Shown here: in pieces, positions 1 to 64,000 of the stretch
Layout of the letters: the number at the start of each line of letters is the position of its first letter
How positions within the stretch are numbered: position 1 is the first letter of the stretch
Assembly (NCBI GenBank): GCA_040384265.1
Contig: JAZKJM010000005.1
Location: 115,166-179,165, forward strand
Direction: 5' to 3'
From: Pseudomonadota bacterium
Lineage (GTDB): Bacteria > Pseudomonadota > Alphaproteobacteria > Rickettsiales > UBA3002
Length of the DNA: 64,000 nucleotides
The notes under the pieces: model-generated
Told to the model about the DNA's origin: nothing
Seen by the model: only the letters and a program-made list of their open reading frames with translations
Database searches by the model: none
Position numbers and translations under genes: made by a program

Positions 1-281
1 TCGATCTCGCGGCGGCTTCAGGCGGCAACTGCAAGCTGACCAAGCGCGACGCTGTTATCACCACGGATAATGGCGTCATCATCATCGGCTACACCAACAT
101 GCCCAGCCGCGCCGCGTCGGATGCGACACCGCTTTACGCGCGCAATTTGCTCACCTTCATCACCACGCTGATGATCGATAAAACCACCAAAACGCTCACC
201 GTCCAGTCCGACGACGAGCTGATTCGCGGCACGCTGGTCACCAAGGGTGGCCAGGTCGTTCACCCCGCGCTTGCACGCTAA
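1..281 (+). CDS. pntAA: NAD(P) transhydrogenase subunit alpha part 1, 3' end only (partial)
   Basis: The open frame enters from the left edge (codons begin at position 3) and ends with TAA at 279-281, giving the last 92 residues. The product is the NAD(H)-binding domain I of the proton-translocating transhydrogenase, which couples hydride transfer between NADH and NADP+ to the proton gradient at the inner membrane. The tail reads through the family's conserved C-terminal part (an IGYTNMPSRAASDAT stretch followed by LYARNLLTF). A three-gene split of the enzyme is usual in alphaproteobacteria. pntAB follows after 9 bases with an AGGAG site, so the genes form one operon. The N-terminal Rossmann fold lies outside the window. 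Confidence 0.95.
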   Translation, partial: DLAAASGGNCKLTKRDAVITTDNGVIIIGYTNMPSRAASDATPLYARNLLTFITTLMIDKTTKTLTVQSDDELIRGTLVTKGGQVVHPALAR

Positions 282-290
282 GGAGCCCTT

Positions 291-698
291 ATGACCGATC
301 TCACCACCATCAGCAAACAAGCGGACGTGCTGGCCGAGCAGGCAAGTGTGCTGAGCGCGCAAAGCGCCGAGCTGCAAAACCAGATCGCCCATGGCGGCAT
401 GGTGGACCCATTCATTTTCGGCCTCACCGTGTTCGTGCTGGCCTGCTTTGTGGGCTATTATGTCGTCTGGCGCGTCACCCCGGCGCTGCACACGCCGCTG
501 ATGAGCGTCACCAACGCCATTTCGGGCATCATCATCGTCGGTGCGGTCATCGCGCTTGGGCCTGTCGGGCCGAATGGCTTCGATTTCTCGCATATGCTCG
601 GCTTCATCGCCGTCACCATCGCCAGCATCAATATTTTCGGCGGCTTTGTGGTAACGCAACGCATGCTCGATATGTTTAAAAAGAAGGAGCGTAAATAG
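291..698 (+). CDS. pntAB: NAD(P) transhydrogenase subunit alpha part 2
   Basis: A 135-residue membrane subunit forming the alpha-side part of the proton channel (domain II). A hydrophilic coiled-coil-like N-terminus (about residues 1-38, rich in Gln, Ala and Ser) is followed by three or four hydrophobic helices (about 40-62, 68-90 and 97-122) and a short basic tail (KKKERK). The start is chosen from the AAGGAG site 7 bases upstream of ATG. Its TAG stop overlaps the GTG start of pntB (TAGTG), which implies translational coupling. The N-terminal extension is somewhat longer than in minimal PntAB proteins. Confidence 0.95.
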
Positions 699-2095
699 TG
701 TCATCCCTCGCCTATCTCGCCTACCTTGCCGCCGCCGTGTGCTTCATCATGGCGCTGCGTGGCCTGTCCTCACCTTCCACCGCCCGCCGCGGCAACCAAT
801 ACGGCATGGCGGGGATGGTCATCGCCATTCTCACCACCTTCACCCTGCCGCAAGTGCAGTCGTATGCGTATATTTTGCTCGGCATCGCGGCCGGTGGCGC
901 TATCGGCACCCTCATCGCCAAGCGCATTGCCATGACGGCGATGCCGCAGCTGGTCGCCGCGTTCCACTCGCTGGTCGGGTTGGCGGCAGTGCTGATTGCC
1001 ATGGCCGCACTCTGGTCGCCGGAATCTTACGGCATCGGCATCAGCGGTGAAATTCACCTGGGCAGCCTGATCGAGATGAGCCTCGGCGTCATCATCGGTG
1101 CCATCACCTTCACCGGCTCCATCGTCGCCTTCGCCAAGCTGCAAGGGCTGGTCTCGGGCTCGCCGGTGCGGTTTCCCAAGCAGCATCTGTTCAACGCAGC
1201 GTTGGGCTGCGGCTTGCTCGTGCTGCTGCTGCTATTCTGCGCGACGGAAGCGAAACTCATTTTCGTGCTGATGGTGCTGATCGCGCTGGCGCTTGGCGTG
1301 CTGCTCATCATCCCCATCGGCGGGGCGGATATGCCGGTCGTCGTCTCCATGCTCAATTCGTACTCCGGCTGGGCCGCAGTGGGCATTGGCTTCACGCTGG
1401 GCAACCCGCTGCTCATCATCGCCGGCGCGCTGATCGGTTCCTCGGGGGCCATCCTCAGCTACATCATGTGTAAGGCGATGAACCGCTCGATCATCAACGT
1501 CATCTTCGGCGGTTTTGGGTCGGCCCCAGTGGAAGCTGGTGGTGCGGCGGTGAAAGATGACCGCCCGGTGAAAACCGGTGCTGCGGAAGACGCCGCCTTC
1601 ATGATGGCCAATGCGGATTCCGTTATCATCGTCCCTGGCTACGGCATGGCGGTGGCGCAAGCCCAGCACGCCGTACGCGAGCTGGCCGAGGCGCTGGAGC
1701 ATAAAGGCATCAAGGTGCGTTACGCCATTCACCCCGTCGCGGGCCGCATGCCCGGCCATATGAACGTGCTGCTCGCCGAAGCGAATGTGCCGTATGACAA
1801 CGTGGTCGAGCTGGAAGAAATCAACAATGATTTCGCCACCACCGATGTCGCCTATGTCATCGGCGCCAACGACGTCACCAACCCGGCCGCTAAATCCGAT
1901 CCGAAAAGCCCGATCTACGGCATGCCGATCCTGAACGTGGGCGATGCCCGCAACGTCATCTTCAACAAACGCTCCATGGCCGCCGGTTACGCCGGCATCC
2001 AGAATGAGCTGTTCTATCAGGACAACACAATGATGCTGTTCGGCGATGCCAAGGTGGCAACCGAGAATCTGGTGAAGGCGCTGAAGGCGCTTTAA
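698..2095 (+). CDS. pntB: NAD(P) transhydrogenase subunit beta
   Basis: A 465-residue beta subunit. Residues 1 to about 270 are a string of hydrophobic helices that complete the proton channel. Residues from about 285 onward are the NADP(H)-binding domain III, with the fingerprint GYGMAVAQAQ near residue 317 and GANDVTNPAA near 390. The length is normal for the family. The GTG start overlaps the pntAB stop, and the AAGGAG at about 684-689 is the likely ribosome site. It is the last gene of the operon, and a strong hairpin terminator follows within 10 bases. The enzyme normally supplies NADPH for biosynthesis. Confidence 0.97.
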   Translation: MSSLAYLAYLAAAVCFIMALRGLSSPSTARRGNQYGMAGMVIAILTTFTLPQVQSYAYILLGIAAGGAIGTLIAKRIAMTAMPQLVAAFHSLVGLAAVLIAMAALWSPESYGIGISGEIHLGSLIEMSLGVIIGAITFTGSIVAFAKLQGLVSGSPVRFPKQHLFNAALGCGLLVLLLLFCATEAKLIFVLMVLIALALGVLLIIPIGGADMPVVVSMLNSYSGWAAVGIGFTLGNPLLIIAGALIGSSGAILSYIMCKAMNRSIINVIFGGFGSAPVEAGGAAVKDDRPVKTGAAEDAAFMMANADSVIIVPGYGMAVAQAQHAVRELAEALEHKGIKVRYAIHPVAGRMPGHMNVLLAEANVPYDNVVELEEINNDFATTDVAYVIGANDVTNPAAKSDPKSPIYGMPILNVGDARNVIFNKRSMAAGYAGIQNELFYQDNTMMLFGDAKVATENLVKALKAL

Positions 2096-2103
2096 AGACC
2101 ATA

Positions 2104-2133
2104 AAAAGGGCGCCAACTTGGGCGCCCTTTTTT
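2104..2133 (+). terminator. Intrinsic terminator after pntB
   Basis: GGGCGCC, a short AACTT loop and GGCGCCC are followed by a run of six T and preceded by a run of A. It lies 8 bases after the pntB stop and could work in both directions. Confidence 0.85.
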
Positions 2134-2200
2134 ATTATCGCGGCTTTCTATTTTCTTAAATATACCTGCTGCATGTTTATGCTAGCGACAACAAGCCAAT

Positions 2201-2230
2201 AAAAAAACCCCGCTCATTGGCGGGGTTTTT
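2201..2230 (-). terminator. rpsU: Intrinsic terminator after rpsU
   Basis: Read on the minus strand, ACCCCGCC and GGCGGGGT arms around an AATGA-type loop are followed by seven T. It lies about 30 bases after the rpsU stop codon. The A-run on the other side makes it potentially bidirectional. Confidence 0.85.
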
Positions 2231-2258
2231 CATTATGAATTATGTACTAAGCAAAAGC

Positions 2259-2462
2259 CTAGTCGAACATATCCGATTTTTTGCGTGCCAGTTTGCGGGC
2301 GCGGCGAACAGCTTCACCAGCTTCGCGCACTCGTTTTTCGGACGGTTTTTCGTAATGCTTACGCATTTTCATTTCGCGGTAGATCCCCTCACGCTGCATC
2401 TTTTTCTTCAATACGCGCAAAGCCTGATCCACGTTGTTATCACGAACAACTACTTCAACCAC
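2259..2462 (-). CDS. rpsU: 30S ribosomal protein S21
   Basis: A 67-residue, strongly basic small-subunit protein. It carries the family N-terminus ([20 protein letters not shown]) and a C-terminal Arg/Lys helix ([10 protein letters not shown]), and its length is typical. The start is GTG with a GGAAGGGGG purine stretch about 9 bases upstream; no nearby ATG fits. S21 helps base-pairing of the mRNA Shine-Dalgarno sequence with 16S rRNA. The gene is monocistronic here, with its own terminator, and is divergent from gapR. A perfect DnaA-box nonamer lies about 70 bases upstream. Confidence 0.96.
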
Positions 2463-2529
2463 GAGACAATACCCCCTTCCGACAATGTTTAGGCGTTAGT
2501 TAATAAGGAGCGGCAACCTAACACACCGT

Positions 2530-2538
2530 TGTGGATAA
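2530..2538 (-). promoter_or_regulatory. DnaA-box-like nonamer (TTATCCACA) between rpsU and gapR
   Basis: The minus strand reads exactly TTATCCACA, the consensus DnaA box. It is the only exact copy I saw in the rpsU-gapR divergent region, so it looks like a single regulatory or titration site rather than a replication origin. Binding is inferred only. Confidence 0.4.
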
Positions 2539-2651
2539 TGGCAAGGGCTAGATTGACCTGCGGGGGCACTTACCCCCATATTCATGATCCGCCCCGCAAA
2601 CGGGGATGACGGTAAAAAAAGAAGCGAAAACAACATCAAAAGGTGAGCCCT

Positions 2652-2939
2652 ATGCAAAAAGTAACCACCGGTGGCGTCGAAGTGCCAAAACTGCGCAGCT
2701 ACATCGAGCGGATCGAACGGCTGGAAGAAGACAAAGCCGCCATCGCCAGCGACATCAAAGACGTGTTCGCGGAAGCCAAATCCAACGGATTCGATGTGAA
2801 AGCCATGCGCTCGGTCGTCCGCCTGCGCAAAATGAAATCCAACGAGCGCACCGAAGCCGAATATATGCTCGAACTCTACAAACGGGCCCTCGGCATGGAC
2901 AGCACCATGGACGAAGAGGACGATGCCGAAGCGGCATAA
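2652..2939 (+). CDS. gapR: GapR-family nucleoid-associated protein (DUF2312/UPF0335)
   Basis: A 95-residue protein with the family core: an N-terminal helix LRSYIERIERLEEDK, then DIKDVFAEAKSNGFDVKAMR, RLRKMKSNER, a tetramer-forming LYKRALGM and an acidic tail. In Caulobacter the family binds overtwisted AT-rich DNA ahead of forks and RNA polymerase and helps topoisomerases. ATG 2652 is preferred to the in-frame GTG at 2643 because AGGTGAG lies 4 bases before it. The gene is monocistronic and divergent from rpsU. The family assignment is firm; the cellular role is inferred from Caulobacter. Confidence 0.9.
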   Translation: MQKVTTGGVEVPKLRSYIERIERLEEDKAAIASDIKDVFAEAKSNGFDVKAMRSVVRLRKMKSNERTEAEYMLELYKRALGMDSTMDEEDDAEAA

Positions 2940-3001
2940 GCCCAGCAATATTTGCCTCGTGAGTGTGACTTAAGCCACCTCACGGGGCAACCCAACTGCC
3001 G

Positions 3002-3361
3002 TTATCTGGCCTTGCTGCAATCGAGCTTGTCTCCATATTTCTTCAGGTCGCCTGACATCTCTCCCTTTCTCGATGTGCTGCCTACGCCGTTCCACTGGTG
3101 GCCCGGGAACGTGCCGGACTGGGTCCCGAAGTCCATCTTGGTGTACTCTATCCCTGCCGCCCCTTCCAGCGGCGCCACCCCTGCAGATCGCGCAAGGGCC
3201 ACCAATGGAGCATAAGTACTGTGGTCCACAGGCACAGTCGCTGCGCATCCCGGTGCGGGATCGTACTTGCGGATCGTCACCTCCGGCGCATCGCTATTTG
3301 GCTCCTGCACCGTGACAGAAACGCCGTTCTTCTCGTCTTTGAGTACTATTCTGCTGCCCAT
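3002..3361 (-). CDS. Hypothetical protein, 119 aa
   Basis: I do not recognise this family. The start chosen is ATG 3361, because GGAG lies 6 bases upstream; an in-frame ATG at 3388 would add nine residues (MWTWLAGVV) without a clear ribosome site. The protein is soluble-looking. It begins GSRIVLKDEKNG, has a beta-rich N-terminal half and a lysine-rich C-terminus ending LDCSKAR, and has no signal peptide from this start. It stands alone, behind the terminator of the structured-RNA region and tail-to-tail with gapR. Codon use is less GC-extreme than its neighbours. It may be a small accessory gene. Confidence 0.55.
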   Translation of the reverse strand: MGSRIVLKDEKNGVSVTVQEPNSDAPEVTIRKYDPAPGCAATVPVDHSTYAPLVALARSAGVAPLEGAAGIEYTKMDFGTQSGTFPGHQWNGVGSTSRKGEMSGDLKKYGDKLDCSKAR

Positions 3362-3400
3362 CACAACTCCTGCCAACCATGTCCACATGCGTTTATCATC

Positions 3401-3438
3401 AAAAGAAACCCCGTCAACCTTGCGGTTGGCGGGGTTTC
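3401..3438 (-). terminator. Strong intrinsic terminator of the DUF465/structured-RNA transcript
   Basis: On the minus strand the arms GAAACCCCGCCAACC and GGTTGACGGGGTTTC (one mismatch) enclose GCAA and are followed by TTTT. It ends whatever is transcribed leftward through 3440-3595. Confidence 0.8.
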
Positions 3439-3590
3439 ATTATGGGGAACTAGGAAGTCCCCCTCTCGAAGTTCCGTCAGCTAAGTGACGGAGCCTACCC
3501 AGTGCAGCGTATGCCTGGGAATGAGGTGGGTTCCGCATCACGTACCGTATACTCGCAGGAAGTAACGGATTCGTGCACGGAACCCCGCGT
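3439..3590 (-). ncRNA. Candidate structured RNA: four consecutive hairpins before a terminator
   Basis: The 150 bases between the DUF465 stop and the terminator contain no gene but fold almost completely. Stem 1 (3528-3585) has arms GGGTTCCG and CGGAACCC continuing inward through CACG/CGTG, CCGT/ACGG and TACT/AGTA around a 7-base loop. Stem 2 (about 3494-3526) has CCCAG/CTGGG arms. Stem 3 (3473-3492) has perfect TCCGTCA/TGACGGA arms. Stem 4 (3444-3462) has GGGGA/TCCCC arms. The T-tailed terminator at 3401-3438 sets the minus strand as the likely sense. It could be a free small RNA or a structured 3' UTR of the DUF465 mRNA. I compared it by eye with 6S, tmRNA, SRP and RNase P landmarks and could not assign it. 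Confidence 0.5.
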
Positions 3591-3595
3591 TCACA

Positions 3596-3787
3596 TCAGG
3601 CCGCGTCCTGACGCTGGCCGGTTTGTGAACGTATGCGTTCCAGCTCTTCCTTGAGCAGAAGTTTTTGCTTTTTGAGGGTTTGCAACATCCCAATATCGGG
3701 AGAAGGCCGACGGGACTCCTCCGTAATCAGGTTTTCTAATTTGAGGTGCTTATCTTGAACCGTAGCGTAGTGTGCGTGGAGTGTCAT
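3596..3787 (-). CDS. DUF465/YdcH-like small coiled-coil protein (copy 1)
   Basis: A 63-residue, highly charged protein with a single long predicted helical hairpin. The first helix is HAHYATVQDKHLKLENLI. The second carries the family-like LKKQKLLLKEELERI segment near residues 38-53, and the tail is short and polar. The function of the family is unknown. ATG 3787 is preceded by a purine-rich GGTAGGTAG about 5 bases upstream. A second DUF465-type gene lies at 47045-47236. Downstream on the same strand come the structured-RNA candidate and a terminator, probably on one transcript. Confidence 0.7.
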   Translation of the reverse strand: MTLHAHYATVQDKHLKLENLITEESRRPSPDIGMLQTLKKQKLLLKEELERIRSQTGQRQDAA

Positions 3788-3913
3788 AATGCTACCTACC
3801 TTTGCTTTGTGCGAGCAAGGAAACCCGGTGTTTCCTTTGAAATGTCGAAGGAGCGGCGATCATCAAAAAATAAGGCTGTTCCTTGGTGACAGACCTATAA
3901 AAGCAAACCCGCC

Positions 3914-3941
3914 TTGATAAGGCAACCACAAACGCAGTCAA
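3914..3941 (-). promoter_or_regulatory. Probable promoter for the DUF465 gene and downstream RNA
   Basis: Minus strand: TTGACT (-35), a 16-base spacer, then TATCAA (-10). It would give a 5' UTR of about 120 bases, which carries a GGAAAC/GTTTCC hairpin just before the ribosome site. Confidence 0.35.
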
Positions 3942-4110
3942 CAAAATAATAATATTTTTGCACAGAGGATTGACATTTCTGTACACCGCAGCCGCCCTGC
4001 GACAGCATCGCTTCATTTTGACGCGTATTTAATTATTAAGTGGATAGATTTTGCTGGCGCTCCGGGCTTCACAATTAACCATTATCGCCTTTCGACACTA
4101 TCCCCTCGTT

Positions 4111-4183
4111 TTGTCACCCCGGGCCTGTCCCGGGGTCCCGCCGTTCGGCTGGGCCGGATGCCGGGACAAGCCCGGCACGACAA
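4111..4183. repeat. Palindromic element, family A copy 1 (73 bp)
   Basis: Begins TTGTCACCCCGGG and ends with the near-inverse GCCCGGCACGACAA. It contains two hairpins (CCCCGGG/CCCGGGG, and GCCGGG with CCCGGC) separated by a short spacer. Copies of exactly the same length occur at 28562-28634 (inverted) and 47343-47415. Confidence 0.85.
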
Positions 4184-4241
4184 TGGTGGAGGGATTCAGT
4201 TAAGAGCAAATCATAAAGGCGAGGATGTACTTGAAGAAGCC

Positions 4242-4538
4242 CTACTCTTCCTCATCAAACCGCCGCTCAACGAGGGCGACGATGGCGGCGACGGCTTGCT
4301 CGGCATCTGCGCCTTGCGCGTTCAGCTCGATCTCGACGCCTTTTTCAGCAGCAAGCATCAGCAGGCTGAGGATGGAGGTGGCGCCCGCTTTGGCGTTCTC
4401 ATCGGGCAACTCATCGCCGCGCGGCAGGCGGATTACTTCGATTTTCGCGTCATAGGAAACGGCAGTTTTCACCAGCTTGGCTGCGGCGCGGGCATGCAGG
4501 CCCTTTTTATTGCAGATGGTAACGCGGGCGCTGGTCAC
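4242..4538 (-). CDS. ptsH: PTS phosphocarrier protein HPr
   Basis: A 98-residue HPr. The phosphorylated histidine is His15 in GLHARAAAK. The regulatory serine recognised by HprK is Ser55, in GATSILSLL, shifted from the classical position 46 by an insertion around RLPRGDELPDE that is usual in alphaproteobacterial HPr. Its ATG overlaps the EIIA-Man stop by four bases, so it is translationally coupled. The cluster has no EI and no sugar EIIB/EIIC in view. HPr here probably relays phosphate from a distant EI (PtsP type) to EIIA-Man and PtsN, with HprK setting its serine phosphorylation. Confidence 0.95.
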   Translation of the reverse strand: MTSARVTICNKKGLHARAAAKLVKTAVSYDAKIEVIRLPRGDELPDENAKAGATSILSLLMLAAEKGVEIELNAQGADAEQAVAAIVALVERRFDEEE

Positions 4539-4945
4539 GCTTCGCTAACCTTTTTAAGCAGGTTGCTGGCGACGTTGATATATTTGCGGCCCGCTTCCTG
4601 CGCGGTCATCACCGCGTTGAGCAGCGGCATCGCGTTGCGCACGCTGATGAGCTTAATCAGCATCGGCACGTTCACCCCCGCGATCACCTCAACTTTGCCC
4701 GGCACCATCACCGAAATGGCGAGGTTGGACGGGGTGCCGCCAAACATATCGGTGAGAATGGCGACGCCAGTGCCGGTATCCAGCTCGTTCACGCGCGCGA
4801 TGATTTCCTCGCGGCGGCGCTCGATGTCGTCATCCGGACCAATAGGAATGCTGATAACAGATTGCTGACGGCCAACGACATGCTCGGCCACGGCGATAAG
4901 TTCCGTACCAAGCGCACCATGTGTGACGATGATAATTCCGATCAT
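4535..4945 (-). CDS. PTS system mannose-family EIIA component
   Basis: A 136-residue EIIA of the mannose family (ManX N-domain, EI24-like fold). The phosphohistidine is His9 in VTHGALG, and the TDMFGGTPSN motif lies near residues 65-74. No EIIB, EIIC or EIID partners are present, so it is most likely a signalling acceptor of phosphate rather than part of a sugar permease, as known for the alphaproteobacterial PTS-Ntr. It follows hprK after 43 bases and overlaps ptsH by four bases. Confidence 0.93.
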   Translation of the reverse strand: MIGIIIVTHGALGTELIAVAEHVVGRQQSVISIPIGPDDDIERRREEIIARVNELDTGTGVAILTDMFGGTPSNLAISVMVPGKVEVIAGVNVPMLIKLISVRNAMPLLNAVMTAQEAGRKYINVASNLLKKVSEA

Positions 4946-4988
4946 TCGCCTGAATTAGGCCAGTCCCGAGCCAATTGCAACGGTTTAT

Positions 4989-5456
4989 CTACGGCAGGCG
5001 GGTCGGATGCCAATCCGGCGCCAACATGCGCCCTTCCTGCATCGCTTTGAGGGCCAGCAGCAGGGTTGCGGCAGCGGTTTTGGGCACGGCGGGCACCCGC
5101 ACATACGGCACCGCCAGCCCGAGGATATCGTAAAAAGCTGGCTCCGGCAGGCGACTATCCACCGCCGCGTCCAGCTCCACCACCAGATGGATGGGGTGCG
5201 TGGGGCTGAGATCGTTCACCCGCATGAGGCCAAAACCGCGCAGCTCCATCACCCCTGCGATTTCAGCCGGGGCGGAGGCCTCGATGCGGCCCTCGCTCAG
5301 GCGCAAGCACACCTGGTCATCGGCAATGAGCGTCGCACCCTGGAGGATGGCTTGCGCCGCGAGCAGCGATTTACCGCTGCCGGATGCGCCCAGCAGCAAA
5401 CAGCCCGCGCCGTGATAGGCAAAGGCCGTGGCATGGATGCGGGTGGTGGCCGCCAT
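4989..5456 (-). CDS. hprK: HPr kinase/phosphorylase, short alphaproteobacterial form
   Basis: About 155 residues, corresponding only to the C-terminal kinase domain of the Firmicutes enzyme; this short form is normal in alphaproteobacteria. Walker A is GASGSGKS near residues 23-30, and the HprK signature GVMELRGFGL lies near 68-77. It phosphorylates or dephosphorylates Ser55 of HPr and so gates PTS phosphate flow. The ATG at 5456 overlaps the ptsN stop (TGATG); an in-frame GTG at 5459 is the alternative. The order ptsN-hprK-EIIA-ptsH gives one compact PTS regulatory operon. Confidence 0.9.
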   Translation of the reverse strand: MAATTRIHATAFAYHGAGCLLLGASGSGKSLLAAQAILQGATLIADDQVCLRLSEGRIEASAPAEIAGVMELRGFGLMRVNDLSPTHPIHLVVELDAAVDSRLPEPAFYDILGLAVPYVRVPAVPKTAAATLLLALKAMQEGRMLAPDWHPTRLP

Positions 5457-5893
5457 CACGCGGCGGCGAGCACGGCGAGCACATCGTCGCGGTCGCCCGT
5501 TTCAAGCTGTGCGCGCGCCGCGGGATCGCGCAAAACACCCGCAATGCGGGCCAATGCCTGCAGATGCGCCGCATCCGCCCCTTCCGGTGCGAGCAGGGCG
5601 AAAATGAGCGCAATCGGCGCGCCGCTGTCATAGACAATCGGAATCAGCGGCCGTGCGAAGAAGCCATACACCCGGTGCACCCCGGCAATCCGTGCATGCG
5701 GGATGATGACACCGCCGCCCACGCTTGCATTCAAGCGGGCACGGGCGAGCAGCGCCTGCGCGATGACCGGCGCCCGCGCACCGGTTATTTCCGATGCGCT
5801 GGCGCTGATCTGCTCGATTGCGGATTCAAGGGAATAGGCCTTGAGATGCAGCAGCACCCCATCGGGCGGCACAATGTCGGCGATGAATGCCAA
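5456..5893 (-). CDS. ptsN: PTS IIA-like nitrogen-regulatory protein PtsN
   Basis: A 145-residue EIIA-Ntr of the fructose/mannitol EIIA fold. The active-site histidine lies in IIPHARI near residue 66, preceded by the conserved VGGGV loop. In other proteobacteria PtsN controls potassium transport, stress responses and sigma-54-linked functions. It follows hpf with almost no gap and overlaps hprK. Association with rpoN and hpf is the classical arrangement, but here two CpaF-like genes separate rpoN from hpf. Confidence 0.93.
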   Translation of the reverse strand: MAFIADIVPPDGVLLHLKAYSLESAIEQISASASEITGARAPVIAQALLARARLNASVGGGVIIPHARIAGVHRVYGFFARPLIPIVYDSGAPIALIFALLAPEGADAAHLQALARIAGVLRDPAARAQLETGDRDDVLAVLAAA

Positions 5894-5896
5894 CCG

Positions 5897-6475
5897 CTAC
5901 GCCGCGATGCCTTCAGGGTCGACCCAGGAAATATTCCCATCCACCCGGCGATAGACCACGTTGATGCGGCCACTCCCGGCGTTGAAGAACATGAGCGCGG
6001 GCAAATCGGCGAGATCCATTTTCATCACCGCATCGCTGACGCTGAGCGTCTCGATATTGGCGGTGGTTTCGGCCACCACCACCGGTGCGCCCTCTTCCGC
6101 CAGCTCGGCATCATCCTCGGATTTGAGGACATATTTACGCGCGGTCAGTGCGCGCAACTCTTTTTCGCTGCCGTGATGGCCTTTGAGGCGGCGCTTATAG
6201 CGGCGCAGTTGTTTTTCGGCTTTAACGGCAGCCGCTTCGAAGGCAGCGTAAATTTCGCCCGCGGTGCCCTGGCTTTTGAGCAGGATGCCCGAATGGGTGC
6301 CGGTGTTGCCATGAATATCGACGCGGAACTGGTGGTGCGGGTCTTTGCTGACCACCACATCCACGCTGACGATGCGGTCCAGATATTTTCCCAGCCCTTC
6401 GCTCAGGCGTTTTTCAACATGCTCCTGAAAGGCGGAACCTAAATCGACATGGCGTCCCGAGATGTGAAACTGCAT
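5897..6475 (-). CDS. hpf: Ribosome hibernation promoting factor, long form
   Basis: 192 residues from ATG 6475, which has AAGAGGAA just upstream; the open frame extends further but without family similarity. The N-terminal S30AE domain (about 1-100) starts MQFHISGRHVDLG and binds the decoding region of the 30S subunit. The C-terminal domain (about 135-190) contains MFFNAGSGRINVVYRR and DGNISWVDPE, the dimerisation module that lets one long HPF tie two ribosomes into a 100S particle. It is cotranscribed with ptsN and hprK downstream. Confidence 0.94.
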   Translation of the reverse strand: MQFHISGRHVDLGSAFQEHVEKRLSEGLGKYLDRIVSVDVVVSKDPHHQFRVDIHGNTGTHSGILLKSQGTAGEIYAAFEAAAVKAEKQLRRYKRRLKGHHGSEKELRALTARKYVLKSEDDAELAEEGAPVVVAETTANIETLSVSDAVMKMDLADLPALMFFNAGSGRINVVYRRVDGNISWVDPEGIAA

Positions 6476-6632
6476 AAATTCCTCTTTTCGTTGGGAAATG
6501 GGATGATCCTGTAGCAAATGCGTGATCGCGCAAACGATGTGGGCGATAGTTTCAATATAGGCCTTCTGCGGGCATATTTCCAGAGGATTAGCACGAAAAC
6601 TTCGTGATATTTTTATCGCTACGCTGCGCGTT

Positions 6633-7850
6633 TTATGCCTTGGGCAATTTGATCCCAAGCGCGGCAGAGAGGCGGTCGCCCTGGCCGTAATAGGAAACGC
6701 GGCGCAGAAAGCGCGGCATGATACCGGTCCATTTAAAGTCACCGACGAGCTTGCCGTCCGGCCCCTCGCCTTTGCTTTGGTAGCTGAAAATATCCTGCAT
6801 CGTGATGATATCCGATTCCATGCCCACCACTTCGGAGACAAACGTCACCCGGCGATGGCCATCACGCATGCGGCTGATCTGGACAATGAGGTGAATCGCC
6901 GATGCAATTTGTGCGCGGATGGCCTGGTGCGGCAGGTTGAGGTTCGCCATCGTAATCATGTTCTCAAGCCGTGCCAGCGCATCGCGCGGGTGGTTGGCGT
7001 GGATGGTAGTGATCGAGCCTTCATGACCGGTGTTCATCGCCTGCATCATATCGAACGCTTCGGGCCCGCGCACCTCGCCGACGAGAATGCGGTCCGGCCG
7101 CATGCGCAGCGCGTTTTTCATCAGGTCGCGCATGGTAACTTCGTCTTCGTTACGATCCGTGCGCACGGGGCGCGTTTCAAGCCGCACCACATGCGGCTGC
7201 TGAAGGCGCAATTCCGCCGCATCCTCGATGGTGACGATGCGCTCCGAGTGATCGATATGTTCCGAAATCGCGTTGAGCAGCGTGGTTTTCCCCGAGCCCG
7301 TACCGCCCGAAATCACGATATTAAGGCGGCAGGCTGCCACCACTTTCAGCAGCTCCGACAGCGACAGCGAGGTGTTGCCCGCCGCATGCATATGGTCGAG
7401 CGTAATCGAGCGCTTGGCGAATTTGCGGATCGAGATCGCCGTGCCATCCACCGCCAGCGGGCGGACGATGACGTTGACGCGGCTGCCATCGGGCAAGCGC
7501 GCATCCAGCAATGGTTTTTGCACACTGACCCGGCGGCCGATATGGCCCGCGATGGCTTCCGCAAGCGCGAACACTTCGTGGTCGTTAGGGAAAGTCAGGT
7601 CGGTTTTTTCAAGCTTCCCACCGCGTTCGATGTAGATATTTTTCGGGCCGTTGATGAGAATATCGTTCACTGAATCGTCATCGAGCAAGGTTCTCAGCGG
7701 GGCCAGCGCCATCAGCGCATCCGACAGCGCGCCGCTCAATTCGGGGGCGAGATATTCCTCGTCCTGCACGGCAGGCGCCGGCTGGGTGCCAGTGAGCTGG
7801 GCAATCTGTTGCTCCAATTGCGTGATGCGGGCGGCGAGGTCTGCGGTCAT
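6633..7850 (-). CDS. CpaF/TadA-type secretion ATPase (paralogue 2)
   Basis: 405 residues of the VirB11/CpaF subgroup of type II/IV secretion ATPases. Walker A is GGTGSGKT at 182-189, Walker B with the Asp/Glu box is RILVGEVRG near 254-262, and the histidine box is [11 protein letters not shown] near 282-292. The short N-terminus begins with a coiled-coil-like [17 protein letters not shown] 7850 is chosen because AGGA lies 6 bases upstream; ATG 7856 is the alternative. It lies 98 bases behind a clear paralogue. No pilin, TadB/C, CpaB/C/E or prepilin peptidase is nearby, so which machine it powers cannot be told. Confidence 0.88.
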
Positions 7851-7948
7851 GGTCATCCTATCGTTGCGGGCGGGCAGGAAACAACCTGCCGCGAATCTAC
7901 GTGGAGAATAGCGGGTTTCCGGCCGGATGCAAAGCCCAGCCGCGCGGC

Positions 7949-9208
7949 TTAGCGCATTATGCGCATCATTCCCGAAGCGCGTGCTGCATCCGTCACAATC
8001 TGGTTGCGCGGCGAGCTGGTTGCCCAGCGGAAGCCACCCGGACGGCCAGGCGCGGCATCGCTATAGACCACGAGATCCTGCATCACGATAATCTCGCCTT
8101 CCATGCCCGCCACTTCGCTCACAAACATCACGCGGCGAATGCCATCCTTGCAGCGCGCCATGTTGATGATGAGGTTGACGGTGCTGGCAATCTGCTGGCG
8201 CACGAGGCGGATGGGCAGCTGCGGCATGGCGATCGACACCATGGTTTCGAGGCGCGACAGCGCATCGCGCGGGGTGTTGGCGTGCAGGGTCGTCATCGAG
8301 CCATCATGGCCGGTGTTCATGGCTTGCAGCACGTCGAGCGCTTCCGCGCCGCGCGATTCACCCACAATGATGCGGTCCGGCCGCATGCGCAGCGCGTTTT
8401 TCACCAGATCGCGGATCGTCACCGCATTATAGGATTTTTCGCCCAGCATAATTTTGGATTCAAGCCGCACCACATGCGGCTGCTGCAACCGCAATTCGGC
8501 GGAATCCTCGATGGTGACCACCCGCTCATCCGTCGAAATCGAGGACGAGAGCGCGTTCAGCAAGGTCGTTTTACCGGTGCCGGTGCCGCCGCATACAATA
8601 ATATTCATCCGCATCCGCACGCATTCGCTGAGGAATTTAGCCAGTTCCGGCGTTAACTGCCCGGCCTCCACCATGCTTTCGAGCGTAATCTGGCGCACCG
8701 GGAATTTGCGGATGGAAATATTCACCCCATCCACCGCCATCGGCGGCGCGACGATATTGACGCGGCTGCCATCGGGCAAGCGGGTGTCGATCAGCGGGCG
8801 ATCCGCCGAGATTTTCTGGCCGACCGATTTCACAATCGCATCCGCCACCGCCCACACTTCTTCATGCGTGCTGAAGCGCAGGCCGGAATCAACCAGTTTG
8901 CCATGCAAATCGATATAGATACTATGGATGCCGTTGACGAGAATATCGCCCACCGCATCGTCGTTCATGAAGCGGTCAAGCAGGCCCAGGCTCGGCATTT
9001 CATCGGGCATGATTTTTTTGCGCGGCACGGGTGCCGGTTCCGGCGGGAAGCGTTTTTGCTCCTGGCCGTTCATATCAAGCGACACCGCGGCAATGCTGGA
9101 TGACGAAGAAAAATGAGCGCCCGGTTCCAGTTCGGATAGCGGCGCAGTGCCTTCTGGCAGCCATTCGGCTGCATCGTCACGCACAAGGGAAGCTGATGTC
9201 ATATCCAT
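7949..9208 (-). CDS. CpaF/TadA-type secretion ATPase (paralogue 1)
   Basis: 419 residues. Walker A is GGTGTGKT at 207-214. The Walker B region reads IIVGESRGAEA, with Ser where the paralogue has Val, and the histidine box is TTLHANTPRDAL. The first 70 residues are low-complexity (a run of five Ser, then Pro/Arg) and unlike paralogue 2, whereas the ATPase cores are closely similar, which suggests an old tandem duplication. AGGA sits about 7 bases before ATG 9208. The gene starts 130 bases after rpoN, on the same strand. Confidence 0.88.
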   Translation of the reverse strand: MDMTSASLVRDDAAEWLPEGTAPLSELEPGAHFSSSSSIAAVSLDMNGQEQKRFPPEPAPVPRKKIMPDEMPSLGLLDRFMNDDAVGDILVNGIHSIYIDLHGKLVDSGLRFSTHEEVWAVADAIVKSVGQKISADRPLIDTRLPDGSRVNIVAPPMAVDGVNISIRKFPVRQITLESMVEAGQLTPELAKFLSECVRMRMNIIVCGGTGTGKTTLLNALSSSISTDERVVTIEDSAELRLQQPHVVRLESKIMLGEKSYNAVTIRDLVKNALRMRPDRIIVGESRGAEALDVLQAMNTGHDGSMTTLHANTPRDALSRLETMVSIAMPQLPIRLVRQQIASTVNLIINMARCKDGIRRVMFVSEVAGMEGEIIVMQDLVVYSDAAPGRPGGFRWATSSPRNQIVTDAARASGMMRIMR

Positions 9209-9338
9209 AATTCATTCCTAACAAAACCGGCTGCTTTGACTGTAGACTACGTCAAAAGGCTAAAGTTTTCGTTAAGGCGCAACTGTTTTTTGTGTGCAAC
9301 GCACCAAAGCCCGCTTTATTGCGGATGGCGGTACTTTT

Positions 9339-10856
9339 TTATCCTACCTCTTGCATCTTTTGGCGACGGCGGACCACGGATGACGGGATATTCATTTCCT
9401 CGCGGTATTTGGTGATTGTGCGCCGCGCGACATCAATATTTCGATCCTTCAGGCGTTTCACAATTGCGTCATCCGACAAAATATCCTTCGGGTCCTCGGC
9501 GGTGACGAGTTCTTTGATGTAATACATCACCGTTTTGCTCGAAAAATCGCTCTGCCCGCTGCCTGCATTGATCGAGGAGGTGAAAAAGAATTTCAGCTCC
9601 AGCGTGCCGCGCGGCGTCGCCATGAATTTCGCGGTGGTGACGCGGCTGATGGTGGATTCATGCATGCCCACCGCCGCCGCAATATCCTTCAGCACCAGCG
9701 GTTTCAGGAAGCGGATGCCATGCTGGAGGAATTTATCCTGCTGCTTCACAATTTCCGATGCCACTTTGAGAATGGTGTTGGCCCGCTGGTCGAGCGCTTT
9801 GATCAGCCAATTGGCGTTCGCCATCTGCTCGCTCATGAATTTCTTTGCTTCCTTATCGCTCGCCCGCGCGCCCACATCGGCGGAATATTGGCGGTTGATG
9901 AGCACACGTGGCAAGGCGTCGGGGTTCAGCTCCAGATGCCAGCCACCGGCTTTGGCGCGGCGGACAATCACATCCGGAATCACCGCTTGCGCCGCTTCCG
10001 CCGCAAAACCCATCGCGGGCTTGGGGTTGCAGCGGCGAATATCGGCGATCATCTGCGTAAAATCTTCCGCATCCACCCCGCATTTTTTGCGCAAGGATTG
10101 CAGGTCGCCGCTAGCCATCATCTCGATATTTTCGAGGAAAATTTCCATGCACGGGTCCAGCCGGTTCATATCCGCCAGCTGCAACCGCAGGCATTCGGTC
10201 AGCGAGCGGGCGAACACACCGGCAGGCTCCATCTGTTGCAACTGCGCGATCACGGCGTCGATTTCTTCCTTGCTTGCTCCCAGCTCCTCAGCAAGCGACG
10301 CGGTGTCCTCGCGCAAATACCCCGCCTCATCCAGCATATCTGTCAGTTTCTCGGCGATGAGCCGCTGCGCGGGTTCGGTGATATCCATATGCACCTGCGC
10401 CAGCAAATGCTCGCGCAGCGTCTGCTCACGCGCACTGGCGGCCTCGATGCCCATCCCCTCGCCGTCGCCGTCATAGACCGCCGCGCTACCGCCTTGCACC
10501 CCTGCGGAAATGCGGCCCGCATCGCTCTCGCTCCATTCGTCGCCGTAGGACTCGTCATAGAGCGATTCATTGACCGAATAATCCGAATCGGAGACGGAAA
10601 TTTCTGTCGTTTCTTCGCGCGCATCCTCATCATCGCCGCTGGGCGCATCCACCGTCGGCTCATCCGCCGCAATCTCGGCGGGGTGCTCCTCGGTGTCGCT
10701 TTCTTCCTTGGTCAGAAGCGGATTTTTTTCGAGCTCTTCATCGATATATTCCTGAAGCTCAACCGCCGATAGCTGCAACAGCTTGATGGATTGCTGGAGC
10801 TGTTGCGTCATCACTAAATTCTGTGACTGCCTGAACTCCTGCTTCATTCCCACCAT
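9339..10856 (-). CDS. rpoN: RNA polymerase sigma-54 factor
   Basis: 505 residues. Region I is the Gln/Leu-rich N-terminus (QSQNLVMTQQLQQSIKLLQLS) that contacts activators and the -12 element. Region II (about 55-150) is very acidic. The core-binding and helix-turn-helix parts follow, and the RpoN box ARRTITKYREEMNIPSS lies about 25 residues from the end. ATG 10856 has AGGGG 6 bases upstream; an internal ATG three codons later is less well placed. It is the fifth gene of kdsD-lptC-lptA-lptB-rpoN, 8 bases after lptB. It directs transcription from -24/-12 promoters. Confidence 0.97.
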   Translation of the reverse strand: MVGMKQEFRQSQNLVMTQQLQQSIKLLQLSAVELQEYIDEELEKNPLLTKEESDTEEHPAEIAADEPTVDAPSGDDEDAREETTEISVSDSDYSVNESLYDESYGDEWSESDAGRISAGVQGGSAAVYDGDGEGMGIEAASAREQTLREHLLAQVHMDITEPAQRLIAEKLTDMLDEAGYLREDTASLAEELGASKEEIDAVIAQLQQMEPAGVFARSLTECLRLQLADMNRLDPCMEIFLENIEMMASGDLQSLRKKCGVDAEDFTQMIADIRRCNPKPAMGFAAEAAQAVIPDVIVRRAKAGGWHLELNPDALPRVLINRQYSADVGARASDKEAKKFMSEQMANANWLIKALDQRANTILKVASEIVKQQDKFLQHGIRFLKPLVLKDIAAAVGMHESTISRVTTAKFMATPRGTLELKFFFTSSINAGSGQSDFSSKTVMYYIKELVTAEDPKDILSDDAIVKRLKDRNIDVARRTITKYREEMNIPSSVVRRRQKMQEVG

Positions 10857-10864
10857 AAAAACCC

Positions 10865-11788
10865 CTACAGTGAAAACCGCTCACCGAGATATACCCGGCG
10901 CACTTCGTCGTTGTTGACGATGTCGCTCGGCGTGCCTTCCATCAGCACGATGCCGTCATGGATGATGTAGGCGCGGTCGATCACATCGAGCGTTTCGCGC
11001 ACGTTGTGGTCGGTGATGAGCACGCCGATGCCGCGGTCTTTCAGGTGTTTCACCAGGTCGCGCACCTCGGCGATGGCGATCGGGTCAATCCCCGCCAGCG
11101 GCTCATCAAGCAGGATGAAGGATGGGCGCCCGGCCAGCGCGCGGGCAATTTCCGCGCGGCGGCGTTCACCACCCGAAAGCGACAGCGCCGGGCTTTTGCG
11201 CAAGTGGGTGATCGAAAATTCGGCGAGCAATTCATCCACCATCGCGTAGCGCGTCTGCGGGTCGCGCTCGCTCACTTCGAGCACGGCCATAATATTCTGC
11301 TCCACCGTCAGCCCACGGAAAATGCTGGCTTCCTGCGGCAAATAGCCAATGCCAAGCCGCGCGCGGCGATACATCGGCAGGTTGGTGATATCCACCCCAT
11401 CGAAGAAAATACTGCCATAATCGGGCGTCACCAGCCCGGTGATCATATAGAAACAGGTCGTTTTCCCGGCGCCGTTGGGGCCAAGCAAACCCACCGCCTC
11501 GCCGCGCTGCAGCGACAGCGACACATTGCGTACCACCGGACGTTTTGAATATTGCTTGCCCAGATTGCGCACCACGAGGCCGGAATCTTTCTCAACCAGC
11601 ACCGGCTTCACGGGCTGCGCCGGTTCGGGCTTGGGCAACGGCACCACCACCGCTTCCGCAGGCTCCGGCACATCGCCGGATTCCGCAAGGAACTCGTCAT
11701 ATTCGCTATGCTCGTTGGAATTGGCGGGGCTGCGCTCGGGCTGAATCAGCCAGTCACTTCCAAACCCGTTGTCATCCTTGTCGGTCAT
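10865..11788 (-). CDS. lptB: LPS export ABC transporter ATP-binding protein LptB with an N-terminal extension
   Basis: 307 residues, about 65 longer than the usual LptB. The extra N-terminus (1-70) is acidic, then Pro/Val/Lys-rich, and looks disordered. The ABC domain follows: Walker A GPNGAGKT at 103-110, signature LSGGERR at 204-210, Walker B ILLDEP at 225-230 with the LptB-like LAGIDP, and an H-loop in ITDHNVRE. It powers LPS transfer from the inner membrane to the LptC/LptA bridge, with LptF/G (not in this window). Its start overlaps the lptA stop by four bases. Confidence 0.95.
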   Translation of the reverse strand: MTDKDDNGFGSDWLIQPERSPANSNEHSEYDEFLAESGDVPEPAEAVVVPLPKPEPAQPVKPVLVEKDSGLVVRNLGKQYSKRPVVRNVSLSLQRGEAVGLLGPNGAGKTTCFYMITGLVTPDYGSIFFDGVDITNLPMYRRARLGIGYLPQEASIFRGLTVEQNIMAVLEVSERDPQTRYAMVDELLAEFSITHLRKSPALSLSGGERRRAEIARALAGRPSFILLDEPLAGIDPIAIAEVRDLVKHLKDRGIGVLITDHNVRETLDVIDRAYIIHDGIVLMEGTPSDIVNNDEVRRVYLGERFSL

Positions 11789-12387
11789 TTTTTATCCGTC
11801 GGTGAGGCAGCGGGTTTGGTCAAAAACAGGCCGTGAACGCGCGCCGGCTTGGCAGCGCCCGTGGCGGTCACATCGCTCGCCCCGCCACTTCCGGCGGTGA
11901 GGATGCTGCGCCCCGTGGTCATATTATACGTCATTTTCGTGCCTTTGAGAACATTTTGTCCACGCGTCAAAATCACCGTCTTGCCGAGGATGTCGATCGT
12001 GTCCGCATCCACGTCATAAATCCCAGTATCGCCGGTGGCCGCTTCCGTCGGGGTGGTGAACACCACATCCTGCTCTGCCTCGATGCGGTAGATACCCGGT
12101 GGTGGCGCCTCTGCGGGCTTGGCGACAGCCGGGGCATCCGCTTTTGGCGCGCTGTCCTGGCGGTAGAACACCGTCATCACCTTCGAGCGCAGGTTGGAGG
12201 TGCCTTGCACGGCAATCACATTGCCCGTGAACACGGCCTTGTTTTGATCCTGAAATACATCGAGTTTATCGGAGGAAACCTCGATTGGCTTATCCGATTG
12301 CCCGGCAGCAGGCCCTTGCGCCCACGCAGCAGGAGCGGCGACGAGAACCATCACCCCAAGACCCAGTAATACCCTGTCTATCATCAT
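11785..12387 (-). CDS. lptA: LPS transport periplasmic protein LptA
   Basis: 200 residues with a Sec signal peptide (hydrophobic LLGLGVMVLVAAPAAWA, cleavage near residue 23) and an OstA/LptA beta-jellyroll repeat domain: KPIEVSSDKLDVFQDQNKAV, later DADTIDILGKTVILTRGQNV and LKGTKMTYNMTTGRS. It forms the periplasmic bridge carrying LPS to the outer membrane. A Pro/Ala-rich insertion near residues 82-97 separates the strands. Four-base overlaps on both sides with lptC and lptB show tight coupling. Confidence 0.93.
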   Translation of the reverse strand: MMIDRVLLGLGVMVLVAAPAAWAQGPAAGQSDKPIEVSSDKLDVFQDQNKAVFTGNVIAVQGTSNLRSKVMTVFYRQDSAPKADAPAVAKPAEAPPPGIYRIEAEQDVVFTTPTEAATGDTGIYDVDADTIDILGKTVILTRGQNVLKGTKMTYNMTTGRSILTAGSGGASDVTATGAAKPARVHGLFLTKPAASPTDKK

Positions 12388-13073
12388 TGTTTTTTCTTCT
12401 TTTTGTCGATGTGCACTTTCACCGGATCGGTGCCGCGCAGGAACGTAATATGGGTAGTGTTATCCCGCATTTCAAACCCACTTGCAACTATGTTGCCAAG
12501 CGGGCCGACTCCCGTGATGGGGTCGGAACCATGCGCATCCATGGTTTTGGTTTCCACCGTTGCATGCTCGGTGACAAAGGTGGTCTGGCGGTCATCCACC
12601 ACCGTCACATTGCCGAAAAGCTCGACGATGCCGCTATCCTGATGGTATTCCGCACGATCTGCCGTGAGGTAAAACCAGCTGCCGTTCAGCCGTAGCAATT
12701 GCGCCTCAGCCTTGGCGATGATTACCAGCGTGGGTGACATTTGTGTCGCAGTGGTGCCGTTGATTTTATATTGCTGCCCCTGCGCACCAAGGCCGCGATA
12801 TTCGGGGTTATCCATCACCGGACTATCCGGCTTCTGGCCGGTCGCCGCGGTTTTGGTATCGACAAACGAGACGCGCAGGCCCGATTTTTCGCGGGTTAAA
12901 AACGGCCAGGCCATCACGCTCACCGCCAGCACCAGCGCCACCGCCGCCAGCGACCATTTGCCGTAAAGCACGAACTGGGTATAGCGCTTGAAGCGCGAGA
13001 AGAGATGATCCACCTCGCGCACCGCCCACATCGCGGAGAGGCCCCGTTTCTGCGGCTCTTCGAGGGGCGTCAT
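12384..13073 (-). CDS. lptC: LPS export system protein LptC
   Basis: 229 residues: a cytoplasmic N-terminus, one transmembrane helix (about 38-58), then a periplasmic beta-jellyroll typical of LptC (FYLTADRAEYHQDSGIVELF, later ASGFEMRDN). It receives LPS from LptBFG and passes it to LptA. The C-terminus ends in a lysine run (KKKKK). The start ATG overlaps the last base of kdsD and the end overlaps lptA by four bases. The alphaproteobacterial family is poorly conserved, so position in the operon supports the call as much as sequence does. Confidence 0.88.
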   Translation of the reverse strand: MTPLEEPQKRGLSAMWAVREVDHLFSRFKRYTQFVLYGKWSLAAVALVLAVSVMAWPFLTREKSGLRVSFVDTKTAATGQKPDSPVMDNPEYRGLGAQGQQYKINGTTATQMSPTLVIIAKAEAQLLRLNGSWFYLTADRAEYHQDSGIVELFGNVTVVDDRQTTFVTEHATVETKTMDAHGSDPITGVGPLGNIVASGFEMRDNTTHITFLRGTDPVKVHIDKKKKKQ

Positions 13074-14053
13074 TACATCACGCCCGCGCGCAGGCAGTCG
13101 TGGATGTGCAGGATCCCCACCGGTTTACCCGCCTCCAGCGCAAACAAACAGGTGATGGATTTGGCGTTCATGATGCCCAGCGCTTCCGCCGCCAGCATTG
13201 TCGGCGTAATCGTCACGGGCTGCGCGGTCATCACCTCAGCGGCCGTTTTGCTGACGAGGTCGGCGCCCATGTGGCGGCGCAAATCGCCATCGGTCACGAT
13301 CCCCGTCATCGCGCCATTCGCGTCCAGCACCCCGGCGCAACCGAAGCGTTTGGCGGTCATGGTGAGCAGCACTTGCTGCATCGGCGCGCCCTCGCCCACC
13401 AGCGGCAGTTCATCGCCCGCATGCATCAAATCGCCAACGCGGATAAACTGCGCGCCGAGCTTGCCGCCGGGGTGGAACACACCAAAATCATTTTTCGAGA
13501 AACCACGCAGCTCCAGCAGCGCCACCGCCAGCGCGTCGCCATATGCCAGCATCATGGTGGTGGAGGTGGTGGGCACACCAATCGGCGAGGCCTCGGGCAT
13601 TTCCGGCAGCACAATGGCAATATCCGCCGCATCCACCAGCACGGATGTTTCGCGCCGCACCAGCGCCACCAGCGGAATGCTGAACCGGCGCGTATAGGCG
13701 ATGATATCGCGCAGCTCATGCGTCTCGCCGGAGTTGGACAGGCACAGCACGAGGTCATCGGTCGTAATCATCCCCAGATCGCCATGGCTGGCTTCGGAAG
13801 GGTGCACAAACAGCGCCGGTGTGCCGGTCGAAGCCATCGTCGCCGCGATTTTGCGGCCGATATGGCCGGATTTTCCCATACCGCTGATAATCACCCGGCC
13901 CTTGAGCCCGGCGATTTTATCCACCAGCGCCACAAACGTCTCGCCCAGCGCAGCCGACATCGCCTGCAGCCCCTCCACCTCCCGCGCAATGGTGGCACGG
14001 GCGGAGTTGAGAAGGGTTTCGGGTCGTTCTTTTTTTATGTTCAGCATTTCCAT
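13073..14053 (-). CDS. kdsD: Arabinose-5-phosphate isomerase (KpsF/GutQ family)
   Basis: 326 residues. The N-terminal SIS sugar-isomerase domain (about 35-175) has GMGKSGHIGRKIAATMASTG and the LCLSNSGET phosphosugar loop. Two CBS domains (about 205-326) follow. It converts ribulose 5-phosphate to arabinose 5-phosphate, the first step to KDO for lipid A; KdsA for the second step lies at 31140. An ATG two codons downstream (14047) has better spacing to AGGTGG and may be the true start. It is the first gene of the lpt-rpoN operon. Confidence 0.94.
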   Translation of the reverse strand: MEMLNIKKERPETLLNSARATIAREVEGLQAMSAALGETFVALVDKIAGLKGRVIISGMGKSGHIGRKIAATMASTGTPALFVHPSEASHGDLGMITTDDLVLCLSNSGETHELRDIIAYTRRFSIPLVALVRRETSVLVDAADIAIVLPEMPEASPIGVPTTSTTMMLAYGDALAVALLELRGFSKNDFGVFHPGGKLGAQFIRVGDLMHAGDELPLVGEGAPMQQVLLTMTAKRFGCAGVLDANGAMTGIVTDGDLRRHMGADLVSKTAAEVMTAQPVTITPTMLAAEALGIMNAKSITCLFALEAGKPVGILHIHDCLRAGVM

Positions 14054-14068
14054 CCACCTATCACACTG

Positions 14069-14157
14069 TCATTCCCGCGTAGGCGGGAATCCAGCCCCTA
14101 ACAAATATTCGCGGCGCAGACGCGCCACACTGGATTCCCGCCTACGCGGGAATGACA
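14069..14157. repeat. Palindromic element, family B (89 bp)
   Basis: Starts GTCATTCCCGCGTAGGCGGG and ends with the inverse CCCGCCTACGCGGGAATGAC. Each end also folds on itself (ATTCCCGC with GCGGGAAT). It fills the gap between rnd and kdsD, just upstream of the kdsD start. The ends share the GTCAT/ATGAC terminus with the other families in this window. Confidence 0.8.
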
Positions 14158-14165
14158 GCTCAAAC

Positions 14166-14777
14166 CTAATGCGCAAAAATGTCGATTTCCGGCCAGCCGA
14201 TAATATCGAGCTCGGCGCGGGTGGGCAGGAAGGTGAAGCAGGCCGCGGCCACATGGGTGCGGCCCTCGCGCGCCAGCATGACATCCAGTTTGTCGCGCAG
14301 GCGGTGCAGGTGGCGCACATCGGATGCGGCATATTCCTGTTGCTCCGGCGTCAGCGTGGGCTGGCCCCAATCGGAGGTTTGCTGCTGTTTGGAGACATCC
14401 ACCTGAATCAAATCCCGGCAGAGGTCCTTGAAGCCGTGGCGATCCGTGAAGGTGCGGGTCAGGCGCGAGGCGATTTTGGTGCAATAGATCGGCGCGGTGA
14501 CAACGCCCAGATACTGGAACAGAATCGCCACATCGAACCGCGCAAAATGGAACAGCTTCACCCGATTTGGGTCCGTCAGCAGCGCCTTGACGTTGGGCGC
14601 GTTAAATTGCCCGGGGAGAAACTGGACAAGATGCTCATCCCCCAGCCCATCCGAAATCTGGATCAGGCACAGCCGGTCGCGGTGGTTATTGAGGCCCATG
14701 GCCTCGGTATCGACGGCGATATCGCCCGAAAATGTGACGGATGCGGGTAAATCCCCGATATGTAAATGAACAGCGAT
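14166..14777 (-). CDS. rnd: Ribonuclease D, short form, with an apparent ATC start codon
   Basis: A 203-residue DEDD 3'-5' exonuclease domain without HRDC, the usual alphaproteobacterial length. The metal-binding Asp-x-Glu lies in AVDTEAMG (residues 23 and 25), HFARFDVAIL carries the second Asp, and the last motif is YAASDVRHL. The first ATG (14699) would start at residue 27 and lose the catalytic Asp/Glu. Upstream to the in-frame TAG at about 14820 there is no ATG, GTG or TTG. A perfect AGGAGG (14783-14788) sits 5 bases before ATC 14777, and translation from there gives IAVHLHIGDLP, matching how the family begins. The start is therefore inferred to be ATC, unless there is a sequence error. 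Confidence 0.85.
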   Translation of the reverse strand: MAVHLHIGDLPASVTFSGDIAVDTEAMGLNNHRDRLCLIQISDGLGDEHLVQFLPGQFNAPNVKALLTDPNRVKLFHFARFDVAILFQYLGVVTAPIYCTKIASRLTRTFTDRHGFKDLCRDLIQVDVSKQQQTSDWGQPTLTPEQQEYAASDVRHLHRLRDKLDVMLAREGRTHVAAACFTFLPTRAELDIIGWPEIDIFAH

Positions 14778-14848
14778 GGCAGCCTCCTGAAATGTGACCC
14801 GGAAGGTGCCACAGCAGGGCTATAAGCTCAAGCAGTTAGTGGAAAAAA

Positions 14849-14974
14849 CTAGCGGCGCACCGCTGCGCGAACGCGTACCAACCGACGGGTTTGGGCGCGT
14901 TTGGCTGCCAGCAACAGGCTGGCCGAGAGAATCACCGATGTTACAATAAGAACCATAAGTTCAGTAAACCACAT
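14849..14974 (-). CDS. Small single-span membrane protein, 41 aa (hypothetical)
   Basis: A short open frame. ATG 14974 encodes WFTELMVLIVTSVILSASLL, a hydrophobic helix, followed by a very basic tail of about 17 residues (AAKRAQTRRLVRVRAAVRR), the positive-inside pattern of a single-pass protein with its tail in the cytoplasm. No good Shine-Dalgarno is visible. GC-rich codon use resembles the core genes. It lies between the accessory patch and rnd. The function is unknown; the composition makes it more than a random frame, but it is unproven. Confidence 0.4.
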   Translation of the reverse strand: MWFTELMVLIVTSVILSASLLLAAKRAQTRRLVRVRAAVRR

Positions 14975-15416
14975 AATTACTAAGAATGTATTAACGCGCC
15001 GCAGCAATCTGCAAGCATGAGGGATATAGGGTGTGGTTGGGGCGGTTCAAGGGGGATGTGTATCCCAGTCCGTCTACGCTCTGCGAGCTACGCCGGACCA
15101 CAAAAGTGAATAGTTCCAATGCGCTCGGCACTAATTAGCCGCAAATGGAGCGCAGAAATGACGCCTATCTCTTCCAATAAAGCATACTAATTCTTGTGTG
15201 AGCATCAGCAGAGCTAGCGGCGTTCATGACCCTTAACACGGTCTCGCTTTTTTTATTCAACTGCATCCCATAAGGCGCTGAACCTTAGTGTTCGAAAGTA
15301 TGTTTTGGTGCCGGGACAGCGAGCGAGTTGAAGCTTTTTTACGCCGCCAGACGGCCCCGACGATCAGTCTATTCGAATACTATCAGCAGATCATACACAA
15401 TGAATACACAACAGCC
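14975..15416. other. Gene-poor accessory stretch upstream of hicAB
   Basis: About 440 bases with no convincing gene. The frame from GTG 15288 is not recognisable and runs over the hicA promoter. A hairpin-like segment at 15068-15098 (GTCCG with CGGAC, inner GCTC with GAGC) resembles a dispersed repeat half. Base composition is lower in GC than the flanks, consistent with an inserted or decayed region. Confidence 0.5.
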
Positions 15417-15450
15417 TTGACCGTTGCGCCAGTGTGTATATACTACACAC
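15417..15450 (+). promoter_or_regulatory. hicAB promoter with palindromic operator
   Basis: TTGACC (15417-15422), a 16-base spacer, then TATACT (15439-15444). A palindrome with GTGTGTA and TACACAC arms (15432-15450) covers the -10 element and ends directly at the hicA ATG. A start site 6-8 bases after the -10 falls on or next to that ATG, so the mRNA would be leaderless. The palindrome is the natural site for HicB autorepression (inferred). Confidence 0.6.
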
Positions 15451-15639
15451 ATGAACAGCAAAGAAATCATTCGCACGCTTGAAGAGAATGGCTGGTATCT
15501 CGTGGCAACGAAAGGCAGTCACAATCAGTACAAGCATGCAGGTAAGCCGGGCCGCGTTACTGTTCCGCACCCGAAAAAAGATATGCCCATCGGCACGCTC
15601 AAATCTATTGAGAAGCAGGCGGGCATAAAACTGAGGTGA
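15451..15639 (+). CDS. hicA: HicA-type mRNA interferase toxin
   Basis: 62 residues with the HicA double-stranded-RNA-binding-like fold. The catalytic histidine is His24 in TKGSHNQYKH, followed by VTVPHP and the GTLKSIEKQAGI helix. It cleaves mRNA when not bound by HicB. ATG 15451 matches the family start (MNSKEIIRTLEENGW); the frame upstream is promoter. hicB follows after 66 bases. The order toxin-antitoxin is usual for hicAB. Confidence 0.93.
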   Translation: MNSKEIIRTLEENGWYLVATKGSHNQYKHAGKPGRVTVPHPKKDMPIGTLKSIEKQAGIKLR

Positions 15640-15705
15640 GCCTTGGCAGATGGAAATTAGTCCAACTGTGAAAGGGCGGGTAGACCGCCCAAAAGGAGAA
15701 GTGTT

Positions 15706-16095
15706 ATGGCAACGTATGTAGGTATCGTCCACAAGGACAAAGGCAGCGACTATGGGGTAAGTTTTCCTGACTTTCCTGGCTGCGTAAGCGCGGGAAGTAC
15801 TCCCGACGAGTTGCAGGATATGGCACAGGAAGCGCTCGGACTGCATATTGAGGGAATGGTCGAGGATGGCGAAGCAGTGAGCAAACCGATGGGCCTTGCA
15901 CAGGTTAAAAAGTTGGCATCAACAAAGGATGCCGTAGCATTTATCTTCGTGCGTGCGGCAGTACCAGGAAAACCTCAGCGGGTTAACGTTGTGCTCGACA
16001 GCAATCTCATCGCAGATATTGACCGTGTCGCATCGAATCGCTCTGCATTCCTTGCCGAGGCAGCGCGGCATGAGCTGCAACGCCGTAGTGTCTAA
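15706..16095 (+). CDS. hicB: HicB-type antitoxin
   Basis: 129 residues. The N-terminal partial RNase-H-like HicB domain (1-65) has DYGVSFPDFPGCVSAGSTPDE and a degenerate helix EALGLHIEGM. The C-terminal part (about 88-129) is a ribbon-helix-helix DNA-binding domain (QRVNVVLDSNLIADIDRVA, then SAFLAEAARHEL). AAGGAG lies 8 bases before ATG. It neutralises HicA and probably binds the GTGTGTA/TACACAC operator upstream. The region after it to the tRNA is AT-rich and gene-free. Confidence 0.93.
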   Translation: MATYVGIVHKDKGSDYGVSFPDFPGCVSAGSTPDELQDMAQEALGLHIEGMVEDGEAVSKPMGLAQVKKLASTKDAVAFIFVRAAVPGKPQRVNVVLDSNLIADIDRVASNRSAFLAEAARHELQRRSV

Positions 16096-16330
16096 GCGAT
16101 GTCAGCGCCCGTGGAATATCGCCTAATAAATTCCACAATGTCATTGGGAATCTCTTTTTAAATCCATTGTCTCCTGTGATATCATAGGAGCCCATTTCAA
16201 TCTTTTTTATCTTCAAAAAAACCGTCTTTATAGCTAGCGCGCCATTGTTATAAAACAGGAGCTTCCCAACAAAAGTTGAAAAATAATTGGCGCACCAGCT
16301 GCCAACAAGTTAGAAAAAATTGTGAATATA

Positions 16331-16363
16331 AAAAAGAAAAAACCGCGAAAAATCACGATTTTT
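16331..16363 (-). terminator. Possible terminator after tRNA-Leu
   Basis: On the minus strand, right after the CCA end, a weak AAAAAT/ATTTTT hairpin is followed by CGCGG and then TTTTTTCTTTTTT. The T-run is convincing; the hairpin is weak. Confidence 0.35.
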
Positions 16364-16450
16364 TGGTGCCCGGGACTGGACTCGAACCAGCACGATCTTG
16401 CGAACGCTAGCACCTGAAGCTAGTGCGTCTACCAATTCCGCCACCCGGGC
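16364..16450 (-). tRNA. tRNA-Leu(CAG)
   Basis: 87 bases including an encoded CCA. Acceptor GCCCGGG pairs with CCCGGGC. The anticodon arm CTAGC-TTCAGGT-GCTAG gives anticodon CAG (codon CUG). There is a class II long variable arm (GTTCGCAAGATC region) and a T-loop TTCGAGT. All stems pair. Confidence 0.97.
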
Positions 16451-16547
16451 ACTTACAGGTGGGGAGCTTGATAGACTGCGCAAAACCGGGTGTCAACCGT
16501 CGATATGGGGGATCGTCGCCTGTGCGCAACATCGCCGCCAGAAGCGG

Positions 16548-16576
16548 CTTCCATTACGCGCATCGCGCCGTATAAT
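16548..16576 (+). promoter_or_regulatory. Probable promoter of the 16600 gene
   Basis: A perfect TATAAT at 16571-16576, with a weak -35-like CTTCCA 17 bases upstream. The ATG follows 23 bases later behind GAGAGGA. Confidence 0.4.
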
Positions 16577-16599
16577 GGCGTTTTCCATGAGAGGATGCC

Positions 16600-16881
16600 A
16601 TGCCCTACGAAGACCCCATCGAAGCCGCCTTGCGCGCCCTGACCGATATTGAATGGCGCAAGCGCAAGGATGTGTTCGAGGCCCGCATCAACCACACGCA
16701 CATGGTCGGCATCCGCGAAATGCTCGGCGACCACCAGATCGCGGTCGAAGCGCAGGTGAGCGCGGCACGTAGCGGCCGCTACATCGCCACCGTCAACGCG
16801 ACGGAAGTGCCCAACATCCTCAAGGCCGTCAAAGCCACCAAGGCCACGGTGAAACCCCATCGCCGCAAGTGGCATTCCTGA
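16600..16881 (+). CDS. Hypothetical protein, 93 aa
   Basis: I do not recognise it. It is a soluble, basic 93-residue protein. The N-terminus is PYEDPIEAALRALTDIEWR, there is a central MVGIREMLGDHQIAVEAQV, and the tail is lysine/threonine-rich (KAVKATKATVKPHRRKW). GAGAGGA lies 5 bases before ATG, and a TATAAT box is well placed. Codon use matches the core genome. It is followed after 117 bases by the NDUFA9-like gene on the same strand. Confidence 0.7.
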   Translation: MPYEDPIEAALRALTDIEWRKRKDVFEARINHTHMVGIREMLGDHQIAVEAQVSAARSGRYIATVNATEVPNILKAVKATKATVKPHRRKWHS

Positions 16882-16998
16882 CACGTGGCCGCCTTTCGCC
16901 GCCATTATCCCGGCTAAGCCCTTTGGCGGTGCTTGCGTGTGCCAGCGGCAGTTGTTATGCAGACGCATCACCTTATATCTTTTCGTGCCGGGAGCATC

Positions 16999-17928
16999 AT
17001 GCAGCAATATCCTCTGATTACGGTAGTGGGCGGTTCAGGCTTCCTTGGCCGCCACCTGATTAAACAGCTGGCGCAGGCGGGCTACCGCGTGCGGGTGCTG
17101 GTGCGCGACACCATCGCTGCGGAGTTCCTCAAAACCGCTGCCACCGTCGGCCAGATCGCCATCGAGCGGGCGGATATCACCAAACCCGCAACGCTTGCGG
17201 GTAAGCTCAACGGCTCGCAGGCGGTGATTAACCTTGCCAGCATCGCCTACCCCTCGGGCCGCCAGACCTTCCGCGCGGTCAATGTCGAAGGCGCCAAAGC
17301 GCTAGCGGAAGAAGCCAAAAACGCGGGCGTGCGCACGTTCATCCAAATTTCAGGCCTGGGCATCGCAAGCGCGGGCGATACAAACTATGGCTCCACCAAA
17401 TTGGCGGGGGAGCAAGCCGTGCTCGCCGCCTTCCCGGAGGCGACTATTCTGCGCCCTTCCCTGCTGGTCGGGCCGGAGGATAAATTCTTCCAACGCTTCG
17501 CCCGGATGAGCATGATCTCGCCGCTGCTGCCGCTGATCGGTGGTGGCAAAACAAAATTCCAGCCCGTGCTGGTGAGCGATGTGGCCAAAGCCATCCTCGC
17601 CGCGCTTGGCAATGCCGAAGCACGCGGCGCCACCTATGAACTCGCCGGGCCGCACACCTACAGCTTCCGCGAGCTGATGGAGATGATGGGCCGCATCACC
17701 AAGCGCGCCTCGCGGCTGGTGAATATACCGTTCTGCATCGCCAAGTTCAAAGGCCGCATCTGCGACCTGCTGCCCTTCCCGCCGATGATCACGCGCGACC
17801 AGGTAAAAATGCTGGCGCATGACAGCGTGGCCGGCCCGGGCGCGCGCACCTTCGCCACCCTCGGCCTCACCCCCGCCCCGATTGCAGATATGCTGCCAAC
17901 CTACCTCGCCCGCTACGTGAAAGAATAA
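16999..17928 (+). CDS. NAD(P)-binding epimerase-like protein of the complex I NDUFA9 family
   Basis: 309 residues of the atypical short-chain dehydrogenase group. The nucleotide-binding motif is GGSGFLGRHL near residues 11-20, ADIT follows near 60, the variant active site is YGSTKLAGEQ near 133 (Tyr-x3-Lys), and then comes ILRPSLLVGPEDKFFQRFA, characteristic of bacterial NDUFA9 homologues. In mitochondria the homologue is an accessory subunit of complex I; bacterial roles are not settled. The start ATG 16999 has GGAG 4 bases upstream; an in-frame extension from 16933 lacks similarity. A membrane protein gene follows 2 bases after the stop. Confidence 0.85.
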   Translation: MQQYPLITVVGGSGFLGRHLIKQLAQAGYRVRVLVRDTIAAEFLKTAATVGQIAIERADITKPATLAGKLNGSQAVINLASIAYPSGRQTFRAVNVEGAKALAEEAKNAGVRTFIQISGLGIASAGDTNYGSTKLAGEQAVLAAFPEATILRPSLLVGPEDKFFQRFARMSMISPLLPLIGGGKTKFQPVLVSDVAKAILAALGNAEARGATYELAGPHTYSFRELMEMMGRITKRASRLVNIPFCIAKFKGRICDLLPFPPMITRDQVKMLAHDSVAGPGARTFATLGLTPAPIADMLPTYLARYVKE

Positions 17929-17930
17929 CC

Positions 17931-18788
17931 ATGCGCTTTTTCCATACGCTCGTCGGCTCCTTCCACTCCGCAGCGCTTTACCGGCAGGTGCGGCACGAGG
18001 GACGTTACAATCTCGGCTATGCGCTGCTGCTGGTGCTGCTCTGCACCTTGGTGATGGCGGTCTATTTCACCAGCGTCGTCCACCGTGAATTCTTTTCCAG
18101 CCGCGATGGGATGAAACCGCTGTTTGACGATGTCATCGCCCAAATTGCGGCACAGACGCCGGTGATGACCTATAATAACGGCCAGCTTAAAACCCAGACC
18201 GATGCGGTCACCACCATCACCATCAACGGCACCTTGTTTGGCGAGCCCTTCCAGGATCTGCCCCTTATCACCATCGATACCACCGGCGCGTCGAACCACA
18301 CCAATATGAAAACGCCGGTGCTCATCACCGAGAGCGAATTCATCGCCAAGAGCCGTGATAAAAAAACCGAAATCCGTGCGCTGAAAGATGTGTTCGCTGA
18401 AACCAAGCCACAAGTGCTCAACCGCGCAGTGGCTGAGGATATGGCCGCGCGTTTCACTCAAGGCGTGCATGAGCGGCTTGGGCAGATTTATTTCCTGCTC
18501 GGCGGTATGCTTTGGCTGGGCTTTGCCTTTGTCTCCTACATCCTGCGGGTCATTCTGCTGATGGCGCTTGGGGTTGGCGGCACACTCGCCGGCAAGCTCC
18601 TGCGCTCACCGGTTAACCACGGCACCGCGGTTGGCCTCGCCTCTGTGAGCTTCACGCCGGTTGCCTTGCTCATCAGCCTGCTCACCATGTGCTTTGGTTA
18701 TAGCCCACACATCATCACCACCTTCGCCGCGGGCCTTGTCGCCCTCACCGCCGCTATTGCCTGCAGCCGCGAACCGGTGGTGGGCTAA
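17931..18788 (+). CDS. DUF1189-like integral membrane protein
   Basis: 285 residues. One transmembrane helix lies near 27-48, followed by a long extracytoplasmic segment (about 50-180) with polar repeats of Thr/Asp. A cluster of helices follows at about 187-215, 216-235 (with GVGGTLAGKLL), 243-262 and 264-280. The pattern LYRQVRHEGRYNLGYALLLVLL fits the DUF1189 family, whose function is unknown. It lies 2 bases behind the NDUFA9-like gene and 2 bases before the GST gene, so it is in an operon. Confidence 0.6.
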   Translation: MRFFHTLVGSFHSAALYRQVRHEGRYNLGYALLLVLLCTLVMAVYFTSVVHREFFSSRDGMKPLFDDVIAQIAAQTPVMTYNNGQLKTQTDAVTTITINGTLFGEPFQDLPLITIDTTGASNHTNMKTPVLITESEFIAKSRDKKTEIRALKDVFAETKPQVLNRAVAEDMAARFTQGVHERLGQIYFLLGGMLWLGFAFVSYILRVILLMALGVGGTLAGKLLRSPVNHGTAVGLASVSFTPVALLISLLTMCFGYSPHIITTFAAGLVALTAAIACSREPVVG

Positions 18789-18790
18789 CC

Positions 18791-19459
18791 ATGCTGACGC
18801 TCTACCATTCTCCGTTGATGCCGACCTGCCGCAAGATCCGGCTGATGCTGCGCGAAAAAAACGTCGCTCATGAGCTGGTGCCCGAGCTGTTCTGGAACCG
18901 GCGGATGGAGTTCTTCGCGCTCAACCCCTCGGGCGAAGTGCCGGTGCTCATCACCGAGAAAAACCATGCCATCTGCGGTGCGTATGCGATTGCGGAATAT
19001 CTCGACGACCAGTTCCCGGAAGTTCAGTTCTTCGGCAACACACCGCTGGAGCGCGCCGAAGTGCGCCGCCTGATCGAATGGTTCGACAGCAAATTCGACC
19101 GCGAAGTGACCCAGCTCGTGCTGTTCGAGAAGCTCTATAAACGGCTGATGGGCTACGGCGAGCCCTCCTCCGAAGCGATCCGCGCGGGCAAGCGCAACAT
19201 CGTCTACCATCTGGATTACATCGCCCACTTGCTCGGCGCCCGCAATTGGCTGGCGGGTGAATACCTGACCCTTGCCGACATCACCGCCGCCGCGCACCTT
19301 TCCTGCCTCGATTACCTGGGCGATGTGGATTGGGACCAGCATCCCAGCGTCAAGGAATGGTACGCCCTCATCAAATGCCGCCCCGCCTTCCGCGACCTGC
19401 TGGACGACCGCATCCAGGGCTTCAAAGCCCCCGCCCATTACGGCGATCCGGACTTTTAG
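18791..19459 (+). CDS. Glutathione S-transferase family protein
   Basis: 222 residues. The N-terminal thioredoxin-like domain (1-78) starts MLTLYHSPLMPTCRKIRLML, with the cis-proline motif GEVPVLI and the glutathione-contacting region ICGAYAIAEYLDD. The C-terminal helical domain (about 88-210) has WLAGEYLTLADITAAAHL, the conserved N-capping box. The substrate is unknown. It is the third gene of the NDUFA9-DUF1189-GST run, with glutaredoxin just downstream, suggesting a thiol-redox theme. Confidence 0.88.
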   Translation: MLTLYHSPLMPTCRKIRLMLREKNVAHELVPELFWNRRMEFFALNPSGEVPVLITEKNHAICGAYAIAEYLDDQFPEVQFFGNTPLERAEVRRLIEWFDSKFDREVTQLVLFEKLYKRLMGYGEPSSEAIRAGKRNIVYHLDYIAHLLGARNWLAGEYLTLADITAAAHLSCLDYLGDVDWDQHPSVKEWYALIKCRPAFRDLLDDRIQGFKAPAHYGDPDF

Positions 19460-19461
19460 GG

Positions 19462-19489
19462 TTGATGCGGCGCGCAGGCGACCTATCTT
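19462..19489 (+). promoter_or_regulatory. Possible promoter of grxC
   Basis: TTGATG (19462-19467), a 16-base spacer and TATCTT (19484-19489), directly followed by TATAGTATAAC. It lies in the 53-base gap before grxC. Confidence 0.3.
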
Positions 19490-19512
19490 ATAGTATAACC
19501 AGCGAGGCCATC

Positions 19513-19770
19513 ATGAGCACCATCACCATCTACACCACCAACTACTGCCCCTATTGCGTCCGCGCGAAGGATTTGCTGAAGCGCAAAGGCCAGAGCTTCA
19601 CCGAAATCAGCGCCGAGGATGACGCCGTGCGCGAAGCCATGATCATCAAAGCCGGTGGCCAACGCACCGTGCCGCAGATTTTCATCAACGATCAGCATAT
19701 CGGCGGCTGCGACGATCTCTATGCCCTCGAAAAAGCGGGCAAGCTGGATGCGCTGCTCGCATCAAATTAA
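19513..19770 (+). CDS. grxC: Glutaredoxin 3 type (CPYC)
   Basis: 85 residues with the dithiol site CPYC at 12-15, the cis-proline loop TVPQIFIND and the GGCDDL motif of GrxC proteins, at the normal length. It reduces disulfides and glutathione mixed disulfides with glutathione as donor. ATG 19513 has GAGG about 6 bases upstream; the longer open frame from 19330 lies inside the GST gene. Together with the GST gene it forms a small glutathione cluster. Confidence 0.95.
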   Translation: MSTITIYTTNYCPYCVRAKDLLKRKGQSFTEISAEDDAVREAMIIKAGGQRTVPQIFINDQHIGGCDDLYALEKAGKLDALLASN

Positions 19771-19949
19771 TCTCCCAAGCATGGGCAGCAGTGCTGTTCC
19801 TATGCGTAACAACTCACACACACAGCTGTTGCAGCGATGCCGCAGTGAAGAAACGAATCGTTACTTCACCTTAACAATCACCGTTTTTCTTGGTTTTCCC
19901 GCCACGTCCCGATAACACTTCAAGTAATGATGAAGTAATGGGTGGCTGA

Positions 19950-21305
19950 ATGTTCTGGTTATATTTTGCACGCGACTTCTACCGCACAGCGCCATCGGCG
20001 CATGGTCACGCACAGGCATTGAGTGCCGCTTTACCATGCGAAACCATGGCCGAACCCATCGCCGCCGAACAATCCGCCGCACGTGCGGTTTATGCAGCTA
20101 AGCGCCAACCGTCCTATGTTGTGCGCAGCGCCGAAATCACCTCGACCTCGAAAACTGAAACCGTCAGCGCCTCGCCGCTTTCCGTCTATCTGCAGCGCCT
20201 CAGCATCGATGGCGAACATGCCTTTGGCATCTGGGATGAAGATGCAGGCTTCAGCCTCTTCTCCGCGAATTTTGATCGCATCACCGGCTTGTCCTCGGGC
20301 GAATGCGCCGGGCATGATTGGATCCACACCGTTCACCACAGCCAGCAATATGCGCTGAACGAAGCGCTGCTGCAGGCCATCGCCGGGACAGATGGCCGCT
20401 GCCTCGTGCAAGCGCGTCGCCTGAACGAAGGTTCCGATGTGCGCTGGCTGCTGATCGATATCAAAGCCGCCACCAGCCGCCAGCCCAATATCATGGTGCT
20501 TTTCCGCGACCTGACGGAACAAAAAGCGCTCGAAGAAGCACTCGGCCAGACCGAAGCCGCCCTCGCCATGAGCGAGCGCAGCCGCGCCGCCTTCCTCTCC
20601 TCCATGAGCCACGAGCTGCGCACGCCGCTTAACGCCATCATGGGTTTTTCCGAAATGATGAAAAGCGGTGTCTTCGGCGAGCTGGGCAACAAAACCTACA
20701 CCGAATACGCCAAGCACATCCATGATTCCGGCAGTACGCTGCTGGGCAAAATCAACGACCTACTCGATATCGCCAGCATGGATGCCGGTGGGTTGGAGCT
20801 GGAAGCATCCGAATTCTTCCTCAACCAGATGCTGACCGAAGCGATGGAAATGCACAGCCACCACGCCTTCGCGCGCCAGCAGCAAATCACGCTGGATTGC
20901 CCGCTGACGTTGGAAATCAACGCCGACCGCGCCAAAATCCTCTGCGCCACCTCCCACCTGCTCAGCAACGCGCTGCGCCACTCGAAAGACGGCGCAGACA
21001 TCACCGTCAGCGTGCGCATCCAGCATGGCGATGGCGTCGTCATCAGCGTGCGCGATGCAGGCGAAGGCATTTCCTCCACCCAGCTCGATATCATCCGCAA
21101 CGCGCTCACCGCGCAGGTGGCCTATTTCAACATCGAGCCCGGCGGCATCGGCCTTGGCCTGTCGCTCGCTAAGGAGCTCGCCGAGCGCCATGGCGGCCGC
21201 GTGCTCATCGATTCCATCCGCCATCGCGGCACGGTCGTTTCGCTCATGCTGCCCACCCAGCGCATCATCAGCGGCCTGCCGCAGCGCAAGCGGCGCTCGC
21301 AGTAA
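19950..21305 (+). CDS. PAS-containing sensor histidine kinase, orphan
   Basis: 451 residues. A low-complexity N-terminus (1-75) is followed by a PAS-like domain (about 82-195: FGIWDEDAGFSLFSANFDRI, then VLFRDLTEQKALEEAL), a short coiled coil, and HisKA with the phospho-acceptor His221 in SHELRTPLNAI. The HATPase domain has an N-box SNALRHSK near 340, a G1 box RDAGEGIS near 368 and a G2 box GGIGLGLSLAKEL near 395. There is no transmembrane helix, no receiver domain and no response regulator beside it, so partners are unknown. ATG 20046 is an alternative start that removes the weakly conserved N-terminus. Confidence 0.9.
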   Translation: MFWLYFARDFYRTAPSAHGHAQALSAALPCETMAEPIAAEQSAARAVYAAKRQPSYVVRSAEITSTSKTETVSASPLSVYLQRLSIDGEHAFGIWDEDAGFSLFSANFDRITGLSSGECAGHDWIHTVHHSQQYALNEALLQAIAGTDGRCLVQARRLNEGSDVRWLLIDIKAATSRQPNIMVLFRDLTEQKALEEALGQTEAALAMSERSRAAFLSSMSHELRTPLNAIMGFSEMMKSGVFGELGNKTYTEYAKHIHDSGSTLLGKINDLLDIASMDAGGLELEASEFFLNQMLTEAMEMHSHHAFARQQQITLDCPLTLEINADRAKILCATSHLLSNALRHSKDGADITVSVRIQHGDGVVISVRDAGEGISSTQLDIIRNALTAQVAYFNIEPGGIGLGLSLAKELAERHGGRVLIDSIRHRGTVVSLMLPTQRIISGLPQRKRRSQ

Positions 21306-21317
21306 GCTGCAGCACGG

Positions 21318-21346
21318 GTGACAAACGCGCATGTGGCGTGTATAAC
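21318..21346 (+). promoter_or_regulatory. Promoter of coq9, likely leaderless
   Basis: GTGACA (21318-21323), a 17-base spacer and TATAAC (21341-21346); both hexamers are 5/6 matches. The coq9 ATG is at 21353, just where transcription would begin, and no Shine-Dalgarno is present. Confidence 0.5.
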
Positions 21347-21352
21347 CCTCCC

Positions 21353-21979
21353 ATGACCGACCTGCAAAATCGTATTCTGGATGCTGCCATCCCCGCCATC
21401 GTGTTCGATGGCTGGACGCTGGGCACGCTTGAAAGCGCCGCTGCCAGCATTAGCCTGAGCGCGTTTGATGTGAAGCGCGCCTTCCCCGGCGGCATCGCCG
21501 AAGCGGTCGCCGCCTTCAGCGCGCGGGCGGATGCGCGGATGCTCGCCACCCTGCGCGCCGATTACGACCTACCCGCCATGAAAATCCGCGAGCGCATCGC
21601 CACCGCCGTCATGGTGCGCCTGCGCCAGCTCGCCCCGCAGCGCGAAGCCGTGCGCCGCATGGTCGCGTTTTACGCCCTGCCATGGCACACCGCCGATGGG
21701 CTACGCGCGCTTTACGCCACCACCGACGCCATCTGGCGCGAAGCGGGCGACACCAGCACCGATTATAATTTCTACACCAAACGCCTGATGCTGGCCAAAG
21801 TCATCACCACCACCCTCACCGTCTGGCTGGATGACGACAGCGACGGCCTCGCCGATACCGAAGCCTTCCTGCGCCGCCGCATCGAGAACGTCATGCAGAT
21901 CGAAAAACTAAAAGCCAAAGCCCGCACCCACTTAGGGAAGCTCAGCGACTGGCTACCGGACTTCGCGCGCCGAGCGTAG
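21353..21979 (+). CDS. coq9: COQ9 family protein (ubiquinone biosynthesis)
   Basis: 208 residues with a TetR-like N-terminal helix bundle (RILDAAIPAIVFDGWTLGTL) and the COQ9 C-terminal domain (DYNFYTKRLMLAKVITTTL, then TEAFLRRRIENVMQIEK). In mitochondria COQ9 is a lipid-binding partner of COQ7 in ubiquinone hydroxylation; alphaproteobacterial homologues are assumed to act similarly. ATG 21353 is chosen over the frame's upstream start because the family begins near here and the promoter lies directly upstream. Confidence 0.9.
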   Translation: MTDLQNRILDAAIPAIVFDGWTLGTLESAAASISLSAFDVKRAFPGGIAEAVAAFSARADARMLATLRADYDLPAMKIRERIATAVMVRLRQLAPQREAVRRMVAFYALPWHTADGLRALYATTDAIWREAGDTSTDYNFYTKRLMLAKVITTTLTVWLDDDSDGLADTEAFLRRRIENVMQIEKLKAKARTHLGKLSDWLPDFARRA

Positions 21980-21993
21980 CCACTTGAAATATT

Positions 21994-22008
21994 TTAACTA
22001 TTTGTTAA
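21994..22008. promoter_or_regulatory. CtrA-type site TTAA-N7-TTAA
   Basis: An exact TTAA-CTATTTG-TTAA, the full consensus of the cell-cycle regulator CtrA. It lies 50 bases before the ATG of the small gene at 22058, with a TATGTA -10-like hexamer 17 bases after the second half-site's TTAATT. Position and spacing fit an activator site. Functional binding is inferred. Confidence 0.5.
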
Positions 22009-22057
22009 TTTATTTGCCCCATAATTCTATGTAATAGCAACATTAGGAGACGATATC

Positions 22058-22309
22058 ATGGGACTCAGCAGAGTTATTCCTACCCATCCTGCATGCGAGA
22101 ATAAAGTGACGGAAGTAATGTCTAAAATGACCGATAGTCAGGATCTTCCCGAAAAAGGCCAAGAACCATTAGCGGCATTGCTGAAACAGGCGAAAGAGTC
22201 GGCCGAGTGCAAAGGGCTTGACGTCAGCGTAAGCTGTTCCATGGGAGATCTTGGTGTGCAATGCAACGCCATCGCCAAGCCAAAACCGGCCGGCGGCAGA
22301 ACAAAATAA
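22058..22309 (+). CDS. Small cysteine-containing hypothetical protein, 83 aa
   Basis: I do not recognise this family. It has 83 residues with cysteines at about 13, 51, 60 and 69, a helical charged middle (PLAALLKQAKESAECKG) and a DVSVSCSMGDLGVQC segment that could bind a metal or form disulfides. There is no signal peptide. AGGAG lies 9 bases before ATG. Codon use is less GC-rich than that of its neighbours. The CtrA-type site upstream suggests cell-cycle or developmental control. It is convergent with lpdA. Confidence 0.65.
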   Translation: MGLSRVIPTHPACENKVTEVMSKMTDSQDLPEKGQEPLAALLKQAKESAECKGLDVSVSCSMGDLGVQCNAIAKPKPAGGRTK

Positions 22310-22346
22310 TCAGCCCGGCAGCTTTAGGCTGCGATCCAAATACTCC

Positions 22347-23744
22347 CTAAATATGCAACGCACGCCCAAACGCATCGAGCACGGACTCGTGCATCATTTC
22401 GCTTAGCGTTGGGTGTGGGAAGACGGTGTGCATGAGGTCGGCCTCGGTCGCTTCCATGGTTTTGGCGATGCCATAGCCCTGGATCAGCTCGGTCACTTCG
22501 GTGCCGATCATGTGGGCGCCCAGCAGCTCGCCGGTTTTCGCATCGAAGATGGTTTTGATGAGGCCTTCCGCCTCACCCAGCGCCACCGCTTTGCCGTTGC
22601 CCATGAAGGGGAAGCGGCCGATTTTCAGCTCGTAGCCTTGCTCTTTGGCGGCGCGCTCGGTCAGGCCGACGCTTGCCACTTGCGGGCGGCAATAGGTGCA
22701 GCCGGGGATGTTCTCGCGCTTCATCGGGTGTGGGTGTTTACCCGCAATCGCCTCGACGCAGATTACGCCTTCGTGGCTGGCTTTGTGGGCAAGCCACGGC
22801 GCGCCGGTCACATCGCCAATCGCGTAGACGCCCGGCTCGTTGGTCGCCAGCACATCATCCACCACAATATGGCCGCGCTCAATTTTCACCTTGGTGCCTT
22901 CCAGCCCCAACCCTTCGGTGTTCGCGACAATACCGATGGCGACAATGATGCGATCGACCGTGATGTCTTCCTTCTTGCCATCTTTGCCTTCGAGATGGGC
23001 GGTGACATTATTTTTACCTTTGGTGACGGATTTCACCACCGTCCCCAAACGGATCTGCATGCCATCCTTCTCGAAGGATTTCTGCGCCATTTTCGAGATT
23101 TCTTCATCCTCGACCGGCAGCACGCGGTCCATCATCTCCACCACGGTGACCTTCACGCCGAGCGTCTGGTAGAAGCTCGCAAACTCAATGCCAATCGCGC
23201 CGGAGCCAATGACCAGCAGGGATTTTGGCATTTCGGTCGGCACCATCGCGTCACGATACGTCCAGATCAATTTGCTATCGCCTTCGATGCCCGGCAGCTG
23301 GCGCGCCCGCGCGCCGGTGGCGAGGATGATATGCTTGGCCTCCAGATCGGCCACTTTCGCCTTATCCTTGGTCACGCTCACTTTGCCACGACCCGCCAGC
23401 GCCCCTGCGCCCTCGAACACGGTGACCTTGTGCTTTTTCATCAGAAACCCGATGCCTTTTTTCATTTGTGCTGATACGCCGCGCGAACGCTCGACAATGG
23501 CTTTGAGATCAAACGTAATATCCTTCACCGCGAAGCCAAACTCCGCCGCGTGTTTCATCGTGTGATAGACTTCGGAGGATTTCAGCAGCGCCTTGGTTGG
23601 AATGCAACCCCAGTTCAGGCAGATGCCGCCGAGGTTTTCGCGCTCCACCAGCGCCACTTTCATGCCCAGCTGGCTGGCGCGAATCGCCGCCACATACCCA
23701 CCGGGACCGCCACCTAACACCACTACGTCGAATTGTTCACTCAT
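22347..23744 (-). CDS. lpdA: Dihydrolipoyl dehydrogenase (E3)
   Basis: 465 residues. The FAD motif is GGGPGG at 11-16. The redox-active disulfide is Cys42/Cys47 in GGICLNWGCIPTKALL. The NAD domain has VIGSGAIGIEF near 180, and the C-terminal interface carries the catalytic His in HPHPTLSEMMHE. It reoxidises the lipoyl groups of PDH E2. GGAG lies 7 bases before the ATG. It is the last gene of the pdh cluster. Confidence 0.97.
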   Translation of the reverse strand: MSEQFDVVVLGGGPGGYVAAIRASQLGMKVALVERENLGGICLNWGCIPTKALLKSSEVYHTMKHAAEFGFAVKDITFDLKAIVERSRGVSAQMKKGIGFLMKKHKVTVFEGAGALAGRGKVSVTKDKAKVADLEAKHIILATGARARQLPGIEGDSKLIWTYRDAMVPTEMPKSLLVIGSGAIGIEFASFYQTLGVKVTVVEMMDRVLPVEDEEISKMAQKSFEKDGMQIRLGTVVKSVTKGKNNVTAHLEGKDGKKEDITVDRIIVAIGIVANTEGLGLEGTKVKIERGHIVVDDVLATNEPGVYAIGDVTGAPWLAHKASHEGVICVEAIAGKHPHPMKRENIPGCTYCRPQVASVGLTERAAKEQGYELKIGRFPFMGNGKAVALGEAEGLIKTIFDAKTGELLGAHMIGTEVTELIQGYGIAKTMEATEADLMHTVFPHPTLSEMMHESVLDAFGRALHI

Positions 23745-23759
23745 GCTCTTCTCCTCACA

Positions 23760-24269
23760 TTACCATTGGTCGGGATCGACCGGTTTTTCACGTTTCGTTG
23801 CCGCCGGCGCGAGGGCCGACTTGAATTCTGGCGCTGGTGCCGCGGACGCTGCGGGCGCCTCTTCCAACATCTCCGCAAGGGCGGGAAGGTTGGTTGGCGA
23901 TGGCTCCTGCTTCACCTCGCCGCGTTTTTCGTCGCCGGGCAGCACCACCTCGCGGCCAAAGGCCACCACTTCTTTTTTCTCACCGACCACGACCAGCCCG
24001 GCCTTGATGTCCAGCTTGCGTTTGGCCAGCCACCCCGCGTCGCTCGATAATTTCACCATCAGCGGCAAACCGCAGTTGGGGCAGTGTCTGGCGCTCCTGC
24101 GACTGAGCAGCCGCGCCAGAAAATTGAACTTGATGGGGATAAAGGTCAGCAGCAAAAACAGCTTGTTGAAAAAGCCGATGATGAAGCTGTCATCCTCCCC
24201 TGCATGGTCGCTTGGCGGCCGGTTTGCCTTTCCCTCATAGCCACAATGGGTGCAAATTTTATTGGCCAT
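23760..24269 (-). CDS. Zinc-ribbon protein with a membrane-associated hairpin, inside the pdh operon
   Basis: 169 residues, no family name recognised. Two CxxC knuckles (CTHC near residues 6-9 and CPNC near 63-66) form a split zinc ribbon. Between them is a hydrophobic segment (IIGFFNKLFLLLTFIPIKF) that could dip into the membrane. The C-terminal half is a basic patch followed by a Pro/Ala/Glu-rich disordered tail. It lies 10 bases after pdhC and 15 before lpdA, so it is almost certainly cotranscribed with PDH. A role in PDH assembly or localisation is only a guess. Confidence 0.75.
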   Translation of the reverse strand: MANKICTHCGYEGKANRPPSDHAGEDDSFIIGFFNKLFLLLTFIPIKFNFLARLLSRRSARHCPNCGLPLMVKLSSDAGWLAKRKLDIKAGLVVVGEKKEVVAFGREVVLPGDEKRGEVKQEPSPTNLPALAEMLEEAPAASAAPAPEFKSALAPAATKREKPVDPDQW

Positions 24270-24279
24270 GAAGCCTGCG

Positions 24280-25590
24280 CTACACGAACATCAGAATCGG
24301 GTTTTCCATATAGCGCTTGAACAATTGCAGGAATTCCGCGCCCAGCGCCCCATCCACCGCGCGGTGATCGACCGAAAGCGTGGCGTTCATCACCTGAATT
24401 TCCTTCACGCCGCCCTCGCGCATCACCAGCTTGGCCTCACCCGCGCCAACCGCGAGAATGCAGGCCTGCGGCGGGTTGATGATGGCCTGGAAGGTTTTCA
24501 CGCCATACATGCCGAGGTTGGAGATCGAGAAGCCGCCACCCTGGAATTCCTCCGGCTTCAGCTTGTTCTCCCGCGCCCGTTTGGCGAGGTCTTTCATCTC
24601 GGTGCTAATTTGCGGCAGCGATTTCTGGTCGGCATTGCGCACGATCGGGGTGATGAGCCCGCCCTCGGTTGCCACCGCAACGGAAACATCCACATTGCTG
24701 TATTGGATGATGGCGTCATCATACCAGCTGACATTGCAGTTGGGCTTATCGCGCATGGCGAGCGCGACGGCTTTAATGACAAGATCGTTCACCGACAGCT
24801 TATAGGCCGCCGTGCCGCCCTTGCCCGCTTTGGCTTCCGCCTGGCCGTTGAGCGTTGCCCGTGCGGCCAGCATCGCATCCAGCTCCACCTCGACGGTGAG
24901 GTAGAAATGCGGCACTTGCTGTTTCGATTCCAGCAACCGCCGCGCGATCACTTTGCGCATCGAATTGTTGGGCACCTGCACAAATTCCTGCGGATTGCGC
25001 GACACCACGCCCGAGCTACCGCCCGCGCGCGCATTCTCAACATCCGCCCGCACAATGCGGCCATTGGGCCCCGTGCCGATAACACTCGATAAATCCAACC
25101 CTTTTTTCTCGGCCAACCGCTTGGCAAGCGGGCTTGCCTTCACGCGGCCACCCGCCGCCGTACGCGGGCCGGATGCGGCTGCAACCGCCACTGGCGCGGC
25201 AGGCGCTTTGCTCGCCACCGGCGCAACAGATGCCGCCGCGACCGCCGCCACAGGCGCTGCACCGCTGGCCGCTGCCGGAGCAGCCGCTTCCACTTTGGGT
25301 ACATCCGCCACTTTCGGCTTCCATGCATCGAGCGCTTTTTTGTCTTCGCCCGCTTCCAGCAGCAAGGCGATAACGGCGTTCACCTTCACGCCCTCCGTGC
25401 CCGCCGCGATGACGATTTTACCAAGCACACCCTCATCCACCGCTTCGACTTCCATTGTCGCCTTGTCGGTTTCGATCTCGGCGATCACATCCCCGGCTTT
25501 GACTTTATCGCCTTCTTTTTTCACCCATTTGGCGAGGTTGCCCTCGGTCATGGTGGGCGACAGGGCGGGCATGGTAATTTCGATGGGCAT
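24280..25590 (-). CDS. pdhC: Pyruvate dehydrogenase E2, dihydrolipoamide acetyltransferase
   Basis: 436 residues. The N-terminal lipoyl domain (1-80) has lipoylated Lys43 in [11 protein letters not shown]. An Ala/Pro-rich linker (about 95-140) follows, then a peripheral-subunit-binding domain (about 150-185: [19 protein letters not shown]). The catalytic acyltransferase domain (about 205-436) carries [12 protein letters not shown] near its end. It transfers acetyl groups to CoA and forms the PDH core. AGGACAG lies upstream of the ATG. One lipoyl domain is the typical alphaproteobacterial layout when E1 beta has none. Confidence 0.97.
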
Positions 25591-25602
25591 GGTCTGTCCT
25601 AT

Positions 25603-26334
25603 TTATTTAAGTTCAAAAATCACGGTCACGTTGGCATTCACATCCTGTTCGCCGACAGGCGGCGCAACCGATTTTTCCATCATCGGCGCACTGGCGACCA
25701 TGGCGCGGGCCATCATCGGCACAGGGAAATTGAATTGCGGCGCGCTGCCCTCGTTGATCTGGATCACGCTGCCAACGCTACCACCGGCAGCGGCAGCCAT
25801 GCTCTCGGCCTTGGCGCGGGCGTTTTTAATGGCATCCACCAGCATATCGTCACGAATTTTATCGGGGTTGCCGATGGTATAGGAAACATTGATGAGGTTG
25901 CCCCACTCCGCATTCGCGCCGTTTTCAAGGCCAGCACCGGTCAATTTTTCAATCAGTTCGCCCACCGTATCGATGTTCTTCACCGTGATATCGAGCGCGG
26001 TCTGCACCTGATAGCCACGGAAGCTGCGCTTGTTATTATCGTAGCTATATTGTGGCTGAACGGAGGCGTTGAGCGTCTTCATCTGCGCTTCGTCGATACC
26101 CGCCTTTTTGGCGATGGCCATCACGTCGCGCAGTTTCTTGTCATGCTCGGCCTTCGCCGCATCAAGCTTCACGTTAAGCGCGCTCACATTAACATTCACA
26201 TGCGCCTGATCCGGTGCAATTTTGCGCTCAGCCTGACCGCTGGTGGTAATGCTACGCACCGGCACCGCTGCGAGATCCGCAGCAAACGCAGGAGCCGCAA
26301 CCAGCAACGCCGCAACAACCATCAGTGAACGCAT
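25603..26334 (-). CDS. SIMPL-domain (DUF541) periplasmic protein, inside the pdh operon
   Basis: 243 residues with a clear Sec signal peptide (MVVAALLVAAPAFA, cleavage after about residue 18). The SIMPL/DUF541 domain follows: ITTSGQAERKIAPDQAHVNV, a lysine-rich helix AEHDKKLRDVMAIAKKAG, QTALDITVKNIDTVGELIEKL, and a C-terminal VNANVTVIFELK. The family is periplasmic or outer-membrane with poorly defined function (oxidative-stress and signalling links have been reported for relatives). A perfect AAGGAGG is 5 bases before ATG. It lies 12 bases from both pdhB and pdhC. Confidence 0.85.
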   Translation of the reverse strand: MRSLMVVAALLVAAPAFAADLAAVPVRSITTSGQAERKIAPDQAHVNVNVSALNVKLDAAKAEHDKKLRDVMAIAKKAGIDEAQMKTLNASVQPQYSYDNNKRSFRGYQVQTALDITVKNIDTVGELIEKLTGAGLENGANAEWGNLINVSYTIGNPDKIRDDMLVDAIKNARAKAESMAAAAGGSVGSVIQINEGSAPQFNFPVPMMARAMVASAPMMEKSVAPPVGEQDVNANVTVIFELK

Positions 26335-26346
26335 AAAGCCTCCTTA

Positions 26347-27339
26347 TTACGCCGCTTTGGCGCGTGGTTTACAAATATCGCGCGCAGCCATGACCACATC
26401 TTCGGTCGTTGGCAGCGCCAGTTTTTCGAGGTTCGCGGCATAGGGCAAGGGCACATCCTTGCCGGTCACGCGCACCACCGGCGCATCCAGCTCGTCGAAC
26501 AGTTCTTCCATCGCAATCGCCGCGATTTCCGAGCCGATCCCGGCCACCGGCCAGCCCTCTTCCACCGTGATGAGGCGATGCGTTTTGCGCACCGAATCAA
26601 TGATGCATTGCTTATCGAGCGGACGAATGGTGCGCAAATCAATCACCTCGGCATCGATGCCTTCGGCTTTCAGCGCTTCGGCCGCTTCCATCGCGTATTT
26701 CACGCAGATCGAGAACGCGACGATGGTCACATCCTTGCCCGGCTTGCGCACCAGCGCCTTGCCAATCGGCACGATATGCTCGCCTTCGGGCACTTCGAAT
26801 TGCACGCCGTACATGATTTCGTTTTCAAGGAAAACGACCGGGTTCGGATCGCGGATCGCCGCTTTCAGCAACCCCTTCGCATCCGCCGCGTCATACGGCG
26901 CAATCACTTTCAGCCCCGGGCAATGCGCATACCAGCTGGCATAGCACTGCGAGTGCTGCGCGCCCACGCGGCTCGCCGCGCCATTGGGCCCACGGAACAC
27001 GATCGAGGATTTCACCTGACCGCCCGACATATACAGCGTTTTCGCCGCGGAGTTGAGGATCTGGTCGATCGCCTGCATTGCGAAATTCCAGGTCATGAAT
27101 TCCACCACCGGCTTCAGCCCCATGAAGGCCGCGCCCACGCCAAGCCCGGCAAAGCCCTGCTCGGTGATCGGCGTATCGACCACGCGTTTCGCGCCGAATT
27201 CCTGCAGCAGGTTCTGGGTGACTTTATACGCACCCTGATACTCGGCGACTTCTTCGCCCATCACGAACACGTTCTCATCGCGGCGCATTTCTTCCGCCAT
27301 CGCATCACGCAGGGCGTCTCGTACTGTTGTCATGACCAT
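26347..27339 (-). CDS. pdhB: Pyruvate dehydrogenase E1 component, beta subunit
   Basis: 330 residues. Transketolase pyrimidine-binding domain: [36 protein letters not shown] (N-terminal third), then [21 protein letters not shown]-terminal transketolase domain: [18 protein letters not shown]. No N-terminal lipoyl domain is present, unlike in many alphaproteobacterial PdhB proteins. GGAG lies about 10 bases before ATG 27339, and the gene starts 5 bases after pdhA. It forms the alpha2-beta2 E1 that decarboxylates pyruvate. Confidence 0.96.
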
Positions 27340-27344
27340 AGCGA

Positions 27345-28382
27345 TTACTCCACACTCAGAATGTCAGTCCACAGCTCGGTTGCATCCGGTTCGGGGCTGG
27401 TTTTGGCGAATTCGGCGGCATCGTTCACTTGCGCTTTGATGTCGTCCTCGATTTTCTTGATGGCCGCTTCGTTCGCCACTTTTTCGGTGAGCAGATACTT
27501 GCGGAACTGGTTGATCGGGTCGCGGTGCTCTTTGTAATCCTCGACCTCTTCCTTGCTGCGGTATTTCGCCGGGTCGCTCATCGAGTGGCCACGGTAGCGG
27601 TAGGTCTTCACTTCCAGCAGCATCGGCCCTTTGCCGGAGCGCACATAGTCAATCGCCTTCTTCGCGGCTTCATACACTTTCAGCACATCCATCCCATCGA
27701 CCTGAACGCCGGGGATGCCGAACGATTCGCCGCGCTTATACAGATGCGTATCCGCCGCATGGCGCTTGGTGCTGGTGCCCATCGCGTATTCATTGTTCTC
27801 GATGATGTAGAGCACCGGTAGCTGCCACAGCGACGCCATGTTGAAGCTCTCATACACCTGGCCCTGGTTTGCCGCGCCGTCGCCAAAATAATCCATCGTG
27901 ATTTTGCCGGTGTTTTTATATTTCTGCGCGAACGCGATGCCGGTGCCCAGCGGCACGTTGGCGCCCACAATGCCATGCCCGCCGAAAAACTGCTTCTCCA
28001 CCGAGAACATATGCATGGAGCCGCCCTTGCCTTTGCTGAAACCGCCAATGCGGCCCGTCAGCTCGGCCATGATGCCTTTGGGGTCCATGCCTTGCGCCAG
28101 CATATGCGCGTGGTCGCGGTAGGTGGTGATGCAGGCATCCCCCGGTTGGCTCGCGGCGGTGATGCCAGTGACGACCGCTTCCTGACCGATATATAAATGG
28201 CAGAACCCGCCGATGAGGCCCATGCCGTAAAGCTGGCCCGCTTTTTCCTCGAAGCGGCGGATCAGCATCATCTCGCGATACATGGCGAGCAGCTTTTCTT
28301 TCGGCAGGCCTGTCGGCGCGCGCTCGGCTTTGCTGGCGATGGCGGGTTTGGAGACGGCAGGCTTTTTCGCGGGAGCGGTCAT
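27345..28382 (-). CDS. pdhA: Pyruvate dehydrogenase E1 component, alpha subunit
   Basis: 345 residues from ATG 28382, which has AAGGAA 6 bases upstream; in-frame ATGs at 28448 and 28415 would add an unconserved leader. Thiamine-diphosphate-binding motif: [15 protein letters not shown] near residue 165. The phosphorylation-loop region is [20 protein letters not shown]. The first 25 residues are Ala/Lys/Pro-rich. It is the first gene of the cluster pdhA-pdhB-SIMPL-pdhC-zinc ribbon-lpdA, downstream of ftsB and eno as in many alphaproteobacteria. Confidence 0.96.
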
Positions 28383-28725
28383 GGGCGTTTCCTTGGGCAT
28401 CGTGAATTTCAATGCCATTCGTTGTAACGAAGACCACGCGAAGCACAAGCAATTAACTGAGGATTTCGGCGGGTTGTAGTGCAGTGCAACATGGATAAAA
28501 ATGTGTCATCACGTGCACAAGTAGCGGCACTCCACAACCAAGGGAGCTCCACTCCCAAAGCTTGTCATGCCGGGCTTGTCCCGGCATCCAGCCCAGCCAC
28601 ATGGCGGGACCCCGGGACAGGCCCGGGGTGACAAAACAGGAATATGACATAAGCGATTATAATAAATAAAAGCAGTCGGGCGCATCAGATGTGTTCATCA
28701 CGACACATCACCCGAGAACTAAAAC
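28383..28725. other. Intergenic region between ftsB and pdhA
   Basis: It contains the leader of the pdh cluster and one inverted copy of the family A palindromic element (28562-28634). I see no gene and no clear promoter hexamers. Confidence 0.5.
28562..28634. repeat. Palindromic element, family A copy 2 (73 bp, inverted)
   Basis: The reverse complement of the family A copies at 4111-4183 and 47343-47415, with the same 73-base length and TTGTCA/TGACAA ends. The central part matches copy 3 most closely (GCCATGTGGCTGGGCTGGAT on the other strand). Confidence 0.85.
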
Positions 28726-29052
28726 CTATCCCGCATCACCGCCGGTGAGCACGACCACTTCACCTTTTTTCATCACGCCGAGCATGCGGCGCATTTGCTC
28801 GTCGAGCAAATCACGGTCGAGGGAATTGTCGCGCAGGTGGCTGACGCGGCGTTCCATTTTCTGGCGCTCGGCGGTGGTGGTGGAAAGGTCGGATTGCAGC
28901 GCCGCCAGCTCATGCTTCTCGCGCATCAGCGCATACAGCCCGCGCTCGCCATGAAACGCATGGTAGCCGAGATAAAACGCCGCAAGCATCCAGCCGAGCG
29001 GCTTAATAAGCCGCATCGGGGTAAATACCTGCTTCTTCGCTCGCACCAGCAT
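28726..29052 (-). CDS. FtsB/DivIC-family septum formation initiator
   Basis: 108 residues: a short cytoplasmic N-terminus, one transmembrane helix (about 18-34, GWMLAAFYLGYHAF), a periplasmic coiled coil (about 38-80, LMREKHELAALQSDLSTT and ERQKMERRVSHLR) and the DRDLLDEQMRRMLG segment typical of FtsB. It would join FtsL and FtsQ at the division septum and pass the activation signal to FtsWI. Position between eno and pdhA is the standard alphaproteobacterial neighbourhood. Confidence 0.88.
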   Translation of the reverse strand: MLVRAKKQVFTPMRLIKPLGWMLAAFYLGYHAFHGERGLYALMREKHELAALQSDLSTTTAERQKMERRVSHLRDNSLDRDLLDEQMRRMLGVMKKGEVVVLTGGDAG

Positions 29053-29313
29053 GCGCGGGCAACTCCCACCTAAGCGTTGTTGACAGCCAATCTGCCCGCC
29101 CTAACGCATGGCGCCGGGGCAGAAAAAATCAACGGATTTAATGCTGGTGTTATAGCAGTTTAGACAAGGCTGTTACAGTGATTTTTACGGATCGCGCGCT
29201 TTTCACCACGAACCGACGCCGCACTGCCTTGATGTTCAGCCAACGCTGCGCTCGGAGCCGTTATTTTCCAGCGCCATGGCCGCTTCGTCAGAATTGACAC
29301 AGTCGCAAAAAAT

Positions 29314-30603
<1,290 letters not shown>

Positions 30604-30622
30604 CTATGCATGGGCACAGCTG

Positions 30623-30655
30623 AAAAAATCAGCCCCGGGAAAATCCCGAGGCTGA
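30623..30655 (-). terminator. Intrinsic terminator after the DUF805 gene
   Basis: On the minus strand TCAGCCTCGGGA and CCCGGGGCTGA arms (with wobble) around TTTT are followed by six T. It separates DUF805 from eno. Confidence 0.8.
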
Positions 30656-30700
30656 AGTTACTAAAACCTGCGTACCGAGGCGTCAAGCCTCGCGCGGATA

Positions 30701-31057
30701 TTATGCCAGCGGATCGGGCCCGAAGCGGTTATCGCCCGGCGTGCCTTTGAGGCATAAAAAGACAATCAGCGCAATCCATCCGGCAACCGGGATCAGCAGA
30801 ATCCAATACCACCAGCCGCTGCGGTTGGTGTCGTGCAGGCGGCGCACCAGCACCGAGAGGCCTGGCAAAAACGTGGCCAAAAGAACGGCTACATAGAGAA
30901 GGTCAAATCCACCGAAGAGCGCTTTATCAATAACAGAGGCAACCACTGCGGCGATAAAAACAAAAAGCACCCAGAACCAGTAGGCCGAACGCGAAGCGCG
31001 GCCCGAAAAAGTGACATAGTTGTTAAATCCGGATTTTATGGCTTCGGCTAAGTTCAT
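30701..31057 (-). CDS. DUF805 membrane protein
   Basis: 118 residues. It starts MNLAEAIKSGFNNYVTFSGRASRSAYWFW, the DUF805 signature (aromatic/Arg-rich start), and has four hydrophobic helices (about 25-45, 48-68, 80-98 and 100-112) with the conserved VRRLHDTNRSGWWY loop. The family function is unknown; it is common as a small inner-membrane protein. AGGAGCA lies before ATG, and it has its own terminator. Confidence 0.93.
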   Translation of the reverse strand: MNLAEAIKSGFNNYVTFSGRASRSAYWFWVLFVFIAAVVASVIDKALFGGFDLLYVAVLLATFLPGLSVLVRRLHDTNRSGWWYWILLIPVAGWIALIVFLCLKGTPGDNRFGPDPLA

Positions 31058-31139
31058 GGCAGTTGCTCCTGATGGTTATGCAGCGCCATCATTGCGGCTG
31101 CCCATCGCCCAGGTCAAAGAAATCCGCTTAAAACCTTAC

Positions 31140-34139
<3,000 letters not shown>

Positions 34140-34140
<1 letters not shown>

Positions 34141-34880
34141 TACATTCCCCGTTTGGTTGCACACGCGAGGATGGCGCGCATGCTTGAAATCTCTAAGCTC
34201 GCGCCCCCGATCAGGGCGCCGGATACATGCGCGATCCCAAGGATTTCCTCCCCGTTAGCGGCATTCACGGAGCCTCCATACAGTACGCATGTTTCACTGC
34301 CAAGCGCTGATTTGATATGGGTGTGGGCATCCGCGATTTCAATGCTGCTGGGCGTCTGGCTGGTGCCAATTGCCCAGATAGGTTCATAGGCGATGAGGTA
34401 GTCGGTCGCCGATAGCGCCGCAATCGGCACCAGCTGCTCGCTCAGCGCCGCGCGCGTCCGCCCAGCCTCATACTCCGCGCGGGATTCACCGATGCAGATA
34501 ATGGGAATAAGCCCTGCCGCCATCGCCGCTTCCGCCTTGGCGCACACATCGGCGCAGGTTTCGCCCTCCGCCCGGCGTTCCGAATGGCCGACAATCACAT
34601 AGCTACAGCCCATATCCGCCAGCATAGGCGCGCTCACTTCACCGGTGCAGGCGCCGTGGGTTTTGGCATGGCAATCCTGCCCGCCGAGCTTGAGGGGGGA
34701 AGCCTCACCAATCGCATCCCGCGCGCTCGCCAAATAGGGCGATGGCGGGCAGAACACCACGGTGACATCAAGCGCCGCATCCGCCAGCGCACGGCCCATC
34801 TCCGCCGCATAGGCATGCACGCGGGCGCGGTCGCCGTTCATTTTCCAGTTGGCTATCAGCCATGTATGCGCCTGTTTCAT
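34140..34880 (-). CDS. tpiA: Triose-phosphate isomerase
   Basis: 246 residues from ATG 34880: IANWKMN with catalytic Lys13, His in IVGHSERR near 93, catalytic Glu in IAYEPIWAIGTS near 160, and the phosphate loop YGGSVNAANGEEIL. It interconverts dihydroxyacetone phosphate and glyceraldehyde 3-phosphate. The upstream extension to 34916 is not conserved and would reach into the divergent promoter. It is the first gene of tpiA-secG-pyrG-kdsA. Confidence 0.97.
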
Positions 34881-34920
34881 GGCGCAAGCTATGCCACTGG
34901 TGACAACCCCCGTCAACTCT

Positions 34921-34949
34921 TTGACAAAGTCGCGCGGACGTGTACATCT
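34921..34949 (+). promoter_or_regulatory. Possible promoter of the ppiD-trpE unit
   Basis: A perfect TTGACA at 34921-34926; the -10 at 16-17 bases (TACATC) is poor. It lies in the 97-base divergent gap between tpiA and ppiD. Confidence 0.3.
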
Positions 34950-34977
34950 GCCGCATCGAAACTATCGTAGGTATACC

Positions 34978-36555
34978 ATGCTTGATTCCATGCGCCGTTT
35001 GTCGACAGGGTTGATTTCCAAAATCATCCTGCTGTTCATTGTCATCACCTTCGTGGTGTGGGGCATCGGCGACATCCTGCGCACCGGCGGGCCGACCTAT
35101 GCTGCCAAAATCGGCGACGAAACCATCGGCATCGCCGAATTCCAGCGCAGCAAAGCGATGATGGCGCGCCAGCTCGAAGCGATGGGCATGCAAGGCATCG
35201 ATACCTCCCGGCTCGATGTGGCGGTGCTGCGCCAACTCATCCAGCAGCGCCTCACGCTGCTTGCGCTCAAGGATATGGGCCTGCATGTGAACGAGCAATT
35301 GCTCGCCAAAAACCTGCGCTCCATCCCCGAGCTGCAAAACAAGGATGGCAGCTTCAACAAAACCGCCTTCGCCGCCAATTTGCAGAACCAGCAAATCAAC
35401 GAAGCCATGTTCCTCGCCCAGCTGAAAAAAGACACGGCCGGGCGCTTCCTCGGCGACAGCCTGAGCATGGATGACGCCACCCCGCCCGCCAGCGTCATGG
35501 CACTGGATGCCGTCACCAGCGGCGAAACGCGCGATGCGGTACTCATCACCATTCCCGCCCGTGTGGATGCGGCCGAGGTGACCGAGCAAGCGCTGAAAGA
35601 CTATTACGAGCAGCATAAAGCCGTTGCTTACCTGCAGCCCGAAAGCCGCACGCTGGAATATGTGACCCTCACCCCGGCCCAGCTGAACACACTGGTCGAA
35701 AAATCCGTCACCGAGGATATGTTCAAAGAGGCGCTGGCCGCCGCCAACAACCCTTCCATCAACACAGCGATTTTGCGCAAGCAACTGGAAGCCGAGCAGC
35801 GCGACAGTGTCATGCGCACCCTCACCAACACGGTGGAGGATGAACTCGCCGCTGGCAAATCCATCGGCGAGGCGTTCAGCACCGCGGGCGTCACTGCGGA
35901 ACCGCACCTCATCACCAACATCACCGCCGCCACCGCGAAAGCCAGCAACGACGACATTATCAAAACCGCCAGCGAGCAAGGCTTTTCCTTGAGCGAGGGT
36001 GAAATCTCCGGCCTCATCAGCACCCCCAAAGGCATCTCGCTGATGGTCGCCGTCAAGGCCGTTACCCCCGCCAGCCCAAGCCCGTTTGAGGCGGTGAAAG
36101 CGGATGTACGCACCCAGCTCATTCAGCAAGGCGCGCGCGATGCAGCGCAAAAACGCGCCATCGAGGTAAAAGAAGCCCTCGCCAAAGAGCCCAACTGGCA
36201 AGCCGCCACCGGCAAACTCGGCATCTCCACCCGCGCGGTGAGCAACCTCACCCGCCCGGTCGAAGGCAAGCCCAGCCGCAACGATATCCCACTCGCGATC
36301 CAGCAATCGGTCTTCGAGCATCCGGTAGGCGACGTTGCCGGGCCGCTGGCTTTGCCTAACGGCGACCAACTGCTCGCCCTCATCACCGATACGCACCACC
36401 CTAAAATCGACATCACCACGCTGAGCAAGGCGCAGGCCGGCGATCAAAGCGTGAAACTCTCGCAAGAGATTCAGGCCCACGCCTTCACCGCCTTCGCCAA
36501 GGCCCATGCGGTGAAAGTGAATCCCGCCGTCATGCAGCAGGCCGGACAACCATGA
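34978..36555 (+). CDS. ppiD: PpiD/SurA-like membrane-anchored peptidyl-prolyl isomerase or chaperone
   Basis: 525 residues. A single N-terminal transmembrane helix (about 13-32, LISKIILLFIVITFVVWGIG) is followed by the SurA_N/PpiD region (about 38-165: KIGDETIGIAEFQRSKAMMA, LRQLIQQRLTLLALKDMGLH), the parvulin-like middle and a long helical C-terminal part. The parvulin active-site signature is not evident, as is common in alphaproteobacterial PpiD. It would act on proteins emerging from the Sec channel. The ATG has AGGT 6 bases upstream. Its stop overlaps trpE by four bases. Confidence 0.88.
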   Translation: MLDSMRRLSTGLISKIILLFIVITFVVWGIGDILRTGGPTYAAKIGDETIGIAEFQRSKAMMARQLEAMGMQGIDTSRLDVAVLRQLIQQRLTLLALKDMGLHVNEQLLAKNLRSIPELQNKDGSFNKTAFAANLQNQQINEAMFLAQLKKDTAGRFLGDSLSMDDATPPASVMALDAVTSGETRDAVLITIPARVDAAEVTEQALKDYYEQHKAVAYLQPESRTLEYVTLTPAQLNTLVEKSVTEDMFKEALAAANNPSINTAILRKQLEAEQRDSVMRTLTNTVEDELAAGKSIGEAFSTAGVTAEPHLITNITAATAKASNDDIIKTASEQGFSLSEGEISGLISTPKGISLMVAVKAVTPASPSPFEAVKADVRTQLIQQGARDAAQKRAIEVKEALAKEPNWQAATGKLGISTRAVSNLTRPVEGKPSRNDIPLAIQQSVFEHPVGDVAGPLALPNGDQLLALITDTHHPKIDITTLSKAQAGDQSVKLSQEIQAHAFTAFAKAHAVKVNPAVMQQAGQP

Positions 36556-38054
36556 GCGGCTTTTCCTTCAGCCCCAACCGCGAGGAATTCCGCGCCAACC
36601 ACACTGCCGGGAAGCCGCAGGTGATCTTCACCCGCCGCGTGTCGGATCTCGAAACGCCCGTTTCCGCCATGCTGAAACTGCCGATCGATGACGGCCCCTC
36701 CTTCCTGCTTGAATCGGTCGAGGGTGGCGAAAGCCGCGGCCGCTATTCCATCATCGGCATCAGCCCGGATATGATGTGGCGCTGCTACGGCAACCGCTCC
36801 GAAATTTCGACCACGCCCCCCTTTGCCGAAAGCAGCTTCGAGTCCGCCTGGGACGACAGCATGAGCACCCTGCGCCGCCTCGTCCAAACCCACCGTATGG
36901 AGCTGCCCGAAGGCACGCCGCCCATGGCCGCCGGTCTCATCGGCTATATGGGTTACGACATGGTGAAGCTGATGGAGCGCCTGCCCGACACCAAGCCCGA
37001 TAGCATCAACATTCCGGATGCCTGCTTCATCCGCCCGCGCGCGCAGCTGATTTTCGATGCGGTGGATGGTGTGGTCTACATCATCGCCCCGATCTGGGAC
37101 GTGAGCGGCGACGCGGACGCGACCTATGACGCCGCCTGCGCCCGCATCGAGAAAATCGCCCGCCAACTGCAAGGCCCGCTCGATCAGCGCAATTATTACA
37201 AAGACGTGTCCGCCTCGAAGCGCGAGTTCGTAAGCAACATGAGCGAAACCGAGCATGCCGGGATGGTGGCCAAAGCCAAGGAGCATATTGCGGCGGGCGA
37301 TATCTTTCAGGTCGTGCTCGGCCAGCGTTTCACCAGCGATTTCGAGCTACCGCCCTTCGCGCTTTACCGCGCCTTGCGCCACATGAACCCCTCGCCGTTC
37401 CTGTTCTATCTCAATTTTGGCGGCTATGCGCTGGTCGGTTCCAGCCCGGAAATCCTGGTGCGGCTGCGCGATAACACCGTCACCATCCGTCCCATCGCAG
37501 GCACGCGGCGGCGGGGCCGCACCCGTGAAGAAGATGCAGCACTTGCAGCAGATTTACTGGCCGATCCGAAAGAACTCGCCGAGCATTTGATGCTGCTCGA
37601 CCTCGGCCGTAACGATGTGGGCCGCGTCGCCAAAGCGGGTGATGTGCGCGTGACGGAGCAGATGACCATCGAGCATTACAGCCACGTGATGCATATCGTC
37701 AGCAACGTGGAAGGCACGCTGGATCCTAAATACGACGCGGTGGATGCGCTCATCGCGGGTTTCCCGGCGGGCACGGTTTCGGGCGCGCCCAAAATCCGCG
37801 CGATGGAAATCATCGATGCGCTGGAGCCCGTCAAACGCAGCTATTACGGCGGCTGTGTCGGCTATTTCTCCGCCAACGGTTCGATGGATAATTGCATCAC
37901 CCTGCGCACCGCGTTGGTGAAGGATGGCAAAATCCACGTGCAGGCCGGGGGCGGCATTGTCGCCGATTCCGATCCCAAAGCCGAGTATCAGGAGACGGTC
38001 AACAAAGCCAAAGCCGTCATGCGCGCGGCTGAAGAAGCGGTGAAGTTCGCCTAA
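36552..38054 (+). CDS. trpE: Anthranilate synthase component I
   Basis: 500 residues. The N-terminal domain carries the tryptophan-feedback element LLESVEGGESRGRYSIIG. The catalytic chorismate-binding domain follows: FQVVLGQRF, the PSPFLFYLNFGGYALVGSSPE stretch, RPIAGTRRRG, GRNDVGRVAKAG, and PAGTVSGAPKIRAMEIID. It makes anthranilate from chorismate with ammonia from TrpG. It is translationally coupled to ppiD, so no trp leader peptide or attenuator precedes it. trpG is separated from it by a lipoprotein gene. Confidence 0.97.
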   Translation: MSGFSFSPNREEFRANHTAGKPQVIFTRRVSDLETPVSAMLKLPIDDGPSFLLESVEGGESRGRYSIIGISPDMMWRCYGNRSEISTTPPFAESSFESAWDDSMSTLRRLVQTHRMELPEGTPPMAAGLIGYMGYDMVKLMERLPDTKPDSINIPDACFIRPRAQLIFDAVDGVVYIIAPIWDVSGDADATYDAACARIEKIARQLQGPLDQRNYYKDVSASKREFVSNMSETEHAGMVAKAKEHIAAGDIFQVVLGQRFTSDFELPPFALYRALRHMNPSPFLFYLNFGGYALVGSSPEILVRLRDNTVTIRPIAGTRRRGRTREEDAALAADLLADPKELAEHLMLLDLGRNDVGRVAKAGDVRVTEQMTIEHYSHVMHIVSNVEGTLDPKYDAVDALIAGFPAGTVSGAPKIRAMEIIDALEPVKRSYYGGCVGYFSANGSMDNCITLRTALVKDGKIHVQAGGGIVADSDPKAEYQETVNKAKAVMRAAEEAVKFA

Positions 38055-38118
38055 CCTCACCCGCCCGATTTTCTGCCGCAACGCAGCAGCGAATTGATGC
38101 GCTGCAATGGTGAATAGC

Positions 38119-38148
38119 TTAGGATATATGCGGCTTTTCTGCTATTAT
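38119..38148 (+). promoter_or_regulatory. Possible promoter before the lipoprotein-trpGDC segment
   Basis: TTAGGA (38119-38124), an 18-base spacer and TATTAT (38143-38148), overlapping TATACT. The next ATG is 15 bases downstream, giving a very short leader. Confidence 0.35.
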
Positions 38149-38162
38149 ACTAACAGAAAACC

Positions 38163-38831
38163 ATGGCCACTCTCACCCAGTCTCACATCACCGCATGCAC
38201 CGCCAGCATGTGCTGCCTTGTTGCGCTGATAATGAGTGGATGCAGCGCTGCAAGCGGCCCCAAATCATCCGCCCCTGAAGGCAAAAGCACCCTGCGCGAA
38301 GCGTTCGAAGCCGCCACCAGCCCGCTGGAAGATTTCAACCTGCGCCGCAAAGAAATTCCCCCGCTGCTGCAAACCATCGTCGCCAACCCCTATGCCCATC
38401 CCGAAAAAGTTAAATGCGCCGAGCTGACCAGCGAAATCACCCAGCTCGACAGCTTGCTTGGCCCGGATATTGCCGCGATGGATGTGGTCGAGCTGAACGC
38501 CGACAACAGCCTTGGCGCCAGCCTCAGCAGCAGCGCCACCAAAATCAGCGAGGTCGAAATCCCCGAAACGCAGGAAATCATGGATGAGGGCGAAAAACTC
38601 GCCCGCAGCAGCGCCATGGGCTTCATCCGCGACCAGACCAGCATCACCCCCTTCCGCAGCATGGTGCGCCGTATCAGCGGGGCCGACCGCCATGCGAAAA
38701 AAGTATCGCAGGCCTTTCAGGCCGGCCAGCTGCGCCGCGCCTACCTGAAGGGGCTTGCCGAAGTTAATTTTGGTAGAAGCTGTCTCTCCCCGCCCGTGAT
38801 ACTGGAAGTGCGCGCCGCCAATGTGCCATAA
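38163..38831 (+). CDS. Putative lipoprotein of unknown function between trpE and trpG
   Basis: 222 residues. The hydrophobic N-terminus ends in a lipobox-like IMSGC at about residue 27 (CCLVALIMSGC), so it is probably acylated and exported. The mature part is helical and charged, with repeated ETQEIMDEGEKLARSSAMGF and RRISGADRHAKKVSQAFQAG segments; cysteines near 84 and 209. I do not recognise the family. There is no obvious Shine-Dalgarno. It interrupts the usual trpE-trpG order, and its role in tryptophan synthesis is doubtful. Confidence 0.65.
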   Translation: MATLTQSHITACTASMCCLVALIMSGCSAASGPKSSAPEGKSTLREAFEAATSPLEDFNLRRKEIPPLLQTIVANPYAHPEKVKCAELTSEITQLDSLLGPDIAAMDVVELNADNSLGASLSSSATKISEVEIPETQEIMDEGEKLARSSAMGFIRDQTSITPFRSMVRRISGADRHAKKVSQAFQAGQLRRAYLKGLAEVNFGRSCLSPPVILEVRAANVP

Positions 38832-38882
38832 GCGGCTGCATTCCGCCGTTGCATCTGCCGGTAAAGCCGCTAAAACGGCGGC

Positions 38883-39458
38883 ATGACAAAAAACATCCTG
38901 CTCATCGATAATTACGACAGCTTCACCTACAACCTCGTGCACTATCTCAGCGCACTGGGCGCGCAGGTGGAAGTGCTGCGCAACGACGCGCTGAGCGCCG
39001 CCGATGTGATGGGCAAAAAGCCTGATGGTATCGTCATCTCCCCCGGCCCCGCATCGCCGAACGAGGCGGGCATCTGCCTTGAGCTACTCGCACTCAATCA
39101 GGGTGCCATTCCACTGTTTGGCGTGTGCCTTGGCCACCAGTCCATCGGCCAGGCCTATGGCGGCACCGTGGTGCGCGCCGCGCAGGTGATGCATGGCAAA
39201 ACCAGCGCCATCACCCATCGCGGCCAGGGCGTATTCAATGGCCTGCCCTCGCCCTTCACCGCCACGCGTTATCACTCATTGATCGTGGAGCGCGCCAGCC
39301 TGCCCGACTGCCTCGAAGTGACCGCCGAAACTGCGGACGGCACCATCATGGGCCTGCAGCACAAAACCCAGGCGGTCTACGGTGTCCAGTTCCACCCCGA
39401 AAGCATCGCCTCCGAACATGGGCATGATTTGCTCCGGAACTTTTTGGGCGCACTATGA
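38883..39458 (+). CDS. trpG: Anthranilate synthase component II (glutamine amidotransferase)
   Basis: 191 residues of class I glutaminase. [18 protein letters not shown] at the N-terminus; oxyanion and nucleophile motif [12 protein letters not shown] with Cys82; His/Glu dyad in [14 protein letters not shown] near 170. It supplies ammonia to TrpE and could also serve 4-amino-4-deoxychorismate synthase (PabA role). Its stop overlaps the trpD start by four bases. Confidence 0.96.
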
Positions 39459-40426
39459 GCGCACGCAGCGACAGCGAGAAAACCATCGGCGATTTGCTCG
39501 ACGGCACGCTCGCAGGCGACGACGCCGTCCAGTTCCTCACCCAGCAGGACATGCACCAGCTGACGCCGCACACCCTCGCCGGCGCGGTGGATGCGGTGAT
39601 GGCCCGCGCCCGCCCTTTCCCCACGTTTTCGGATGCGGTCGATTGCTGCGGCACCGGTGGCGATGGGCGCTCGACCTATAACATCTCGACCGCTGCCGCC
39701 TTTGTGGTCGCGGCGCGCGGCGTCACCGTCGCTAAGCATGGCAACCGCGCCGTCACCTCGCGCAGCGGCTCGGCGGATGTGCTGGAGGCGCTCGGCGTCA
39801 ACACCAACCTCTCGCCCGACCGCGCGGCGGCCATTTTATCCGAAATCGGTATGTGCTTCCTCTATGCGCCCAGCTTCCACCCGGGCTTCGCCCGCGTCGC
39901 CCCCATCCGCAAAGCAATCGGGCGGCGGACGATCTTTAACCTGCTCGGCCCGCTGTGCAACCCGGCCCGCGTGCGCCGCCAGCTGATCGGCGTGTTCGCC
40001 CCGGAATATTGTGCGCTGGTCGCCGAAACCGCCAAACTGCTCGGCCACACCGATGTGATGGTCGTGCACGGCGAGGATGGCACGGACGAGCTTTCCATCA
40101 CCGGCACCACCCATATGTCGCATCTGCATGACGGCGTGATTGATTACGCCGCCATCCGCCCGCAGGATGCCGGGCTGAAACCGCAGGAAGGCCGCGCCCT
40201 TGTCGGCGGCAGCGCCGACCAGAATGCCCGCGCCCTACGCGATGTGCTCGATGGACTCGACAGCACCTATACCGACGCGGTGCTGCTCAACGCGGCCGCC
40301 ATCCTCATGCTGGTCGGCAAAGCACCGACGCTGGAAGACGGCGTGAATCTCGCTCGCAGCACCATCGCCCGCGGTGACGCCCGGCGCAAACTGGACCAAC
40401 TGATCGAAGCGAGTTTTAACGAATGA
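39455..40426 (+). CDS. trpD: Anthranilate phosphoribosyltransferase
   Basis: 323 residues. The phosphoribosyl-pyrophosphate loop is [16 protein letters not shown] near 64-79, then [21 protein letters not shown], the anthranilate-contacting [19 protein letters not shown], and [20 protein letters not shown]. Length is slightly short but complete. It overlaps trpG and trpC by four bases each, a tight trpGDC unit. Confidence 0.97.
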
Positions 40427-41217
40427 GTGATACGCTCCAGCAAATCTGCACCCAAAAACGCGCCCATATCGCTGCCAGCAAAGCGGCCGTCAGCGAGGCT
40501 GTACTTTATGAGCGCGCGCTGCGGGTGACACCGCCGCGCGGCTTCCACGCGGCACTCAAGGCGCGCGTTGCGGCAGGCGGCATCGGCCTCATTGCGGAAG
40601 TGAAAAAAGCCTCGCCCAGCAAAGGCCTCATCCGCGCTGATTTCGATCCGGCCGCCCTCGCCAAAGCCTATGAAACCGGCGGCGCCACTTGTATTTCCGT
40701 GCTGACCGACAGCCCCTATTTTCAGGGTGAGGACGCCTACCTCATCGCCGCCCGCGCCGCCGTTTCCCTGCCCGTGCTACGCAAGGATTTCATGCTGGAT
40801 GATTACCAGCTACTCGAAGCGCGCAGCCTTGGTGCGGATGCGATTTTGCTCATCATGGCGGCGCTCGATGACGCGCAGGCCCGCGCGTTGGAAGACATTG
40901 CTATCGAGCTGGGCATGGATGTGCTGGTCGAGGTGCATGACGCGCCGGAGCTGGAGCGCGCCCTCACCCATTTGCGCTCGCCACTGATCGGCATCAACAA
41001 CCGCAATTTAAAAACGCTGGAAGTGAGCCTCACCACCAGCGAAACCCTGCGGCCGCTGATTCCCCCGGCCTACACGGTGGTCTGCGAAAGCGGCATCGCC
41101 ACCCCGGCGGAAATTTCCCGCATGCGCGGCCACGGCATGCACTGCTTCCTCGTCGGTGAATCGCTGATGCGCCAGGCCGATGTCGCCACCGCCACGCGGC
41201 AGCTGCTCGCCAGCTGA
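40423..41217 (+). CDS. trpC: Indole-3-glycerol phosphate synthase
   Basis: 264-residue TIM barrel. Catalytic Lys in [12 protein letters not shown] near 60, [74 protein letters not shown]. It closes carboxyphenylamino-deoxyribulose phosphate to indole glycerol phosphate. trpF, trpB and trpA are not in the window. Its TGA abuts the comEC stop with no gap. Confidence 0.97.
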
Positions 41218-43290
41218 TTATTCCTCTTCCTCATCTGCAGCCGCACTCCATGGGCGCTGGCCTTGCCAGTCGGCGCTGGTTTCGGTGCGTAGCAATTTAC
41301 CATCCTTCAACCACAGCGCCGTCACCGCACCGGCTTTGAGGGCTTCACCATCGATCACCCGCGCCGCGGAATCGCACCGCGCGCCGCTGAAGCTAGTGAT
41401 GACAATATCCGCCGCACGGCAATCATTGGCGAGCGCCACCGCATCCTTGGGAAACGCCACGCGCGCTGTGCCGACATCGGCGATGCAGCCCAGCCCATCG
41501 CAGCGCCACTGCGGCGTTTCGGCTTTCGGCAGCTCCTTATATCCTAGCCCATTCGCCCATAATTGCGGCATCATCGAACTCGCCCGGCCACGCGCCAGCA
41601 CGTAGCCATGCTCGCTGCGGAAGGCGATTTGCTTGAGGCTGGTGCCCACCAGCATATCGGGCAGCTGCACCGTCAGCAGCGTCGCCACGCCCAGCAGCAT
41701 GGGGATCGCCCCATAGCGCCGCGCCCGCGTTTTCCAAAGGCACAGCCACGCCAACCCAAGGCTGAACAGCGCCACCCCATAGCCCGGAATGGACGGGCAA
41801 AACAGCTGCGCATACGGCAGCTCCGCAAAGAAATGGGCGATGGTGAGCAGCCCCTTAATCCCATACCCCAGCAGGTGCAGCGCCCAGTGATGCAAGCCCA
41901 GCGGCAGCAGGATAAAGAACAGCGCCACCAGCGGCATCAGGAACAGGCTGACCAGCGGCGTCGCCACGCTGTTGGCAAACACGCCGTAAGGCGACACATT
42001 ATTGAACATCGCAATCACGAGCGGCGCGGTCGCCCCTTCGGCCACCACGCTCACCAGCAGCATGGTGCCGATAAGATGGATCGCATTGCGCACCCGCCCG
42101 CGCTCGATGGCAGGGTGCGGCGCCAACATCCGCGCCTCCACCAGCGCGATGATGGCCAGTGTCGCTGCGAAGGAGAGCTGAAAGCCCGGATCCAGCAGGT
42201 TCGCCGGGTTATAAACCAGCATCAGCAGCGCCGCGATCGACAGCGAGCGCATCGGGTCCACCTGCCGTCGTAGGATCACCGCCAGCAGCACCAGCACAAT
42301 CATCACATAGGCCCGCACCGCTGAAATCGGCAGGCCGGTGACGAACAGATAGGCCGTCACCAGCAGCAGCGTCACCCACGCGGCGAGGGACTTCACCCCC
42401 GGCCGCAAGCTGATCCGCGACGGCAGCAACGCCAGCGCCAGCAACCGTAAGCTAATGAAAATCACCCCCGCGATCACCACCATATGCTCGCCGGAAATGG
42501 CGATGATGTGATAGAGATTGCTCGCCCGCAGCGCGTTGAAATCCTCCTTGGAAATCGCCCGCGCCTCGCCCGTAATCAGCCCCGCGCCGATGCTGCCGAC
42601 CGATGGGCCGAGCGTTTTGATAATATCGTCCGTCAGCCGCACGCGCCAGGTCAGGAAATCATTGGCAAGGCTGGGCGATGGGTCCGGCGCAATGATCTTC
42701 CACGGCGGCAAACCATAACCCACCGCGCCGATGCCGCGGAAGCTGAAATAACGCGCGAAATCGAAGCTTTCGGGCAGCGCCGGGCCCATCGGCGGCAGCA
42801 ATCCGGCGCGCAGCCCGATCCCATCGCCAATGCGCGGCAGGGCAAGCTCGGAGCCCTTTTTCAGCCGCACGCTAAGGCGCACGCGGGCGGGCGTCTGCGC
42901 GGCAGGCAGGTCATCAATAATGACGTTTTCGAGCGTGAGGCGCACGCCATGTTCCGTCGGCTCGATGTCGCGCACCACGCCGACCACCGGGCGCGGCGTC
43001 AGCCCCTCGCGCAGCACCACTGGCTGGGCGCGCAACGTCGCCATGTTCGCCCAGGATGCCCCAAGCATGACCAGCAACAGCGCCAGCATCACCGGCCGCA
43101 AGCGCGCGCCGAGAAAAACTGTCAGCAGCAACGCCACCGCCGCACATGCCGGAAACACATAGACCGCCGGCTCCACCGGTAGGCCGTAATACAGCCCAAT
43201 GCCGCTGGCAAAACAGACCGGCAGCCACAGGAAATGCCGCGTCTTCTCCGCCTTCCACCATGCTTTTATTTGCGCCATCATGCGTGACAT
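41218..43290 (-). CDS. comEC: ComEC/Rec2-family DNA uptake channel
   Basis: 690 residues. Several N-terminal helices (DUF4131 region, about 20-170), then the competence domain with helices and the typical LYHIIAISGEHMVVIAGVIF (HxxxISGxH) motif near 260 and RAYVMIVLVLLAVILRR. The C-terminal soluble part (about 550-690) is a reduced metallo-beta-lactamase-like domain without the HxHxDH metal motif, as in many alphaproteobacterial homologues. It would form the inner-membrane channel for single-stranded DNA in natural transformation. No other com genes are in view. It is divergent from gltX. Confidence 0.9.
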   Translation of the reverse strand: MSRMMAQIKAWWKAEKTRHFLWLPVCFASGIGLYYGLPVEPAVYVFPACAAVALLLTVFLGARLRPVMLALLLVMLGASWANMATLRAQPVVLREGLTPRPVVGVVRDIEPTEHGVRLTLENVIIDDLPAAQTPARVRLSVRLKKGSELALPRIGDGIGLRAGLLPPMGPALPESFDFARYFSFRGIGAVGYGLPPWKIIAPDPSPSLANDFLTWRVRLTDDIIKTLGPSVGSIGAGLITGEARAISKEDFNALRASNLYHIIAISGEHMVVIAGVIFISLRLLALALLPSRISLRPGVKSLAAWVTLLLVTAYLFVTGLPISAVRAYVMIVLVLLAVILRRQVDPMRSLSIAALLMLVYNPANLLDPGFQLSFAATLAIIALVEARMLAPHPAIERGRVRNAIHLIGTMLLVSVVAEGATAPLVIAMFNNVSPYGVFANSVATPLVSLFLMPLVALFFILLPLGLHHWALHLLGYGIKGLLTIAHFFAELPYAQLFCPSIPGYGVALFSLGLAWLCLWKTRARRYGAIPMLLGVATLLTVQLPDMLVGTSLKQIAFRSEHGYVLARGRASSMMPQLWANGLGYKELPKAETPQWRCDGLGCIADVGTARVAFPKDAVALANDCRAADIVITSFSGARCDSAARVIDGEALKAGAVTALWLKDGKLLRTETSADWQGQRPWSAAADEEEE

Positions 43291-43347
43291 CGCCCCACCC
43301 GCTGCTATAGGTTGCGTGAAAAATTAGCATATCATAAGGAAAATGCC

Positions 43348-44727
43348 ATGACTGTTATCACCCGTTTCGCCCCCTCGCCCACCGGCATGCTGCATATCGG
43401 CGGTGCGCGCACGGCGCTGTTTAACTACCTGTTCGCGCGCCATATGGGTGGCCAGTTTCGCTTACGGGTCGAGGACACGGACAGCGCCCGCAATTCCGGC
43501 GCGGCCTATCAGGCCATCCTCGACGGGCTGCAATGGATGGGGCTGACATTCGACGGCGAGATCGTCTATCAAAGCCACCGCGTGGAGCGTCACCGCGAAG
43601 TGGCGCTCGCCCTGCTCGCCCGTGGCGAAGCCTATTATTGCTACACCACGCAGGAGGAACTCGCCGCTAAGCGCGCCGCCGCCGAAGCCAAGGGCGAAGC
43701 CTTCCGCTACGACCGCGCCTGGCGCGATGCCACCGTTACCCCACCCGCAGGCGTCAGCCCCTCCATCCGCATTAAAGCACCACTCACCGGCGAAGTGGTG
43801 GTGCGCGATGCGGTGCAGGGCGACGTCCATTTTGGCGCAGATGCGCTCGATGATCTCGTCATCCTGCGTTCGGATGGCACACCGACCTACAACCTCGCCG
43901 TGGTGGTGGATGACCACGACATGGGCGTCACCCACATCATCCGCGGCGACGACCATCTCAACAACGCGGGCCGCCAGAGCGTTATTTATGCCGCCATGGG
44001 CTGGGATGTTCCCGTATTCGCGCATATCCCGCTCATCCACGGGCCGGATGGGGCAAAGCTCAGCAAGCGCCACGGCGCCACCGGCACCACCGAATATGCC
44101 GCCATGGGCTACCTGCCCGAAGCGATGCGCAACTACCTCGCCCGCCTCGGCTGGGCGCATGGCGATGACGAAATTTTCTCGGATGCACAAGCCATTGAAT
44201 GGTTCACGCTGGAGCATGTCGGCAAAGCCCCGGCGCGGCTCGATTTTGCCAAGCTGAACCATGTGAACGCCCATTATCTGCGCCTACGCCCGGATGCAGA
44301 ATTGGCCGCCATGATCGCCCCACTGCTGCAGGCGGATGACGCCCAGCAAGCCCTACTCACCCGCGCCATGCCAACGGTGAAACCGCGCGCCTCTACCATC
44401 CCGGAACTGGCGGAAGCGGCGAAGTTTTACCTCAGCGCCCCCACGGCGTATGACGAGAAAGCCGCTGCCATGCTTGCTAAAAACGGTGCGAACCTGCCGC
44501 TGGTGATCGCCCCGCTGAGCGCGCTTGCCGAGCCATGGACGCCGGAATCCGTCAAAACCGCCATCACCGATGCGGCCACCGCCTCGGGCAAGAAAATCGG
44601 CGAGCTGATGCCGCCGATGCGCGCCGCGATCGTCGGCGCCATGAACGGCCCCGACATCCCCGATGCGATGGCGATTCTAGGCAAAACCGAGAGCCTCGCC
44701 CGCCTGCAACACGCGCTTGCGGCTTGA
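43348..44727 (+). CDS. gltX: Glutamyl-tRNA synthetase
   Basis: 459 residues, class I synthetase. HIGH-type motif LHIGGARTALFNYLFARH near 15, RVEDTDSARNS, the KMSKS-type loop DGAKLSKRHGAT near 238, then the anticodon-binding C-terminal helical domain. ATG 43348 has AAGGA 7 bases upstream. Many alphaproteobacteria carry two GltX paralogues; whether this one charges tRNA-Glu, tRNA-Gln or both cannot be told here. Confidence 0.96.
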   Translation: MTVITRFAPSPTGMLHIGGARTALFNYLFARHMGGQFRLRVEDTDSARNSGAAYQAILDGLQWMGLTFDGEIVYQSHRVERHREVALALLARGEAYYCYTTQEELAAKRAAAEAKGEAFRYDRAWRDATVTPPAGVSPSIRIKAPLTGEVVVRDAVQGDVHFGADALDDLVILRSDGTPTYNLAVVVDDHDMGVTHIIRGDDHLNNAGRQSVIYAAMGWDVPVFAHIPLIHGPDGAKLSKRHGATGTTEYAAMGYLPEAMRNYLARLGWAHGDDEIFSDAQAIEWFTLEHVGKAPARLDFAKLNHVNAHYLRLRPDAELAAMIAPLLQADDAQQALLTRAMPTVKPRASTIPELAEAAKFYLSAPTAYDEKAAAMLAKNGANLPLVIAPLSALAEPWTPESVKTAITDAATASGKKIGELMPPMRAAIVGAMNGPDIPDAMAILGKTESLARLQHALAA

Positions 44728-44770
44728 TTTTTTCTGCTTATTGCCTAAAATGATAGAATTACTAGCCACC

Positions 44771-44854
44771 GTCATTGCGAGGAGCAAAGCGACGTGGCAA
44801 TCCATCTTCCTTTTTGTGGCCAAGATGGATTGCTTCGCTATCGCTCGCAATGAC
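44771..44854. repeat. Palindromic element, family D (84 bp)
   Basis: Begins GTCATTGCGAGGAGC and ends with the inverse-type CGCTCGCAATGAC, with inner inverted arms GGCAATCCATCTT and AAGATGGATTGC. It ends 18 bases before the def start. A one-ended copy lies at 49355-49369. Confidence 0.8.
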
Positions 44855-44872
44855 GAACACAGAAAGTTCACC

Positions 44873-45415
44873 ATGGCCATTCGCCCACTTGTCATTGCGC
44901 CCGATGCGCGCCTGAACATCGCCTCCGCCGCCGTGACGGCGGTGGATGACAGCATCCGCACGTTGCTGAATGACATGCTCGAAACCATGTATGCCAACGA
45001 CGGTATCGGCCTTGCCGCGGTGCAGATCGGCGTGCATAAGCGCTGCGTCGTGGTTGATGTGGGCGTGCGTGAAGGCCGCAATACGCCGCTGAAATTCGTC
45101 AATCCCGAGATCATCGAAAACTCGGATGACCGCTCCGTCTTCGCCGAAGGCTGCCTGTCCTTCCCCGACCAATATTCGGATGTGGAGCGCCCCGAGCGCG
45201 TCACCGTGCGTTATCTCGACGAAACCGGTGCACAAAAAACGCTGGAAGCCACTGGCATTCTGGCCACCTGCCTGCAGCACGAGATCGACCATATCAATGG
45301 CATCGTCTTCGTCGATCACATCTCGACCATGAAGCGCGACATGATCCTGCGCAAACTCAAAAAAGCCAAGCGTCTGGGCGTGCTCAGCGATGTGCCGGAT
45401 CATTCCGCAGTTTAG
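44873..45415 (+). CDS. def: Peptide deformylase
   Basis: 180 residues with all three metal motifs: GIGLAAVQIG near 44, EGCLSFP near 90 (metal Cys) and QHEIDHINGIVFVD near 136 (two metal His and catalytic Glu). It removes the formyl group from new proteins. ATG 44873 matches the family start (MAIRPLVIAPDARLN); the longer frame runs through the palindromic repeat. The repeat ending 18 bases upstream leaves only a weak AGAAAG as ribosome site. fmt lies 590 bases downstream. Confidence 0.96.
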   Translation: MAIRPLVIAPDARLNIASAAVTAVDDSIRTLLNDMLETMYANDGIGLAAVQIGVHKRCVVVDVGVREGRNTPLKFVNPEIIENSDDRSVFAEGCLSFPDQYSDVERPERVTVRYLDETGAQKTLEATGILATCLQHEIDHINGIVFVDHISTMKRDMILRKLKKAKRLGVLSDVPDHSAV

Positions 45416-45452
45416 CGATGACAGCGCGGCGGCACGCTGGTAAGCGTTGCCT

Positions 45453-45998
45453 ATGCGTCATACCATCCTCATCCTAAGCCTGCTCGCTGTGCCGCTCGCG
45501 GCGCTGGCACAAAGCCATTCCAGCGCGCCACTAGTTGTCGTTGGCGATAGCACTGCGGCCCCGGCAGCTACCGAGCCAGCGCCCACAACCGTACCCGCTG
45601 AAGCACTGCTCAACAGCTTCCCGCAAAACGCCATCACCCGCGTCGGCCAAACCACCGGTGGCCAGCATACGGATGCTGCGCCCACACCCGCAAGCCCTGC
45701 CGCGCCGGCCTCTCCGGCGGCCACGGTTGCACCGGCGAATCCCGCCTCTCCCATATCGCCTGCGAACCCCGTCAGCCCCTTATGGCCGCGCGATACGATG
45801 CGCATTTTCATGCCCGCCTGCGTTGGCTATCATCCGGTGCAGCTCGCCAAGCCCTGCGCGTGCGTGATCACCAAGCTGGTGGCGGCAATGCCGCATGATG
45901 AGTTCCTCGCCAAAAGCGAAAGCGGCCTCATCGAGAGCGACCCGCGCCTGCTCACGATACGGCAGGAATGCGCCACCGCGCCCGTGCGCAAGGACTAG
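45453..45998 (+). CDS. Secreted Pro/Ala-rich hypothetical protein
   Basis: 181 residues from ATG 45453. The Sec signal peptide (TILILSLLAVPLAALAQ, cleavage near 20) is followed by a disordered middle of Ala/Pro/Thr repeats (about 25-110, with ASPAAPASPAATVAPANPAS-type repetition) and a small folded C-terminus (about 112-181) with four cysteines, including CVGYHPVQLAKPCACVITKL. I recognise no family; the cysteine-bearing C-terminus may form disulfides in the periplasm. It lies between def and fmt, which are usually adjacent. Confidence 0.7.
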   Translation: MRHTILILSLLAVPLAALAQSHSSAPLVVVGDSTAAPAATEPAPTTVPAEALLNSFPQNAITRVGQTTGGQHTDAAPTPASPAAPASPAATVAPANPASPISPANPVSPLWPRDTMRIFMPACVGYHPVQLAKPCACVITKLVAAMPHDEFLAKSESGLIESDPRLLTIRQECATAPVRKD

Positions 45999-46005
45999 CC
46001 CGCGC

Positions 46006-46944
46006 ATGCGTGTGATTTTCATGGGCACCCCGCATTTCGCCGTTCCGGCGCTGCAGGCGTTGATCGATTCCGCGCATGAGGTCATCGCCGCCTACAGCCA
46101 GCCGCCGCGGCCCGCCGGGCGGGGCATGAAGCTCACCCCCTCGCCCATTCACCAGCTGGCGCAGGCGCATGGCATCCCCGTGCACACCCCGGCCAGCCTC
46201 AAATCGCCCGAGATCCAGGCCGCGTTTCAGGCCCACGGGGCGGATATTGCCGTGGTTGCGGCCTATGGGTTGCTGCTGCCGCAAGCGATTCTCGATGCGC
46301 CGCGGCTTGGCTGCATCAACATCCACCCTTCCGATTTGCCGCGCTGGCGCGGAGCCGCGCCGCTGCAGCGCACGCTGATGGCCGGGGACACGCACACGGC
46401 CTGCTGCATCATCCAGCTCGAAGCGGGGCTCGATACCGGCCCCATCCACCTGCGTGAGCCGTTCACCATTCCTCCCGATATGGATGCTGGCGGGCTACAC
46501 GACGCCATGGCGCAACTGGGCGCACAGCAAGTGCTGCAGGTGCTAGCCAATCCCCAACCTCCGGTGGCGCAATCCCTCACCGGCATCACCTATGCCGATA
46601 AAATCAGCAAAGCGGATCGCGTGATCGATTGGTCACGCCCGGCAGCCAAGCTTTTGAGTCAAATACGCGGCTTATGCCCAGCCCCTGCGGCGGTGACAGA
46701 GCTGGGGGGTGAAGCCATCAAGCTTTTTGCCGCTGAAATCGCCCCCGGCGACAGCAGCAAACCGCCCGGTTATGTGCTCGACAATCAATTGCTTGTAAAC
46801 GCCGGAGACGGCACCGCACTGCGCCTGAGCGCGCTTCAACGGCCCGGTAAAGCGCGGCAGGATGCGGCGCAGTTTCTGCAGGGTTTTCCGGTCGCGGCGG
46901 GCAGTTATGCACAAAAAATGAGCACGCAGGGCATTATGACCTAG
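46006..46944 (+). CDS. fmt: Methionyl-tRNA formyltransferase
   Basis: 312 residues. MRVIFMGTPHFAVPALQAL start, the catalytic Asn/His/Asp region NIHPSDLPRWRGAAPLQ near 105-121 and ITYADKISKADRVIDW near 207, then the C-terminal OB-fold tRNA-binding domain. It formylates initiator Met-tRNA, acting opposite to Def. The start is 7 bases after the upstream stop, with only a weak ribosome site (coupled translation likely). Confidence 0.96.
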   Translation: MRVIFMGTPHFAVPALQALIDSAHEVIAAYSQPPRPAGRGMKLTPSPIHQLAQAHGIPVHTPASLKSPEIQAAFQAHGADIAVVAAYGLLLPQAILDAPRLGCINIHPSDLPRWRGAAPLQRTLMAGDTHTACCIIQLEAGLDTGPIHLREPFTIPPDMDAGGLHDAMAQLGAQQVLQVLANPQPPVAQSLTGITYADKISKADRVIDWSRPAAKLLSQIRGLCPAPAAVTELGGEAIKLFAAEIAPGDSSKPPGYVLDNQLLVNAGDGTALRLSALQRPGKARQDAAQFLQGFPVAAGSYAQKMSTQGIMT

Positions 46945-47044
46945 AAAATACCCAATACCTGTGTTATAAACGCCACTGTTCGTTGAAAAAAATTTGACTA
47001 TAATGAGGGGCATCCACGTTATGTACAGCCAATGGCAAGTCACC

Positions 47045-47236
47045 ATGAATGATGATATCGTCCTATTCAAGCAACTCGATGATCTGAAAGACCAGCACCG
47101 CCAGCTTGACGAGGAAATTCGTCAGCTTACCGGGCAGGATGAAATGCTCGTCGCCCGCCTGAAAAAGCGCAAACTCCAGCTTCGTGACCAGATCATGACG
47201 CTCGAAGTCGAGATTTACCCCGACCAACCGGCCTAG
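47045..47236 (+). CDS. DUF465/YdcH-like small coiled-coil protein (copy 2)
   Basis: 63 residues from ATG 47045 (in-frame ATGs at 47021 and 46994 are alternatives; no start has a strong ribosome site). The protein is a charged helical hairpin, LKDQHRQLDEEIRQL followed by LVARLKKRKLQLRDQIMTLE, the YdcH/DUF465 pattern. It is more typical of the family than copy 1 at 3596-3787. Function unknown. A family A palindromic element follows about 100 bases downstream, as one also lies near copy 1. Confidence 0.75.
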   Translation: MNDDIVLFKQLDDLKDQHRQLDEEIRQLTGQDEMLVARLKKRKLQLRDQIMTLEVEIYPDQPA

Positions 47237-47342
47237 GGTTTCCCTTCCATTCAAAGTCAGATAGCGGCCATTTCAGCGAAAATTGAGGGCCGCCGTTATG
47301 CCCTATTCAAAAAGCTCTCCAATTGACCTTTCATCCCCCGTT

Positions 47343-47415
47343 TTGTCACCCCGGGCCTGTCCCGGGGTCTGGCCATGTGGCTGGGCTGGATGCCGGGACG
47401 AGCCCGGCATGACAA
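47343..47415. repeat. Palindromic element, family A copy 3 (73 bp)
   Basis: TTGTCACCCCGGG start and CCCGGCATGACAA end, the same 73-base length as the copies at 4111 and 28562. It lies between the convergent ends of the DUF465 gene and htpG. Confidence 0.85.
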
Positions 47416-47444
47416 TAGTGGGGTATTTGACCAACGCACCTAAT

Positions 47445-49334
47445 TTACGCCGCGAGCCCCTTCGCGAGGAATTGGCTTAGGCGCCGGGCGAAGGCCGTGG
47501 CGTCGCTGACGGGCTCGCCTTCGGCGATGAGGGCCTGATCGAGCAGTAGCCACAGCGCATTTTCCGTATTTTCGTTCATGCCGCCTGCCGCCACTTGTTT
47601 AGCGAGCGCTTCGATGACCGGATGCGTCGGGTTGATCTCGACGATTTTGGCGGCGCGTTTGGGCAGTTGTTTATGCTCGGCTAAAAACCGCTCCATCCGC
47701 ATATCCATATCGCCCTCGCCGATGCCAAGGCAGATCGGCGTTTCGGCGAGTTTGCGGGTGGTGCGCACCTCGCGCACGGCGTCGCCATAAAGTGTCTGCA
47801 TGGCGGCGCACAGGGCGGTGGTGTCGGCGCTGGTCTCGGCGGTTTCTTCGCGTTTTTCCTCGGCTTCATCGAGCGGGAATTTCTCCAGATCCGCCCCCGC
47901 TTTGGTGACGGAACGGAACGGTAGGTCGCCATAATGCACGGTCACGCCCGTCCAGAAATCATCGACATGGTCGGTGAGCAGCAGCACCTCGATCCCGCGC
48001 TTGGTGAAACCCTCAATCTGCGGGCTGTGCTTGAGCGTGGCGAGTGCATCGCCGGTAATGACATAGACCGCCTCCTGCCCTTCACGCATGCGGGCTTTAT
48101 AGTCGGCAAGACTGATGAGCTGATCGGGCGAGGTGCTGGAATAAAACCGGCAGGCATCGAGGATTTTATCGCGCGGGGCATTGCCTTCGCACAGGCCTTC
48201 TTTCAGCGCCGCGCCGAAATTATCCCAGAATTTGGCGTATTCGGTCGGGTCCTTCTCGGCGCGCTTTTTCAGCTCGGTAAGCACGCGGCTGGTGACGGAA
48301 TCACGGATTTTATCGAGCACGGCCGATTTTTGCAGCGTCTCGCGGCTGATGTTGAGCGGCAAATCGGCCGAATCCACCACGCCGCGCAGGAAGCGCAGGT
48401 ACGGCGGAATCAGCTCCACCCCCTCGTCCGTGATGAACACGCGCTTCACATACAGCTTCACCCGGCGCTTGCGCTCGGGGTGGAACAGATCGAACGGTTT
48501 GATGCCGGGGATGAACAGCAGGCTGGTATATTCCACCTTGCCCTCGGCCTTATTGTGCAGCACCGCCCAGGGTTTTTCCGGGCTGTGCGCGACATGGCGG
48601 TAGAAGGCCTGATATTGCTCGTCCGTCACCTCGGCCTTGGGCTTGGTCCAGATGGCGGAGCCCTCGTTGAGATGGTGGGTGACGCCCTCGCCATCCGTCA
48701 GGGTGATGGGGAAATCGATATGGTCGGAATAGGTGCCCACCACATTGCCGAGACGATGGCGGTCGAGGTAATCCTTCGCGTCTTTTTTCAGGTGCAGGGT
48801 GATGGCGGTGCCGCGCGCACGCGCCGGAGCGGCGCTGACGGTGTAGCTGCCCGAACCATCGGATTCCCAGCGGGTGGCGTCCGTTTCGCCTGCTTTGCAG
48901 CTCTCAACCGTGACTTTATCCGCGACCATGAAGGCCGAATAGAACCCGACACCAAACTGGCCGATGAGGTTCACATCCTTGCTGCTATCGCCGGTCAGCT
49001 GGCTCATGAATTCGCTGGTGCCGGATTTAGCGATGGTGCCCAGATGAGCGATCAGGTCCTCGCGGCTCATGCCGATGCCGGTATCGGTGATGGTGAGGGT
49101 TTTCGCCTTCTCGTTGACGCTGAGATGGATGGTGAGATCCGGCGCATCGCCAAGCAGCGCGCCATCGGTCACGGCGGCGTAGCGCAGTTTATCGAGCGCA
49201 TCGGAGGCATTGGAAATCAGCTCGCGCAGGAAGATGTCGCGGTTGGTGTAGAGCGCGTGGATCATCAGCTGCAACACCCGCGCCGTTTCGGCTGCGAATT
49301 GGTGGGTGGCTGGTTTTTCGAGTGTGTCGGTCAT
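47445..49334 (-). CDS. htpG: Chaperone protein HtpG (Hsp90)
   Basis: 629 residues. GHKL ATP-binding domain: ELISNASDALDKLRYAA near 35, LTITDTGIGMSREDLIAHLGTIA near 75, GQFGVGFYSAFMVADKV near 120. The middle domain has RVFITDEGVELIPPYLRFLRGVVDS and LPLNISRETLQ. The C-terminal dimerisation domain ends with a normal family tail. AAGGAACCGCC precedes ATG. No heat-shock promoter is recognisable because repeats occupy the upstream gap. Confidence 0.97.
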   Translation of the reverse strand: MTDTLEKPATHQFAAETARVLQLMIHALYTNRDIFLRELISNASDALDKLRYAAVTDGALLGDAPDLTIHLSVNEKAKTLTITDTGIGMSREDLIAHLGTIAKSGTSEFMSQLTGDSSKDVNLIGQFGVGFYSAFMVADKVTVESCKAGETDATRWESDGSGSYTVSAAPARARGTAITLHLKKDAKDYLDRHRLGNVVGTYSDHIDFPITLTDGEGVTHHLNEGSAIWTKPKAEVTDEQYQAFYRHVAHSPEKPWAVLHNKAEGKVEYTSLLFIPGIKPFDLFHPERKRRVKLYVKRVFITDEGVELIPPYLRFLRGVVDSADLPLNISRETLQKSAVLDKIRDSVTSRVLTELKKRAEKDPTEYAKFWDNFGAALKEGLCEGNAPRDKILDACRFYSSTSPDQLISLADYKARMREGQEAVYVITGDALATLKHSPQIEGFTKRGIEVLLLTDHVDDFWTGVTVHYGDLPFRSVTKAGADLEKFPLDEAEEKREETAETSADTTALCAAMQTLYGDAVREVRTTRKLAETPICLGIGEGDMDMRMERFLAEHKQLPKRAAKIVEINPTHPVIEALAKQVAAGGMNENTENALWLLLDQALIAEGEPVSDATAFARRLSQFLAKGLAA

Positions 49335-49354
49335 GGCGGTTCCTTTTTTGATTC

Positions 49355-49369
49355 GTCATTGCGAGCGAT
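49355..49369. repeat. One-ended remnant of a family D element
   Basis: GTCATTGCGAGCGAT is the exact inverse of the right end of the family D element at 44771-44854. It stands directly before the family C element in the htpG upstream gap, with no matching other end. Confidence 0.5.
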
Positions 49370-49374
49370 TTTAC

Positions 49375-49449
49375 TGTCACCCCGTCGCATGACGGGGTCC
49401 ATCTTAGCCATCGTAGGAAGGTGGACCCCGTCGTTCGACGGGGGTGACA
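49375..49449. repeat. Palindromic element, family C copy 1 (75 bp)
   Basis: TGTCACCCCGTC start and GACGGGGGTGACA end. It has two hairpins (CCCCGTC/GACGGGG at each end) and inner GGGTCCA/GTGGACCC arms. A close copy is at 56897-56970. Confidence 0.85.
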
Positions 49450-49493
49450 AGGATATAGAGCGAGCCACCGTAACTGCAAGCCCTCAGGCGCGG

Positions 49494-50567
49494 CTACCGC
49501 TGATACGCCTTCCAGCGTAGCAGGTGATCGGCCAGCACGCAGGCCATCATGGCTTCGCCGACGGGGACGGCGCGGATACCGACGCATGGATCATGGCGGC
49601 CTTTGGTGACGATGTCGGTGTTCTCGCCGGTGCGGGTGACGGTTTCAACCGGGGTGAGGATGGAGCTGGTCGGCTTCACCGCGAAGCGCAGCACGATGGG
49701 CTGGCCGCTGCTGATGCCACCGAGGATGCCACCGGCATGGTTGCTGAGGAATTCGACACCGTTTGCACCGGCGCGCATGCGGTCGGCATTTTCCTCGCCG
49801 CGCAGGGCAGCGGCGGCGAACCCCTCGCCAATTTCAACCGCTTTGACGGCGTTGATGCTCATCATGGCGCGGGCGAGATCGGAGTCGAGTTTGTCGTAAA
49901 TCGGCTCACCCAGCCCGGCGGGAACGCCGTGGGCGACGACCTCGATCACTGCGCCGAGGGAGGAGCCGTCTTTGCGGGCGGCATCCAGGGTTTGTTCCCA
50001 CCGCGCGGCGGCGTGTTTATCGGGGCACCAGAAGGGGTTTTTGTCGGTCTCGGCGAGATCGAATGTTTCACGTGAAACAGTGTCAGCGCCGATTTGCACG
50101 AGGTAGCCCTTCACGGTGATGCCATAGGGTGCGATAATCTTGCGCGCGATGGCGCCGGCGGCGACACGCATGGCGGTCTCGCGGGCGCTCGAACGCCCGC
50201 CGCCGCGATAGTCGCGGATGCCATATTTGGCGTCATAGGTATAGTCCGCGTGGCCGGGGCGGTAGCTGTCTTTGATGTTGCCGTAGTCTTTGGATTTCTG
50301 GTCTTCGTTCTCGATGATGAGTGAGATCGGGGTGCCCGTGGTTTTGCCCTCGAACACGCCGGAGAGGATTTTCACCGTGTCGCTTTCCTTGCGCTGGGTG
50401 GTGAATTTGCTCTGCGCGGGTTTGCGTTTATCGAGCCATGGCTGGATGTCGGCTTGCGATAAATCGATCAGCGAGGGGCAGCCATCGACCACGCAGCCAA
50501 TGGCCTCGCCGTGGGATTCGCCCCAGGTGGTGAACCGAAAAACCGTTCCGAAACTGTTACTTGCCAC
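49494..50567 (-). CDS. aroC: Chorismate synthase
   Basis: 357 residues. [24 protein letters not shown] at the N-terminus, the signature [20 protein letters not shown] near 130, then [26 protein letters not shown]. It makes chorismate, the substrate of TrpE, with reduced FMN as cofactor. The codons for TVSRETF near residue 165 contain an exact 16-base parS palindrome (50064-50079). Two other copies of aroC landmarks were not seen, and the gene appears intact. Confidence 0.98.
50064..50079. promoter_or_regulatory. Exact parS (ParB-binding) sequence inside aroC
   Basis: TGTTTCACGTGAAACA, a perfect 16-base palindrome identical to the universal chromosomal parS consensus. It is read as Val-Ser-Arg-Glu-Thr within aroC. 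A chance exact match in 64 kb is very unlikely. By established knowledge ParB loads here as a CTP clamp, and such sites cluster near the chromosome origin. Confidence 0.85.
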
Positions 50568-50697
50568 CGTGCCCGCCTTTTGTTTGTGCCGGGCCTATCT
50601 GTGCCATAGGACGGCGCGGCGGTCAATTGTCACAGAAGCGTCACACGATGCATGCGCAATAACGGATATAGTGGGCACTAGAATAAGGGGAAATGCC

Positions 50698-51297
50698 ATG
50701 AGTGATGTGTCGAAAGCCAATATTGTTCGTTTTGCACCTTCTGACGGGCATGGGCGCTATGCGGTGCGCCCGCTGGTGGGCGACGCGACCCAAATTACTG
50801 ATGGCAAGGGGCAGTTCATCGTGTGGCAGGACTCGTTCATGATTTCTCAGCGCGCAACGATTGCCTGCCTGGAGAAGCGTGGCGACGGCCAAGAGCAGCG
50901 GCGCATCACCGAGATCGGCGGTACATGGCAGGCGCCTTCCATGCTTTTTGATGTCCGCGATGTGATCGAGCAAACGCTAGCGCGCACGCAATTTAGCGAT
51001 GGCAACGAACTGCCCATGGTCCACGCCGCTATCTCAAACCTGAGCCGCGCTATTCCAAACCCGGCAACAAAGACTGCGCAGAAAAAACCTTCCAGTTTTC
51101 TGGAAGAATTCGCAAAAGTCAGCCCAAGCGTCAAACCGGTGAGCTACCTCACTTTTTCGGTCGACGGGTTAAAAGATGCCAGCGGCACACTCGACCCCAA
51201 CGTGACGGTGATGGATGCCATCTGCGCCAGCCCGGTGATTCAGGGGCTGCGCAATGCCAACCCTACCCACGCCCCCAGAGGCAGCAAGGGAAAATAG
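50698..51297 (+). CDS. Hypothetical protein, 199 aa
   Basis: I do not recognise the family. 199 residues, soluble-looking. The N-terminal half is mixed alpha/beta (IVRFAPSDGHGRYAVRPLVG, FIVWQDSFMISQRATIACLE), with one helix DVRDVIEQTLARTQFSD. The second half has a lysine-rich linker (ATKTAQKKPSSFLEEFAK) and VSYLTFSVDGLKDASGTL. AAGGGGA lies 6 bases before ATG. It is divergent from aroC and ends 1 base from the convergent fabI stop. Codon use is slightly less GC-biased than in neighbours. Confidence 0.75.
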   Translation: MSDVSKANIVRFAPSDGHGRYAVRPLVGDATQITDGKGQFIVWQDSFMISQRATIACLEKRGDGQEQRRITEIGGTWQAPSMLFDVRDVIEQTLARTQFSDGNELPMVHAAISNLSRAIPNPATKTAQKKPSSFLEEFAKVSPSVKPVSYLTFSVDGLKDASGTLDPNVTVMDAICASPVIQGLRNANPTHAPRGSKGK

Positions 51298-51298
51298 C

Positions 51299-52141
51299 TT
51301 AAACCAGCGCGATATCCGGGGCGTCGATGGCTTTCATGCCGACGACATGGTAGCCCGCATCGACATGCAGGTTTTCACCGGTGGTGCCAGCACCCAGATC
51401 CGATAGCAGGAACAGGCCCGCGCCGCCAACATCCTCGATGGTGGTGTTGCGCTTGAGGGGCGAGTTCAGCTCGTTCCATTTCAGGATGTAGCGGAAATCG
51501 CCGATGCCCATGGCGGCGAGCGTTTTGATCGGCCCGGCGGAAATGGCGTTGACGCGGATGCCCTCGCCGCCCAGATCGACCGCGAGGTATTTAACGCTGG
51601 TTTCGAGCGCCGCTTTGGCGATGCCCATGACGTTATAATGCGGCGTCACGCGCTCGGCACCGAGGTAGGTCAGCGTCAGCATCGAGCCGCCGTTTGGCAT
51701 GAGTTTGGCGGCGCGTTTGGCGACGGCGGTGAAGGAGTAAACGCTGACATTCATCGTCATCAGGAAGTTATCGAGGGACGTATCGACATACTTGCCCTTG
51801 AGCTCGTTTTTATCCGAGAAACCGATGGCATGGACGACGAAATCAAGCGTGCCCCACTCTTTTTCAAGGGTGGCGAACACCGCATCCACGCTGTCCATGT
51901 TCGTGACATCGCACGGCAGGATGAGTTTTCCGCCCACCGATTCGGCAAGCGGCCGCACACGGCGTTCGAGCGCTTCACCCTGATAGGTGAAGGCAATCTC
52001 GGCGCCCTGTGCGGCGAGGTATTGCGTGATGCCCCAAGCGATCGATTTGTCGTTCGCCACCCCCATGATGAGGCCGCGTTTGCCCTTCATCAAGGTGCCG
52101 GTTGGGATGGCGGATACGGCCGCGTCGTCGCTGTTGCTCAT
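51299..52141 (-). CDS. fabI: Enoyl-[acyl-carrier-protein] reductase (NADH)
   Basis: 280 residues, SDR fold of the FabI type: KRGLIMGVANDKSIAWGITQYLAAQGA near 20-45, DVTNMDSVDAVF, VVHAIGFSDKNELKGKYVDT, and the active site YLGAERVTPHYNVMGIAKAALE (Tyr-x6-Lys). C-terminal GGAGLFLLSDLGAGTTGENLHVDAGYHVVGM. It performs the last reduction in fatty-acid elongation. The first 17 residues are an extra polar extension; an internal ATG at residue 18 is an alternative start. Confidence 0.96.
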   Translation of the reverse strand: MSNSDDAAVSAIPTGTLMKGKRGLIMGVANDKSIAWGITQYLAAQGAEIAFTYQGEALERRVRPLAESVGGKLILPCDVTNMDSVDAVFATLEKEWGTLDFVVHAIGFSDKNELKGKYVDTSLDNFLMTMNVSVYSFTAVAKRAAKLMPNGGSMLTLTYLGAERVTPHYNVMGIAKAALETSVKYLAVDLGGEGIRVNAISAGPIKTLAAMGIGDFRYILKWNELNSPLKRNTTIEDVGGAGLFLLSDLGAGTTGENLHVDAGYHVVGMKAIDAPDIALV

Positions 52142-52171
52142 GCTTTACTCAACTCTATGGGGTCAGTGAAA

Positions 52172-52699
52172 TTATTGGGAAACGATCTGCCACGAGCCAT
52201 CCGGCTGACGGCAGGCGGTGCCATACCCGCTTTGGGACTGGCCGCCAACGTTGATTTTCTGCGTGTATTCGCGGCAATATTGGCCGTTGTCGTTTTTGAA
52301 TGGTGCCGACGGGGTGATGGTGCCCGAGTTGCCCGATTGTGGGTTGCTCCATGGCAGCGACTGACCGGCTTGCGCGGTTTCCAGCGCTTTTTGCGACGCG
52401 CGGTCGTAATACTGCATATCCGCGCGATCCAGCGACGAACCGACCGCATTACCAAGGCCTGCGCCCAGCAATGCGCCAAGTGCGGTGGTGACCAGACGGC
52501 CATTGCCTTTGCCGAATTGCGCACCGGCTACGCCGCCCGCAATCGCGCCGACACCCGTGCCAACGTCCGATTTGCTGAAGCCGCCGCCGCCGGTGATGCC
52601 GCCGCGCTGGGCGTTATAGGCGTTCTGCTGGCCATCGCAGGCCGCGAGGATCATCATCGATGCCGAGAGGGCGACGACTGATTTGATTACCGTTTTCAT
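52172..52699 (-). CDS. Glycine-zipper surface lipoprotein (17-kDa antigen / RT0821-like)
   Basis: 175 residues. Signal peptide with lipobox LAAC (Cys21). A glycine-zipper domain (about 45-90: GTGVGAIAGGVAGAQFGKGNG, ALGALLGAGLGNAVGSSLDR) is followed by the surface-antigen C-terminus with CREYTQKINVGGQSQSGYGTACRQPDGSWQIV, in which the two Cys are conserved. The family is common as an outer-membrane lipoprotein in Rickettsiales and other alphaproteobacteria; function unclear. GGAG lies 6 bases before ATG. It is 30 bases upstream of the fabI start on the same strand. Confidence 0.88.
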   Translation of the reverse strand: MKTVIKSVVALSASMMILAACDGQQNAYNAQRGGITGGGGFSKSDVGTGVGAIAGGVAGAQFGKGNGRLVTTALGALLGAGLGNAVGSSLDRADMQYYDRASQKALETAQAGQSLPWSNPQSGNSGTITPSAPFKNDNGQYCREYTQKINVGGQSQSGYGTACRQPDGSWQIVSQ

Positions 52700-52806
52700 G
52701 AATCACTCCATTGCTGATGTTTGTTGTTCCGTGGCGTGGGTTATCCCACAAGGTGAATGCATCTTCAAGAAATTCTCATAAATTTCCCATTACATTCTGC
52801 ATCCGT

Positions 52807-54282
52807 TCATAGCAGCCCCGGCTGAGGCCAAGCTGAAGGCCGTTTGCGGGCGCGTAACATAACGATAACAAAAAGAATGCCGCCGGTGATGGCAAGCAGC
52901 CCGCCCATGCCAAAAATGCCGAGCGCGATTTTAATGTCCGGCGCGAGATGCTCGAAACCGCCGGCCGTTTTACGCAGGATGCCGTAGCCGCCGCAATAGG
53001 CCAGCCCGCCGATATGCATGAACTGGCCCGCGCCATAAACAATCGGCTGCCAGAAGGCCAACCGGGTGGCGGCGACAGGTGCATAGCCCACACGCGGCAG
53101 CATCACATAGGCGACGCCCATCAGGGCCTGGGTGATGCCGACGATCATGCCGTGGTAATGGGCCGGAATGGTAACGTTCTGGCCCGAGATCATGAGCCCG
53201 AGTGCGCCACCGGCGAAGAACAGCAACAGCGAAACGATCAGGGCCGACGCATAGGCACTTTTTGCGCTCTTAGCTCCCCCCTTGAGGGGGAGCGGGCATT
53301 GCCCTTGCAATGCCGTGGGGGGCTCTGGGCGCACATCCTGCCCCCCCACCAAATCGCACGCGCGATTTGGCTCCCCCTCAAGGGGGGAGCTACGGTGGTT
53401 GGAAAACAGCGCCGCCGCAACCAGCAGCGCCATGAAGGACGCGCCAAGGCCGCCCAGCTCGATCATGATGCGGGTTTGGAAATAGGTGAAATCGCCCGTA
53501 TCCGAGGGATGTAGGGCGAAGCCGGTGAAGCTGACCAGCGCGCCGCCCACGGTGAACGCAAAGGCCACGGCTGCCCAGCGGCGCTTGGGCAAGGTGCGGC
53601 CCAGCGCTTCCAGCAGCATCAGCCATGCCACCATGACCAGCAGGGTGAAGGCAAACTGCATGATATGGCCGCCAACCCAGAAGAGTTTTTCGTAATGCTC
53701 CACCAGCGGCAACCCGGCGGGCAACGCCCACGCGCCCAGCACATAGCCCGCCAAACCCAGCAGCACCACGAACGACGCCGCCAACCCGCCCAGCTCGATG
53801 GGCCCAAGGGTTACGAGGCGCTTGGGTTGCAGATAGGTGATCACATGCGGCAGCAACGCGACCAGGAGCCCGGCCATCAACAGGCCCAGCGACATCAGGA
53901 ACATGCCGTTATGCAGCACGGGAATGTAATTGCTCTTCACCGGCACCCAGGCATCCAGCGGTGAAAGCGCCATCAGCAGCGTCGCGGTGGCTACGCAGGC
54001 GAAAGCAGCTTTGGGCCAATAGAGCCAGCCGGTGCCGTCGCGCTCCATCACCCAGGCGGCGCCCATGCAGATCATCGCAAAAAACCAGACGAGCACGGAG
54101 AGATCCACATGCACCACCAGCGCGACATCGAAAAATTGCTGGCTTAGCCCCAGCGCCTTCAGCTGCGGCGTGCGTGCGAGCACCGGCACCAGCGAATACA
54201 GCCCCGCCACTGCGATGGCGATGACGCCGAGCCACAGCCAGCGTTCTGGCAAAGAAGTGTGTTTTTTCATGCCGCGCACCAT
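52807..54282 (-). CDS. Divergent haem-copper oxidase subunit I-like membrane protein with an inserted palindromic element
   Basis: 491 residues with about twelve hydrophobic helices. Oxidase-like motifs: HVDLSVLVWFFAM (His58, helix II haem ligand position), FWVGGHIMQFAF (His206, helix VI CuB position) and TIPAHYHGMIVGI (His375/His377, helix X), followed by MGVAYVMLPRVGY as in CcoN-type proteins. The helix VII His-His pair that completes the CuB site is missing. Residues about 297-337, in the loop between two helices, are encoded by a 122-base palindromic element; the frame stays open. An ATG four codons in (54270) is an equally possible start. It is divergent from ctaA. Function uncertain: a cytochrome relative that may not reduce oxygen. 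Confidence 0.7.
   Translation of the reverse strand: MVRGMKKHTSLPERWLWLGVIAIAVAGLYSLVPVLARTPQLKALGLSQQFFDVALVVHVDLSVLVWFFAMICMGAAWVMERDGTGWLYWPKAAFACVATATLLMALSPLDAWVPVKSNYIPVLHNGMFLMSLGLLMAGLLVALLPHVITYLQPKRLVTLGPIELGGLAASFVVLLGLAGYVLGAWALPAGLPLVEHYEKLFWVGGHIMQFAFTLLVMVAWLMLLEALGRTLPKRRWAAVAFAFTVGGALVSFTGFALHPSDTGDFTYFQTRIMIELGGLGASFMALLVAAALFSNHRSSPLEGEPNRACDLVGGQDVRPEPPTALQGQCPLPLKGGAKSAKSAYASALIVSLLLFFAGGALGLMISGQNVTIPAHYHGMIVGITQALMGVAYVMLPRVGYAPVAATRLAFWQPIVYGAGQFMHIGGLAYCGGYGILRKTAGGFEHLAPDIKIALGIFGMGGLLAITGGILFVIVMLRARKRPSAWPQPGLL
53271..53392. repeat. Palindromic element, family F, in frame inside a coding gene (122 bp)
   Basis: Perfect 23-base terminal inverted repeats (TAGCTCCCCCCTTGAGGGGG start) enclose two inner hairpins, GGCATTGC/GCAATGCC and CCAAATCGC/GCGATTTGG, giving a three-leaf fold. 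It encodes about 40 residues (SSPLEGEPNRACDLVGGQ, ending CPLPLKGGA) of the oxidase-like protein without a stop. The layout resembles the Rickettsia palindromic elements found within genes. Confidence 0.9.
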
Positions 54283-54342
54283 AGCGCCGCCGCGCGCGCC
54301 TTCAAGTGTTATAGTCGGGTGCTCTCATTTATTCACACACTC

Positions 54343-54433
54343 CGTCATCCTATGCCTTGAGCATAGGATCTCAGGCCACAACCTCCGTCTGAGCTCGTTG
54401 CCTGAGATCCTGCGATCAAGTCGCAGGATGGCG
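54343..54433. repeat. Palindromic element, family E (91 bp)
   Basis: CGTCATCCTATGC start and GCAGGATGGCG end. Terminal hairpins ATCCTATGC/GCATAGGAT and ATCCTGCGA/TCGCAGGAT; inner GATCTCAGGC and GCCTGAGATC arms. An outer inverted pair GTCGGGTG/CACCCGAC (about 54314 and 54468) flanks it. It lies in the divergent gap between the oxidase-like gene and ctaA. Confidence 0.75.
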
Positions 54434-54511
54434 GTGTATGTGATAGGGCGAAGCATAACACCCGACCATGCCCCCCTTGCCTAACCGGGGGGAGTGCGAT
54501 ATGCCGCCTGC

Positions 54512-55549
54512 ATGAACGCGCTCGCCCCTGCCCCTGCTTATCAACGCGCCGTCGCCCGCTGGCTGATGCTGTGCGCGATGCTGGTGGCGCTGATGGTGGC
54601 AATTGGCGGCATCACCCGGTTGACGGAATCGGGGCTTTCCATTGTTGAGTGGAAGCTGGTTTCAGGCACGTTGCCGCCGCTGAGCCAAGCGGCATGGGTG
54701 GCGGAATTTGAGGCCTATAAGCAGACGCCGCAATTTCAACAAGTGAACCGCGATTTTTGCCTGAGCGATTTTAAAGGCATTTTCTGGCTGGAATATATTC
54801 ACCGGTTGCTGGGGCGGGTGATTGGCATGGTGGTGTTTGTGCCGTTTGTGTATTTCGCGGTGCGGCGCGCGCTACCGCGGCGGCTGGTGTGGCGCGGCCT
54901 TGGCATCAGCGCGCTTGTCGGCGCGCAAGGGGCGGTTGGCTGGGTGATGGTGGCCAGCGGCCTGCAGGATCAGCCGCGCGTGGAGCCGCTGAAACTGGCG
55001 CTGCATCTGCTGCTCGCCTTCGCCGTGTTTGCGCTGCTGCAATGGACGCGCTGGCAGGTGAACGCCACAGCGCGGCCTTCTACCAGCCCACGCCTCGCTC
55101 TCTTCACGCGCCTGTTGCTGCTCACCGCCACATTGCAGATTTTCTTCGGGGCGCTGATCGCGGGTTTGCGCGCCGGGCTGACCTATAACACCTACCCGCT
55201 GATGGATGGCGCGCTGGTGCCAGATGGGCTGCACCGCCTGCAGCCCTGGTGGCTGAACCATCTGGAAAATGTGGTGATGGTGCAGTTCCAGCACCGCATG
55301 CTGGCGATTGGGTTAGTGATAATGATTCTTACCTTCATTTTTTATGCGTGGAAACGCCTCGATCAGCGGCCGCTTTTGCTGCGCCTTCTGGTGGTGATTT
55401 TTCTCCAGTTCGGCCTTGGCGTGATTACCCTGCTCAGCGTGGTAAACCCTTGGTTTGCGAGCGCCCACCAGCTGATGGCGCTGCTGCTATTCAGCCTGCT
55501 GGTGCGCCTCATTTATGTGACGCCGTGGCAGCAAACGCCGCCGCGCTAA
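54512..55549 (+). CDS. ctaA: Haem A synthase (COX15/CtaA)
   Basis: 345 residues, eight transmembrane helices, COX15 type 2: [24 protein letters not shown] near the N-terminus, [14 protein letters not shown] (His), [27 protein letters not shown] (His), [35 protein letters not shown] (His) and [11 protein letters not shown] (His). It converts haem O to haem A for aa3-type oxidases, implying one elsewhere in the genome. No strong ribosome site is seen; an in-frame GTG at 54494 is the alternative. Confidence 0.95.
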
Positions 55550-55607
55550 AAAAACTTCGCAAAAACACTTGCCACGCTGCGCCGCACTACCTAGACACAA
55601 GGGGAAA

Positions 55608-56864
55608 ATGAGCAGCCAGCCCACAGATTACGATTCCGTTTTCAGCCGTGCCCTCGCGCAAATCCGCGCCGAAGGCCGCTACCGCGTCTTCACGGAGCTG
55701 GAGCGCATCGCCGGCCGTTTCCCACGCGCCCGCTCGACCCGCACGAATGAAGAAGTCGTCGTCTGGTGCGCCAACGATTACCTTGGCATGGGCCAGCATC
55801 CGGTGGTGCTTAACGCCATGAAAAACGCCATCGACGCCATGGGCGCGGGCGCGGGCGGCACGCGTAACATTTCGGGCACGCACCATAAAATCACGGCGCT
55901 GGAATCCACGCTTGCGGAACTGCACCAGAAGGAATCGGCGCTGGTGTTCACCTCCGGCTATGTGGCGAACGAAGCGGCGCTGAGCACGCTGGGTGCCATG
56001 CTGCCCGATTGCGTGATGTTCTCCGACGCCGACAACCACGCCTCGATGATCCATGGCATTCGCCAGAGCAATGCCGAGAAAAAAATCTTCCGCCATAACG
56101 ATGTGGACCACCTCGCCCGCCTGCTCGCGGCGACGGACTACCGGCGGCCGAAAGTGATCGCCTTCGAGTCGGTCTATTCGATGGATGGCGATGTTGGCAA
56201 AATCAAAGAAATCTGCGCCCTCGCCCGCCAGTATAATGCGCTCACCTATCTGGATGAAGTGCATGCGGTGGGCATGTATGGCGCGCGCGGTGCGGGCATT
56301 GCCGAGCGCGATGGGCTGATGGATGAGGTCGATATTATCCAGGGCACGCTCGCCAAGGCGTACGGCGTCATCGGTGGCTATATTGCCTCGCGCGCACTGG
56401 TGGTGGATACGGTGCGCAGCTTCGCGCCCGGGTTCATTTTCACCACCTCGCAGCCCCCGGCCATTGCGGCCGGTGCAGAAGCGAGCATCCGGTATCTCAT
56501 GGGTTCCGGTAGCGAGCGTGAGGCGCAGCAGCGCAACGCCGCGACCCTCAAAACCATGCTGACGCGCGCGGGCATTCCGGTGCTGGCGAACGACACGCAT
56601 ATTGTGCCTGTCATGGTGGGCGACCCGGTGAAATGCAAACAGGCCTGCGATATTCTGCTCGAAGAATACCAGATGTATGTGCAGCCGATCAATTACCCGA
56701 CCGTGCGCAAAGGCACCGAGCGCCTGCGCATCACCCCGACACCGTTCCACGATCAGGCGATGATGGAAGGCCTGCGCGACGCGCTGGTCGAAATTTTCGC
56801 GCGCCTGAACATCACCTATTGCACCGCCGTCGCCCAATCGGCGGATTTGCGGATTGTGGCGTAG
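55608..56864 (+). CDS. hemA: 5-aminolevulinate synthase
   Basis: 418 residues, PLP-dependent alpha-oxoamine synthase: [73 protein letters not shown], and the PLP lysine in [16 protein letters not shown] near 246. It makes 5-aminolevulinate from glycine and succinyl-CoA, the alphaproteobacterial and mitochondrial route to haem. AAGGGGA is 5 bases before ATG. It follows ctaA on the same strand, a haem-related pair. Confidence 0.97.
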
Positions 56865-56896
56865 GCTTTTAGCCCTTTTTGATTGAGTCCACTCCC

Positions 56897-56970
56897 TGTC
56901 ACCCCGTCGCATGACGGGGTCCACCTGTTTGGGGTGGTGAAGATGGACCCCGTCGTTCGACGGGGTGACA
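56897..56970. repeat. Palindromic element, family C copy 2 (74 bp)
   Basis: TGTCACCCCGTC start, CGACGGGGTGACA end; near-identical to the copy at 49375-49449 except for the central spacer. It lies just after hemA. Confidence 0.85.
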
Positions 56971-56993
56971 ATATCATGGATAAACCATCCAAC

Positions 56994-57026
56994 AAAAAAG
57001 CCCGCGAATTGCTTCGCGGGCTTTTG
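56994..57026 (-). terminator. Intrinsic terminator after the phasin gene
   Basis: Minus strand: AAGCCCGCGAA and TTCGCGGGCTT arms with a short GCAA loop, followed by TTTT. An A/T run on both sides makes it bidirectional, so it may also end hemA. Confidence 0.85.
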
Positions 57027-57052
57027 TCGTTATGCGTTTGCTAACCCTTGGC

Positions 57053-57913
57053 TTAGGCAGCCATGGCTTTCGTCAGGCGGTCGGTGGTATCCGACAGACG
57101 CTCATTGAGCGGCTCGGAAACATCCGTCGCGCATTGGAAAACCATCTCGGAAATCTTCACGCTTTCGGAAAAGAAACCGTCGAGGTTGGTTTTGGTGATG
57201 CGGGTTGCCAGATCGAACATGTCGTTCAGCGTGCGGCAGGTCAGAACCTGTTTGCTGAGCTCGACATTCTGGGCGAATTGCTTGTTCATGAAGCCGATAA
57301 TTTCGGCAGCAAGTTCTTTGCTGACGGTAACGGCAACGTTGCTGACTTCGCTCGCCGCGCTCAGGTTTTCCTGCGCGAGGGTGACGGATTCGTTCAGCGC
57401 GCGGCTGGCACCGGTCGAAGCTTTGGAAAGCTGCTCGGACGATTCACGGGTGAAGGCAGCAAGTTTTTCCTGCGCGGCAGCCGGATCGAAATTCGGCATG
57501 GCAGGCATCGCTGGCATTTGCGGCATTTTGAATTCCGGCAGGCCGGGCATTTGCGCAAACATCGCGGATGGGTTGAACGAGGATGCCGACGGCATGGCCT
57601 TGCCAGCCTGACCGAAGAATTGCTGCATCATGTCCGAGCTCATTTTCATCATGTTCTCGGTTGCGGATTTAACAGTATCGGCGGCTTGTTTGGTAGCTGC
57701 ACCAACATCGCCCTGTGCAAACGAGAGCGGATAGAGCTTGGCGCTTTGTTTTGCCCAATCGCTGGCGCCTTTTTGCCAGTCGTTGGCGCTTTGGGTAGCC
57801 CATGCGGCGTTTTTATTGACGGCCGATGCGGCGGTGCGTGCGGCACCGGTCTGCGCTTTGGCAGCATATTTTACGGTGCGTTTGGCAGATGGTTTCTTCT
57901 TTGCGGTAGCCAT
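57053..57913 (-). CDS. Phasin family protein
   Basis: 286 residues. The lysine/Ala-rich N-terminus (ATAKKKPSAKRTVKYAAK) may bind DNA or granules. A Met/Pro repeat (about 135-165: MPGLPEFKMPQMPAMPAMPN) precedes the phasin_2-type helical domain (about 170-265: FTRESSEQLSKASTGASRAL, LAAEIIGFMNKQFAQNVELSKQVLTCRTLNDMFDLA). Phasins coat polyhydroxyalkanoate granules. ATG 57913 has GGAG 8 bases upstream. It is monocistronic, with its own promoter and terminator. No pha synthase genes are in the window. Confidence 0.88.
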   Translation of the reverse strand: MATAKKKPSAKRTVKYAAKAQTGAARTAASAVNKNAAWATQSANDWQKGASDWAKQSAKLYPLSFAQGDVGAATKQAADTVKSATENMMKMSSDMMQQFFGQAGKAMPSASSFNPSAMFAQMPGLPEFKMPQMPAMPAMPNFDPAAAQEKLAAFTRESSEQLSKASTGASRALNESVTLAQENLSAASEVSNVAVTVSKELAAEIIGFMNKQFAQNVELSKQVLTCRTLNDMFDLATRITKTNLDGFFSESVKISEMVFQCATDVSEPLNERLSDTTDRLTKAMAA

Positions 57914-57934
57914 TATTTTTCTCCATTCACTGGT

Positions 57935-58031
57935 GTGCGGTGCAGCAAGATATACTCTAAATTGCGTAAAGGTCAAGTATGCAACTTGTTACTCACAGTT
58001 ACGTATAGACCCTTTATTTGCTGCACCGCAC
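57935..58031 (-). promoter_or_regulatory. Phasin promoter bracketed by perfect 14-bp inverted repeats
   Basis: Minus strand: TTGACC (57971-57976), a 16-base spacer and TATATC (57949-57954). GTGCGGTGCAGCAA (57935-57948) lies immediately downstream of the -10, and its exact inverse TTGCTGCACCGCAC (58018-58031) lies 40 bases upstream of the -35. The halves contain TGCAGCA/TGCTGCA, reminiscent of the TGC-rich sites of the repressor PhaR (inferred). Confidence 0.6.
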
Positions 58032-58047
58032 GATTGACTTGGGATAA

Positions 58048-60363
58048 CTAGCCGTTGGCGACTTTTGCGTTCGGCGTGGCGAGTTCGGCGCGCAGCTGCT
58101 TGGCCGCACCGACCATGGCGGCGAGCGCCTGCTCCACCTCCGGCCAGCCGCGGGTTTTCAGGCCGCAATCCGGGTTGACCCAGACCTGGCTTGGCTCCAG
58201 CACTTCGAGCGCTTTGCGCAGCAGCGTGACCATTTCCTCGGCCTTGGGAACGCGTGGCGAGTGAATATCATACACGCCCGGCCCAACCTGGTTCGGGTAT
58301 TTGAAGTCCACGAAGGCTTGCAGCAATTCCATCGCCGAGCGCGAAGTCTCGATCGAAATCACGTCAGCATCCATGTCGGCGATCGACTGCATGATGTCGT
58401 TGAATTCGGCGTAGCACATATGGGTGTGGATCTGCGTCGCATCTTCCACGCCGGCGGCGGAAAGACGGAAGGAGTCGACCGCCCATTTCAGGTAGGATTG
58501 CTTATCGGCGTTGCGCAGCGGCAGGCCTTCACGCACCGCTGGCTCATCGATCTGGATCAGGCGGATGCCTGCTTTTTCGAGATCGACGACCTCGTCGCGG
58601 ATGGCGAGTGCAATCTGTTTGCAGGTGGTTTCACGCGGCTGGTCATCGCGCACGAAGCTCCATTGCAGGATGGTCACCGGACCCGTGAGCATGCCTTTCA
58701 TTGGGCGATCCGTGAGGGTCTGGGCGAATTTGCTCCAGCGCACGGTCATTGGGCTTGGGCGCGACACATCGCCGAAAATGAACGGCGGCTTCACGCAACG
58801 CGAGCCATAGCTTTGCACCCAGCCGTTCTGGCTGAAGGCGAAACCGGCGAGCTGCTCACCGAAATATTCGACCATGTCGTTACGCTCGAATTCGCCATGC
58901 ACCGGCACATCGATATCGGCTTTGACCTGATAATCCACGCATTCACGCGTGGTTTTTTCGAGGAACGCATCGTAATCCGCTGCGCTCAGCGCGCCGGATT
59001 TGAACTTGGCGCGCGCTTCACGCACGGCCGCCGTTTGCGGGAACGAGCCGATGGTGGTGGTTGGCAGTGGCGGCAATTTCAGCAAGGCTTGCTGGGCTTG
59101 TGCACGCTGCGGGAACGGCTGTTTGCGCGAGAGCATTTTCTCGTCAACCGCTGCCAAACGCGATTTCACGGCGTCGTTATGGATGCGTTTGCTGGTGCGG
59201 CGCGCGGCAATGGCTTGCGCGTTCGCATCAAGCGCGGGCTTCACATCCGCTGCGCCCTGACCACCGCTGACCGCTTGCGCGAGCACGGCGATTTCTTCCA
59301 GCTTCTGCTGGCCATAGGCGAGCCATTGTTTCAGCTCGTCATCCATCTTGGTTTCATGGACGAGATCCACCGGCGTGTGCAGCAGCGAGCAGGACGGCGC
59401 CACGATCAGGCGATCGTCACCCACAGCGGCTTTGGCTTTGGTGAGCAGCGCGATGGCGGGTGCGAAATCCGTTTTCCAGATGTTGCGGCCATCGACCACG
59501 CCCAGCGAAAGCACCTGGGTTGGCTTGACGTTTTTCAGCACGGCATCCAGCTGGTTCGGCTCGCGTACGAGATCCACATGCACACCGGCGACGGGCAACG
59601 CGAAGGCAAGCTCCGCGTTATCCCGCAGACCTGCGAAATAGGTGGTGAGCATGAGCTTGAGGCCGCTCTTCTCGAGCGTTTCGTAGGCGGTTTTGTAGGC
59701 CGCTTTGGCTTCCGCCGAAAGATCGAGCGCGAGGCATGGCTCGTCGATCTGCACCCATTCGGCACCGGCTTGTTTGAGGCTGGCGAGCAGCTCGGTGTAA
59801 ACCGGCAGCAGTTTTGGCAGCAGCGAGAGCGCACCGGCCTCGCCTTTCATTTTGCCAAGCAGCAGATAGGTAATCGGGCCGATGACAACCGGACGGGTGT
59901 TGAAACCGAGCGCTTTGGCTTCGTTATACGCAGCAAGCGGCAGGTTCTGTTCAAGCGCGAACTCGGTCGATGCCGAGAATTCCGGCACGATATAGTGGTA
60001 GTTGGTATCGAACCATTTGGTCATCTCGCAGGCGACGACATCGACGCCATCCTTCTGCAGGCCGCGCGCCATGGCGAAATAAAGCGCCAGCGGGTCTTTG
60101 TTTTTGAGCGAGGCATAACGCGACGGAATCGCGCCGAACATGACGCTGTGGTTGAGCACTTGATCGTAATAGGCAAAGTCAGCGCTTGGGATGTGGGTGA
60201 TCTGGGCCTTGTGCTGGCGCTTCCAGTTTTCAGCGCGGATGGATTTTGCGGTCGCTTCAAGCGCCTCGACGGTGACGTCGCCTTTCCAGTAGCTTTCCAG
60301 CGCCTTTTTGAGTTCGCGCTGAGCGCCGATGCGTGGGAAGCCTAAATTTGCAGTGGTAGCCAT
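58048..60363 (-). CDS. metE: Cobalamin-independent methionine synthase
   Basis: 771 residues. N-terminal barrel: NLGFPRIGAQRELKKALESYWKG, TKWFDTNYHYIVPEF. C-terminal catalytic barrel: TTIGSFPQTAAVR, QPFVHGEFE-type segment DVPVHGEFERNDMVEYF, RCVKPPFIFGDVSRP, ILQWSFVRDDQPRE, IQIDEPAVREGLPLR. Zinc ligands appear in IHTHMCYAEFND (His/Cys) and WVNPDCGLKTRGWPE (Cys). It methylates homocysteine with methyl-tetrahydrofolate. AGGAG lies 7 bases before ATG 60363. Confidence 0.97.
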   Translation of the reverse strand: MATTANLGFPRIGAQRELKKALESYWKGDVTVEALEATAKSIRAENWKRQHKAQITHIPSADFAYYDQVLNHSVMFGAIPSRYASLKNKDPLALYFAMARGLQKDGVDVVACEMTKWFDTNYHYIVPEFSASTEFALEQNLPLAAYNEAKALGFNTRPVVIGPITYLLLGKMKGEAGALSLLPKLLPVYTELLASLKQAGAEWVQIDEPCLALDLSAEAKAAYKTAYETLEKSGLKLMLTTYFAGLRDNAELAFALPVAGVHVDLVREPNQLDAVLKNVKPTQVLSLGVVDGRNIWKTDFAPAIALLTKAKAAVGDDRLIVAPSCSLLHTPVDLVHETKMDDELKQWLAYGQQKLEEIAVLAQAVSGGQGAADVKPALDANAQAIAARRTSKRIHNDAVKSRLAAVDEKMLSRKQPFPQRAQAQQALLKLPPLPTTTIGSFPQTAAVREARAKFKSGALSAADYDAFLEKTTRECVDYQVKADIDVPVHGEFERNDMVEYFGEQLAGFAFSQNGWVQSYGSRCVKPPFIFGDVSRPSPMTVRWSKFAQTLTDRPMKGMLTGPVTILQWSFVRDDQPRETTCKQIALAIRDEVVDLEKAGIRLIQIDEPAVREGLPLRNADKQSYLKWAVDSFRLSAAGVEDATQIHTHMCYAEFNDIMQSIADMDADVISIETSRSAMELLQAFVDFKYPNQVGPGVYDIHSPRVPKAEEMVTLLRKALEVLEPSQVWVNPDCGLKTRGWPEVEQALAAMVGAAKQLRAELATPNAKVANG

Positions 60364-60386
60364 TTTGTATCTCCTGAATGATTCAT

Positions 60387-60416
60387 CTGTCGGATAGTTG
60401 TGCCAAAATCGGACAG
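60387..60416. promoter_or_regulatory. Inverted repeat upstream of metE
   Basis: CTGTCGGAT and ATCGGACAG (9-base arms, one mismatch, 12-base spacer) lie 24 bases before the metE start. It could be an operator or an RNA hairpin in the leader. It does not match the SAM riboswitch patterns I know. Confidence 0.35.
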
Positions 60417-60463
60417 GAGATGTATCAGCATAAGCGCAAGAATCAAGGATTTCTGTGATTATT

Positions 60464-61129
60464 TTAGGCGCGCGCTTTTTCCACAAGCACCATGCTCAGG
60501 CGCCATAGCACCCAGGCATTCAGCGTGTGCCAGAGGAAATGGGTGCCAAACGCCATACGCTCGCAGATATCGAGGTCAATCGTGCGGAAGATGAGTGACG
60601 CGCTCCAGACCAGCATGACCACCAGCAGCACACGGCCCACGGCGCGGTCGCGCACCCACAGCGCCGCGGTGATGAGGCCGAGCGTTAGATAGGTCGGAAT
60701 ATACATGATGGTGCCGTTGAGCAGCTCCGGCGAAAGAACGCGTTGCGCCACCACGCCCGCCGCACAATAGATTAGCCACCACAGCGCGACCCTATTCCAC
60801 GACAGGCCCAGCAACCGTCGCAGCGCCGCGATCAGGTAGATATTGATGAACAGGGTGATGGGAATCACATCCATCAGCACGGTTGTTTTGGTGGGGTGCA
60901 GGTGCCACAGGCCACTGCCGATGCCGATCAGGAACAGCGCCCCGGCCAGCAGCCACAGATCCACCCGCGCCAGACCGCGCGGCAAGCGCAGCAGCGCCCG
61001 CACGACCAGCACCGCAGCGAGGATGAAAAACAGATTCGTCACCGCGTTGAGCGGCTCGGCCAACAACGTGGCGTGGCCGGCGCGTTCGCAATAGCCATCC
61101 AGATAGGTGAGTACGGAACCGCCCGCCAT
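60464..61129 (-). CDS. Ceramidase-family (CREST superfamily) membrane protein, copy 1
   Basis: 221 residues, about seven hydrophobic helices. Family motifs: YCERAGHATLLAEPLNAVTNLFF near 12-35 (Glu/Asn), GIGSGLWHLHPTKTTVLMDVIP near 70-90 (Ser, His, Asp) and ICERMAFGTHFLWHTLNAWVLW near 190-211 (HxxxH), the putative Zn-hydrolase residues. The natural substrate is unknown; amide hydrolysis of sphingolipid-like lipids is the family activity. GAGGG precedes ATG. It follows its paralogue by 11 bases. Confidence 0.85.
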   Translation of the reverse strand: MAGGSVLTYLDGYCERAGHATLLAEPLNAVTNLFFILAAVLVVRALLRLPRGLARVDLWLLAGALFLIGIGSGLWHLHPTKTTVLMDVIPITLFINIYLIAALRRLLGLSWNRVALWWLIYCAAGVVAQRVLSPELLNGTIMYIPTYLTLGLITAALWVRDRAVGRVLLVVMLVWSASLIFRTIDLDICERMAFGTHFLWHTLNAWVLWRLSMVLVEKARA

Positions 61130-61140
61130 CGCAACCCTCG

Positions 61141-61845
61141 TTAAATCATCGTCGAATCACCGGCCTGCCGCTTCAGCCGGGCGACGCGATTGACATTGCG
61201 CACCAACTGCTTGAGCAGGATATAGAGCAGTGTCGCATTCAGCGTGTGCCACAGGAAATGCGTGCCTATCGGGAACATATCGCACACTTCGCGGTCGATC
61301 GCACGGCAAAACAGCGACACCACACCAATGATCGACGCCAGCAGGAAATGCGACGAGCTGGGCCGCGCTTTGAGATGCAGATGCACCGCGATCACGATCA
61401 GCGCGATCATGCTCGACAGGTAGCCGATCGAATCGTTCAACGCGCGCGGGAATTGGTGAACAAGGATATGCGAGAACCCGACAAAGGCGATAAAGCAAAT
61501 GCCCGCCTGGAAAATGGTGCAGCGGCCAATGCGAAACAGCACGCACCAGAAGTAAATGATGATGAACAGCACAATCGACATGGTGTCGATCAGCTCCGTC
61601 GTCGGCGATGGGAAGGCGTGGAACACTAGCGAATTCACGCCGATGATGAAGGTCAGGAAGGTGAGCGCATGGACATCCACCATCCATTTGCCCTTCAAAT
61701 CCTCGTTGCGGTGATAGTAACGGTAAATCGACACCGCCACGATCATGAACATGAAGGAAGAAAGGACATTCATCGGCTCGGCCGCCGCACCCAGCCCTGC
61801 GCGTTCACAAACCCCATACCAATGCGTCAACGGTGCGGTAACCAT
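61141..61845 (-). CDS. Ceramidase-family (CREST superfamily) membrane protein, copy 2
   Basis: 234 residues with the same motif layout as copy 1: VCERAGLGAAAEPMNVLSSFMF near 13, GVNSLVFHAFPSPTTELIDTMS near 75 (Ser, His, Asp) and VCDMFPIGTHFLWHTLNATLLY near 190 (HxxxH). It is more divergent in between, with more charged loops (YRYYHRNEDLKGKWMVD). The start has no clear ribosome site. Tandem arrangement with copy 1 suggests duplication and perhaps different lipid substrates. Confidence 0.83.
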   Translation of the reverse strand: MVTAPLTHWYGVCERAGLGAAAEPMNVLSSFMFMIVAVSIYRYYHRNEDLKGKWMVDVHALTFLTFIIGVNSLVFHAFPSPTTELIDTMSIVLFIIIYFWCVLFRIGRCTIFQAGICFIAFVGFSHILVHQFPRALNDSIGYLSSMIALIVIAVHLHLKARPSSSHFLLASIIGVVSLFCRAIDREVCDMFPIGTHFLWHTLNATLLYILLKQLVRNVNRVARLKRQAGDSTMI

Positions 61846-61912
61846 AGGCTAACTATAGCAAATTTTTAGGCCTTTGCGCGAAGATTCGGTGCTGCATTGC
61901 GTCAAATATGCG

Positions 61913-62566
61913 CTAATGGGCGGCGGCCACCGCACCGTGGTAGAAATAGCGGCCGAGGCCCAGCGTAAACACGAAATTGCCATACAGCGCGTGCTCGATG
62001 CAGGCCAGCAGCAGCGAACGGTGCTTTTGGTAGGTCAGCGCGAACATCACCCCGCCGATGGCGCACAGCACCGGCGCCACCCAATTGCCAAACACAATAT
62101 GGGCAAAGCCAAAGCCAAGGCCGCTGACCGCGACCAGCATCGCCGGCGAAAGCAGCGGCGCAAAGCGCGCAAACAGGTAGCTGCGGAAGATAATCTCCTG
62201 CGGCACCACCGAAATCAGTGGGTAGAGCACCATCACCATCGCCCAAAGCTGAGGCCGGGCGCGGACGAACTCGAACATGCTGCCCGGCAGCAGCCACCAG
62301 GTGGCCGCGGTCAGCAGGGCTGCCGAGAGCGCAAATCGCAGCAGCACCGGCTTCAGGTTCACCCACCGCACGGCGGATGCGCCCCAGATCACCCGCTCGG
62401 AAGCATGGGTGACGGCGCGGATGATCAGGTAGCAGACCAGCGTCATCGCCCACATCACCGGCAGGATGGCGCGCGGCGGCAACAGCAGCCACAGCGCCAG
62501 CGGCACGCCGAGGGTGAACAGCGAAAGCTCGCCATAAAGCCAGAATTTCCGATGGATGATACGCAT
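61913..62566 (-). CDS. CPBP-family intramembrane metalloprotease
   Basis: 217 residues from ATG 62566 (the longer frame to 62644 is not conserved). Eight or so helices. CPBP motif 1 is VPQEIIFRSYLFARF near 127 (a QE-x3-R variant of EExxxR), motif 2 FGFAHIVFGN (Phe-x3-His) and motif 3 CIEHALYGNFVF (His-x3-Asn-like). Relatives act as CAAX-type or membrane proteases, and some are linked to bacteriocin immunity; no peptide precursor is seen nearby. It stands alone before tRNA-Asn, which is on the other strand. Confidence 0.83.
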   Translation of the reverse strand: MRIIHRKFWLYGELSLFTLGVPLALWLLLPPRAILPVMWAMTLVCYLIIRAVTHASERVIWGASAVRWVNLKPVLLRFALSAALLTAATWWLLPGSMFEFVRARPQLWAMVMVLYPLISVVPQEIIFRSYLFARFAPLLSPAMLVAVSGLGFGFAHIVFGNWVAPVLCAIGGVMFALTYQKHRSLLLACIEHALYGNFVFTLGLGRYFYHGAVAAAH

Positions 62567-62734
62567 GCGCCGTGCGTAGCAGGCGCCCGCGCGATTGCCA
62601 ATGAATTGTATGTAACCCGCCCTCACCCGCCGCGATTCAGTCACCCACAGCCATTCAAGAAAAATATTTGCAACGGCGAAACCTTTATGCCATAGAAACC
62701 GCCTGCCGATTATTAGGCAGCTTTAGTATGGTTT

Positions 62735-62809
62735 TCCGCGGTAGCTCAGTGGTAGAGCAATCGACTGTTAATCGATCGGTCGTTGGTTCGAATCCAACCC
62801 GTGGAGCCA
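62735..62809 (+). tRNA. tRNA-Asn(GTT)
   Basis: 75 bases with an encoded CCA. Acceptor TCCGCGG pairs with CCGTGGA (one G-T), D-stem GCTC/GAGC, anticodon arm ATCGA-CTGTTAA-TCGAT (anticodon GTT), T-arm GTTGG-TTCGAAT-CCAAC. Confidence 0.97.
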
Positions 62810-62879
62810 TTTCTTTACAAGAGGCCAATTTCTGGCTTAAAGCAGCACCAGCTCTGCCTTCAAGGAGTTCTAAAACTCT

Positions 62880-63395
62880 TTATTCCAAGCTTTCTAGCAG
62901 TTTTGATAATTGCTTCTTAAAGCTACTGTCAAAGCTGATTTTGTAAACGCTCCCTGATTCCGTGGACATATAGCCCTTAATAAAACGCAATCTCAGCCAG
63001 CGTAAATTTTTTACATCTCGTTCAAACACTCTCTTAAATTCTGAGTGAAATGATGGAACGGTGGTCAGTTTGATTAATTGTGACCGTCCCGGGATAAGCT
63101 CTATAGTTTCATTACGCTCAGGGTTAATAGTGTAAACGGACTTACGAAATGGGATTTTAAACCAAAAACAAAAAGCAGGAATATACGCGGTTTTCAGGCC
63201 AATATTTTTGGTATTCATATTAATCACATCATCGTACTGAGCGCCCCCAACAACCGTGACGTAAACACCGAGCTTTACTTCAAGCTTTTCAGATTCTCGC
63301 CGCGCAAGCCATAAGGTTAACATTACAGTAGCTGCTGTCGCTATTGCGCTTAGTGCTTGAAATGTATTTGCATGATTTTTAAAAAATTCTTCCAT
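62880..63395 (-). CDS. AT-rich hypothetical protein with an N-terminal membrane anchor
   Basis: 171 residues, family not recognised. A transmembrane helix (about 12-31, ALSAIATAATVMLTLWLA) is preceded by a short amphipathic start and followed by RRESEK. The remainder is a basic, beta-rich domain (VKLGVYVTVVGGAQYDDVINM, AFCFWFKIPFRKSVYTINPE, RWLRLRFIKGYMSTESGSVY). AGGGCAAG lies before ATG. Codon use is clearly more AT-rich than that of the neighbours, and it sits directly behind tRNA-Asn, so horizontal acquisition is likely. No integrase or direct repeat of the tRNA end is visible. Confidence 0.65.
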   Translation of the reverse strand: MEEFFKNHANTFQALSAIATAATVMLTLWLARRESEKLEVKLGVYVTVVGGAQYDDVINMNTKNIGLKTAYIPAFCFWFKIPFRKSVYTINPERNETIELIPGRSQLIKLTTVPSFHSEFKRVFERDVKNLRWLRLRFIKGYMSTESGSVYKISFDSSFKKQLSKLLESLE

Positions 63396-63499
63396 TACGC
63401 TTGCCCTAATTTATTTATGCTTAAATCGACACATTAGATGAATGGAAAGTTTTCGCAATACGGGACAAGTTCTTATCCGGTCAAGGACGGAGAGCCACT

Positions 63500-63531
63500 A
63501 AAAAAGCCGCCCCATAATGGGCGGCTTTTTT
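63500..63531 (-). terminator. Bidirectional intrinsic terminator
   Basis: AAAAAAGCCGCCC and GGGCGGCTTTTTT arms around ATAAT. It lies 15 bases after the stop of the threonylcarbamoyl-AMP synthase gene. Confidence 0.85.
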
Positions 63532-63546
63532 ATTCCCCAACCACCC

Positions 63547-64000
63547 CTATTTCACCGCCGCTGCCCGCTTCAACCTATCGTTGATAGCTTCGCCGATGCC
63601 GTTGGTTGGGATGGGCATGATGGCGATGGCGGTGTGGCTTGCATCATCGAGGGCGCGCAGGTGGGCGAAGAGGTTGGCGGCGGCTTCGAGCAGGTTGCCG
63701 GTGGCGGAGAGGTTGAGGGTTTGGGCGGCGCCGCTGGGCGCGCCCGGGCCGAAGGCGAGCAGCGCTTCACCGGCGCGCAGATCCGTGGCGTTGAGGCGGA
63801 CGGGGATGCTGGGCGCGTAATGGCTTTCGAGCTGGCCGGGGGATTTTAAGGCGGGTTGGCCGGGGGCGGATGGGGGATTTTCGCAATCCGCGGCAAGGCG
63901 CAGGCCTGTTGCTTCCATCATCGCCCGCGTGATGCTGCCGGGGCGCAGGATGAGTGGCCGGGGGCCCGAAACATCGACCACGGTGGATTCGAGGCCGATC
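63547..64000 (-). CDS. L-threonylcarbamoyladenylate synthase, Sua5 type (5' end outside the window)
   Basis: The frame runs in from the right edge (first full codon at 63999-63997) and supplies the last 150 residues. It begins in the conserved IGLESTVVDVSG segment of the YrdC domain, then RPLILRPGSIT. The linker SPGQLESHYAPSIPV (the SPGMxxxHYAP motif) and the C-terminal Sua5 domain (about 70 residues) follow, so it is the long Sua5 form, not the short YrdC. It makes threonylcarbamoyl-AMP for the t6A37 modification of tRNAs reading ANN codons. Confidence 0.92.
   Translation of the reverse strand, partial: IGLESTVVDVSGPRPLILRPGSITRAMMEATGLRLAADCENPPSAPGQPALKSPGQLESHYAPSIPVRLNATDLRAGEALLAFGPGAPSGAAQTLNLSATGNLLEAAANLFAHLRALDDASHTAIAIMPIPTNGIGEAINDRLKRAAAVK

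Follow-up and report, generated by a model that had tools for sequence, protein, structure and literature searches.

How does a long, perfectly bounded palindrome come to lie within the reading frame of a membrane protein, and what carries such a sequence from place to place? An earlier note on the DNA analysed here (a stretch of 64,000 nt, hereafter the window) had described such a palindrome in an oxidase-like gene and likened it to the Rickettsia palindromic elements (RPE), which are known to lie in frame and whose way of moving is named as a question for the future in their description (PMC2229807). Missing from that note was a larger context: a nuclease-encoding parent, a class of ends that takes in BoxC and whalefall-1, and nuclease units in frame in essential genes. 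We consider it probable (roughly 0.7) that the window element is a MITE-like, non-autonomous copy of a mobile unit whose sole gene encodes DUF559 (PF04480), a Vsr-like PD-(D/E)XK domain. Being bounded by the same ends, that nuclease gene offers a direct and testable candidate mover, and, if the reading is true, a candidate for in-frame palindromic elements in general.

The palindrome and its host gene

The element (53271..53392, 122 bp, in the paired-arm, non-autonomous form) is closed by two arms of 23 nt each, 100% complementary across a 76-nt spacer: the left arm (53271..53293, + strand), which forms a hairpin by itself (GCTCCCCC/GGGGGAGC), and its inverted copy, the right arm (53370..53392, − strand). 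The arm motif occurs only at these two places in the 64,000-nt window (0.00 expected). The predicted fold, with approximate coordinates, consists of a closing stem and three inner hairpins on the + strand: inner hairpin 1 (53295..53314), a middle hairpin (53315..53349) whose stem (GTGGGGGG / CCCCCCAC) contains the candidate triplex third strand of both arms, and inner hairpin 3 (53350..53369). Its folding energy is −96.9 kcal/mol (z = −10.5; none of 200 shuffles did equally well), so that arm comparison and fold together confirm the three-hairpin, 122-bp palindrome with perfect 23-bp ends of the earlier description. Because four of the six frames through the element are free of stops, a readable frame is a built-in property of the element and not a lucky event.

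The host gene (52807..54282, − strand), assigned by Pfam and homologue alignment to a COX1-like membrane protein of 491 aa (PF00115, 40.2 bits; cut-off 34.8), reads through the whole palindrome without a stop, as had been claimed. The insert corresponds to about residues 297–337 and is flanked by two hydrophobic segments (judged by eye). Homologues of the gene are present in 45 of the 56 genomes of our comparison set (the window's own genome, G000, included); among the 29 homologous loci returned from other genomes, one (L063) stops short of the site, and all 28 that cover it lack the insert, each being ~37–44 (mostly 39–40) residues shorter while aligning on both sides of the insertion site. 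The palindrome in the COX1-like gene is therefore a frame-keeping insertion, the gain of ~40 residues in a loop stands, and homologues carrying the residues but lacking the palindrome, the finding that might have overturned the claim, did not appear. The homologue alignment that had been proposed as a check establishes the insertion itself but not its exact boundary, which cannot be fixed because 122 is not divisible by 3 and homologues differ by a few residues in the adjacent loop. An imperfect palindrome (54333–54443; 53-nt arms, 77% complementary, 5 nt apart) lies just upstream of the host gene.

A nuclease-bearing unit with the same ends

A search of the organism's own genome returned four full or nearly full copies (100, 88, 83 and 83% identity, the first being the window copy) and two paired-arm units, so the prediction of further copies was borne out by three full ones at 83–88% identity plus the two units. 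One of the units (G000:C5:62871-63304, 434 bp) encloses between its arms a DUF559 gene (G000:C5:62923-63240, E = 3.4 × 10−38), and positions 70–122 and 72–122 of the window element are ~92% identical to those arms over 52 bp; a 149-bp form that lacks the nuclease gene lies at G000:C3:149603-149751. The ends of the window element are thus homologous to those of the nuclease-bearing unit, which establishes a family link at the level of sequence, and since its 122 bp leave no room for DUF559, the element can only be a non-autonomous derivative. Judged by flanking frames, the window copy is the sole one of the six in this genome that apparently interrupts a protein; the other five are apparently intergenic, lying upstream of a UbiH-like gene, purH, pyrB, an ABC-permease-like gene and a gene with a DnaE-like start (names read from the sequence, with no library search behind them). 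Across the 56 genomes, the arm family of the window element was found in 12 and DUF559 in 20 (own included in each), with both in 11 of the 12 arm-family genomes (Fisher P = 1.1 × 10−5, a test that is partly circular because an arm match may itself belong to a DUF559 unit).

Insertion into conserved proteins recurs among relatives. In a survey of the short form (19 distinct paired-arm copies across 43 loci), 8 of the 19 copies lay in frame within conserved proteins. Besides the COX1-like protein of the window, these were IleRS in three genomes (G011, G017 and G044), ValRS (G041), a 3-hydroxyacyl-CoA dehydrogenase/enoyl-CoA hydratase (G017), the uracil-DNA glycosylase of G003, which is congeneric with the window organism, and a class I LysRS in which the insert is located after the Pfam domain (G013). 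The Pfam scan covered nine of the other spanning frames, the window ORF and the G044 frame having been scanned separately; three of the scanned frames gave no Pfam match.

The nuclease unit itself is also found in frame. Twenty of the 30 DUF559 matches were re-fetched, chosen mainly for long open frames, and 15 of these had host sequence on both sides of an in-frame DUF559: IleRS (nine times), DnaE (twice), PriA, RdgB, Sua5 and TlyA (counted as two-sided, with no coordinates given for the second host stretch). A tenth IleRS case was truncated by a contig end, and the remaining four were one-sided or undecided (a glutamate-synthase-like protein, a CCA-transferase, the N-terminal side of GltB and one case with no named host). 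In total, IleRS carries DUF559 in 10 of the 56 genomes, and the IleRS of G044 carries both forms at once, the short one and the nuclease-bearing one. No intein family was among the matches listed for these frames (20 DUF559 frames against NCBIfam, eight against Pfam, E up to 0.001).

Homing endonucleases and inteins are small nucleases that occupy conserved essential genes, and the DUF559 units resemble them in their choice of such genes and in recurring at shared sites from one genome to another (IleRS, DnaE). They differ in having no splicing domain, so that the insert remains in the protein and nuclease domains are carried within IleRS, DnaE and PriA, in being bounded by inverted palindromes, and in a nuclease tree that does not follow insertion site (sites are intermixed in this weakly supported DUF559 tree). 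With G001 as the reference, the IleRS site at residue ~268 holds nuclease units in G006, G011, G023 and G041 and short copies in G044 and G017, and the site at residue 382/384 holds nuclease units in G003, G005, G010 and G012, with one nearby in G031. The second IleRS site also holds GNAT-like domains (G006, G017, G039 and G028), and in the IleRS of G013 (L327) the same loop bears an unrelated in-frame palindrome family, translated HSREGGNPD...RLRGDD. Because unrelated inserts share this second site, a permissive loop accounts for the recurrence, and site-locked homing was rejected. Inserts resembling GNAT acetyltransferases were seen in that IleRS loop at four loci (L288, L025, L328 and L330), with a Pfam match at L025 only and the others read from the sequence.

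DUF559 units across phyla and the class of their ends

To look beyond the order, we scanned named bacterial genomes and took the best 80 of at least 573 DUF559 loci, which came from proteobacteria, Chloroflexi, Planctomycetes, Nitrospirae, Melainabacteria and others; 77 had enough flank for analysis. Inverted-repeat arms (score ≥16) bracketed DUF559 at 47 of the 77 loci, compared with 1 of 288 control intervals of the same loci, and 30 of the 77 missed the threshold. Two listed entries, one made of runs of N (L145) and one of poly-C at a contig end (L147), are artefacts. DUF559 was located within a frame of ≥300 aa at 11 of the best 80 named loci, a set in which at least one locus (L194) is from the order itself; beyond the order, most DUF559 units sit in short frames. 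On a Sphingomonas parapaucimobilis plasmid (L126), a DUF559 gene lies between sufB and sufC. Compared with PDB, the DUF559 profile matched 3hrl ('Endonuclease-Like Protein', 5.8 × 10−38) and 3r3p ('Mobile intron protein', 3.5 × 10−5), the latter of which we take to be a homing endonuclease. Profile comparison has also tied YcjD to Vsr (PMC1189080). In our alignment of DUF559 proteins, D45, E56 and D58 (alignment numbering) are conserved. Among the papers listed by full-text searches of largely open-access journal literature, none links DUF559 to palindromes of this kind.

The arms of the DUF559 units are C/T-rich hairpins, and a mirrored purine stretch that could serve as a third strand (score ≥0.9) accompanied 37 of 77 hairpins on the gene side and 5 of the 77 on their outer side (54 and 29 of 77, respectively, at a score of ≥0.7). 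Each arm of the window element scored 0.88 (7 of 8 positions), in a range where outer-side controls reached ≥0.8 in 17 of 77. In layout, as far as sequence comparison goes, the arms resemble the BoxC/PIT/TM(ECO) intrastrand-triplex repeats of Holder et al. 2015 (PMC4666352), in which a mirrored third strand of purines comes after a G/C-rich hairpin, motifs are often paired in inverted orientation, and high copy number goes with a tie to genome variability. The window element departs from that description in its extra hairpin ahead of the candidate third strand (the second loop of each arm holds a hairpin and is longer than the 1–6-nt loops of the ITxF search), in its intragenic, in-frame position, the E. 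coli K-12 motif being reported as always intergenic, and in its family link to DUF559, neither DUF559 nor ycjD being named in the main text of PMC4666352, which reports having found the triplex repeats unassociated with high-mobility elements. At E. coli K-12 ycjD, itself a DUF559 gene, BoxC-like repeats lie at the 3′ side only (L124 2700-2925).

A second likeness is to an orphan Rfam RNA. Both arms of the window element aligned over the whole whalefall-1 model (RF01762; 53340..53393, − strand, 21.7 bits; 53271–53324, + strand, 17.8 bits), with scores under the gathering score of 37 bits, and neither is counted as a member. Matches at E ≤ 0.001 were found in 13 of the 56 genomes, over the cut-off in 6, and in none of 14 control genomes. 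A second DUF559 gene of the window's own genome (L119) is bracketed by an inverted whalefall-1 pair (C7:61388-61442, 38.3 bits; 61803-61856, 31.8 bits), as is the DUF559 gene of G019 (inverted, 28.1 and 39.1 bits); other matches have no DUF559 match adjoining them, among them a solitary one over the cut-off at G000:C5:341492-341546 (L336, 38.6 bits), and DUF559 was matched nowhere in three of the 13 genomes (G004, G013 and G035). Two successive hairpins with a G-rich tail are common to whalefall-1 and the window arms, but the former is classed as an sRNA in Rfam and the latter form the end of a DNA element. We conclude that whalefall-1 is at least partly the end of DUF559 units, with additional solitary copies, and the RF01762 entry may describe the end of a mobile element instead of an sRNA.

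The triplex repeats of BoxC/PIT type and the orphan sRNA of Rfam, usually treated as separate puzzles, may thereby share a common identity. We lean, at slightly better than even odds, towards a widespread transposase-free class of mobile units in which a Vsr-like DUF559 gene lies between triplex-prone palindromes and gives rise to short copies, with ends that correspond to BoxC/PIT and whalefall-1, and which in one alphaproteobacterial order is translated unspliced within essential proteins.

Possible movement of the units and alternative explanations

Comparisons among relatives bear on whether the units move. In Sinorhizobium, a unit lies between two genes that adjoin each other in Shinella. 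At one Mesorhizobium site, several genomes carry full units, another has a short form that lacks DUF559 (G084), a further one has a single hairpin (G076), and still others have different hairpins (G094 and G099); because another hairpin is often present, the unit-less Mesorhizobium sites are not clean empty sites. A ~155-bp stretch of the Mesorhizobium unit has dispersed copies, at 90–97% identity, in at least 28 of 61 genomes. On Azospirillum plasmids, the unit was covered in all seven records covering the locus. Presence or absence of E. coli ycjD was rejected as a measure of unit mobility: in three low-coverage strains (H70, H74 and H76) an efflux operon adjoins fabI, which makes the absence of ycjD uninformative about the unit.

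That the short copies are moved by the nuclease is our inference. Full units would supply the DUF559 nuclease in trans; the nuclease would recognise the arms when extruded as hairpins or triplexes; and cutting followed by repair would start the copying of arms into new sites. With stops absent from most of its frames, the element could survive selection where it enters a surface loop and leaves the host frame intact, as with the ~40 residues in the oxidase-like loop here.

The alternative that survives best, although we judge it unlikely, is that palindromes spread alone or through host functions (replication slippage, quasi-palindrome template switching or recombination), with DUF559 as a passenger or a tied repair enzyme. 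Across 55 DUF559 units, direct matches of at least 3 flanking bases were seen in 12 (permuted mean 9.8), so that no target-site duplication was detectable and the units bear no signature of ordinary transposition, as spread by host functions would have it. Inverted complementarity of at least 4 bases beyond the arms was in excess (15 of the 55 units; permuted mean 3.6), as template switching would predict, but the excess may only reflect arms trimmed too short by our script, the arms used in some units not being the outermost ones. Some genomes with palindromes have no DUF559 match (for the window's arm family, 1 of 12, G013), which fits independent spread but may stem from incomplete assemblies or from old copies that outlived their nuclease. 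The proposal that Caulobacter VsrA, with its DUF559 domain, is a mismatch-repair nuclease (PMC12907096) points to repair as another possible function of DUF559, which would suit a tied repair enzyme and count against a mobile unit. Host-driven spread accounts poorly, however, for arms that bracket DUF559 genes of unrelated phyla and for a nuclease unit that itself lies in frame in many different proteins, and we therefore prefer the DUF559-bearing mobile unit.

That the element is an RPE, or a different MITE for which a classical transposase (for example, of IS630 type at TA sites) is the mover, is distinctly improbable. TA stands at the start of all four full copies in the window's own genome and at the listed end of three, with that of the fourth just beyond the listed boundary. 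A TA target-site duplication was considered, the window copy having TA at both ends and a 2-bp duplication implying a net gain of 120 bp, or exactly 40 codons, but it was rejected, there being no duplication signal over the 55 DUF559 units; moreover, the gene that lies between these arms is DUF559. The element does share with RPE (105–146 bp, with terminal inverted repeats; PMC2229807) its size, inverted repeats (122 bp, 23-bp arms), open frames and in-frame coding within conserved genes. RPE are compared here by description, and they were described from Rickettsia, the present host being another alphaproteobacterium; the text available of PMC2229807 mentions no nuclease-encoding parent. By analogy, then, the element behaves like an RPE: the selfish coding behaviour proposed in the earlier note held up (homologues free of the insert, further copies, 8 of the 19 paired-arm copies in frame), and membership of the RPE family was not established. 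The ERIC/RU sequences, small mobile sequences of enterobacteria, are likewise small inverted-repeat elements that can be intragenic with open frames (PMC2759123), but, compared by description, they have other hosts, and the description available mentions no link to DUF559.

An accidental in-frame reading, with the host ORF being a pseudogene or the product of misassembly, is very hard to credit: with four of six element frames open a single in-frame case is weak evidence, but the ORF is full-length and aligned on both flanks with 28 homologues, and seven other in-frame cases occur in relatives, with IleRS and ValRS among the conserved enzymes affected.

Other repeats were seen in the window. 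A dispersed family of 87 nt (GTCACCCCGGGCCTGTCCCGGGG type) occurs at 4103–4189, 28554–28640 and 47335–47421, with 67–89% identity to the reference copy; a duplicated stretch (6904–7510 and 8187–8793, at a spacing of 1283) is made up of pieces that are 75–87% identical; and a 31-nt repeat, 97% identical, occupies 49374–49404 and 56896–56926.
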